Shown one piece after another: positions 1-37,259 of a stretch of 37,259 nucleotides of DNA (position 1 is its first letter; the number at the start of each line of letters is the position of its first letter). The position numbers and the translations under genes are program-made. The stretch is taken from the NCBI GenBank assembly GCA_003221195.1, contig QHQO01000156.1, positions 1 to 37,259 of the forward strand, given 5' to 3'. The notes beneath the pieces are model-generated. The model had not been told where the DNA came from. It saw only the letters and a list, made by a program, of their open reading frames with translations, and searched no databases. This DNA is from Verrucomicrobiota bacterium (GTDB lineage: Bacteria > Verrucomicrobiota > Verrucomicrobiia > Chthoniobacterales > UBA10450).

Positions 1-1
1 C

Positions 2-1972
2 GAGTGTGAGGTAAAGCACGGGCTGAGGCTGCACCTGGTTAATCTCTACAAAGACAATCTCGGCAACCCACATGTTCCGGACAAACTCAAGCGAAGAAGA
101 TGGAAGCAGGCGTCCGGTGTTAGCGTCCGTCCAGTCATTACGCCGCGTTGGTCCAAGTATGTGCTTACCGCTGTTTTGCTCCTTTCAGCTGTGGCTTTGA
201 CGATCAGCTTTTCAGTCTTTTACCGACGAGGCTCACCGGCGGTTGCCCGCTCCTCTTCGGGGAAAGTCGCCGACGGAGGACTTCCTATTCCGGAAAAAAG
301 CATCGCGGTGCTTCCGTTTGAAAGCCGGAGCGAAGATAAAGCCAACGCCTACTTTGCTGATGGTATTCAGGATGAAATTCTGACGCGCTTGTCCAAAATC
401 GCAGATCTAAAAGTAATCTCGCGCACATCGACGCAGCATTACAAAAGCGCGCCGGAAAATCTGCCCGAGATCGCCAGGCAACTTGGCGTCGCCCACGTCC
501 TGGAAGGCAGCGTGCAAAAGAGCGGCGAGGCCGTGCGCGTGAACGTGCAGCTTATCAAAGCAGTCAATGATTCCCATCTTTGGGCTGACACCTTTGATCG
601 CAAACTGACCGATATCTTTTCGGTCGAGAGTGAGGTAGCCAAAGCCATCGCCGACCAGTTGCGAGCGCACCTTACTGGCCAGGAAGAGCAAGTCATCGCC
701 GCGAAGCCGACGGACAATGTTGAAGCCTACGATGCCTATCTGCGCGGGCTGGCTTATACGCTGAAAACGGCCAACACACCCGCGAACGCCCTTGGCGCAC
801 AGAAATATCTCAGAGAAGCGGTGCGGTTGGACCCGAAGTTCGCCCTCGGTTGGGCGCTACTCTCATACGTGCAAGCACGCGGCTACATCACACTGACTCT
901 TCAACCAACAGTGGCTCTGCGTGAAGAGGCACGGCAGGCAGCCGAAACCGCAGTCACTCTTCAGCCTAACCTTGGCGAGGCCCTGATGGCGAAGGGCCAT
1001 TATCACTACGCCTGCCTGAAGGATTACGACACCGCGGTGCATTACTTTGAGCAAGCACGTCTGCTTCTGCCCAATAGCAGCCAGATTCCTGCCTCGCTGG
1101 CCTATGTCGCACGGAGGCGAGGCCAGTGGGACCGGAGCGAGAGTTACTTCAACGAAGCCGAGCGGCTCGACCCGCGCAACGTCAACCTACTCAGCCAGCA
1201 TGCGATTTCCTATATCTGTCTTCGGCGTTTCCCGGAAGCGTTGCGGAAGCTTGATCAGGTTCTCGATATCACACCGGACGACCTCGATACCCTCGTGTAC
1301 AAGGCCGCTATTTTACAAGCCGAGGGCGATCTGCCGCACGCTGCGGCGCTGCTCGCTCCGCTGCATCCGAACGCCGACGACACCCCCGCGTTGGAAACAC
1401 AGGTTTACCAGGCGATCCTGGAGCGACGCCCTGCACAAATCATTCCTCGGCTAAAGGAAATACTTGCCAAGCCTGATCCAGCGTTGGGTTATAACAATGG
1501 CGAACTGCGCTTTTGGTTAGGCTGGGCGCAAGAAGTCGCCGGTGATCACGCTGCCGCCCAGGAAAGCTGGCGGCAGGCGCGCAGCGAACTGGACCTTTTT
1601 CTCAAAGAACAGCCGGAAAATGATATCCTGATTGGCGATCTCGCGCTGACCAATATGGTTCTCGGTGACAAAGCCGCTGGGTTGGCTCTGTCAGAGCGGA
1701 ACATGGCCGCGAACCCGATCGAGAAAGACGCGGTGCTTGGTCCCGCTCCGATCGAGATCTTCGCCCGGGTTGCGGCGGGCATCGGGGAGCCCGACCGCGC
1801 CATCGCCGCTTTACAGAAATTACTCTCGACACCGTACAATAGCCCGCTGGCTGAAAACGTGCCGCTCACTCCCGCGCTGCTCCGGCTCGATCCCATGTTC
1901 GATCCGCTCCGGAACGATCCGCGCTTCCAAAAACTCGCCGCGTCGCCCGCGACCAACAATACAAAGCGGTAG
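2..1972 (+). CDS. TolB-like/TPR repeat protein (5' end outside window)
   Basis: The frame is open from the window edge, so the gene is taken as truncated on the left; a GTG at 161 is the first start codon in view, but 53 sense codons precede it. Counting from that GTG, a membrane segment lies at about residues 1-20 (it begins just upstream, at WSKYVLTAV). A TolB/FlgO-like domain follows at about 47-170, with the family hallmarks SIAVLPFESRS, YFADGIQDEILTRL and HVLEGSVQKSG. TPR-like helical repeats run from about 185 to 590. Such proteins are usually membrane-anchored, often with a signalling head (adenylate cyclase, kinase or winged helix) on the N-terminus. The head here is outside the window, and the visible upstream residues match no family I recognise. 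Two paralogues lie at 16499-18562 and 22250-25096. The stop codon lies inside the tRNA-Asn remnant of the convergent tRNA array. Confidence 0.85.
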   Translation, partial: ECEVKHGLRLHLVNLYKDNLGNPHVPDKLKRRRWKQASGVSVRPVITPRWSKYVLTAVLLLSAVALTISFSVFYRRGSPAVARSSSGKVADGGLPIPEKSIAVLPFESRSEDKANAYFADGIQDEILTRLSKIADLKVISRTSTQHYKSAPENLPEIARQLGVAHVLEGSVQKSGEAVRVNVQLIKAVNDSHLWADTFDRKLTDIFSVESEVAKAIADQLRAHLTGQEEQVIAAKPTDNVEAYDAYLRGLAYTLKTANTPANALGAQKYLREAVRLDPKFALGWALLSYVQARGYITLTLQPTVALREEARQAAETAVTLQPNLGEALMAKGHYHYACLKDYDTAVHYFEQARLLLPNSSQIPASLAYVARRRGQWDRSESYFNEAERLDPRNVNLLSQHAISYICLRRFPEALRKLDQVLDITPDDLDTLVYKAAILQAEGDLPHAAALLAPLHPNADDTPALETQVYQAILERRPAQIIPRLKEILAKPDPALGYNNGELRFWLGWAQEVAGDHAAAQESWRQARSELDLFLKEQPENDILIGDLALTNMVLGDKAAGLALSERNMAANPIEKDAVLGPAPIEIFARVAAGIGEPDRAIAALQKLLSTPYNSPLAENVPLTPALLRLDPMFDPLRNDPRFQKLAASPATNNTKR

Positions 1973-2039
1973 GATTCGAACCTACGACCAATCGGTTAAT
2001 CCCGACTGCGTCGGGACTCTACGACTGAGCTACGCCTTG
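1962..2039 (-). pseudogene. tRNA-Asn-like remnant with palindromic insert
   Basis: Positions 1965-1999 are identical to 2299-2333 of the intact tRNA-Asn, and 2017-2035 match 2344-2362 with one mismatch. Between them the 10 nt that form the 5' anticodon strand are replaced by TCCCGACTGCGTCGGGA (2000-2016, plus strand), a 7-bp inverted repeat with a 3-nt centre. The sequence can still fold as a cloverleaf-like RNA: a 7-bp acceptor (CAAGGCG with CGCTTTG, one G.U), a 4-bp D stem, a 6-bp hairpin in place of the anticodon arm, a 15-nt variable region and a 5-bp T arm. There is no anticodon loop and no encoded CCA, so it cannot work as a normal tRNA. It overlaps the last codons of the TPR gene on the opposite strand. 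Confidence 0.8.
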
Positions 2040-2285
2040 ACGCTTAGCAGATATTCTCGAATCAGACGGGCAGATTTCCAGTTCTTAATTTCGCGCTCGC
2101 GGCGCATGGCGCTTGCGCGATCGGGATGCTGTTCCGACCAGACTAAAGTCCAAGGCCCGTTTTTCCTTGTGAATTTTCCATTAATCTTGTCGGTTCGATT
2201 ATGACTGGTGACTCGGTTCCTGAGATTCTCGGTGTGGCCGACATAGAAGTGACCCTGCGGATTTTGGAGAATAAACCCAAAACAT
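2030..2285 (-). pseudogene. GIY-YIG nuclease, frameshifted (unit behind tRNA-Asn)
   Basis: The minus strand encodes a canonical small GIY-YIG domain. It starts MFWVY at 2285, then needs 2 nt restored near 2270 to continue as ILQNPQGHFYVGHTENLRNR, with the expected downstream EREIKNWK segment and a TAG stop at 2030-2032. Repaired, it would be exactly 85 residues, like the intact GIY-YIG protein at 2497-2754, though it belongs to a different subfamily (REREIKNWK type against LENRPKGQGRGKGF type). The ATG lies 6 nt after the CCA end of tRNA-Asn, and the GGAG of the tRNA acceptor end sits where a Shine-Dalgarno would be. The TAG stop is contributed by the tRNA remnant. The 2-nt lesion could be true decay or an assembly error. 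Confidence 0.8.
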
Positions 2286-2291
2286 TTGAAA

Positions 2292-2366
2292 TGGCTCCAG
2301 CGGTAGGATTCGAACCTACGACCAATCGGTTAACAGCCGACCGCTCTACCACTGAGCTACGCTGGA
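2292..2366 (-). tRNA. tRNA-Asn (GTT)
   Basis: On the minus strand this is a complete 75-nt cloverleaf including the encoded CCA (2292-2294). It has a 7-bp acceptor (TCCAGCG with CGCTGGA), a D arm GCTC/GAGC, an anticodon stem GTCGG/CCGAT enclosing CTGTTAA with anticodon GTT, and a T arm GTAGG/CCTAC around TTCGAAT. All stems pair. It probably shares a transcript with the upstream tRNA-fMet and GIY-YIG gene, since all lie on one strand within about 900 bp, but no separate promoter was identified. Confidence 0.97.
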
Positions 2367-2446
2367 TTACATTTTTGGCCGAACGGCGGGCATACAGTTT
2401 GCCAAGAGAATCACGGGCGGCAAGTCGTTTCCAAATCTGCAAAATT

Positions 2447-2504
2447 AATTTGGTTGCGGGGGCGGGATTTGAACCCGCGGTCCGGCAGCTGCCGGATTAT
2501 GAGC
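2447..2504 (-). pseudogene. tRNA-fMet 3' remnant with palindromic insert
   Basis: Positions 2447-2480 are identical to 2769-2802 (T arm, acceptor 3' strand, CCA and 4 nt beyond), and 2497-2504 equals the anticodon-loop segment 2811-2818. Between them the 8 nt of the 3' anticodon strand (CCTTCAGG on the plus strand) are replaced by the perfect 16-nt palindrome TCCGGCAGCTGCCGGA (2481-2496). The 5' half of the tRNA is absent. The anticodon-loop fragment supplies the TAA stop of the adjoining GIY-YIG gene. Confidence 0.85.
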
Positions 2505-2772
2505 TGTCTCGATGCAAACCAGTGATCGTAAAAAAACCTTTCCCTCGTCCTTGCCCTTTCGGCCGGTTCTCTAATTTCCTCGCATCAGTCAGCGACAACT
2601 CCTCACTTTGCCAAGCAATTGCCCATGGACCGCGTCCCTGTGTCCAACGTGATTGGCCGGTGTTATGTTGTTCGACTCTACGCGCTGCATCGTTGGATAA
2701 GCCGATGTAGAATTTTCCCTCGCGATTTTGGATAACGTAAACGCGATAACGCACCGCTGATTAGCAGAAATT
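2451..2772 (-). mobile_element. putative tRNA-fMet-associated GIY-YIG mini-element
   Basis: A 322-bp unit between the CCA end of intact tRNA-fMet and the CCA end of its truncated copy, containing only the intact GIY-YIG gene. The two tRNA 3' ends form a 34-nt perfect direct repeat, which resembles the att repeats left when an element integrates into a tRNA gene. The same order of parts recurs in the neighbouring tRNA-Asn unit with a different tRNA and nuclease subfamily. Mobility is inferred. Confidence 0.6.
2497..2754 (-). CDS. small GIY-YIG endonuclease
   Basis: An 85-residue, single-domain GIY-YIG nuclease. The paired motif is VYVIQNREGKFYIG (residues 5-18), followed by the conserved R and H/N region ARRVEQHN and the glutamate of DARKLENRPKGQGRGKGF, which supplies the metal-binding acid in this subfamily. 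The family cuts DNA and includes homing endonucleases, UvrC-like enzymes and the many free-standing UPF0213-like proteins. The start is GTG at 2754; an in-frame TAA just upstream excludes a longer protein, and no strong Shine-Dalgarno is visible. The stop codon comes from the tRNA-fMet remnant. The gene sits 18 nt after the CCA of tRNA-fMet, which points to co-transcription. A role in spreading the unit is inference. Confidence 0.88.
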   Translation of the reverse strand: MRYRVYVIQNREGKFYIGLSNDAARRVEQHNTGQSRWTQGRGPWAIAWQSEELSLTDARKLENRPKGQGRGKGFFTITGLHRDSS

Positions 2773-2849
2773 TGGTTGCGGGGGCGGGATTTGAACCCGC
2801 GGCCTTCAGGTTATGAGCCTGACGAGCTACCAGGCTGCTCCACCCCGCG
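2773..2849 (-). tRNA. initiator tRNA-fMet (CAT)
   Basis: A complete 77-nt minus-strand cloverleaf with encoded CCA (2773-2775). The acceptor reads CGCGGGG with CCCCGCA, leaving the C1-A72 mismatch that marks bacterial initiators. The D arm has the 9-nt loop AGCCTGGTA, the anticodon loop is CTCATAA and the T arm is GCGGG/CCCGC. The anticodon stem is TCAGG/CCTGA, so the usual three consecutive G-C pairs at 29-31/39-41 are reduced to two, with A29-U41 in place of G-C. It is the first gene of the minus-strand tRNA/GIY-YIG array. Confidence 0.97.
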
Positions 2850-2854
2850 CGCCT

Positions 2855-2882
2855 AAAATAGTTCGGGATCGCTCCTGTGCAA
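2855..2882 (-). promoter_or_regulatory. possible sigma70-type promoter for the tRNA array
   Basis: On the minus strand TTGCAC (2882-2877) is followed after 16 nt by TATTTT (2860-2855). tRNA-fMet begins 5 nt beyond, so a transcript would start at or just inside the tRNA, which is tighter than usual. Placement is by eye only. Confidence 0.35.
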
Positions 2883-3043
2883 ATCGAAAAACTAATTCTA
2901 CGAAACAGAAACGGCCGCTTTCGAGCCGCTCTACGAATGATCTCTATCCGCCTTAGGCTGGAGCGAGGAACCAAGAAAAACTTGCTTTGAACAAGACTCT
3001 GGGAACCGTTCCAGTCGAACGGCGGTCTTCGGTAGGGTATCAA

Positions 3044-4687
3044 ATGGTCATCCGGGCATTCTTTGAACGACTTTTCACCAGCGAGTTTGCCCGGCGCGCA
3101 TTGCTTGCATTTCTCGTCGTCGCGCTTTTCCTCGCCGGAGTTCAGCTACGCCGCTGGATTGGAGAAAGCACGAGGCACGTGCGTTATCAGCACGACATCG
3201 TCAACGCTTTTTACTGGGGCAGCGAAACCCTGAAAGAAGCGCGTCGCTTATCGCCTAACGAAAGTGCGGCTAATTCATTCACAGGATTCTGCCGCGGCTA
3301 CTTCGCACTTTATGATCGGGTCAAGGGTAAGGCCTATGAGAAGGATTACGGTCTCGACTATCCGCCTCTCCGACTTCTGGTCATGGCGATCTGGGCGAAG
3401 GAGGTGCGTAATCAATTTCCCGGAGTCGATGACGGGCATCCAAAGCTGGTCAACCCGTTATTGAAGATCAATCTGTTATGCGAACTGCTTTCCGCTGTGG
3501 CAATTTTTTTCCTGGTGCGTCTGTGCGTGCAGCGATGCTCACGAACAACGCGGCCATCCTTGCTTCCTGGTTTGCCGTTAAGAGATCGCGCTTCGATCTG
3601 CGGCCTCGCTGCGGCGAGCGTGGCATGGCTTGAACCCTCCATGATTCTTGACGCGCACGGCTGGCCGCAGTGGGATGTATGGATCCTGCCGTTTTATCTC
3701 TTCGCTGCGCTCGCAGCGCTCAAGAAACGCTGGTTCGTGTGCGGTTGTCTGTTGGCCGCAGGCGCAATGTTTAAGGGGCAACTGTTATTCGTGACGCCGT
3801 TCTTTATTCTTTGGCCATTATGGCAAAAAAGATGGAACTACGCGCTGTCTGTACTCACGGGATTCACGGCCACTGCGGCTGTAATCGCGTCACCATGGCT
3901 TCTACGCACGCCGGCGGCCTGGCTCGCACTTGCTGCTGTCACCGGTGCTAGCTGGTCATTCATTCTGCAACGCAAGTTGCCACATCAAATTGCCTGGATC
4001 AGCGGGATTACCGGATGCGCTGTGTTTGTGATTGGCGCCTTCGCTGGCGGAAGCTTCGCGTGGTTGCAAGTCGGTTTTCTGTACGGCAGCGAGCATTATC
4101 CCTACCTTGTCATCAGTTCGTGTTACAACCTTCCATCACTTCTCTCCCAGCTAGGCTGGTCATTGAAGGATCCATTCTGTTCGGTCCATTTTGGATCTCT
4201 GCATTTCCATCTCACACTGCAATGGACGTTGCGGCTGCTCTACCTTGCCGCACTCACGGTATGCGCGTACGGGGCTGCGCAGCAGGTTCGCGATCGCGAC
4301 CCTCGCGTGTTGATTGCGATCACCGCTCCGTGGCTGCTGATGTTTGCGCTGCTGGGACAGATGCATGAGCGCTACTTCGTCTGGGGTGCGGTAGTTAGTG
4401 CCGTCGCCTTGGGAGTCAGTTTCAGATTGAGCATCATTCATTTCATTATCTCCGCGGCGAGCACGGCAATGATTGTGCATGTGATGCTGATCGATAAGAA
4501 GCTCGAAGCAACGCTCTGGGCGATTGACCTGCTCAAGCACATCCGACCTTATGCGTCCGTTTTGGTTCTGGCCTGCGTGGCTGTTTACGTACGGAACACA
4601 TTACGGATGCCAGTCTTCGAACGTCGAGCACCTCGCCCAGCAGCGTCACCTTCGCTCTCGCTGGGACCGGAGCCCGAGGAAGCCTGA
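3044..4687 (+). CDS. GT-C-type membrane glycosyltransferase (GT87/DUF2029-like)
   Basis: A polytopic inner-membrane protein of 547 residues with about 10-12 hydrophobic segments. The first lumenal loop holds the DYPPL element (in GLDYPPLRLL) typical of mannosyltransferase-like GT-C enzymes. An HGWPQWD segment follows, then ALKKRWFVCGCLLAAGA with a K in MFKGQLLF, and late in the protein comes MHERYFVWG, the HERY motif shared by GT87/ALG-type transferases. Such enzymes take sugars from polyprenyl-phosphate donors to build glycans outside the membrane. The donor and acceptor cannot be told from sequence. The ATG at 3044 is preferred; a TTG at 2987 would add 19 polar residues without a clear ribosome site. 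It is convergent with the LptF/G gene. Confidence 0.75.
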   Translation: MVIRAFFERLFTSEFARRALLAFLVVALFLAGVQLRRWIGESTRHVRYQHDIVNAFYWGSETLKEARRLSPNESAANSFTGFCRGYFALYDRVKGKAYEKDYGLDYPPLRLLVMAIWAKEVRNQFPGVDDGHPKLVNPLLKINLLCELLSAVAIFFLVRLCVQRCSRTTRPSLLPGLPLRDRASICGLAAASVAWLEPSMILDAHGWPQWDVWILPFYLFAALAALKKRWFVCGCLLAAGAMFKGQLLFVTPFFILWPLWQKRWNYALSVLTGFTATAAVIASPWLLRTPAAWLALAAVTGASWSFILQRKLPHQIAWISGITGCAVFVIGAFAGGSFAWLQVGFLYGSEHYPYLVISSCYNLPSLLSQLGWSLKDPFCSVHFGSLHFHLTLQWTLRLLYLAALTVCAYGAAQQVRDRDPRVLIAITAPWLLMFALLGQMHERYFVWGAVVSAVALGVSFRLSIIHFIISAASTAMIVHVMLIDKKLEATLWAIDLLKHIRPYASVLVLACVAVYVRNTLRMPVFERRAPRPAASPSLSLGPEPEEA

Positions 4688-4736
4688 GTTGCACGCAACT
4701 CCGGAGTGCAATTCGGCCGTTTAGCTGCGCTAACGC

Positions 4737-4815
4737 TGTAGCCACGACCCTGTGGGCCGTTTGCCTAGTGGGAGTAGTAGCGCAAAGATCGACCGGCCAC
4801 AGGCCCGTGGCTACA
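4737..4815. repeat. TGTAGCC...GGCTACA inverted repeat element
   Basis: Arms of about 22 bp (4737-4759 and 4794-4815) pair with few mismatches around a 34-nt centre. It lies between two convergent genes, where it could also act as a bidirectional transcript end. Related elements with the same termini lie at 14537-14645 and, inside dnaX, at 33437-33512. Confidence 0.75.
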
Positions 4816-4902
4816 ATACTTGTGAAATCGCGCTAACCCATTCGGCTGAGCATAAATCGATGCACCTGCCGAACATGTCCGAGAGATCAAGATGCGGCGG
4901 GC

Positions 4903-6009
4903 TTATTGGCGTGCTAGCCGGCGGAACAAGAACACGCCAAGGATGATGAAAAGAACATTGGGAAACCAGACGAGCAGTTCCGGATGCGCATGCGGATTTC
5001 CACGCAGCGTATCGCCGATGATGACAAAGAGAAAGTAGGTCGTAGCTACGATCAAACCCATGGCGAACCCGATTGAGGTCTCCCGGCGATGCGCTGTGAC
5101 GCCAAGCGGGACTCCGATTATTGCGAACGCAACACACGCAAACGGAAATGAAAACCGTTTATTGATTTCGGTACGGCTGGCACTGCGTTCGCGTTTGTCC
5201 TCGCTTTTCAATTGCTCCAGCAATTGTTCGATGGACAACGCAGATCGGCTCGGTCGCTTTTTCTCTTTGTTGTAAAGTTCCTCGAGGCTGATAGGCAATG
5301 TGCCTTCGACCATATTGATTCCGTCGCGTATCTTTCGCAGGTTGGTCGGGTCTTTCGGGTCGCGCTCCTGGTAGCGCGCCTGGTAAAGGTGCATAAGAAT
5401 TTGCTTGTTCGCCAAGTCGGCTTCAAGCATGCCGGTGCGCGCGTAAGTCACCTTCACCGGCATGGAGTTCTGGCTCAGCTCAAATACGGTGATGTTCTCG
5501 AGCTTGTTGCCCTCTTTTTTCCCAACATAGATTTTGCGCCCGGGAAACTGATCGATCACCTGATCGCTGCCAAAGAGCGCCATTGGATTGCGCGTGGCGA
5601 GATCGAAAATGGTGCTTCGCAATTTTTCCTGCGCGGCGGGCGCGACCTGCACATTGAGCCAGAGACACATCACAGTGCACACCAGCGCGACGCCCCAAAG
5701 CGAAAGGCACACACGTGGAACACTGACACCGTTTGCGCGCAGCGCGATCAATTCGTTGTCCGCGGAAAGCCGCCCGAACACGAGCAGAATCGCCGTCAAC
5801 AATCCCCAGGGAATCGTGAAGATGAGTGAGAATGGCAATACGTATGCGATGAAAGTAATCAAGTATTCCATCGGCACATCGTGATTCACCAGCAATGGAA
5901 GAAGCTTGCGGAAAATATTTCCAACCACGAGCACAAGGCTCAGCACCGCGATGGCGAATAACACGTTCACAATTAGCTCACGACTAACAAATCGATCGAT
6001 CAACTTCAT
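4903..6009 (-). CDS. LptF/LptG family lipopolysaccharide export permease
   Basis: A 368-residue protein of the YjgP/YjgQ family, the membrane subunit of the LptB2FG transporter that lifts lipopolysaccharide from the inner membrane toward the outer membrane. It shows the family plan: three transmembrane segments near the N-terminus (about 10-115, with the FGRLSADNELIALRANGVS cytoplasmic coupling region), a periplasmic beta-jellyroll region (about 120-270, with a charged EEL..KEKKR stretch), then three transmembrane segments ending FLFRRLARQ. The typical length is about 360, so it is full length. LptF and LptG are usually adjacent; only one is present here, and sequence alone does not say which it is. 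The ATG at 6009 starts the usual MKLIDRFVSRE. Confidence 0.93.
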   Translation of the reverse strand: MKLIDRFVSRELIVNVLFAIAVLSLVLVVGNIFRKLLPLLVNHDVPMEYLITFIAYVLPFSLIFTIPWGLLTAILLVFGRLSADNELIALRANGVSVPRVCLSLWGVALVCTVMCLWLNVQVAPAAQEKLRSTIFDLATRNPMALFGSDQVIDQFPGRKIYVGKKEGNKLENITVFELSQNSMPVKVTYARTGMLEADLANKQILMHLYQARYQERDPKDPTNLRKIRDGINMVEGTLPISLEELYNKEKKRPSRSALSIEQLLEQLKSEDKRERSASRTEINKRFSFPFACVAFAIIGVPLGVTAHRRETSIGFAMGLIVATTYFLFVIIGDTLRGNPHAHPELLVWFPNVLFIILGVFLFRRLARQ

Positions 6010-6119
6010 CTTCTGCCGCAGAAGTTAGCACAAATCGATAGGCGCGCCGCGCTGCAGCGCTGGAGAGTCCAACAGCCCGTTCCTACAAAAATCTGGGTAA
6101 TTTGCTAACATCACAGACG

Positions 6120-6310
6120 ATGGTGCCGGCAACGCGCAGGCTGCGCTCCGCCTCTCCCTTGAACAAGGGAGAGGGTAGGGTGAGGGTTCCAATGCGTCGT
6201 GAGCAAGTCGAAATCGCAAATCCCCTCACCTCCCGCCTGCGCGTTACTACGGCGTGGCAGGCAAGCCTCTCCCGTTTTGCAAAGGGGCGACGCGAATCCG
6301 CTGCAATCCA
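6120..6310. repeat. composite intergenic repeat with CCTCTCCC hairpin
   Basis: The divergent gap between the LptF/G gene and the putative lipoprotein holds palindromic repeat DNA. A perfect hairpin CCTCTCCCTT/AAGGGAGAGG lies at 6151-6174, a GGGTGAGGG stretch follows, and the complementary CCCCTCACC and CCTCTCCC stretches occur near 6223-6285. It would supply the first 40 codons if a GTG at 6199 were used for the next gene, which argues against that start. Confidence 0.6.
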
Positions 6311-6321
6311 ATCTTACTCGA

Positions 6322-6756
6322 TTGCGCAAGCGCCGCCGTTACTTTGCTACGGGTATTTTCTTCGTTATCGCTTTTTACGTAACAAATTGCGCAACCGTTT
6401 CACACCACGACTTTTCCGAGCCAGTTACTGCATGGCAGATTAGAAGCGGTCAGCTCATGTATCGCGCACCAAACACAACGCTCGTTGGTGAGGCGCTTGT
6501 GCGCTTTTCTAAAACCGGCGACTTCGAATTAACCGTCTCGAAAGGCCCTGGAATCACGCTGCTTTCACTGCGGCAGGATGCGACCTTCGCCGAAGTTAAA
6601 GGAGGATTGGCCCGCCAAGGATGGTCTGGATCGTTAGCACAAGCTCCACCCCAATTGCGCGGGTGGCTCGGGTTGCGAGATCAATTCCTTCAGGTGCCGG
6701 ACCGAAAGACCCTGCGATACACGGCCGGCAACGAGACTTTTGTATTCCGATTCTGA
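6322..6756 (+). CDS. putative lipoprotein/exported protein
   Basis: About 144 residues from a TTG at 6322. The N-terminus is a clear export signal: RKRRR, a hydrophobic run (YFATGIFFVIAFYV), then TNCATV, which could be a poor lipobox with cysteine at about residue 20. The mature part (QLMYRAPNTTLVGEALVRF..., ending TFVFRF) looks like a small beta-rich domain, vaguely like LolB/DUF3261-type outer-membrane lipoproteins. I do not firmly recognise the family. A longer form from GTG 6199 would translate repeat DNA. Downstream, beyond a decayed transposase, is an MMPL exporter; lipoprotein plus MMPL exporter pairs occur in lipid-export gene clusters, so a shared role is possible. Confidence 0.6.
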   Translation: MRKRRRYFATGIFFVIAFYVTNCATVSHHDFSEPVTAWQIRSGQLMYRAPNTTLVGEALVRFSKTGDFELTVSKGPGITLLSLRQDATFAEVKGGLARQGWSGSLAQAPPQLRGWLGLRDQFLQVPDRKTLRYTAGNETFVFRF

Positions 6757-6840
6757 TTAACGCGAGCGTTTAAGCCAGTGACCGTGAATCCCTGGCTGTT
6801 ACTCCTCGCGTGCGATACGGGTCGACAAGGCTGGCATGTT

Positions 6841-6889
6841 TTTAGCGCCACAGGCGCTATTTCACTTTCAGCCTGGGGCAACGCCCCAG
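6841..6889. repeat. REP-like palindromic repeat, left
   Basis: It begins TTTAGCGCC..GGCGCTA and ends with the hairpin CCTGGGGC.AACGCCCCAG. Its reverse complement resembles 7474-7524 along its length. Confidence 0.75.
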
Positions 6890-6946
6890 TAATTGATTAG
6901 GCCGTAAACAAGCGTTGAAAGCGCGATTCAATCGGCGACTCATCCT

Positions 6947-7398
6947 TCAGTCGCAGACGTAGCGTTCGTCGAAATCCACTCCGTGCTTGCGCAACAACTC
7001 ACAATATTCCTCTTCGAATGTACGCGTGCAATGGTGTTCTTGCTGCTTGTTTATGTATTCCAACACGGAGCTGAGCTGACTTGGCTCACCGGAAACGCGC
7101 CGTACCCGCGCTGCCAGAAAAAGCCGCGATACCGAAAATCAAGCGCTTTGATCCATTTTGACGACACTTTCTTTATCTGTTCGATGAATTGAGCTGGGAA
7201 AGTGTTCGTGGCAGCGTTGCCACAATGTGGACGTGATCTGCAACACCGCCGACGCGGACAAATTCGGCGCCGAGATCGCGGCAGATTGTCGCCAGATAAG
7301 CGTGCACGCGCGGCCGTACGTCTGAATCGAGCCAAGGCTCGCGATTTCTGGTGCTAAAGATGACGTGGAGAATGACTTTGCTTAACGACTGAGGGCAT
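6947..7398 (-). pseudogene. IS200-like/RAYT transposase, frameshifted
   Basis: Reading the minus strand across frames recovers a full-length Y1 transposase of about 150 residues. MPQSLSK starts at 7398 but an extra C breaks the frame at once. Then VILHVIFSTRNREPWL, the HUH motif DHVHIVATLPRTLSQ, FIEQIKKVSSKWIKAL, FFWQRGYGAFPVSQVS, and VLEYINKQQEHH, which carries the expected catalytic tyrosine, then a C-terminus ending DERYVCD. At least three single-nucleotide-type frameshifts (near 7393, 7190 and 7075) divide these pieces, so no functional protein is made. The family cuts single-stranded REP DNA and forms a 5'-phosphotyrosine link. Confidence 0.85.
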
Positions 7399-7473
7399 GC
7401 TGCGAATGATGGATCGAACCTAGCTGAAAGTGAATCGCGCTTTCAGCGCTCGTCTCTCTGGGATCCTGCAAAT

Positions 7474-7524
7474 CCTGGGGCGTTGCCCTAGGCTAAGGAT
7501 GAATGCTGCGCCTTTGGCGCTAAA
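7474..7524. repeat. REP-like palindromic repeat, right
   Basis: This is the inverted partner of 6841-6889: CCTGGGGCGTTGCCC, then GGCTAAGGATGAA and GCGCCTTTGGCGCTAAA. A related hairpin (TGAAAG...CTTTCA) lies just inside at 7424-7444. Confidence 0.75.
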
Positions 7525-7612
7525 CACATACACACAGAGAAGCTGTCTTCATGATGACAAACGGTGTCAGGCGTTGTAAAGCCGCCGCGATTACAGAACA
7601 CTACCGCCGTTC

Positions 7613-10102
7613 ATGCGCATTAGTGATTTCCTCGCCCAAACCATAACCCAGCGACGCGCGCTGGTGTGGAGCAGCGTGGCTTTGCTGACCGTTGCCTGCA
7701 TCGCAATTCTGGTTACGTCGCTGCAACTTGATTCTGAAATCTTCAACGTTTTACCCGGCAAGTTTTCGTCGGTGCAAGGTCTAAAGATTTACGATCGCGA
7801 TTTTGAGCAGACGCGGGAGCTGACGTTTGCGCTCCAGTGCGACCCGAAGGACGTGGATAAACTGGACGAGTTCGCGCCGGTGTTTGCGGAAAGATTGCGA
7901 CAGCAGCCCTGGTGCACGCGCGTGCTCGCCGGTTCGCCAATGTCCGCCCCTGATGGAATCCGCGATCTTCAATTAATCGCGGTACCCCTGCTTCTTAATC
8001 TCGAGCCAAACGCCTTCCGCGAGACCATAGCGGTCCTGCAACCGGAGAAAATTCGCGATCGCCTTCATCGCTTGCGCGAACAGATCGAAGCAGGCTCACC
8101 GCGCCCAGAGTTCGAGCTTTCCTTTGATCCCCTCGGTCTGATCGCGCCGGCGCTGAAGCCTTTTGCAGAGAGCACGATCATTGAGCAGGAGCAACCGCTC
8201 ACATCGACAGATCGCACGATGCGCGTTTTCCTGGTGGTGACGAATCAGCAGTCCATCAGTGCCTTCGAATGCCAGCGTTTAATGCGCGAAGTAAACAAGT
8301 TTCGCGCAATCGCCGCCGAGGGATGGAATCCCAAATCGCATTCGGGATTACAGGTCCTCGTGACCGGTCGCTCGGCCTTTGCATCGGAAATTTCGCTGAG
8401 CATGCGCTACGACGTCGTGGCGACGTTGCTGGGTTCGGTCATCCTGGTAGGCACAATTTTCTTTGTTGGTTTTCGCCGATGGCTTCCGCTACTGGGCATG
8501 GCTCTTTGCCTGCTCCTCTCTTGCCTGGTTGCTCTAACTCTCGGGCAACTTCTTTTCGGGCGACTCAGCATGATCAGCGTCGGTTTTTGCGCGATTCTCG
8601 TCGGTCTTGGAGTCGACTTCTCGATTCTCACTATCGGACGTTATCACCAGGCGCGCTCAGATGGAGAACCGCATCGGCAAGCAATCGCAACATCGATAGC
8701 AAAACTTGGACGCGCGATTTTTTTCGGTGCACTCACCACAGCAGTCGGTTTTCTTGCCCTGGTGCTAAGTGGTTCCATGGCTTTCTCACAGTTGGGCGTG
8801 CTAATTGCCATCGGCATTTTCGTCGCCGGACTCTTTATGTGTTCGATTTTGTTTTTGTTTGTTCGCGAGCGACAGGCAATTCCTCATGATTGGCTTTTCG
8901 AGGGCGTAAGAAAGTATGTGCGCTGGATCGTGCGAAAGCCCGTGCCGATGCTGCTTTTTTCAACTGTGCTTTTGTTAGTCCTGACTGCGATCGGCTTTTC
9001 GCCAAATCCGCCGCTTCATTTCGAGACCAACACTCGTTCGCTGCAACCCAGGAACATTCGCGCAAGTCAGGCGCTGGAGGCAATCATGCATGAAATGCCA
9101 GTACGCTGGGAGCCGGTATTGGCGATTGTGCGCTCGGCGAATCCGCAGGAGCTGCACGATTACTGGCAGAAAATTGTCGCCCATTGGCGAGGACTCCAGG
9201 CAGCAGGAAAGATCAAGGGCTTCTCCACTCCGGCTGCGCTTTGTCTTTCTCCAGATTGGATGGAGACAAATCGGCGACAGTTGAGCGCGATCAATTTCCT
9301 AGCAGCACGCGAGACACTAGACCAAACTCTCGATGCTGAAGGATTCAGCCGCGATTCGTTCGCGCCAGCGTTCACCCTGCTTGACGACTTAAAGCGCCTG
9401 ACCGATCCCAACGTTCCCCTGCCGAACTGGCGCGATCAGCTGCCAAAATCATCCAGCTGGTGGTTCCTGGTTGATCGCTACTTTGGTCACGATCCCGCGT
9501 TGACTACGGGGTTCGTTACAACTAACCAACCGATCTCAGCCCACGCCCAAAGCAAAGACCTGGAACGCGACCTGCAAGTACCCGAGGTGCCGATGATTCT
9601 CTCGGGGTGGAGTTATGCGCTCGCCGATTTGCTGCCATGGTCGCATCACCAACTCCTGCTCGTCAGCGCCCTGATGGCGATCTTCGACATCTCGTTGCTG
9701 GCTCTTTTGTACCGGGATTTTCGTTTGTGGACGATCCAGTTGATCACACTGGCGTTCGGGATTGGAGCAATGATCGCTTCGATGAAGTTGCTGCATATCA
9801 ATTTGAATCTTCTTAATGTGCTCTCGTTCCGCCTTGTACTAGCAATCGGCGTGGACTACGGGATATATGTTGTATTGGTCTGGCAAAAGACGCGGGAGAT
9901 TGAGCATGACGTTGCCGGCGTGCTGAAGCCCGTCTTACTCGCTGGTTTGACGGCAGTGAGCGGGTTCGGCTCGCTCGCCCTTGCACGGAACCCAGCGCTT
10001 ACTAGTCTTGGTATTGCGTGTGCCATTGGGATTTTCTGGAGCTTGATGGCTACGATTTTCTTTGCGCTCCCCGCAATGGCGGCCAACCGGCCAAAAACCT
10101 AA
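7613..10102 (+). CDS. MMPL/RND superfamily exporter
   Basis: 829 residues with the duplicated RND plan: one transmembrane segment (about 17-37), a large periplasmic domain (about 40-255), five more segments (about 260-420), then TM7 (about 440-460), a second periplasmic domain and TM8-12 (about 660-825). Each half has the conserved TM4 signature with an acidic residue, GLGVDFSILTIGRY in the first and AIGVDYGIYVVLVW in the second; these aspartates carry the proton relay in the family. MMPL proteins export lipids, hopanoids, polyene-lipid conjugates or similar hydrophobic cargo by proton antiport. The cargo is unknown here. The ATG at 7613 gives a natural cytoplasmic N-terminus. The next gene starts 75 bp downstream. 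Confidence 0.88.
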   Translation: MRISDFLAQTITQRRALVWSSVALLTVACIAILVTSLQLDSEIFNVLPGKFSSVQGLKIYDRDFEQTRELTFALQCDPKDVDKLDEFAPVFAERLRQQPWCTRVLAGSPMSAPDGIRDLQLIAVPLLLNLEPNAFRETIAVLQPEKIRDRLHRLREQIEAGSPRPEFELSFDPLGLIAPALKPFAESTIIEQEQPLTSTDRTMRVFLVVTNQQSISAFECQRLMREVNKFRAIAAEGWNPKSHSGLQVLVTGRSAFASEISLSMRYDVVATLLGSVILVGTIFFVGFRRWLPLLGMALCLLLSCLVALTLGQLLFGRLSMISVGFCAILVGLGVDFSILTIGRYHQARSDGEPHRQAIATSIAKLGRAIFFGALTTAVGFLALVLSGSMAFSQLGVLIAIGIFVAGLFMCSILFLFVRERQAIPHDWLFEGVRKYVRWIVRKPVPMLLFSTVLLLVLTAIGFSPNPPLHFETNTRSLQPRNIRASQALEAIMHEMPVRWEPVLAIVRSANPQELHDYWQKIVAHWRGLQAAGKIKGFSTPAALCLSPDWMETNRRQLSAINFLAARETLDQTLDAEGFSRDSFAPAFTLLDDLKRLTDPNVPLPNWRDQLPKSSSWWFLVDRYFGHDPALTTGFVTTNQPISAHAQSKDLERDLQVPEVPMILSGWSYALADLLPWSHHQLLLVSALMAIFDISLLALLYRDFRLWTIQLITLAFGIGAMIASMKLLHINLNLLNVLSFRLVLAIGVDYGIYVVLVWQKTREIEHDVAGVLKPVLLAGLTAVSGFGSLALARNPALTSLGIACAIGIFWSLMATIFFALPAMAANRPKT

Positions 10103-10177
10103 TTCGGGAAGCGCGCGGACGGTCATGCCTCTGCAAAAGCTTTCCGGTCAATGAAACGCTGCTAGACTGGAAGCAAA

Positions 10178-10822
10178 ATGCGCTTGCGCGGGTTACTGTG
10201 GTTTAACGCAGTATTTTCCATCATGCCTGTTGCGCTTTGGGCGAGCGCAGTCGTCGAAGGACGCGTAGAACTTCCGAAATCACATACGGCTCCGGTCCAG
10301 GCAAAACGCTACGAGATCGTCACCAAAGGCGGCGTACTTTCCACGCAACCTCCCCTCGCGGTAGTTTACCTCGACGGTGCTTTCCCGAACCTAGCTTCGC
10401 TGCCGACGAAACAGGTCGCGCAAAAAGATTTGACGTTCGTTCCAGCACTGCTCCCAGTCCCGGCTGGAACCAAGGTTGAATTCCCGAATCTCGACGACAC
10501 TTATCACAACATCTTTTCCTATTCGCCTGCCAAACGGTTCGACCTCGGCCGTTATCGCGCCGAGGAACGTCCTATTCCGACACAAATTTTCGATAAACCG
10601 GGTCTGGTCACATTACGGTGCGATATTCACGAACATATGCGCGGGCTGATCCTGGTTTTGAATACTCCGTATTTTGTGATGACAGATACGGACGGACACT
10701 TTCGATTAAGCGGACTTCCTGCAGGTCGTTACACGCTTAAGGCTTGGATCGATAGCAGGACCACGCGGGATAAACCCGTAGAACTGAAAAACGGCCAGAC
10801 GCTGCACGTTGATTTCCCATGA
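10178..10822 (+). CDS. periplasmic cupredoxin-like protein with C-terminal carboxypeptidase-regulatory-like domain
   Basis: 214 residues with a signal peptide (MRLRGLLWFN..VALWASA). The middle is a cupredoxin-like domain with plausible type-1 copper ligands His110 (DDTYHNIF), Cys148 (LRCDIHEHM), His151 or His153, and Met154. The last part (TDTDGHFRLSGLPAGRYTLKAW) is a carboxypeptidase-regulatory/CNA-B-like beta sandwich. Databases often label such proteins 'methylamine utilization protein', but no mau genes are here. It overlaps the sensor kinase start by 4 bp (ATGA), so the two are translationally coupled. This suggests a periplasmic copper or redox protein tied to the following two-component system. 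Confidence 0.8.
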   Translation: MRLRGLLWFNAVFSIMPVALWASAVVEGRVELPKSHTAPVQAKRYEIVTKGGVLSTQPPLAVVYLDGAFPNLASLPTKQVAQKDLTFVPALLPVPAGTKVEFPNLDDTYHNIFSYSPAKRFDLGRYRAEERPIPTQIFDKPGLVTLRCDIHEHMRGLILVLNTPYFVMTDTDGHFRLSGLPAGRYTLKAWIDSRTTRDKPVELKNGQTLHVDFP

Positions 10823-12594
10823 GATCGGCGGTTCAAGCCAGAGACGAAGGTGTAGCAAGCTTTCGAACCCGGCTGTTCACCGCCATAATGGTCATCGTCG
10901 CAACGCTGACTGCTTTTGGTTTCTACCTCGCACAGCGCAAAGTCACAGCCGACGCGGAACGAAATTTACAGGAGAATTTCCAAGCGGAGCTTTCCTCGCT
11001 GCATAAACTCGAAGAATTACGCCACGCAGCGTTGGCGGAGCGCTGTGATGTGCTTGCGGCCAAGCCACGGATCCATGCGGCCATGGAAGACAATGCAATC
11101 GACCTTTTGTATCCCAGTGCAAAAGACGAACTGCGCGACCTAATGGAAGGCGACGAACCGCCGCCCGAGCTGGCGGCGCAATCGTTGCACGCGAAATTTT
11201 ATCGTTTTCTCGACAGCACAGGCGCGGTCATCAAGCCGCCAAATCCGTACGACGTGGGTGAACTGGATGCGAAAACGGAAACGCAACTGGCCTTGAGCAG
11301 GTTGCCCGACACGCAACAAATCGGTTACATCCGGAAAAATACCGAAACCGGCGAAGGAACTATCGACGAAGTGATAGCTGTGCCGATCTTCTCGAGCTAC
11401 ACGGGCGACGTGATTTCGGCGCTCGTGATCGGGTTCAAACCGCTTGAGCTTGAAGAGAAAAACGCTGAGGTGGGAATGAGAAGTGGCGTCTGGGCTAATG
11501 GACAATTGTATTTGCCCTCGCTTCCGAAATCTGCACAAGCATCGCTCAACGAAAAGATAGCCAGTGCGGTCGCAAATTCTGATCGCGAGCAAGACAACTT
11601 TCGCGTCAATGTCGACGGCGCGCCTCAGCTCTTATTTTACAAGCGGCTTAATTCTGGATCGCTCTTTCCAGCAGCTTACGAGATTTGCGTTTATCCGCTG
11701 GCCCATTCGATGGCTCAGTTGCATCGCCTCCGCTGGCAGATTGGCGGCGCAGGCGCGTTGCTCTTGTTAGGCGGTTTCGTCGCAAGCCACGCAGTTGCGC
11801 TCAGGTTCTCGGCCCCAGTAAAGAAACTTGCGCTGGATTCAGAGCAAAATCGTGCGCAACGAAAACGCGCTGAAGCCGCGCTTGCTTCAACGACGCAGGA
11901 GTTGGAAAGGTCGGCCCGATATTCTGCCGATGCCTCCCATCAGTTAAAGAGCCCGGTCACGGTTCTTCGCATCGGCTTGGAAACATTGCTGACGCGCGAA
12001 GGTTTTAAGCCGGAAGTTTATGAGGAGCTATCCGCCCTTCTCCATCAAACGCATCGTTTGACTGGCGTGATCGACGATTTGCTTCTTTTGTCGCGCATGG
12101 ATGCTGGACATCTTCAAATTGCGTCCACACCGGTAAATCTGAGTCAGCTGGTTGATGAGTGGCTTGACGATCTTAGCGCGCTTCCAGATTCGCCTGATGT
12201 GAAAATCGAGAAGGAATTTACCGCCGGCTTATTTGTGGCCGGAGAAGAACGGTACACCTCCCTCATTGTGCAGAATCTCCTTGAGAACGCACGCAAGTAC
12301 AATCGGCCCGGTGGGCTGATTCGAGTCAGCGCGTCCCGCGGCTGCGGGAGCAGGAACGTTGTGCTGAAGATTGGGAACACAGGCCGCACCATTCCGCCCG
12401 GTGAAAACATCTTCGAGCGCTTTCATCATCGCTCGACTCCCTCCCCCGCGTCGGGTCACGGGATCGGTTTAAATTTGGCGCGCGAGCTCGCCAGACTGCA
12501 CGGTGGCGATTTATGCCTGATTCGCTCGGAAAACGATTGGACTGAATTTGAAGTGCGCTTTCCTGCTTCGGACGGGGTTAATGCAGTTGCATGA
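10819..12594 (+). CDS. membrane sensor histidine kinase
   Basis: 591 residues. TM1 at about 17-37 and TM2 at about 307-330 enclose a periplasmic sensor of about 270 residues, roughly the size of a double-Cache domain but without a motif I can assign. After a coiled linker comes the HisKA H-box SADASHQLKSPVTVLRIG with phospho-acceptor His374, then the HATPase domain with N-box LLENARKYN, G1-like IGNTGRTIPPGENIFERF and G2 GHGIGLNLARELARLHGG. In G1 the usual DxG is NTG, as in some CusS-like kinases. The gene overlaps both neighbours by 4 bp (ATGA), and its likely partner is the response regulator at 13833. Confidence 0.9.
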   Translation: MRSAVQARDEGVASFRTRLFTAIMVIVATLTAFGFYLAQRKVTADAERNLQENFQAELSSLHKLEELRHAALAERCDVLAAKPRIHAAMEDNAIDLLYPSAKDELRDLMEGDEPPPELAAQSLHAKFYRFLDSTGAVIKPPNPYDVGELDAKTETQLALSRLPDTQQIGYIRKNTETGEGTIDEVIAVPIFSSYTGDVISALVIGFKPLELEEKNAEVGMRSGVWANGQLYLPSLPKSAQASLNEKIASAVANSDREQDNFRVNVDGAPQLLFYKRLNSGSLFPAAYEICVYPLAHSMAQLHRLRWQIGGAGALLLLGGFVASHAVALRFSAPVKKLALDSEQNRAQRKRAEAALASTTQELERSARYSADASHQLKSPVTVLRIGLETLLTREGFKPEVYEELSALLHQTHRLTGVIDDLLLLSRMDAGHLQIASTPVNLSQLVDEWLDDLSALPDSPDVKIEKEFTAGLFVAGEERYTSLIVQNLLENARKYNRPGGLIRVSASRGCGSRNVVLKIGNTGRTIPPGENIFERFHHRSTPSPASGHGIGLNLARELARLHGGDLCLIRSENDWTEFEVRFPASDGVNAVA

Positions 12595-13808
12595 AGCTGC
12601 GCGTCCTTAGCCTGTGCGCCTTTGCCTGCACGGCGTGCGCATTCGATATCGATGATTTTTTCGACCGGCTCGATACCGCGCTTACGATTTCAGCATTTCA
12701 CGATAATCTGCGGGCGCGATTGAGCGGCACTCTCGATTTGGAATTTTACAATTTCGAACAGCCGCCGGCCGGCCTCATCATTAGCGATGTTGATAATCTC
12801 TTTAATCCGCGACTTACGCTTTTTCTCGACGCCCAAATCGGATCGCAGATTTATTTCTTTGCACAATCGCGGCTCGATCGCGGCTTTGATCCTAGCGATA
12901 ACGGCGCTCAAATTCGGCTCGACGAATACGCGCTGCGTGCCACGCCTTGGGATGATGGTCGTTTCACGGCGCAAATCGGTAAGTTCGCCACGGTCGTCGG
13001 CAATTGGGTTCCGCGGCATCTCTCCTGGGAAAATCCATTCATCAACGCGCCGCTAGTTTATGAAAACGTCACGTCAATTAGGGACAAATCCGCCCCGGTT
13101 TCAGTGTTCGATTTCATCTACGGACCCTACTACTACGAAAAGTACGCGTTCAACCCGGTGATCTGGGGACCCAGTTATGCTAGTGGCATCTCTCTGTCCG
13201 GCCGGCTGGATCGATTTGATTACGCGGTGGAAATGAAGAATGCGTCGCTGTCGTCGCGTCCGGAATCGTGGAGGGTTACAGAGAGCGGATTTGAGCCTCC
13301 TACTTTCAGCACGCGCGTCGGTTTCCGGCCTAACGAGGCGTGGAATTTTGGTTTCTCAGCGAGCGAGGGTCCATACTTTCGGCGCGAGGCTCAGTCTACG
13401 CTGCCGCCGGGGCGCGATATCGGCGATTACAAGGAATTCGTTCTCGGGCAGGACGCCAGCTTTGCCTGGCGACATCTACAAGTGTGGGTTGAGTTTTATG
13501 AAGCGCGCTTTCAAGTGCCCCGAGTGGGAGACGCTGACACCTTTGCTTACTACATTGAAGCGAAATACAAGTTTACGCCGCAGTTCTTTGGTGCGATTCG
13601 CTGGAATCAGCAACTCTTCGGCGACGTTAGTAATGGCTACGGACAAAGCACTCGCTGGAGTCCAGACCTTGCCCGAATCGATATCGCTGTAGCCTATCGT
13701 TTCACATCACACACGCAGTTGAAATTGCAGTATGATTACCAACATGAGACGACGGCACCTGGTGATGACAATCATCTGCTGGCTGCGCAATTTACGGTGC
13801 GTTTCTAA
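12591..13808 (+). CDS. outer-membrane beta-barrel (porin-like) protein
   Basis: 405 residues with a short signal peptide (MKLRVLSLCAFACTACA, cleavage probably before FDIDD). The body alternates polar and aromatic residues in many amphipathic strands: SGTLDLEFYNF, RLTLFLDAQIGSQIYFFAQ, RFTAQIGKFATVVGNW, TRVGFRPNEAWNFGFSAS. It ends with LLAAQFTVRF, a terminal phenylalanine as read by the BAM machinery. No specific substrate motif was recognised. It overlaps the kinase gene by 4 bp and precedes the regulator by 24 bp, so it is probably the transport target or partner of this signalling operon. Confidence 0.8.
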   Translation: MKLRVLSLCAFACTACAFDIDDFFDRLDTALTISAFHDNLRARLSGTLDLEFYNFEQPPAGLIISDVDNLFNPRLTLFLDAQIGSQIYFFAQSRLDRGFDPSDNGAQIRLDEYALRATPWDDGRFTAQIGKFATVVGNWVPRHLSWENPFINAPLVYENVTSIRDKSAPVSVFDFIYGPYYYEKYAFNPVIWGPSYASGISLSGRLDRFDYAVEMKNASLSSRPESWRVTESGFEPPTFSTRVGFRPNEAWNFGFSASEGPYFRREAQSTLPPGRDIGDYKEFVLGQDASFAWRHLQVWVEFYEARFQVPRVGDADTFAYYIEAKYKFTPQFFGAIRWNQQLFGDVSNGYGQSTRWSPDLARIDIAVAYRFTSHTQLKLQYDYQHETTAPGDDNHLLAAQFTVRF

Positions 13809-13832
13809 TCATCCACTCAGCTTTAAGAATCC

Positions 13833-14504
13833 ATGCATATCGTGGTAGTTGAAGACGACGTTGCATTAGCACGGCAAATTGCATCAGCACTGACGGAAGC
13901 CGGGCACGACCCAGTCGTCGTCCACGACGGTGAAAAAGCTCTGGATAAAATAAAGGCCGCGCCGTTCGATTTGATTGTGCTGGATATTATTCTGCCCGGA
14001 ATGGACGGCTTTGAAGTCCTCCGGCATCTGCGTGCGCAACGTCTCGTCAGTCGTGTGCTGATGTTGACGGCGCGCGGCGAAGTGAAAGATCGTGTTACCG
14101 GGCTACGACTCGGCGCGGATGATTACTTGCCAAAGCCATTTGCAATGGGGGAATTGGTGGCACGCGTAAATGCTCTGGGACGACGCTACCCGGAAGAACC
14201 TGTACTTAAGCTTCGTGTTGCTGATTTGACGCTCGATCTGGCAAGCCATGAGGTGCATCGCGGCTTGCGCCATATTCATTTGTCGGCGCGCGAGCTAATG
14301 CTCTTAAAGGTACTTATGCGGGAACCGGGTCGTGTGTTCACGCGTACTGAGTTATGCGAACGGGTATGGGAACACCCGCACGAATATGACACCAAGCTGG
14401 TGGAGGTTTTCATCGGACGCCTGAGAAGAAAAATCAGCGATCCTCCGCTGATTCACACCGTTCGGCACGTGGGCTATACCATCGATTCGCGCGACCGCCG
14501 TTGA
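13833..14504 (+). CDS. OmpR/PhoB-family response regulator
   Basis: 223 residues. The N-terminal receiver domain has the acidic pair at the start (VVEDDVALARQ), phospho-acceptor Asp51 in IVLDIILPGMDGFEV, the switch Thr in MLTARGE and Lys101 in LPKPF. The C-terminal winged-helix DNA-binding domain spans about 125-220 (LSARELMLLKVLMREPGRVFTR, VEVFIGRLRRKI, HTVRHVGYTI). It closes the cupredoxin-kinase-porin-regulator operon and is the natural partner of the histidine kinase. Having the regulator last and the effector genes first is an uncommon order. Confidence 0.93.
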   Translation: MHIVVVEDDVALARQIASALTEAGHDPVVVHDGEKALDKIKAAPFDLIVLDIILPGMDGFEVLRHLRAQRLVSRVLMLTARGEVKDRVTGLRLGADDYLPKPFAMGELVARVNALGRRYPEEPVLKLRVADLTLDLASHEVHRGLRHIHLSARELMLLKVLMREPGRVFTRTELCERVWEHPHEYDTKLVEVFIGRLRRKISDPPLIHTVRHVGYTIDSRDRR

Positions 14505-14536
14505 GAGATCGCGAACACTCTCCTTACACCGCGTCT

Positions 14537-14645
14537 CTGTAGCCACGATGCTACCTGCGACGACGAAGCCGGACGCAGGCGGGTGCCGCCGTGCTCCCAC
14601 GGGTAACAACGCCGGAGCGCCTCGACAGAGCGAGGCGGCTACAAC
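14537..14645. repeat. CTGTAGCC...GGCTACA repeat element
   Basis: Termini match the family at 4737-4815 and 33437-33512. The interior contains further short complementary stretches (GCCGG, GCGCCTCG/CGAGGCG). It lies between the response regulator and the TIGR03118 gene. Confidence 0.6.
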
Positions 14646-14752
14646 GTAATGAGATGGCTTCCGGGAAAAGTAACAACGGCGTTACTTTTCCGATGCGGCT
14701 ACTCAACATGGATCGGTGCGATTCTCCTTACACTAAAACAATCACCAAACCT

Positions 14753-15775
14753 ATGAAAACAACTTATCTTTATATCAAAACTGCTCTGTTCCTGTTTGCA
14801 GTAGCAGTCCTAACGGCCGTGCCTGCGCGCGCGGATACCTATTCAAATACAAACTTCCAGTCTGATATACCCGGTGTTGCGCCGCACACCGATCCAAATC
14901 TTGTCAATCCCTGGGGCATGGCGGCCTCGTCATCTGGCACGATTTGGGTGAGCGACAACGGCACCGGTGTTTCCACCCTTTACCATCAGGATGGCACAGC
15001 GGTTTCGCTGGTCGTAGCGATTCCAGCGAAACATCCCCGCCAAGGAGCCAATCCCACGGGTATTGTATTTAATAGTACTCCCTTCTTCCAGGTAACGAAA
15101 AATGGAAACTCGGCGCCCGCCTTTTTCATTTTCGTCAGTGAAGATGGAACAGTCTCCGGCTGGAACCCGACTCTGGACCAGACCAACGCCATTGTAGCTG
15201 TTGGAGGCAGTGAGGATAATATCTATAAGGGTCTGACTATAGGCATGGCCAATGGCCATAATTTTCTTTACGCCACCAACTTTCATCGCGGCCGAGTGGA
15301 CGTATTTGACGAAAATTTCCACAGGGTAGCCATGAGCGGCTTTGTCGATCCAAATCTTCCGGCAGGTTACGCGCCGTTCGGCATTGGGAATATCAATGGC
15401 GAAATTTTTGTCACCTATGCCAAGCAGGATGATGCAAAGGAGGATGATGTTGCTGGTCCTCACCATGGTTTCGTCAATGTGTTCGATACCAGCGGCAATT
15501 TGCTCAGGCGGCTAATCTCACGCGGCAAGCTCAATTCCCCATGGGGCCTTGCTCTGGTGGAAGGCAAACTCTGGGTTGGCAATTTCGGGGACGGCCTCAT
15601 CAACAATTACGATCCGGTGACCGGCGCGTTTATCGAAACGCTGATGCGCGCCGATGGAACGCCGCTCCAAATCGATGGCCTCTGGGCTCTTCTACCTCTG
15701 GGAGACGGAGTCTTTTTCACCGCTGGAATCGCAGACGAAGAACACGGTCTCTTTGGCATCATTACTGAGGACTAG
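14753..15775 (+). CDS. TIGR03118 family secreted beta-propeller-like protein
   Basis: 340 residues from ATG 14753. The signal peptide is MKTTYLYIKTALFLF...VPARA. The mature start, YSNTNFQSDIPGVAPHTDPN followed by LVNPWGMA, is diagnostic of TIGR03118. NHL/beta-propeller-like blades follow: SSGTIWVSDNGTGVSTLY, GHNFLYATNFHRGRVDVFDE, LNSPWGLALVEGKLWVGNFG. No catalytic residues are evident, and the family's role is unknown. A longer reading from 14591 would translate a dispersed repeat and lacks a signal peptide at its start, so it is rejected. The gene stands alone, with about 720 bp of mostly non-coding DNA after it. Confidence 0.85.
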   Translation: MKTTYLYIKTALFLFAVAVLTAVPARADTYSNTNFQSDIPGVAPHTDPNLVNPWGMAASSSGTIWVSDNGTGVSTLYHQDGTAVSLVVAIPAKHPRQGANPTGIVFNSTPFFQVTKNGNSAPAFFIFVSEDGTVSGWNPTLDQTNAIVAVGGSEDNIYKGLTIGMANGHNFLYATNFHRGRVDVFDENFHRVAMSGFVDPNLPAGYAPFGIGNINGEIFVTYAKQDDAKEDDVAGPHHGFVNVFDTSGNLLRRLISRGKLNSPWGLALVEGKLWVGNFGDGLINNYDPVTGAFIETLMRADGTPLQIDGLWALLPLGDGVFFTAGIADEEHGLFGIITED

Positions 15776-16309
15776 AATCGACGATAACAATAGGTCAACG
15801 AGCGCGCGCATCATGAGTCCGGCACCGAGGAGGACTCGTGCCGTAACAATGGCGTGCGCTCGCCATTTCCGCGCAGACCTGGTCGCGCCGAAGTTCTCGT
15901 TGCCAGCGTAGCCTGCTAGCAGCCTTTGGCCCTACTTTGCCTTCTTGTTCCCACTAAGTTGACTCTATTGGGATCCGAAAGAGGCAAAGAACCTAGCGGA
16001 GAAAAATCCTTCGCCTGATGCAGAGGTTTTTAATTTAGATATATTTGCAACGACCGCGCGAAATCGGCCAGCTAAGTGTCACCTGATTTTTATGTAAGGC
16101 TTCACCTGACTTGCGCCCTCCTTCCGGGACCTAACTGCCAGGTATTGGCATCTTCCCGCGTCGTTGCAGCAAAGGGCCAGATCAGTATTTCGGAAACTTG
16201 GTTCCGTCATTACCGTAGAAACGAGATAGGAGCTTGGAAGGCGTGTTTCCTTCCCGCGCGGTTGCAAAAAGGCCGCGCGTCAGGAAACACGAGGGGATGA
16301 TAAGTGTTT
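15776..16309. other. intergenic region without a recognisable gene
   Basis: No ORF here looks coding. It holds a weak inverted repeat (CGAGCGCGCGC near 15799 with GCGTGCGCTCG near 15852), an AT-rich patch near 16030-16050 and the strong hairpin at 16242-16291. It appears to be a graveyard region leading into a kelch gene scrap. Confidence 0.5.
16242..16291. repeat. strong 50-bp hairpin
   Basis: CGTGTTTCCT then CGCGCGG on the left pairs with CCGCGCG then AGGAAACACG on the right, interrupted only by a 2-nt mismatch and a short loop. It could be a REP-like element or a terminator without a U tract. Confidence 0.7.
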
Positions 16310-16420
16310 ATGGAATACCTAGTGCGTGCGACCTATGACGCTCTCTTGCACCGGGTGATTCTCTTCGGCGGACAAGACAACAACGGATATTTCAATGATG
16401 CTTGGGAACTCATTCCCTAA
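16310..16420 (+). pseudogene. kelch-repeat gene fragment
   Basis: A 36-codon frame (ATG 16310 to TAA 16420) whose translation contains HRVILFGGQDNNGYFNDAWE, a textbook kelch repeat. A single blade cannot fold as a propeller, and no other blades are found upstream, so it is read as the 3' remnant of a larger secreted kelch protein. Confidence 0.6.
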
Positions 16421-16498
16421 AGCTTCGTCTGCTTCGGATCCGATTGGCGAAATGCTAGCCCAGTTTGCGCTTGGTTAAGCAAGATAATGACTCTATCA

Positions 16499-18562
16499 TC
16501 ACGGCTGCTTTTCCTCGCACAATTTTTGGAAAGCAGGATCGGCGCGCAAGGGGTCCCAGAGCGGATCGAGATTAAGAATAGCCGGCGTGATTGGCGCGGG
16601 GCTATAAATCCAACCACCATAGGGCGTGTGTAACAAGCGCGTGAGAGCTGAGATCGCACGGCTATTCTCGCCAATGATCATCTCGACTAGCGCCAGGTTC
16701 TCTTCGAACCCGGGTCCGGACAGTCGATCTTTGCTACTCGGCACCAGCGTGATTGCACGCTGCGCTTCGTTGAGGGCTGAGCCCTTCTCGTCGAGTATGG
16801 CATAAACCACGGCCAGTGCTGCCGCAACGAAGGCGTTGTCTGGTTGATCCTTGCTCAACGGCTCAAGCGTGTTGCGCGCCTGTTCAGCGGCAGCTTTTGC
16901 TGATGCGGTGTCGCCGGCTACGCGATTGAGCAACGCTAGCCCGCCTTGCTTGATGCCCTTGTCCATCCCGGAAGAAAAATGGAGTCGAGCTTGTCGGAGT
17001 TGCACAAAGCGGATGGCCTCGATTTGATTTCGTTCAAGTCTCAATTGGGCCAGCTTGATCCGAACAGCCACGTCCGAATTCGTTTGTGCGTTTACCTGGG
17101 CCAGTAATTTAGCGGCTTCTGGCAGGTTACCTTCGGCCTGGTAGATACTGGCTTTTAACGCCATTAAAGATAACTCATTAGGAAGGATATCCAGTGCCCG
17201 ATCGTAGAGCTTGAGAGCTGTGGGGAATTGCCGGAGCGCGTCGTAAGTCCATGCCACTTCAGTGAGTAACGCCGTGTTCAGCGGATCGAGAGCGAGGCCC
17301 CGTTCCCAGTAGACAACACTTTCATCCCAAAGTCCCTCGCGTCGGGCAACTGCGCCAAGGGCGTATGAGACCTCGCCGTTATCTGGCAACATTTTGCTGA
17401 CGTGCTCGAAGGTGGTCTTGGCCAGATCGTAATCGCGCTGCACCCAATATTGATAATAACCCACGAAGAGCAAGGTTTCGGGCGAGTTCGGCTGCAATTT
17501 CTGCGCATTTTCTAAGGCTATTTTGGCTGCATCGCGGCGAGCGGCAGTCGTGTCGTTACGGTTAAAGTAAAGAAGCGCATTCGCACCAGAAAGCCGCGCC
17601 CAAGCGATGGCAAACTTCGGGTCAAGCTGCACCGCCCGTTCATAAAGACCGATGGCTTTCAGCAAGGCATCGCTCGAGTAGTTGCTACGTGCTTCAAAAA
17701 CTAACCCGCGCAAATAGGCATCGTAAGCTTCGGGATTGTTTGTGGGCTTGGCAGCCAAGGCTTGCTCCTCACGACCGGTCAGCTTCGCTTGCAACGATTC
17801 TGCGATTCTTTTGGCGATCTCGCTCTCGACGCTAAAGATGTCATTCAACTTTCGATCATAGGTCTCGGCCCAGAGCTGAGAGTCCGTTTGGACATTAACT
17901 AACTGAACATTGACTCGAACCTGATCCGCCGCTTTCTGGACGCTACCCTCAAGAATGTGCGCCACACGGAGCTGCTTCGCGATCTCCGCAAGATTGCCGC
18001 GTTTGCTTTGATACCGTTGTGTGGAATTGCGCGAAATGACTTTCAAATCAGCAATCCTGGCGAGGCGCGTCCGGATTTCCTCTTCAATACCATCTGCAAA
18101 ATAGGCGTTATCTGGATCGCTGCTCAGATTCTCAAACGGCAGCACGGCAACGCTTTTTTCGAGGATTTCTGGCATTGTCGCAGGCGCTGATTGTGAAGCA
18201 GTCACAGCTTTGGGCCACGGATGCCGCAGCCAGTAAGCGCCGATTGCAAGCGCACTGATGATTAAACCCAAAGCAGCGAGCAGCCAGACTCGACGCTTGT
18301 TCGCACCGGAAATGGTCGCGATAGTGGACTCCGGAGCCTTCTTAATCGCGCCTCCTTTTATGTCAAAAGCCCAGGCGAGCACGAGCGCCACTGGGAAACC
18401 GAGCGCAATTGCAGTGATGAGAAGCGGCAAAATCCACTCCGGCGCGTGGTAAGCCGGGATGACCGTCGCGCTAATCTGGACGACGAGCCAGGCAACTACT
18501 GCATAGCCTACCGCGACGCGATAGACCTTCCGTTGTTTCAACTCACGGAAGAAGGAGCTCAT
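16499..18562 (-). CDS. TolB-like/TPR membrane protein
   Basis: 687 residues. The N-terminal head, FFRELKQRKVYRVAVGYAVV followed by PAYHAPEWILPLLITAIALG and AWAFDIKGG, is a common head of bacterial TPR/cyclase-type proteins. It has membrane segments at about 17-33 and 44-65, and a third at about 91-110. A TolB/FlgO-like domain spans about 136-265 (KSVAVLPFENLSSDPDNAYF, VISRNSTQRYQ, HILEGSVQKA). TPR repeats run from about 280 to 680. No catalytic domain is present. It most resembles the protein at 2-1972 (the same SVESEIAK and EAYDAYLRGL segments), less so the kinase fusion at 22250-25096. It is divergent from the YadA/S74 gene. Its role is unknown; a scaffold or sensor at the inner membrane is likely. 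Confidence 0.85.
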   Translation of the reverse strand: MSSFFRELKQRKVYRVAVGYAVVAWLVVQISATVIPAYHAPEWILPLLITAIALGFPVALVLAWAFDIKGGAIKKAPESTIATISGANKRRVWLLAALGLIISALAIGAYWLRHPWPKAVTASQSAPATMPEILEKSVAVLPFENLSSDPDNAYFADGIEEEIRTRLARIADLKVISRNSTQRYQSKRGNLAEIAKQLRVAHILEGSVQKAADQVRVNVQLVNVQTDSQLWAETYDRKLNDIFSVESEIAKRIAESLQAKLTGREEQALAAKPTNNPEAYDAYLRGLVFEARSNYSSDALLKAIGLYERAVQLDPKFAIAWARLSGANALLYFNRNDTTAARRDAAKIALENAQKLQPNSPETLLFVGYYQYWVQRDYDLAKTTFEHVSKMLPDNGEVSYALGAVARREGLWDESVVYWERGLALDPLNTALLTEVAWTYDALRQFPTALKLYDRALDILPNELSLMALKASIYQAEGNLPEAAKLLAQVNAQTNSDVAVRIKLAQLRLERNQIEAIRFVQLRQARLHFSSGMDKGIKQGGLALLNRVAGDTASAKAAAEQARNTLEPLSKDQPDNAFVAAALAVVYAILDEKGSALNEAQRAITLVPSSKDRLSGPGFEENLALVEMIIGENSRAISALTRLLHTPYGGWIYSPAPITPAILNLDPLWDPLRADPAFQKLCEEKQP

Positions 18563-18789
18563 CTAAATCCCCTCGCATACGTAGTGTCCGAGTATGCAAC
18601 GCACGACGTGGGGCCGCAAATGGGGCTACGTCAAATTCTCTACCCGTTCACATTGCGATGTGATTCGCGTTTATGACGCGGCTGACAATTTGATTGAGAT
18701 GCCCGAGTAAAAAGGTCGGGGCAAAGAGTAGTAAGCTTGCGGCGAATTGCCTCGACAAGCTCGCGAGATTTTTCCGGAACTCTCCGGAT

Positions 18790-19803
18790 ATGAAAACAAG
18801 CGTTCCACCAGTTCTAATTTCATTTTCACTTGTCTGCTTTGCTCTTATCCAAAACACACAGGCGTTAAATCTGCCACCGGATGGAGGCTATCCCGATGGC
18901 AACACGGCAGAAGGGCAGGCCGCCCTTTTTAGCCTCACCACCGGCGTTGCGAACACAGCGGTCGGTTGGCTTTCGCTCAACACCCTCGACAGCGGCAAAT
19001 TCAACACGGCGATTGGCGCAGGCACTCTCATCGGTAACACTGCAAACCAAAATACAGCCACTGGCGCTGGTGCGCTCTTCAACACTTTTATCGGCGGCAA
19101 CAATACGGCCAATGGAGCATTTGCGCTTTTTAACAACTTACAAGGTGGCGACAACACGGCCATCGGTATTGGTGCACTCTCTAACAACACTACCGGCAGC
19201 AACAATGTTGCATTGGGCAGCGGCGCCGGCGCCAGTGCGACAACCGGTTCAAATAACGTCTATGTTGGCGCAGGGATGCAGGGTGTGGCTGGCGAAAGCG
19301 ACGCCTGTTACGTCAAGAGCATCTTTGGCCAGACTTCTGCCACCGGAATCCCGGTCCTCATTAACTCAAACAACAAGTTGGGAACCACCATGTCCTCAAA
19401 GCGCTTTAAGAAAGAGATCAGACCGATGGACAAAGCGAGCGACTCACTCCTGGCGCTAAAGCCAGTCACCTTCCGTTACAAGGAAGAAATTGATCCGACA
19501 GGCACTACGCAGTTCGGACTTGTGGCCGAACAGGTAGAAAAGGTGCATCCCGACCTGGTAGTGCGCGACGCGGAAAGAAAACCCTACAGCGTGCGCTACG
19601 ACCAGGTGAACGCGATGTTGCTCAATGAATGCCTCAAAGCGCACAGCAAAATGGAGGAACAGGAAGCGACCATCGACCACCTAAAGCAGGAGTTGCAAGC
19701 GACGGCCGCGCATCAGCAAAAGCAGATTAAAGCACTTACTGCGGGCCTGCAGAAATTGAGCGCAGAGCTTGAACAACGAAGCCCGCACCGCAAACGGTTC
19801 TAA
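18790..19803 (+). CDS. secreted YadA-head-like protein with S74 endosialidase chaperone domain
   Basis: 337 residues from ATG 18790. A signal peptide comes first. Then about ten degenerate YadA-head-like repeats (NTAIGAGTLIGNTANQNTAT, NNTANGAFALFNN, NNVALGSGAGA) form a left-handed beta roll. A C-terminal intramolecular chaperone (peptidase S74-like) begins MSSKRFKKEIRPMDKASDSL and has LKPVTFRYK and QFGLVAEQVEKVHPDLV. A coiled coil (about 285-325) ends the chain. In phage tailspikes the S74 domain drives trimerisation and then cuts itself off at a conserved serine; Ser202 or Ser203 is the candidate here. A trimeric surface fibre is inferred. A start at 18694 would place polar residues ahead of the signal peptide. 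Two decayed copies lie at 21079-21279 and 21361-21969. Confidence 0.82.
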   Translation: MKTSVPPVLISFSLVCFALIQNTQALNLPPDGGYPDGNTAEGQAALFSLTTGVANTAVGWLSLNTLDSGKFNTAIGAGTLIGNTANQNTATGAGALFNTFIGGNNTANGAFALFNNLQGGDNTAIGIGALSNNTTGSNNVALGSGAGASATTGSNNVYVGAGMQGVAGESDACYVKSIFGQTSATGIPVLINSNNKLGTTMSSKRFKKEIRPMDKASDSLLALKPVTFRYKEEIDPTGTTQFGLVAEQVEKVHPDLVVRDAERKPYSVRYDQVNAMLLNECLKAHSKMEEQEATIDHLKQELQATAAHQQKQIKALTAGLQKLSAELEQRSPHRKRF

Positions 19804-19842
19804 ACAACACTAAAGCAGCTAGGTCGCTGCGCTTTGGTTGTT
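19803..19842. terminator. bidirectional hairpin between convergent genes
   Basis: AACAACACTAAAGCAGC pairs with GCTGCGCTTTGGTTGTT with a few bulges around TAGGTC. It directly follows the YadA/S74 stop and faces the VCBS protein gene. There is no clear U tract, so termination is inferred from position. Confidence 0.4.
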
Positions 19843-19881
19843 CAGCTCTAACTTCATTACATCAAGCAGGCAAAGCCGGTT

Positions 19882-20904
19882 TCACGGTCCGACCAAGCTC
19901 CAACCGGCTGGAAGGGATGGGCCTAATGCCGCACTAACGAAAATGTTGTTAAAAAGATACCAGATAGCTGTCTGACGAGTGGCCGGATTATAAACGACAT
20001 AGTCCGGATGCCCGTCCCCGTTGAAGTCGGCGGTAGCCACTAACGCCCACCCACTGGGGATGGTCGGACCAAACGCGCCTCTGATGAATGTCGATCCTGA
20101 TAGGTACCAAATCGCTGTTTGGTGATTACTGACATTGAACAACACATAATCTCTATGGCCGTTGCCATCAAAATCTGCTACACCCACCAGGCTCCAGTTG
20201 ACCGGAAGAGTTGGCCCGAAGGCGCCACGAACATAAAGGTTGTTATTCAGATACCAGATCGCCGTTTGGTTACTGGTCGAATTGAACAGTACATAATCCG
20301 GAAAACCGTCGCCGTTAAAGTCGGCTGTTTGCCTCAATTCCCAGCCATCAGGAAGGGTTGACCCAAACGCGGTTGAGACGCGCGTTGGCCCTGACATATA
20401 CCAAATCGCTGTTTGATCGGTGCCGGGATTGAACAGTGCGTAATCCGGATGCGCGTTTCGATTGAAATCCGCGACACCATCCAGGCTCCAGCCGGCTCTA
20501 ATGCTTGGCCCGAGAGCGCCGGTGATAAAAACATTATTGTTGAGATACCATATCGCTGTTTGAAGGGTGCTGCCGTTTCGAAGCACGTAGTCCGGGTGAC
20601 CGTCACTGTTAAAATCACCCAGGGTAGCCCAGGTCTCTGTCAGCACGTCGTCACCGATACCCGCCGCAGCTTCACTTGGGTCTGCAGGCTGGGGCGCGGT
20701 TTGCAAGTCCGTCTGTGTTTGTTCTGTTGTCCCACCGGGTTGCAGCGCGTTGCTGGAAACCGTGTTTTGCTCCGGCAAATTCATGTTACTGGCGAGCGCA
20801 GAGAGTCCGAGTGCAACGCTACTCGCGAAAATGATTGAACCCGCTCTCAAAAAGCCCGGCCGTTGCATGCGTTTGCCTGTTATCGAACTTGTCTTTCTGA
20901 TCAT
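19882..20904 (-). CDS. FG-GAP/VCBS repeat secreted protein
   Basis: 340 residues from the ATG at 20904, which has GAAGGGG about 9 nt upstream; a longer reading from 20991 lacks this. A twin-basic-looking N-terminus and hydrophobic stretch (GSIIFASSVALGLSALA) form the signal or anchor, followed by a low-complexity linker. Five repeats of about 47 residues follow, each with a calcium-site-like ADFNGDGHPDYVLFN and a QTAIWYLNNN strand, ending at the start of a sixth (GWSLVGP). These repeats build FG-GAP-type propellers. The fifth repeat unit is followed directly by the stop, so the blade set may be incomplete. It lies between an intact YadA/S74 gene and its decayed copies. Surface or matrix role inferred. 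Confidence 0.82.
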   Translation of the reverse strand: MIRKTSSITGKRMQRPGFLRAGSIIFASSVALGLSALASNMNLPEQNTVSSNALQPGGTTEQTQTDLQTAPQPADPSEAAAGIGDDVLTETWATLGDFNSDGHPDYVLRNGSTLQTAIWYLNNNVFITGALGPSIRAGWSLDGVADFNRNAHPDYALFNPGTDQTAIWYMSGPTRVSTAFGSTLPDGWELRQTADFNGDGFPDYVLFNSTSNQTAIWYLNNNLYVRGAFGPTLPVNWSLVGVADFDGNGHRDYVLFNVSNHQTAIWYLSGSTFIRGAFGPTIPSGWALVATADFNGDGHPDYVVYNPATRQTAIWYLFNNIFVSAALGPSLPAGWSLVGP

Positions 20905-21078
20905 AATTTTAACCCCTTCAACACATGAGGTTCGCATCAGCGTCGATCGCTGCTCGTATTGATTTTCGGCGAAATACGCCGACGGGCTCACAATGCCAAA
21001 TGTTCGTACAATGTCGTCGTGTCGCCGCTCCGGCCGAAGCTTGGAGCAAATTTCGAATCCCCAAACCGTTCTTTATTC

Positions 21079-21279
21079 GCAGGTGTTGGTGCGCTATCCA
21101 ACAATACCGAAAGCGATGATAACAGAGCCATCGGTGCTGACGCCCTGTTTTTCAACATCAGCGGCGACAACAATGCAGCGTTGGGACGTTCGGCCGGTGT
21201 GAGCACGCAGTTCGCCGTAGCAGCGAGTCCGTCCGGTGACAGAATTGAAATGGGCAAGAGTGCACACAAACGGCCTTGA
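21079..21279 (+). pseudogene. fragment of YadA-head-like/S74 gene
   Basis: The frame reads GVGALSNNTESDDNRAIGAD and then ISGDNNAALGRSAG, matching the head repeats of the gene at 18790-19803, and ends EMGKSAHKRP, like the tail of the copy at 21361-21969. It has no signal peptide and no chaperone domain. It is a deletion remnant of a third copy. Confidence 0.65.
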
Positions 21280-21360
21280 ATAGTCAGTAAAAGCAGCCGC
21301 GTCCCTGCGCCATTTGAGCGGCTCAACAAACTGGCAAAATTTCTTCGAAATTCCTCGGAT

Positions 21361-21969
21361 AGGAAACCAAGCATTCCATCAACTCTAATTACAATTGCAC
21401 TCGTCTGCTTTGGGCTCTTACCAAACAGGCAGGCGATAAGTCCGCCCCGGATGGAGGCCACGCTGGAGGCAACACAGCGGAGGGACAGAATGCGCTCATC
21501 AGACTTACGAGCGGCACCTACAACACTGCAGTTGGTGTGTTTTCGCTGGAAAGTTTAACAGGTGGCAACTTCAACACGGCCATTGGCGCTGGGACCCTTT
21601 TTGCCAATACCGCAGACAGCAATACTGCCACGGGCGCCGGGGCGCTTTTAAGCAACACCACTGGCGTGAACAACACGGCCACTGGTGAAAGTGCGCTCTT
21701 TTCTAACACCACTGGCTCCAGCAATACAGCTAACGGTGTTTCCGCGCTCCAAACCAACACCGCCGGCGGGAGCAACTGTTGTTCACGTTCGCACCAAAGC
21801 TGCCGATACAGACGATTTTCTCAAAGCACACCGCCAAATTGAGGAGCAAGGAACGATGATTGCACAGCAGCAAAAACAAATTGAAGCGCTCACCGCGGGC
21901 TTGCAAAATGTGAGCGCACAGCTCGAAATGGGAAAGACTGCCCCGCAAACAGTCCTCAACAATGAGTGA
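21361..21969 (+). pseudogene. decayed second copy of YadA-head/S74 gene
   Basis: It aligns with 18790-19803 from the start. The ATG has become AGG, the signal region (TLITIALVCFGLLPN) is followed by a frameshift at the PPDGG segment, then head repeats continue in another frame (GGNFNTAIGAGTLFANTADS, NNTATGESALFSNT). The whole chaperone domain is missing, and a third frame gives the coiled-coil tail (QQQKQIEALTAGLQNVSAQL). The upstream 20 bp also resemble those of the intact gene, so it began as a tandem duplicate. Confidence 0.8.
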
Positions 21970-22091
21970 ACCAGCCGGGGTGCCCCGACAACTCTTCAAA
22001 TTCGATGGGTAAAAGCCGTGCCATTTCCGCCGCATTAAGAATTCGCACCCGGCGCGGCAGTGCCAGGTTCTAGATGGAAGAAATAATTTGT

Positions 22092-22120
22092 GTCAATAGT
22101 GAGGACCGACCCCTATTGAC
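22092..22120. repeat. short inverted repeat
   Basis: GTCAATAG (22092-22099) and CTATTGAC (22113-22120) are perfect 8-bp inverted arms around TGAGGACCGACCC. It could be a transposon end or operator. Apart from this, the 280-bp gap from 21970 to 22249 shows nothing I can name. Confidence 0.4.
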
Positions 22121-22249
22121 TATGAGGAGTGGCTATAGCTTGGTCAGGATACTACGGGCAACATAATTTAAGACCATGAGCAGCCGGCGACTTCGAAAAC
22201 TAGTAACGTTCACTTTTTCTCATCGTGCCCGGCATGTCGTTGGTGCTGT

Positions 22250-25096
22250 TTATTTTGGCGCGAGCGAGTCGACGATTTTTTCGAAGCACGGATCTTTCCG
22301 CAGTGGATCCCAAAACGGCAGTAGTTTCAGTTGGCCATAGCTGACAGTGCTCGGGGAACGGACGGCGATTGCAAGCTGTTCGCACGCGAGATTTTTCTCG
22401 CCAACCCATGCAGCGATCATTGCCAAATACTTGATCATAAGTGGACCGTTGATTGCATCTTTCTCCACTGGAAGAAGCTCGACCGCGCGTCGTCCTTCGC
22501 GTAGCGCTTCTTCTTTGCGACCGAGGCCGGCATCGATCAAACCAAGCACGCACAGCGGCGGGCCGTAATTTGGTTGAGCCTCAACCGCTTTCTCCTGCTC
22601 CACGCGTGCAAGGGTGAATGCCGCTCGCGCCGATTCGTGATCATTCGTCATGCGAGCAATAACGCCCTCCATTAGCGGGCGATTTGAGTGAACTGCATAG
22701 TCGGTCAAAGGAATTTCACCGAACGCGTTTAAGGCATCTGTTGCCGCAGCAACGTCGCGCTCGGCCAGCGCACAACTCAACCAATCATTAGCGATGTTCG
22801 GCAAGGCAGCGGGATTCCTCACCCGAATTGAATCGATTGTTTGATGCAGGGATCGCGTATCGGCTTTCCAGTGAAATTCCACGGCTGCGCGGGCTACTTT
22901 CGTATCCACATCGTCCGGCGCGATGGATAGCGCGCGATCTAACACGGATTTTTCTTCATCGTAGCGCCGGAGAACTCCATAACTGATCGCAGTCTGCTGG
23001 AGCGTAAAAAAGTCGCGCGGGTCGAGATCAATCGCACGCTCCAGGTTCCGCGTCGATTCTTCCCAACGCCCCTGACGCCTCTCGATATAACCCTTCAAGG
23101 CAAATAGGCGGGGAGAATTGGGCAGGGTCTCGCTCGCCGCGGCGAGTTCAGCCAAAGCTCCTTCATAATCGAGGTATCCTCTATAAAGATTTTCTGCGCG
23201 TGCCAGGTGTGTATCTCCAGCGTCAGGCCGGAGGCGAAACGCCGCCTGGATCGCAGTTTCCGCTAGCGCCAGCCGTGCAGGGCTATGGTCGAAGCCAAAA
23301 AAGTAAAGTAGGTCATGAGTGTAGGCTAGCTGGCAATAGGCTTGGAAAAAGGAAGGATCACGGACGACAGCCTGACTCAGCAGATCGGCGGCTTGGAGCA
23401 GGTCTTCCCTAGCCCTGCTGCTAAATAGGGTCAAAAGAAGGTCTCTCGCCCGCAGGTAAAAATCGTAGGCCACAAAATCCGAGGTCGGTGGTTCTTCAAT
23501 GGCGGCTTTCTCGACAGCCGAGACCTTGGCTTCAAGGTGAGCTGCGACTTCTTTTGCAATCTCGCTTTGGGTTAGAAACACGTTAGCTAAATCCTGATCG
23601 TATTCTTCCGCCCAAACTTGATTGTCGGTGCGAGTATCTATTAACTGGGCCTTCAAATAAATCCTGCCCGCCTCCCAGCGGACGCTTCCCCTTAGCACAT
23701 GAGAGACGTTCAGTGCCCGCCCGATTTGCCGGGTGTTACGTGCGCCACGATATGCCATGACGCTGGCGCGGCTAATTACTCTGAGCTCGGCCACCCGGCC
23801 TAGCTTGGTCAAGATGCCGTCTTGGATAACATCGGCCAAAAAAGCGCTCTCCTTGGTTTGGCTCAGATTTTCAAAGGGCAGTACCGCTATTACAATATTC
23901 GCTGGGCGGCGAAGCAACCCATTTTCCCAAGTCATTATCCCGATGACTATTCCGAAAGCCAACAACAGCACAGCCATTCCCGCAACAGCCGGATTGCGGC
24001 GCGACCAACGGCTTATGCGCACTGGAATCGAAACCGATCGTGCGATGATGGGGCGATCTGCCAGCCAGCGTTCAAGGTCTTCGGCCAGGTCCCCGGCCGA
24101 GCAATAACGCGCGTTCGGTTCGCGCTCCAGACATTTTGCGCAAATGATTTCCAGATCGCGGTCGAGCGCTGGCGCGAGAGAGCGCAGTTTTGGCGCCGGC
24201 TTTTCGGCAGCTTGTTGGATAACAGCGAGCGCGTTGTCACCCAGGAAAGGTGGCCGGCCCGTCAAAAGATCGAACAAAATTGCCCCGAGGCTGTAAACAT
24301 CTGTGCTCGGCCTCAAACCCTGTGTTGAGCCCTCGGCTTGTTCGGGTGCAACATAACCCGGTGTGCCAAAAATCGTCAGGGTACGGGTAAGATCGCTCGC
24401 CGTATCGAGCCATTTGGCCAATCCGAAATCGCTCACCAGTGGTTCGCCACGCCCATCAAGCAAAATGTTTCCCGGTTTTAGATCACGATGAAGAATTCCT
24501 TGAGCGTGCGCGTACTGGACAGCGCGCGCGACCTTCGCCATCAGCTCCACGCTGCGGAATGGTTCGCTGCGTAAATAAGGTGCGGCATCGCGCAAGCTGC
24601 CACCTGCGGCGAATTTCATACTGAAGAACGGGAGCCCGTCCTCATCCTCACCAACTTCGTAAATAGGGAGGATGTTCGGATGATCCAGGCTCGCCGCGGC
24701 TAGTGCTTCGCGCCGAAAGCGAATCAGCGTTTCCCGCGAATCCTCGTACCCTAAAATCCGTTTCAACGCGACGATACGCCGCGAATGCCGTTGGCGGGCG
24801 CGATAAATAACTCCCATGCCGCCATGCCCGATCTGGTCGAGCATTTGATAATTGCCAATACGCCGATCGGGATCGCGCACATCGATCTCAGCGAGCACAT
24901 CTTCCAGCGTTTCATTATTGGAAGTATCGGCTCCAAAACCTCGATGGAGCAGACAATTCAGACAAAGGCCGCGTCCAACGCGTGATCTTGATCCACATTC
25001 TGCGCACGGGATCGGCTCCGCTCGGAGCGGTGCCCAAACAGGCGTGCCTGCGGGGTTCATGGTGACGTCGAAAAAGTTAAAACGGACGCGATGCAT
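22250..25096 (-). CDS. Ser/Thr protein kinase fused to TolB-like and TPR domains
   Basis: 948 residues. A zinc-ribbon-like tip (Cys31, Cys34, Cys45, Cys48) leads into a Hanks-type kinase (about 80-345): glycine loop IGHGGMGVIYRA, Lys112 in VALKRIL, catalytic HRDLKPGN (Asp205), DFG at 223-225 and GTPGYVAPEQ. All catalytic residues are present. A single membrane segment at about 371-389 separates it from a TolB/FlgO-like domain (IAVLPFENLSQTKESAFLAD onward) and TPR repeats (about 560-940) outside. The architecture suggests a receptor kinase whose outer TPR/TolB part senses a partner. An alternative start at Met13 (25060) would remove a short leader before the zinc ribbon; neither has an obvious ribosome site. 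It stands alone on its strand. Confidence 0.9.
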   Translation of the reverse strand: MHRVRFNFFDVTMNPAGTPVWAPLRAEPIPCAECGSRSRVGRGLCLNCLLHRGFGADTSNNETLEDVLAEIDVRDPDRRIGNYQMLDQIGHGGMGVIYRARQRHSRRIVALKRILGYEDSRETLIRFRREALAAASLDHPNILPIYEVGEDEDGLPFFSMKFAAGGSLRDAAPYLRSEPFRSVELMAKVARAVQYAHAQGILHRDLKPGNILLDGRGEPLVSDFGLAKWLDTASDLTRTLTIFGTPGYVAPEQAEGSTQGLRPSTDVYSLGAILFDLLTGRPPFLGDNALAVIQQAAEKPAPKLRSLAPALDRDLEIICAKCLEREPNARYCSAGDLAEDLERWLADRPIIARSVSIPVRISRWSRRNPAVAGMAVLLLAFGIVIGIMTWENGLLRRPANIVIAVLPFENLSQTKESAFLADVIQDGILTKLGRVAELRVISRASVMAYRGARNTRQIGRALNVSHVLRGSVRWEAGRIYLKAQLIDTRTDNQVWAEEYDQDLANVFLTQSEIAKEVAAHLEAKVSAVEKAAIEEPPTSDFVAYDFYLRARDLLLTLFSSRAREDLLQAADLLSQAVVRDPSFFQAYCQLAYTHDLLYFFGFDHSPARLALAETAIQAAFRLRPDAGDTHLARAENLYRGYLDYEGALAELAAASETLPNSPRLFALKGYIERRQGRWEESTRNLERAIDLDPRDFFTLQQTAISYGVLRRYDEEKSVLDRALSIAPDDVDTKVARAAVEFHWKADTRSLHQTIDSIRVRNPAALPNIANDWLSCALAERDVAAATDALNAFGEIPLTDYAVHSNRPLMEGVIARMTNDHESARAAFTLARVEQEKAVEAQPNYGPPLCVLGLIDAGLGRKEEALREGRRAVELLPVEKDAINGPLMIKYLAMIAAWVGEKNLACEQLAIAVRSPSTVSYGQLKLLPFWDPLRKDPCFEKIVDSLAPK

Positions 25097-25265
25097 TCGG
25101 CATCGTTCCCCACACCTCCTCTATGTCCTTCTACGGAAGCTACCGAGCGAAGTTCATTACGAAGTTGAAAATCGTCGGAAACGCTCGTCCCGGATGTTGG
25201 TGAAGAAGGCTCGCCTTCGCGCGGCAGTTCCGCCTCAACCCCCAATTGCAATCTTTGCCAGGCAG

Positions 25266-25850
25266 TTACTGCGAACCAATTCGTGCTCGGATCTGCCGGA
25301 CGAAGATTAATACATGTGAAGAGATAATAAGTGGCACCAGAAACGTCGGGAGAAGACTGAGCGGAAGTTCACGCAGCGCGTGCATCGACTGCCAGTCTTG
25401 TAAGCCAAACCGGAGCGCGCTCGCGACGACAAAAACAATGTCGATAAGGCCTAACGTGTTCCAGCTAAGCAAAAACGTCTTCGCAAATTGAGTGGGGCGC
25501 ATAGCGCTAACCACAGCTACCGCCAGGACACCAATTCCGATGTCGCCCCAGCCCGCTGGTGTTGCGAACGCGCAAGGTAATTGGCCGCTCTGGCAAAGCA
25601 CCAGAAAATACGCGCCAGCAAATAACCGTGTTAGGTGAAGTAACGCCAGCCAACGGAGATCGATATTAAACATACACGCCCTGATTGTCCTGACTTTCCA
25701 ACACCCCAGAAGGACGAGCGCGGTCAATGTCCATACTGTCGCGGCCACGGCTAATGCGCTTGCATTCTGAAACCAGCCGGCCAGTCCTACCGCAAAGCAT
25801 AGCCAGGCAAGAAGAACCAGGATGACGACCCTGTTCGGATTCTCCTTCAT
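25266..25850 (-). CDS. polytopic membrane protein of unknown function
   Basis: 194 residues with about six hydrophobic segments (LVLLAWLCFAVGLAGWF, ALAVAATVWTLTALVLLG, LLHLTRLFAGAYFLVL, IGIGVLAVAVV, LGLIDIVFVVASAL, LLPTFLVPLIISSHVLIFV). No family is recognised and no catalytic motif stands out. The ATG at 25850 gives a short basic N-terminus. The racemase-like gene upstream ends 24 bp before it on the same strand, so the two may be co-transcribed. Confidence 0.7.
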   Translation of the reverse strand: MKENPNRVVILVLLAWLCFAVGLAGWFQNASALAVAATVWTLTALVLLGCWKVRTIRACMFNIDLRWLALLHLTRLFAGAYFLVLCQSGQLPCAFATPAGWGDIGIGVLAVAVVSAMRPTQFAKTFLLSWNTLGLIDIVFVVASALRFGLQDWQSMHALRELPLSLLPTFLVPLIISSHVLIFVRQIRARIGSQ

Positions 25851-25874
25851 AACCGTACGCAGCTGAGGCGTCGT

Positions 25875-26569
25875 TTAGGATAACATTTCAGTCACCGCGG
25901 CTTCACAGTGGATCTCTGTCGTATCGAGAAACGGAATCCCGTTGTATTCTGAATCACGCAGAATCAGGGGTAATTCGGTGCCAGCGAGAATCACACCGTC
26001 GATCTGGCTGTTTGCTTTCATGCGATCAACGATTGCTAGCAAACCAGCGCGCGTCTCGGGCAAAAACTTCCCGGAGACCAGCTCCTTGAAGTATTTATCG
26101 TGGATATAGTCCTGATCCTTGGCGTCGGGCAAGAGAAGTTCGATTCCCACTCGCGAGAAGACCTTCGGATAGAAAGTTGCCTGCATCGTGTAACGCGTCC
26201 CGAACAAGGCGAGCCGCTTCAACTTCCGCGTTTTGGCTGCCGCGCAAGTCGCTTCGACGATACTGATCAACGGGATCGTCGACTGGGACGCAACTTCATC
26301 GAAAACAATATGCGGCGTGTTCGCTGAAATCAGGCCGAAGGTTGCACCAGCCTGCGCGAGTCTGCCGATTTCCTCGAGCAAATACTCAGCCATACCGGCG
26401 AGATTGTTTGCGTCCATGAAATCGAGTCCTTCTTCATGTTAATGCTGTTGATGATGAACTGCGGATAACTGCCATCCGCCGTCCGCTCCCGGTAAAGCGC
26501 AATGATTCTCCCGTAATAATCGATTGTGCTTTCAGGGCCGAGGCCGCCAATGATTCCGAGAGTCCTCAT
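25875..26569 (-). pseudogene. Asp/Glu racemase-like protein, single frameshift
   Basis: Two frames join into one racemase of about 231 residues. MRTLGIIGGLGPESTIDYYG through INSINMKK (from 26569) is followed, after restoring 1 nt in the run near 26425, by GLDFMDANNLAGMAEYLLEE and on to the end. The fold and signatures are those of the Asp/Glu/hydantoin racemase family (YgeA-like). The two catalytic cysteines are missing: the first site reads ISANTPH where CxNT is usual, and the second AGTELPL in place of GCTE. So even the repaired protein may not be a classical two-cysteine racemase. The frameshift may be decay or a sequencing slip. Confidence 0.75.
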
Positions 26570-26576
26570 TTGTTAA

Positions 26577-26757
26577 CCACGAATGGACACGAATAAACAC
26601 GAGTTCAGAAAATGACGAAATCCAAATGACGAATGTCGAAGGAATGACTAAATGCCCAATGCCGAACAGACACCACCCCTTCATTCTAGCTTCGTCATTA
26701 ATTCGTCGTTCGACATTCCAGCTTTGGCATTTAATAACTCGTGTTCATTAGTGATTA
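26577..26757. repeat. nested inverted repeat of the ATGACGAA family
   Basis: Outer arms are CACGAATAAACACGAGTT-like and AACTCGTGTTCATTAGTG; inner parts are ATGACGAA/TTCGTCAT and GTCGAAGGAATG/CATTCCAGC. The same words recur at 34369-34400 and 35743-35879. It fills the gap up to the MFS start codon. Confidence 0.7.
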
Positions 26758-26758
26758 G

Positions 26759-27913
26759 ATGAAAAATAGATCGGCGTTGCATTTTGTCCTCATCATCGGC
26801 ATCGCAAATTTCTTCGCCGATTTCACCTATGAAGGTGCGCGCGGAATTATCGGTCCGTTTCTTGGCTCGTTAGGCGCGAGCGCGGCGATTGTCGGGTTGG
26901 TTGCGGGCGTCGGCGAACTAATGGGCTATGGGTTACGATCGGTCTCAGGATATTTCGCGGACAAATCGCATCGACATTGGGCATTTGCCTTCCTGGGGTA
27001 CACGATCAACATGCTCGCAGTCCCGGCGCTAGCGCTTACCGGACAATGGCCGCTCGCAGCCAGTCTCGTGGTTTCGGAACGTATCGGTCGAGGCATTCGC
27101 AAACCAACTGTAGAAGCGATGCTTTCGTACGCCGGCAGATCAATTGGCGCCGGCTGGGTATTTGGACTGAATGAAGCACTCGATCAGGCAGGCGCGACGA
27201 TCGGGCCGTTACTTATGGCGCTAATTCTTTATTTTAATGGCGGGTATCGAACCGGTTTTGCCACGCTCCTCATTCCAGCTTTGCTTTGCCTCGGAACTTT
27301 GGTCCTGGCACGGCTTCTTCATCCGCGGCCGCACGAATTGGAAAAAGGCGCTGGGCATACCCTCACGACACCTAATCTGACGCAAGCTTACTGGATTTAT
27401 CTCGCCGCGGGTGGGTTGCTTGCCGCTGGGTTCGCCGATTTCGCATTGATCGGTTTTCACTTTCAAAAGGCGAACGTGGTGCGGGGAAACGTGATTCCCG
27501 TGTTTTATGCAGTTGCAATGGCAGCCAGCGCTCTTGCTTCCATTCCACTGGGCCGGTTATTTGACAGACTTGGTCCGAATGTGTCGTTGTTCGCGTTTTT
27601 GATTTCGGCCGCGGCTGCGCCATTTGTTTTTCTAGGCACATCGGGCTTCGCATTGATCGGAATGATTTTTTGGGGAGTTGGAATGAGCGCGCAGGGTTCG
27701 CTGTTTCAAGCGATGCTTACCGGCGTTATTCCACCACACAAACGAAGCACGGCTTTTGGCTTGTTTGATACGGGATACGGAGTTGCATGGTTTTTAGGAA
27801 GCGCAGCGATGGGCTTGCTATACGAGACATCGATCCTGGCTGTGGTACTGTTCTCAGTCATTCTTCAACTTGCTGCTATTCCCGTTCTTTTTATCGCGAA
27901 CAAGAAGCGCTAG
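26759..27913 (+). CDS. MFS transporter
   Basis: 384 residues with twelve predicted membrane segments. The loop between TM2 and TM3 reads GLRSVSGYFADKSHRHW, the variant GxxxDxxxRR-type motif of major facilitator proteins, and the equivalent loop in the second half is SIPLGRLFDRLG. The sequence SERIGRGIRKPTVEAML is typical of a group of uncharacterised bacterial MFS proteins. The substrate cannot be inferred. The ATG at 26759 follows repeat DNA directly, without a clear Shine-Dalgarno. The small gene at 27923 follows after 9 nt. Confidence 0.87.
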   Translation: MKNRSALHFVLIIGIANFFADFTYEGARGIIGPFLGSLGASAAIVGLVAGVGELMGYGLRSVSGYFADKSHRHWAFAFLGYTINMLAVPALALTGQWPLAASLVVSERIGRGIRKPTVEAMLSYAGRSIGAGWVFGLNEALDQAGATIGPLLMALILYFNGGYRTGFATLLIPALLCLGTLVLARLLHPRPHELEKGAGHTLTTPNLTQAYWIYLAAGGLLAAGFADFALIGFHFQKANVVRGNVIPVFYAVAMAASALASIPLGRLFDRLGPNVSLFAFLISAAAAPFVFLGTSGFALIGMIFWGVGMSAQGSLFQAMLTGVIPPHKRSTAFGLFDTGYGVAWFLGSAAMGLLYETSILAVVLFSVILQLAAIPVLFIANKKR

Positions 27914-27922
27914 CGTTTCCCC

Positions 27923-28129
27923 GTGGATCCCTACGCCAAACCGAAGGAACGAAAGATCGGTGCGCAGCGACCGAAGATTACCCACTTGCCAAGTTCCGCA
28001 GAACGCCGGACGCGAAGAGAACGCCATGCAGAGAAAGAAGCCGTGGCAGCTGAGCGGCGCGCAATCAAAAAGGCGGCGCGTCGCCACCTGAAACAGCAGT
28101 TGCTCGAAGAATTGGAAGAGAGCAAATGA
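27923..28129 (+). CDS. small basic hypothetical protein
   Basis: 68 residues from GTG: MDPYAKPKERKIGAQRPKIT, then a highly charged helix rich in R, K, E and A that ends LKQQLLEELEESK. The tail is compatible with a single coiled helix. It has no homologue I know. It is kept because it follows the MFS gene by 9 nt in the same direction and has protein-like composition; the opposite strand also has a 113-codon frame here, so support is modest. Confidence 0.45.
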   Translation: MDPYAKPKERKIGAQRPKITHLPSSAERRTRRERHAEKEAVAAERRAIKKAARRHLKQQLLEELEESK

Positions 28130-28198
28130 CGAAGCCAGAACCAGCGAATCCTTCGCATTGCGATTTGTGATTCGGCGGGAGGGATTACAGTTCATCCC

Positions 28199-30001
28199 AT
28201 GCGTCCGATGAATTTGTCATCACTCGTCTGCTCACTATTCGCAGTAGCTCCGGTTGTCGTCCTCGCACAAACGCCACCCCAACGTAACCCGGATGTTTCA
28301 AACAAAGCGCTGATCACAAAGTCAACGCCCGGTATAAGCAACGACGCTTTTAAAAATCAGAGTGCGAACGCAACTGACACGCTTCGCAAGATGGCGAACG
28401 ATTATTACGCCTGGCGGAACGAGAATTATCCAGTCCGCAGTAGCGAAGCCGGACTTCATACCTGGGACGACCGGCTGACCGATTATTCGCCGGCGAAAAT
28501 CGCAGAGCGCCCGCAACATGTTCATTCGCTGCTGGAGAAGGTGCGCGCAATGAAGACAGACAATTGGCCGAAGAACGATCGCATCGACTGGATCCTGTTC
28601 CGAGCCCAATTGGAGAATATCGATTTTGGAGATCGCATTCTGAAATTCGAGCGGACAAATCCGCAGGTCTACATCCGCGAATGCACGGACGGAATCTTTT
28701 CCCTGCTGAAAAAGGAATACGACACGCCGAGAAAACGCGCGCTTGCTGCCACTGCCCGTCTCAAAGAAATGCCTGCACTGTTGAAGCAAGCCCTGGCTAA
28801 TTTGCAAGGACCGGTAAAACTTTACGCGAAGCTTGCGATCCAATCGGCGCGCTCAATCGATCCGCTCTTAAACAAAAGCTTAATGGCGCTGGATGTCGGG
28901 CTCGCGCCTAACGAGCACGATGACTTGATCAAAGCGCGCGACGCCGCCCTTACCGCGGTGCACAGCTACGCCGATGAGCTGGAGAAGCGCTTGCCGAAGA
29001 TGGTCGATTTCGTGCCGATGGGCGAAGCAAACTATAACTATTATCTCAAGCACGTTTTGCTTCTGCCGCTCGACGCCATACAGGTAGAGATGATTGGGCG
29101 AGCAGAGCTGGCGCGTTATCGCGCCCTCGAAGCGCTCTTGCCTGATCCCAAATTAGCCGATCCAGATCCGAAACGGGCTGCTGACATTCCGCCCGATCAG
29201 AAATCTTTCCTGAAAGCGTACGAAGGCCGAGAGGCAGAAATGATTAGTTTCTTGAAGGAACACAATCTGGTATCCCTGCCGGACTATCTCGGGCCGTTTC
29301 AAATTCGACAATTGCCCGAAGCTTTTAAGCCGACCAGCCCTGGCGGTTTCATGAATCCTCCCGGTGTTTACGACAAGGACCCAACCGGATTCTTTTTCAT
29401 TCCCACCTATGATCCGGAATCGAAGAATTTTTATATTCGCGCGGCGATTGAAGATCCACGACCCATTCTTGGGCACGAAGGCATTCCCGGACATTTTCTT
29501 CAACTCTCAATCGCCAATCATTTAAGCGACGAGATCCGCCGCCAGCACGACGACTCCGTGTTCATCGAAGGCTGGGCGCTTTACGGCGAAGAGATGTTGA
29601 TGCGGACCGGTGCCTATCCGAATAACTCACCGGCACAGGGACAAATCCTGCGTCTGTCCCGCTATCGCGCAGCTCGCATTGGAGTTGATGTGAATCTGCA
29701 CACCGGCCGATGGAGTTTTGAGCAAGCCGTCAAATATTTCATGGACGCAGGCGGATTGGATCGTGAGGCAGCGGAGGGCGAAGCAGCAGGAGCAGCTTCC
29801 AGCCCAACGCAGAAGATCAGCTACATCACCGGCAAATGGCAGATCATGAATCTGCTCGGCCGTTACAAAGATAAGCAAGGCGATAACTTCCGGCTTGGTC
29901 AATTCCATGACGACCTGATCAAGAACGGAAGCCTGCCGGTATCCGTGGTCGAATGGATCCTGCTCGATGATTCGACCGCGCTACAGCAAGCGACAAAATA
30001 A
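28199..30001 (+). CDS. DUF885 family metallopeptidase-like protein
   Basis: 600 residues with a signal peptide (LSSLVCSLFAVAPVVVLAQ). The body is the mostly helical DUF885 domain. The zinc-site motif is HEGIPGH (His426, Glu427, His432) in ILGHEGIPGHFLQL, with a downstream EGWALYGEEM whose Glu457 is the likely third ligand. This gluzincin-like arrangement is characteristic of the family, which is related to M32-type carboxypeptidases. All candidate ligands are present. Probably a periplasmic peptidase; the substrate is unknown. The ATG at 28199 or the in-frame ATG at 28208 both precede the signal. Confidence 0.87.
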   Translation: MRPMNLSSLVCSLFAVAPVVVLAQTPPQRNPDVSNKALITKSTPGISNDAFKNQSANATDTLRKMANDYYAWRNENYPVRSSEAGLHTWDDRLTDYSPAKIAERPQHVHSLLEKVRAMKTDNWPKNDRIDWILFRAQLENIDFGDRILKFERTNPQVYIRECTDGIFSLLKKEYDTPRKRALAATARLKEMPALLKQALANLQGPVKLYAKLAIQSARSIDPLLNKSLMALDVGLAPNEHDDLIKARDAALTAVHSYADELEKRLPKMVDFVPMGEANYNYYLKHVLLLPLDAIQVEMIGRAELARYRALEALLPDPKLADPDPKRAADIPPDQKSFLKAYEGREAEMISFLKEHNLVSLPDYLGPFQIRQLPEAFKPTSPGGFMNPPGVYDKDPTGFFFIPTYDPESKNFYIRAAIEDPRPILGHEGIPGHFLQLSIANHLSDEIRRQHDDSVFIEGWALYGEEMLMRTGAYPNNSPAQGQILRLSRYRAARIGVDVNLHTGRWSFEQAVKYFMDAGGLDREAAEGEAAGAASSPTQKISYITGKWQIMNLLGRYKDKQGDNFRLGQFHDDLIKNGSLPVSVVEWILLDDSTALQQATK

Positions 30002-30085
30002 GAGCAGATAGCTTTCAAGACCTTTCGGGTCTTGACATGCAAAAGCCGGTAGGCGCAAGATCGTGAACCTAACGACTCGCGCCTT

Positions 30086-30502
30086 ATGAATCCCAACGCC
30101 GCGAAGGACCTCATTGTTCGAAACGCGTTCCTCTGTGCTGCGGCCGTAGTCATTACGAGTTGCGGCACTGCGACTTTCAGTAAGACTGGAAGCGACGCGC
30201 AAATCGAAAGCCTGCGGAATTTTGAACTCGCATTCATCGACGAGTTCGCCGTACCTGGCAAACGCTTCAATGCTGCCGCGTTCGACACCAAATTAAACCA
30301 AGGCAATGCGAAATTTCAGCAGGCCATCAGCGATGAAAAATTCACTGCGCGCCGCCCAGTGCTAGTCGATCTTAAAGGACAATTCGATGCGGATGCCGCG
30401 CATCTGCGAAGCAAAGCAAGCCGCGGCAAAGTCACTCCGGCGCTGGCAAGCGAGATGAAAAAGGATGTTAACAAGATCTACGATCATGCCCTCGGCCGGT
30501 AA
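30086..30502 (+). CDS. small lipoprotein, unknown function
   Basis: 138 residues. The N-terminus, NAFLCAAAVVITSCGTATF, has a signal sequence and lipobox (ITSC) with cysteine at about residue 26. The mature part is helical and charged, with no recognised domain. The 3' end overlaps the next gene by 17 bp, so the pair is probably translated together. Confidence 0.7.
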   Translation: MNPNAAKDLIVRNAFLCAAAVVITSCGTATFSKTGSDAQIESLRNFELAFIDEFAVPGKRFNAAAFDTKLNQGNAKFQQAISDEKFTARRPVLVDLKGQFDADAAHLRSKASRGKVTPALASEMKKDVNKIYDHALGR

Positions 30503-30866
30503 AACTAAGCGCAAGAAATCTTCCAGGAAGAGATCAGAACTCGACTCAGCGCTCGATCAGGTCACTGATGAATCGGTCGCGGCTTCGATGAAAGAATTTC
30601 AGGATTTACTCGCGCAAGCGAAAGGCGACACGAGCGAGCTAATCCGCCAAAACGCCCAGGAACTTGAAGAGCGCCTGGTTCTTTTGAAGCAGAAAAAGAT
30701 CGATAAGGAAGACTTCAATTTCTTCGTAGAAAATCAAAAACGCGATCTCCGAGTTTTCGTCGACAGCCAGCCAGCGCAGTCGCAGGAACGCGCTGAGAAG
30801 TTAACCCTCCATATTCTCGAGATAGCTGCGACGAAGATTGTGCCGGTGTTGATCATGATGATCTAG
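30486..30866 (+). CDS. small helical protein, unknown function
   Basis: 126 residues from ATG 30486. A basic start (MPSAGKTKRKKSSRKRSELD) is followed by amphipathic helices (SMKEFQDLLAQAKG, QNAQELEERLVLLKQKKIDK) and a hydrophobic C-terminus (KIVPVLIMMI). It resembles a partner protein or an adaptor but no family is recognised. It overlaps the lipoprotein gene by 17 bp, which supports this start over an ATG at 30465. Confidence 0.65.
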   Translation: MPSAGKTKRKKSSRKRSELDSALDQVTDESVAASMKEFQDLLAQAKGDTSELIRQNAQELEERLVLLKQKKIDKEDFNFFVENQKRDLRVFVDSQPAQSQERAEKLTLHILEIAATKIVPVLIMMI

Positions 30867-31000
30867 TTGCAGCCGTCAGGAGGAGGAGCCCAGCCATCTT
30901 GGCTGTGAGGCTGGCGGGCATCCTGGCTGCCAAAGAGAAGCAGTAAACCAGGCGAGACGCCCGATTGCCCCACAGGCAAGATGCCTGTGCTACGCAGTTT
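30867..31000. repeat. intergenic palindromic repeat region
   Basis: Contains CAGCCATCTTGGCTG (an inverted repeat), CAGGCAAGATGCCTG (another), and GTGCTACG. It fills the space between convergent genes and looks like a further dispersed repeat family. It may also end transcription. Confidence 0.5.
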
Positions 31001-32218
31001 TCAGCGGCGACGATTCATGATTTGGCCAAGGCGATCGTGCGGCAGCGCTTCGACCCGATGATTGTCGCGTCCGGTCATAGAGTTGTTATCAACTAACGCG
31101 TTCACGGCCGCTTCTTCAGTCGCCTGAACGACTCCGGCAAAAATCGGATCCATCAGATCATTGGGAACTGTTTGCACTTGATGTGTAACTTGATCCGGAT
31201 TGACGACGTTCGGATTCGCTGTTGAAAACGCGATGAACAAATCACCGGAGCCGTTCCCGGAAATTGTTCCGGTCCGAGCGAGCCCGAGCGACACCCGGCG
31301 CGCGAGCCGCTTCAGCTGGTTTGGCAGTAGCGGTGCGTCAGTTGCAACTACAGCGATGCACGAGCCGCTTTCTTGTTTATAGACGTCACCGGGAATTTCT
31401 TTGCCGACCGGGACGCCAGCTATCGTGAGTTGTGGGCGTCGACCGAAATTTGCCTGTAGAAACACGCCGACGATAAAACTTTGCGGTGAACTGTTTTTGT
31501 CGGCGCCTTCTGGACGAATCTCGACTTTACGCGAGGCGGTCCCGTTTCCACCTTTGAACTCGTAACAGATCATTCCTGTTCCGCCGCCCACGCTCCCCTC
31601 CTCTAGCGCGCCGCCATGCGCGCTATCGAGAGCATGCCAGACATCCGCCGGCTTCACGTGAAAACCATTGATGTCGTTAAGCCAGCCGTCCCATGTCTCG
31701 GCAACTACAGGCAGACTCCACCAGTAGCCGGTCTTGTCTGCTGCACCGTGATTAATCCGCCAGGCGATGACTGCGTCGCGCGCCACTCCAACGCTATGTG
31801 TGTTTGTGATGACAATCGGCCCTTCGAGAAATCCGCTCTCATCAACCCACGCTGTGCCAGTCATTTCGCCGTTGCCATTTAAGCTAAAGAATCCGGCGTA
31901 AACCGGATCATTCAACGAAGCGTGCCCGCGCGGAAGGATCGCAGTAACACCGGTGCGCACCGGCCCTTTACCGACCTTAAGTTTTCCTTCGCCGCTGATC
32001 AACGTTGTGTAGCCGACTTCAACACCAGGGACGTCGGTGATCGCATTGAACTTTCCAGGGGTTCCTTCAAACGGAATTCCCAGATCGCGAGCGCGAACGA
32101 TCTTGCTTACGATGGCTGGTCTCGGTGGCGGAGATTTCTGCGGCTCACGTGCTGAAGAATCGAGCACGATTGCGAGCACGAGCAGGAGCACAACGGGGGT
32201 TAAGCTTTTCGATTTCAT
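31001..32218 (-). CDS. P1 family (DmpA-like) aminopeptidase
   Basis: 405 residues with a signal peptide (MKSKSLTPVVLLLVLAIVLD...SSA). The family start RARDLGIPFEGTPGKFNAIT then DVPGVEVGYTTL is clear, with GSVGGGTGMICYEFKGG and GNGSGDLFIAFSTAN downstream. P1 enzymes cut themselves before a serine that becomes the N-terminal nucleophile; that site here is SGSCIAVVATDAPL, with cleavage expected between Gly285 and Ser286. They remove N-terminal D- or L-residues from short peptides. The exported form suggests periplasmic peptide turnover. All key residues are present. Confidence 0.9.
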   Translation of the reverse strand: MKSKSLTPVVLLLVLAIVLDSSAREPQKSPPPRPAIVSKIVRARDLGIPFEGTPGKFNAITDVPGVEVGYTTLISGEGKLKVGKGPVRTGVTAILPRGHASLNDPVYAGFFSLNGNGEMTGTAWVDESGFLEGPIVITNTHSVGVARDAVIAWRINHGAADKTGYWWSLPVVAETWDGWLNDINGFHVKPADVWHALDSAHGGALEEGSVGGGTGMICYEFKGGNGTASRKVEIRPEGADKNSSPQSFIVGVFLQANFGRRPQLTIAGVPVGKEIPGDVYKQESGSCIAVVATDAPLLPNQLKRLARRVSLGLARTGTISGNGSGDLFIAFSTANPNVVNPDQVTHQVQTVPNDLMDPIFAGVVQATEEAAVNALVDNNSMTGRDNHRVEALPHDRLGQIMNRRR

Positions 32219-32274
32219 TTTCGATCCATCAACTATCAGCTACCAACCATCAACTTTTCTATTAGGTTAAGCGT

Positions 32275-33903
32275 GTGAGTTACGAGGTTTTCGCCAGAAA
32301 ATATCGACCCCAAACGTTCGACGATCTGGTCGGGCAGGCGCATGTCTCGCGTACGTTGAAGAATGCTGTGGCGCAAAACCGCCTCGCCCATGCGTATCTG
32401 TTTGTTGGCCCACGCGGTGTTGGCAAGACATCGACGGCACGGATTCTGGCGAAGTCACTCAATTGCGTAAAAGGACCTACCATCACGCCATGTGGTGAAT
32501 GCGACAATTGCCGCGAGATTGCCGGCGGCAATAGCCTCGACGTGATCGAGATTGACGGTGCCAGCAACAACAGCGTGGAAGATGTACGACAACTGCGCGA
32601 GAACGTTCGATACGCGACGGCCAAGGGCCGTTACAAGATTTATCTGATCGATGAAGTGCACATGCTTTCCTCAGCGGCGTTCAATGCGCTTCTAAAGACC
32701 CTCGAGGAGCCGCCCGAGCATGTGAAGTTCATCTTCGCGACCACTGAGCCGCAGAAAGTTCTCCCAACCATTCTGAGTCGGTGCCAGCGGTTTGATCTCC
32801 ACCGCATTCCGGCGAACCTGATCGCGAAACATCTGCAATTTATTGCGGGAAACGAGAACATCGCGCTGGAGCCCGCGGCTGCACATGCGATTGCACGCGG
32901 CGCAGAGGGTGGCTTGCGCGACGCGGAATCGATGCTCGATCAGCTGGTTGCATTTTGCGGGGAGAAAATCAGTGAGAACGATGTGCTCGATGTTTTCGGA
33001 TTCACAAGCGAACAAACAGTTGCCGATCTGACAGGACGGATTTTGCGCGGTGAGACTCCGGGCGCGATCGATCTGCTGCATCAGCAGAGCGACGCCGGCA
33101 AGGACATGATGCGGCTTATGTCGGACTTGATCGCTTACCTGCGTGATCTCCTCGTATTCAAGGCAAAGCCTGATGCGCTTAAGGAAGATGTCGAGCCTGA
33201 TGTGCAAACGTCACTCGCGAGGCATGCCGAGCTGGTCACGACCGGCCATTTGCTTGAATTGCTTGACCAATTTGCCGCCGCAGAAGGCCGCATGAAGTGG
33301 GCTCCGAACAAAAAGCTGCATCTCGAAGTAGCAATTATCAAGGCTATCCAAAGCCTGGGACAGGCAACATTGGATGAGGTAATCGAAAAACTTGGCGAGC
33401 TTCGCAATGGTGGGGGCGCGGGACCGTCCGCGCAACCTGTAGCCGCGCGGGCTGACCGCGGTCGTGAGGAGTCGCGCACTGCGAAGGCCGGGGTTAGCGA
33501 CCCCGGCTACAGCGAGACCCCCTCGCGCGTAGCTGAAACTTCACCTGATGCGAATGAACTGTGGCAAAAGATTCTTGCAAAAATTCCGGGGCAAAAAGCT
33601 TTCGTGCGCAATTCTGCTTCGGCCGCACATGTTCTCGGAATCGACGGGCGCAATTTCCAGATCGGTTTCGCGCCTGGCGACAAAGCGATGATGGATATTT
33701 TGGCTACACAAGCTAATCGCAAACTTCTTGAAACATTGCTGCACGAGATCACCGGGAAAGACTGGAGTGTGAGGCTCACCCTAAAGGAGGGTCTTCCCAG
33801 CAGGCAGGAATCGGTTTCGGAGCATTCTCAATCCGAAAAATTCAAAGAGGACCCGCTTATTCAAGAAGCCATCGGGCTGTTCAATGCTCAAATAAAATCC
33901 TGA
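32275..33903 (+). CDS. dnaX: DNA polymerase III subunit tau/gamma
   Basis: 542 residues from GTG 32275 (MSYEVFARKYRPQTFDDLVG is the canonical start). The AAA+ clamp-loader motor has Walker A GPRGVGKTST (45-54), zinc-binding Cys64, Cys73, Cys76 and Cys79, Walker B LIDEVHML (124-131) and the SRC sensor at 168-170. The oligomerisation region (domain III) lies at about 220-365. A variable linker follows; residues about 388-413 (VAARADRGREESRTAKAGVS...) are encoded by a dispersed GTAGCC repeat lying in frame. The C-terminal region is short and tau-like. It loads the sliding clamp and bridges polymerase and helicase. ybaB follows, as in many bacteria, although recR does not. Confidence 0.96.
   Translation: MSYEVFARKYRPQTFDDLVGQAHVSRTLKNAVAQNRLAHAYLFVGPRGVGKTSTARILAKSLNCVKGPTITPCGECDNCREIAGGNSLDVIEIDGASNNSVEDVRQLRENVRYATAKGRYKIYLIDEVHMLSSAAFNALLKTLEEPPEHVKFIFATTEPQKVLPTILSRCQRFDLHRIPANLIAKHLQFIAGNENIALEPAAAHAIARGAEGGLRDAESMLDQLVAFCGEKISENDVLDVFGFTSEQTVADLTGRILRGETPGAIDLLHQQSDAGKDMMRLMSDLIAYLRDLLVFKAKPDALKEDVEPDVQTSLARHAELVTTGHLLELLDQFAAAEGRMKWAPNKKLHLEVAIIKAIQSLGQATLDEVIEKLGELRNGGGAGPSAQPVAARADRGREESRTAKAGVSDPGYSETPSRVAETSPDANELWQKILAKIPGQKAFVRNSASAAHVLGIDGRNFQIGFAPGDKAMMDILATQANRKLLETLLHEITGKDWSVRLTLKEGLPSRQESVSEHSQSEKFKEDPLIQEAIGLFNAQIKS
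33437..33512. repeat. CTGTAGCC...GGCTACAG repeat inside dnaX
   Basis: A 76-bp sequence with 8-bp perfect terminal inverted repeats and an inner GCCGGGG..CCCCGGC hairpin (33487-33507). It is in frame with dnaX in the disordered linker, so the gene remains open. Confidence 0.75.
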
Positions 33904-33920
33904 ATCCGACGTTGCGACCT

Positions 33921-34040
33921 TGTCATGTTGAGCGAAGCGAAGTGGAGTCGAAACATCTCTGGCATTGCATTCGAAATCAGAGATTCCTCCATCCTTCGCA
34001 TAAAGCTACGGCTTGGCAGGCGACTTCGCTCGGAATGACA
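33921..34040. repeat. TGTCAT...ATGACA inverted repeat element
   Basis: A 120-bp element starting TGTCATGTTGAGCGAAGCGA and ending ACTTCGCTCGGAATGACA; the arms pair over about 20 bp with mismatches. It lies between dnaX and ybaB. The family is widespread in bacterial intergenic DNA. Confidence 0.75.
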
Positions 34041-34059
34041 AAAGGCTGATCCAAATCCT

Positions 34060-34368
34060 ATGAACATCAATAAATTAATGAAGCAGGCGCAGAAGATGCA
34101 GGAGCAAATGGCCAAAACTCAGGCTGAGCTGGAGAACAAGACGGTCGAAGTAAGCGCGGCTGGCGGCAAGGTGAAAGTGACGGCAAACGGCGCAGGTGAC
34201 GTTCTCGCCATCAAAATCGACAAAGAAGTCGTTGACCCAAACGATGTGGAATTTCTCGAAGAAATGGTTCTTAGCGCGGTTCAGCAGGCTGTGGAACAAG
34301 GCAAAGCGCTCGCGCAATCAGAAATGACGAGAATCACGGGCGGGCTCGGCATACCTGGATTGCAATAA
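34060..34368 (+). CDS. ybaB: YbaB/EbfC family nucleoid-associated protein
   Basis: 102 residues, the usual length. It begins with the coiled helix MNINKLMKQAQKMQEQMAKT and continues with the conserved central strand GGKVKVTANGAGDVLAIKID, VDPNDVEFLEEMVLSAVQQA and the typical glycine/proline tail GGLGIPGLQ. The protein is a homodimer that clamps DNA. Its position behind dnaX is the common arrangement, here separated by a repeat element of 120 bp. Confidence 0.95.
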   Translation: MNINKLMKQAQKMQEQMAKTQAELENKTVEVSAAGGKVKVTANGAGDVLAIKIDKEVVDPNDVEFLEEMVLSAVQQAVEQGKALAQSEMTRITGGLGIPGLQ

Positions 34369-34426
34369 TGACGAAATCCGAATGACGAATCGCTTTTCGC
34401 CACGTTCGACCGTTGAATCGTTAAAA

Positions 34427-35734
34427 TCACGCGGGCCCCGACTTCGCCCATTCGTGGCTAATCATCTCCGCGCCAAAATAGGGCTGTAACTTTTCCGGAA
34501 TCTGCACCGAACCATCCGGCCGCTGATAGCTCTCGATTAAGGCTGCAAACAATCTGGGCAACGCCACGCCAGAACCATTCAATGTATGGCAGAACCGGTT
34601 TTTCCCGTCGCGATCTTTGAATCGAAGCTGCATCCGGCGCGCCTGGAAGTCTTCGCAGTTTGAGCAACTTGATACTTCCAAATAACCATCTTGTCCCGGC
34701 GACCAGACTTCAATGTCGTAGCTCTTAGCTGCAGCAAAACCCAGATCGCCGGAGCAAAGCTCGACCACTCGATAATGCAGGCCGAGCAGTTGCAACACGC
34801 GTTCCGCATTTTCCGTAAGGGATTCCAATTCGTCGTACGATTTTTCCGGCGTTGTAACTTTGACCAGCTCCACCTTGTCGAATTGATGCACCCGGAGAAT
34901 GCCACGGGTCTCGCGACCCGCTGCGCCCGCTTCGCGTCGGAAGCACGGGGTGTAAGCAACAAATTTCCTGGGAAGATCATCAACGCTCAAAATCTCTTCC
35001 CGATGAAGGTTCGTTAGTGGAACTTCCGCAGTTGGCGCAAGAAAAAGTAGCCCTGGAGTGGGATCTGTTTCGATTGCGTACATGTCTTCCTCGAACTTCG
35101 GCAATTGCGATGTGCCGACCATGCAATCGCGCCGGACCAAAAATGGCGGGCTGATTTCCATGTAAGCATGCTCCCGCGTGTGCAAATCGACCATGAAATT
35201 AATGAGCGCGCGCTCCAGCCTCGCGCCAGCGCCCGTAAAACAAATAAAACCGCTGCCGCTCAATTTTGCGGCCCGTTCCATGTCTAAAAAGCGCAGCTTC
35301 GCGCCGAGAGCGATGTGATCGTCGGGTTTGCTTAATAGCGGTTTCTCGCCCCAGGTACGCACTACACGATTGGCGGTTGCGTCTTTGCCAATTGGAACAC
35401 TTTCGTGTGGCAGGTTTGCGATCCGAAGAAGCAAATCATTTTGCTCGTCTTCAGCAGCCGTTGCGCGCGTACTTATGTCGGCGATCTGTTCGCCGATTTG
35501 TCGAACCTGTTGCTCCAGTTCGTCCGTCGATTCGCCGCGCGATTTTTTGCCGCCGATCTCCTTGCTCAATTTTTTGCGATCGGCGTTCAACTGTTGCAAC
35601 TTGGTTTCCGCTTTCCGACGCTCGACGTCCACGCGCAACACGTCGTCGATTCTGGCTTCGTCTCCTCCGCCCCGCGTCGCAAGTCGCTCGTGAACAAAAT
35701 CCGGTTTCTCCCGAATCAGGCGAATGTCGAGCAT
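34427..35734 (-). CDS. serS: seryl-tRNA synthetase
   Basis: 435 residues, full length. The N-terminal long coiled-coil arm that grips tRNA-Ser spans about 30-105. The class II core follows: motif 1 region (LINFMVDLHT...SPPFLVRR), TSQLPKFEEDMY, motif 2 FRREAGAAGRETRGILRVHQ, the conserved EVSSCSNCEDFQARRM and motif 3 NGSGVALPRLFAALIE. It charges tRNA-Ser. It starts MLDIRLIREKPDFV and is convergent with ybaB. Confidence 0.97.
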   Translation of the reverse strand: MLDIRLIREKPDFVHERLATRGGGDEARIDDVLRVDVERRKAETKLQQLNADRKKLSKEIGGKKSRGESTDELEQQVRQIGEQIADISTRATAAEDEQNDLLLRIANLPHESVPIGKDATANRVVRTWGEKPLLSKPDDHIALGAKLRFLDMERAAKLSGSGFICFTGAGARLERALINFMVDLHTREHAYMEISPPFLVRRDCMVGTSQLPKFEEDMYAIETDPTPGLLFLAPTAEVPLTNLHREEILSVDDLPRKFVAYTPCFRREAGAAGRETRGILRVHQFDKVELVKVTTPEKSYDELESLTENAERVLQLLGLHYRVVELCSGDLGFAAAKSYDIEVWSPGQDGYLEVSSCSNCEDFQARRMQLRFKDRDGKNRFCHTLNGSGVALPRLFAALIESYQRPDGSVQIPEKLQPYFGAEMISHEWAKSGPA

Positions 35735-35742
35735 GGCGCAGT

Positions 35743-35879
35743 ATGAATGACGAATAACGAATGTCTAATGACGAAGGAATGCCAAATCCGAATGATCAAA
35801 ATGCGCTTCAGGATGGCTTGTTGTGCTTCGTCATTGTCATTGTTTCGTCATTCGTCATTGAGCTTCGTCATTTAATTCT
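35743..35879. repeat. ATGACGAA-family inverted repeat
   Basis: Several ATGACGAA/AATGACGAA words on the left pair with TTCGTCATT words on the right (GCTTCGTCATTGTCATTG, TCGTCATTCGTCATTG). It shares words with 26577-26757 and 34369-34400. It occupies the gap between divergent serS and the DUF4126 gene. Confidence 0.7.
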
Positions 35880-35928
35880 TGCTTAAGCTAGCGCGTGACA
35901 ACGAGTGCACTGGTAGGATATTCTCCGC

Positions 35929-36981
35929 GTGGAAAAACTACATCTGCTTGCCGTCGCGCTCGGTCTCGCCGCGCTTGCCGGGATCAATCTTTACCTGACA
36001 GTTTTCGCCACCGGCCTGGCTATCCATTTTCACTGGATCGCCCTGGCGCCGCAGTACCAATCGCTGGAGGTCCTCGGTAATCCGTGGATCATCACCATCG
36101 CCGGCGTTCTCTATTTCCTGGAGTTCTTTGCCGATAAAATTCCGTGGGTCGATTCGGCGTGGGATGCCGTTCACACGGTGATTCGGCCCATTGGCGGCGC
36201 GCTCCTTGCAATTCAGGTGCTTGGCCATCCAAGTCCCGCATTTACTGTGATCGTGGCTTTGCTCGCGGGTGGCACGAGCTTGGTCGCACATACCGCAAAG
36301 GCGGCTACGCGTCTCGCCAGTAACTCGTCACCGGAACCATTTTCAAATATTGGACTAAGTCTCGGTGAAGATGCGGCCGTGCTCGGTGGACTCGCTCTCG
36401 TGCACTTCAATCCCGTCCTTGCCCTGGTCATCTTTCTGATCTGTATCGGTGCATTCTTCTATTTTGCGCCAAGAATTTTACGCGCGATGAAAGTGAAGAT
36501 TTGGCTGGCCTGGAGGAAACTGAATGGCCCAGCTGATCACGACGCACCGGTAAATCTACCATCGGCATTGCCGGCCCGGCTGGCGCCTATTTTCGCCAGG
36601 GAAAACGTTCTCGGTGAGACCATCCTGTGGGCGGTGCCATGCGTAAGCGGACGCGGCCGGCGGATTCCCGCGAATTTGTTTGGCGCGCTCGTCGCTACGA
36701 GTGAAGAGCCGCGCAGAATCACTTTTGTCGCGCGCAAGGCAGGGCGGCCATTTGCGGGTACGATCGATCTGGAGGGTTTCGACGTCGGTCGTGAGCCAAA
36801 ATTTCTATCCGAAAACCTGGTAATTTTTTCTGCCGGCGGAAAAGGCCCAAAGTATATGTTTGTTTTCGCGCGACCGCACGCGGCTCTGGTCGAACAGATC
36901 GTTCAGGATTTGCACCGCCGTCTCAGCGAACCCGCGATACAGGAGCAAGTCGCCGCGGAATCCGCCAGCCCGGCTGGATAG
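35929..36981 (+). CDS. DUF4126 family membrane protein
   Basis: 350 residues from GTG 35929. The N-terminal half is a DUF4126 domain with about five membrane segments and the diagnostic LEFFADKIPWVDSAWDAVHT, then IRPIGGALLA. The half from about 200 on is soluble and absent from the shorter family members; its sequence (ARENVLGETILWAVPCVSGR, ITFVARKAGRPFAGT) is not one I recognise. The family has no known function. The gene is upstream of the one starting at the right edge. Confidence 0.8.
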   Translation: MEKLHLLAVALGLAALAGINLYLTVFATGLAIHFHWIALAPQYQSLEVLGNPWIITIAGVLYFLEFFADKIPWVDSAWDAVHTVIRPIGGALLAIQVLGHPSPAFTVIVALLAGGTSLVAHTAKAATRLASNSSPEPFSNIGLSLGEDAAVLGGLALVHFNPVLALVIFLICIGAFFYFAPRILRAMKVKIWLAWRKLNGPADHDAPVNLPSALPARLAPIFARENVLGETILWAVPCVSGRGRRIPANLFGALVATSEEPRRITFVARKAGRPFAGTIDLEGFDVGREPKFLSENLVIFSAGGKGPKYMFVFARPHAALVEQIVQDLHRRLSEPAIQEQVAAESASPAG

Positions 36982-37001
36982 CGCGCGCGTCCCGCATGTT
37001 A

Positions 37002-37133
37002 ATGCCAGTCCGGCTCGGACTTTCGGCGTCGCGCCGAAACGATCTTTCTCTAAAATCAGATTCTCACGAATTAGCCTAGCACAAAGAAAGTCCGCGATCG
37101 CGAGGACGCACTCGGTCCGAGCCGGACTGGCAT
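37002..37133. repeat. 132-bp element with 19-bp perfect inverted ends
   Basis: ATGCCAGTCCGGCTCGGAC (37002-37020) and its exact complement (37115-37133) bracket 94 bp. The ends also show AGCCGGACTGG-type matching, typical of a MITE or REP-like element. No protein is encoded inside. Confidence 0.75.
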
Positions 37134-37215
37134 CCGCACGCGACACGCGGGCGCTACCCGAAAACCGAATCACGCCGCGCGTGACATTTATAGCTGCCTT
37201 TCTCATAATCTGCGC

Positions 37216-37259
37216 GTGACTAGCCTTGCCGATCGTTACGCACAATTGCGCGATACGGA
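37216..37259 (+). CDS. start of a gene cut by the window edge
   Basis: GTG at 37216 opens a frame reading MTSLADRYAQLRDT to the edge. The short N-terminus would suit a YggS-type PLP-binding protein, but 14 residues are not enough for a call. Confidence 0.35.
   Translation, partial: MTSLADRYAQLRDT

What the first reader, a model, noticed from the sequence alone, without database searches (positions are those of the whole stretch)
1962..2849. Twin tRNA/GIY-YIG mini-elements that appear to copy part of the tRNA they target
On the minus strand the order is intact tRNA, one 85-codon GIY-YIG nuclease gene, a partial second copy of the same tRNA, twice over: first with tRNA-fMet, then with tRNA-Asn. 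The tRNA repeats are 34 nt (2447-2480 = 2769-2802) and 35 nt (1965-1999 = 2299-2333) and are 322 and 334 bp apart. The two nucleases belong to different GIY-YIG subfamilies, so this is not a simple tandem duplication. A tRNA gene restored by an inserting element, with a 3' repeat at the far end, is known for integrase-borne islands; here the only protein is a tiny GIY-YIG nuclease. I infer a minimal tRNA-targeting homing-like element.
Basis: partly seen in the sequence, partly recalled or inferred. Interest (0 to 1): 0.88.

Follow-up and report, generated by a model that had tools for sequence, protein, structure and literature searches.

The report
Tiny nuclease elements invading tRNA genes
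A roughly 300-letter piece of DNA holding one small predicted DNA-cutting enzyme gene and a hairpin has inserted itself at tRNA genes in this bacterium and many relatives, leaving the tRNA gene whole by duplicating its second half, which looks like a very small kind of selfish mobile DNA that spares an essential gene.

Summary
The second nuclease frame is broken near its start. The anatomy recurs: fMet-type nucleases in public genomes have a tRNA upstream on the same strand in 42 of 49 loci; 64 of 78 loci at Met, Asn, Lys, Pro or Val tRNAs carry the 3' copy. Related species show occupied and empty alleles of one tRNA-Pro gene, with a clean insertion of about 307 bp, and nuclease-less derivatives. 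Nuclease subfamilies largely follow tRNA type on a tree (19 label changes against 35-44 in 300 shuffles) and look to be under purifying selection. Best reading: a minimal, tRNA-targeting, homing-like mobile element that duplicates the target's 3' part so the tRNA survives. Insertion is shown; cutting and copying are inferred. It resembles phage SegB and fungal mitochondrial mobile ORFs, but eight paper searches found no description of this kind.

The parts
2773..2849 (-). intact initiator tRNA-Met, target of element 1
   Evidence: ARAGORN, Rfam RF00005 65.1 bits; only full-length fMet match in the own genome, which is 86.8% complete
2755..2772 (-). linker between tRNA-fMet and nuclease 1 (left end of element 1)
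   Evidence: sequence
2497..2754 (-). nuclease 1, 85-codon single-domain GIY-YIG (UPF0213-like), fMet subfamily; its TAA stop lies in the tRNA-derived GCTCATAA segment
   Evidence: ORF, PF01541 E 4.5e-9, AF2 model mean pLDDT 81.4, best fold match UPF0213 1zg2 E 2.5e-4
2481..2496 (-). palindrome TCCGGCAGCTGCCGGA (right end of element 1)
   Evidence: sequence; hairpin kept in 34 distinct fMet-type right ends
2447..2480 (-). exact 34-nt copy of the tRNA-fMet 3' part plus 4 nt of flank
   Evidence: repeat; register -30 to +4
2292..2366 (-). intact tRNA-Asn(gtt), target of element 2
   Evidence: ARAGORN, Rfam 74.6 bits
2030..2285 (-). nuclease 2, GIY-YIG, Asn subfamily, frame broken near the 5' end; TAG stop lies in the tRNA-derived GCGTAGCTCAG segment
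   Evidence: frames, PF01541 E 3.1e-15, Asn clade
2000..2016 (-). palindrome TCCCGACGCAGTCGGGA (right end of element 2)
   Evidence: sequence; same stem with other loops in L011, L077, L169
1965..1999 (-). exact 35-nt copy of tRNA-Asn 3' part (starts in the anticodon)
   Evidence: repeat; register -42
1961..2039 (-). pseudo-tRNA formed by element 2's right end plus the copied 3' part, miscalled tRNA-Cys
   Evidence: (39.2 bits), fold

Best explanation
Each unit is a minimal mobile element of about 0.3 kb aimed at tRNA genes. It consists of a short left linker, one small GIY-YIG nuclease gene whose stop codon (here, and in the Pro and elongator-Met copies I read) lies in a tRNA-derived segment, and a palindrome at a fixed position within tRNA sequence; beyond the palindrome follows the displaced 3' part of the invaded tRNA. 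Shown by sequence comparison: it inserts cleanly into a tRNA gene, occupied and empty alleles coexist in related species, the tRNA 3' part (sometimes with downstream flank) is duplicated so that the tRNA stays complete, most nuclease subfamilies keep to one tRNA type, and the nuclease looks to be under purifying selection. Inferred: the nuclease nicks or cuts the uninvaded tRNA gene at or near the junction (variable loop/anticodon arm), and repair copies the element in from another copy; one broken end is joined to the palindrome end, the other carries a copied tRNA 3' part, which restores the tRNA. Nuclease-less units with a matching palindrome are probably moved in trans.
For: Empty/filled pair L096/L106: insert of about 307 bp between GACCAGG and AGGCCGTGGG with a 31-nt repeat, flanks alignable on both sides; nuclease-less insert L099 against empty L097. 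Occupancy in the genus, sorted by me from the printed sequence: tRNA-Pro(cgg), of 22 readable of 23 loci 8 with nuclease, 2 nuclease-less only, 1 decayed, 11 empty; tRNA-fMet, of 28 loci 11 occupied (one is the window itself), 2 decayed, 13 empty, 2 at contig ends. In the own and 18 same-genus genomes 32 of 86 non-uvrC GIY-YIG hits lie <=60 nt and 43 of 86 <=300 nt downstream of a tRNA/tmRNA on the same strand; one tRNA lies within 300 nt on the opposite strand; 0 of 12 uvrC loci (half of the 24) have a tRNA within 1.5 kb. Outside the genus: 24 of the 29 best loci. fMet subfamily in public genomes: 42 of 49. Repeat: 64 of 78 at Met/Asn/Lys/Pro/Val tRNAs, start fixed at the palindrome (-30 in 32 fMet rows, -42 in 4 of 5 Asn rows and -39 in L011, -30/-31 in 9 Pro rows), end -28 to +90 from the tRNA 3' end. 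Hairpin: 98.0% of cells paired (shuffled 91.8), covariation score 0.145 against 0.038, 0 of 500. Tree against target: 19 changes against 35-44. dN/dS 0.05-0.27 in the 30 of 40 pairs that gave a value.
Against: No cleavage or mobility was observed. The intact tRNA in an occupied allele should still be a target; no immunity mechanism is evident. In L053 and L240 the copy next to the tRNA is more diverged than the distal copy, the opposite of what repeated insertion into the intact tRNA predicts. Two of the five measures in the covariation count did not exceed shuffles (pairs with double changes 50/500; further pair types 450/500). At Ala, Gly, Leu and tmRNA 11 of 12 loci have no 3' copy, and at the other tRNAs 14 of 78 have none. 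Pro targets occur in three places of the tree and Val in two. Half of the genus hits (43 of 86) are not near a tRNA. Five further occupied/empty comparisons aligned poorly outside the tRNA. Spread to a new tRNA type needs fresh duplication of that tRNA's 3' part, which plain homing does not give.
Confidence: 0.7

Rival explanations
1. A hairpin-specific HUH (Y1/RAYT) transposase in trans moves these palindrome-ended units, as with REP/REPIN sequences, and the GIY-YIG gene is a passenger.
For: Y1_Tnp is found in 33 of 35 genus genomes; REP-like palindromes lie behind several of the tRNA-Pro genes (by eye) and the Pro-type palindrome also occurs alone in the own genome (L158, L160).
Against: The palindrome differs by nuclease subfamily and goes with that subfamily across tRNAs and taxa, except that the two units at tRNA-Val in L003 carry the Pro-type palindrome; nucleases look to be under purifying selection; target follows the nuclease tree better than shuffles. 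Two genus genomes give no Y1_Tnp match (G002, G005); G005 carries a nuclease with 3' copy at fMet (L079), though that genome is 68% complete.
Confidence: 0.12
2. Target-primed reverse transcription by a reverse transcriptase in trans, with the GIY-YIG nuclease nicking the tRNA gene (Penelope-like anatomy): fixed 3' end, long variable target-site duplication.
For: The repeat starts at a fixed point and ends variably, up to +48 and once +90; the element's own end is the palindrome.
Against: RVT_1 is found in only 8 of 35 genus genomes, many incomplete; Pro-family nuclease-less units seem to keep both ends rather than being 5'-truncated (by eye).
Confidence: 0.07
3. A tyrosine or serine integrase acting in trans integrates a circle whose att site is the tRNA 3' part (Campbell integration); the GIY-YIG gene is cargo.
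For: An intact tRNA followed by a 3' repeat at the far end is the classic outcome for integrase islands (recalled).
Against: No integrase fits in the 322- or 334-bp units; a subfamily-specific palindrome and nuclease are present instead. Repeat ends vary between loci. Integrases elsewhere in these genomes were not searched.
Confidence: 0.08
4. Not mobile now: a domesticated, co-transcribed tRNA-nuclease-pseudo-tRNA unit with a regulatory or tRNA-cutting role.
For: Same-strand arrangement, often 7-37 nt behind the tRNA; purifying selection; the hairpin-bearing ends fold as RNA (z -2.8 and -4.3).
Against: Patchy occupancy among related species, decayed and nuclease-less copies, tandem arrays, and a frame-broken nuclease in the window itself. 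Expression could not be tested.
Confidence: 0.08

Closest known systems
SegB of T-even phages (free-standing GIY-YIG homing endonuclease; PMC13096335, passages seen)
   Same: GIY-YIG, free-standing, tied to tRNA genes; the paper maps SegB breaks within tRNA genes and reports that it drives recombination-based amplification of a tRNA-segB segment.
   Different: Phage-borne; the passages I saw mention no subfamily palindrome and no duplicated tRNA 3' part. Ours are chromosomal, about 85 aa, one tRNA each.
Fungal mitochondrial mobile ORFs that duplicate a gene's end (atp6 of Allomyces and others; PMC3630166, passages seen)
   Same: Endonuclease ORF (LAGLIDADG, or GIY-YIG in atp9) inserted in an essential gene together with a duplicated 3' end, so the gene stays functional; the native end is left downstream.
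   Different: Targets are protein genes in mitochondria and the inserted end is foreign and diverged; here the targets are bacterial tRNA genes, both copies are often identical, and a palindrome marks the junction.
Integrase-borne islands at tRNA 3' ends (recalled)
   Same: tRNA restored, 3' repeat at the far end.
   Different: No integrase; unit far smaller; palindrome present.
rtT repeats behind E. coli tyrT (recalled; one search did not find a paper on them)
   Same: Repeated units holding a tRNA 3' end behind a tRNA gene.
   Different: No nuclease that I know of.
REP/REPIN with RAYT transposase (PMC3733652 seen as search listing only; otherwise recalled)
   Same: Small palindromic units, non-coding derivatives.
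   Different: No Y1 transposase in the unit; tRNA-specific site.

Membership tests
GIY-YIG nuclease (PF01541), UPF0213-like | Profile match and conserved Tyr, Arg, His, Glu positions (their catalytic role is recalled) | tested here: met
   PF01541 E 4.5e-9 and 3.1e-15; R26, E62 invariant, Y6, Y16, H30 nearly invariant in A4; closest solved relative UPF0213 1zg2
GIY-YIG nuclease (PF01541), UPF0213-like | DNA cleavage activity | not testable with these tools
   needs purified protein
Free-standing homing endonuclease gene | Occupied and empty alleles at the same site | tested here: met
   L106/L096, L099/L097; occupancy counts
Free-standing homing endonuclease gene | Nuclease cuts the empty allele | not testable with these tools
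   no assay
Free-standing homing endonuclease gene | Insertion destroys or masks the cleavage site | tested here: inconclusive
   an intact tRNA remains in the occupied allele; the outer copy has the palindrome instead
Integrase-borne tRNA island | Encodes an integrase | tested here: not met
   322- and 334-bp units; the only gene recognised in them is the GIY-YIG one
Group I intron with GIY-YIG | Group I ribozyme sequence | tested here: not met
   Rfam scan of window 1500-3400 shows three tRNA matches and two hits far below their gathering scores
Penelope-like/retroelement | Reverse transcriptase | tested here: not met
   no room for one in the unit; RVT_1 in 8 of 35 genus genomes
REP/RAYT | Y1 transposase linked to the palindrome | tested here: not met

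The most novel reading that the evidence does not exclude
A separate class of DNA mobile element in which a single-domain, possibly structure-selective GIY-YIG nuclease (after UPF0213 proteins the next fold matches are Slx1 chains, E 0.02-0.06) works with its own subfamily-specific palindrome as a complete mobility system. It enters tRNA genes, re-creates the tRNA by duplicating its 3' part, mobilises nuclease-less hairpin units in trans, and occurs in Verrucomicrobiota and, judging by a 1.1-Mb genome titled Ca. Abawacabacteria with fMet and Pro elements, beyond that phylum.
Probability: 0.4. Interest if true: 0.9.

Novelty: new variant of a known kind. Interest (0 to 1): 0.78.

Why it matters
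If right, an 85-residue protein and a hairpin suffice for a mobile element that invades essential tRNA genes without killing them. That would give a function to small GIY-YIG genes beside tRNAs, explain some false tRNA calls (tRNA-Cys here), and offer a very small site-specific insertion system aimed at well conserved sites. It poses a testable question: how does the element avoid re-cutting the tRNA that it restores?

Tried and rejected
Chance or assembly artefact: rejected, since the same anatomy recurs in many separately assembled genomes, one of them a record titled as a chromosome (L199). Simple tandem duplication of one unit: rejected, the two nucleases belong to different clades. Group I intron: no Rfam match in window 1500-3400. 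Phage-borne origin: one exact scan of viral contigs for the commonest fMet right end found nothing; other subfamilies and variants were not scanned. Integrase between a solo 5' tRNA-Pro half and the intact tRNA in G008: no ORF there looked like one by eye (not run against Pfam). Target-primed reverse transcription was attractive because of the variable repeat ends but is disfavoured by the rarity of reverse transcriptase. Paper searches listed no paper that describes GIY-YIG/tRNA 3'-copy elements in bacteria, judged by titles and abstracts; two papers were opened for passages. The library lacks most subscription journals and preprints.

Rows dropped before counts: the nuclease tree (34 genus and 24 phylum rows) left out L077, genus frames without a tRNA within 300 nt, under 62 residues or with internal stops, and of the 29 phylum loci the 5 without a tRNA call. 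For the hairpin count, 47 of the 49 loci were tried (L237 and L239 left out), the right-end pattern fitted 37 of these, and 35 were aligned (L194 and L201 left out), 34 of them distinct. One search took all 86 genus hits, 36 of the 49 loci and 12 of the 29 phylum loci; 90 had an upstream tRNA. Some places seem to occur twice there under different handles (L168 and L210, L173 and L203, L182 and L207, judged by equal sequence). The tRNA-Pro occupancy count leaves out L117 (not readable by my script) and a second full match in G015 without a locus (later L240).
Full report
What is in the window. On the minus strand, tRNA-fMet (2849-2773) is followed after 18 nt by an 85-codon GIY-YIG ORF (2754-2497), a perfect palindrome (2496-2481) and an exact 34-nt copy of the tRNA's 3' part (2480-2447). 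Then tRNA-Asn (2366-2292) is followed by a second GIY-YIG frame (broken near its start), a second palindrome (2016-2000) and an exact 35-nt copy of the tRNA-Asn 3' part (1999-1965). In both units the nuclease's stop codon lies in tRNA-like sequence (GCTCATAA; GCGTAGCTCAG) shortly before the palindrome. ARAGORN calls the second remnant tRNA-Cys. Nuclease 1 is open but has Pro at a position (65) that is Leu in at least 90% of its relatives, so it too may be decaying.

The same thing elsewhere in the genome. The own genome gives 10 GIY-YIG hits, one of them uvrC-like by length. Besides the two in the window, one follows tRNA-Pro with a 30-nt 3' copy behind a GGTCGCCGCGGCGAC palindrome, one follows tRNA-Val after two 93-nt nuclease-less units that carry the same palindrome, and one follows tmRNA without a copy; the other five (uvrC included) have no tRNA in their 3-kb loci.

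The genus. In the own and 18 same-genus genomes I examined 86 non-uvrC hits (101 hits less 15 with frames over 500 aa): 32 lie within 60 nt and 43 within 300 nt downstream of a tRNA or tmRNA on the same strand; one tRNA lies within 300 nt on the opposite strand; none of 12 uvrC loci (of 24 uvrC-like hits) has a tRNA within 1.5 kb. The other 43 hits belong mostly to other subfamilies. Targets are Asn, Pro (three anticodons), initiator and elongator Met, Lys, Val, and at greater distance Ala, Gly and tmRNA. In eMet, Lys, Asn and Pro(ggg) loci (L011, L055, L069, L071, L072, L074) the form is a sandwich: 5' tRNA half plus palindrome, then an intact tRNA, the nuclease, and a like palindrome plus the 3' half. 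Read together, the outer halves are a tRNA whose anticodon arm is replaced by a hairpin.

Empty sites. tRNA-Pro(cgg) was sought in 35 genus genomes; of 23 loci printed, 22 could be read: 8 have a nuclease, 2 a nuclease-less unit only, 1 is decayed and 11 are empty. For tRNA-fMet, of 28 loci 11 are occupied (one is the window), 2 decayed, 13 empty and 2 at contig ends. These sortings were made by reading the output. The alignment of L106 (occupied) with L096 (empty) shows an insert of about 307 bp between the anticodon arm and the variable loop, a 31-nt repeat, and alignable flanks on both sides; L099 against L097 shows a nuclease-less insert at the same site. Five other pairs (L143/L141, L136/L135, L127/L125, L115/L097, L100/L097) agree upstream and in the tRNA but gave no clean alignment downstream.

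Beyond the genus. A profile search found matches in 169 of 387 phylum genomes at E <= 1e-10. Of the 29 best loci outside the genus, 24 have a tRNA or tmRNA upstream on the same strand, within 390 nt; four of the five others have under 340 nt of upstream sequence, and the fifth (L162) shows a 30-nt Pro-type repeat without a tRNA call. A scan of one genome each for 84,980 species with the fMet subfamily returned 49 loci, mostly Verrucomicrobiota by record title (including Opitutia, Limisphaerales, Lentisphaerae and Victivallales), one Ca. Abawacabacteria and one Ca. Zipacnadia record. 42 of 49 have a tRNA upstream on the same strand within 700 nt, 41 called Met and one Ile(aat). Of the seven misses, L205, L212 and L223 show tRNA 3' sequence upstream without a full call, L217 has the reverse order (hairpin pseudo-tRNA first, intact tRNA behind the nuclease), L225 has 216 nt upstream and a right end, and L237 and L239 begin at the edge. 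In the 1.1-Mb genome of the Abawacabacteria record, one of five nuclease hits lies behind tRNA-Pro(ggg) with the palindrome GGTCGCC-TGA-GGCGACC, close to the Pro-type palindrome of the window's genus, but without an intact 3' copy; another is the fMet element. Wrong binning was not tested.

The junction. Among 90 loci with an upstream tRNA, 65 show the downstream copy; at Met, Asn, Lys, Pro and Val tRNAs 64 of 78, at Ala, Gly, Leu and tmRNA 1 of 12. The copy starts at the palindrome in a register set by the tRNA family (-30 in 32 fMet rows, -42 in 4 of the 5 Asn rows and -39 in L011, -30 or -31 in 9 Pro rows) and ends from -28 to +90 relative to the tRNA 3' end, so downstream flank is sometimes duplicated too. 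In the fMet family the right end reads GGCTCATAAT-CCCGC-(loop)-GCGGG-A, or CCGGC/GCCGG in the stem, before the T-arm. In 34 distinct right ends 98.0% of cells pair (91.8% in shuffles), 9 cells show changes on both sides (1.7 in shuffles) and the covariation score is 0.145 (0.038; 0 of 500 shuffles); the number of pairs with double changes (2; 50 of 500) and of further pair types (2; 450 of 500) does not stand out.

The nuclease. dN/dS (NG86) is 0.064-0.251 in 22 of 28 Pro pairs, 0.053-0.103 in 3 of 3 eMet pairs, 0.072-0.274 in 5 of 6 fMet pairs and without a value in 3 of 3 tmRNA/Ala pairs; missing values and several dS above 1 point to saturation, so these ratios are rough. A tree of 58 nucleases needs 19 changes of target label against 35-44 in 300 label shuffles; with 80 columns 27 of 55 inner branches are open. 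Asn, fMet, eMet plus Lys, genus Pro and genus Val form groups; Pro also occurs outside its genus group (L175, L189, L183), Val once (L187). One large group (Ala, Gly, Leu, Phe, Tyr, tmRNA and others) is loose in target. An AlphaFold2 model (mean pLDDT 81.4) matches UPF0213 proteins (1zg2, 1ywl) and then Slx1, titled a branched-DNA nuclease, with only 1zg2 under E 0.001.

Mechanism. Shown: clean insertion, tRNA preserved by duplication, subfamily palindromes, target preference, signs of selection on the nuclease, derivatives without nuclease. Inferred: cutting at the tRNA junction and copying-in by repair. A long, variable repeat that starts at a fixed point suggests that one joint is set by the cut and the other by how far repair or a second cut reaches. 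A reverse transcriptase is unlikely (8 of 35 genomes); a Y1 transposase in trans cannot be excluded (33 of 35). Unsolved: how the occupied allele escapes re-cutting, and why the copy next to the tRNA is the more diverged one in L053 and L240.

Known relatives. SegB (PMC13096335, passages) is a GIY-YIG free-standing homing endonuclease that cuts in tRNA genes; its motif RAWTSGAAC reads, on the other strand, like a tRNA T-loop (my reading). Fungal mitochondrial mobile ORFs (PMC3630166, passages) insert with a duplicated gene end so that the gene survives. This finding combines both ideas in bacterial chromosomes with a palindrome at the junction. I call it a new variant of a known kind; the bolder reading, a separate class of hairpin-ended nuclease element, is not excluded.

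Noticed in passing
L001, L005 (own genome), L020, L092: Another small GIY-YIG subfamily, not at tRNAs, is flanked by REP-like repeats (GTCATCCCGAGCGAAGCGAGGGACC type, inverted on the two sides in L005): again a small nuclease paired with palindromes.
   Followed up: partly
L008 (G000:C19:1519-1698): A GIY-YIG gene sits inside a tyrosine-recombinase-like (integron-integrase-like, by eye) gene, splitting it near an LLGH motif; similar nucleases occur in other genus genomes.
   Followed up: no
L240, L241, L244-L248: Solo 5' halves of tRNA-Pro ending at or near GGGAC, in several genomes followed by a partly conserved non-tRNA sequence: possibly another element type or an integrase attachment remnant.
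   Followed up: partly
window 1961-2039 (-): The pseudo-tRNA folds as a complete tRNA-like shape with acceptor pairs not derived from tRNA-Asn (CAAGG/CTTTG); ARAGORN calls it tRNA-Cys, a possible annotation error in public records.
   Followed up: partly
window 7197-7382 (-): Y1_Tnp (HUH/RAYT-type transposase) match to part of the profile in the window (E 7.9e-10).
   Followed up: no
L007, L054, L068, L166, L170, L171: A loose-target GIY-YIG group lies about 128-185 nt behind tmRNA genes (others behind Ala, Gly, Leu, Tyr, Phe tRNAs); no copied 3' end was found in L007, L054 and L068.
   Followed up: partly
window 161-1972 (+): The convergent TPR-like ORF ends inside the duplicated tRNA sequence, taking its stop codon from it.
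   Followed up: no
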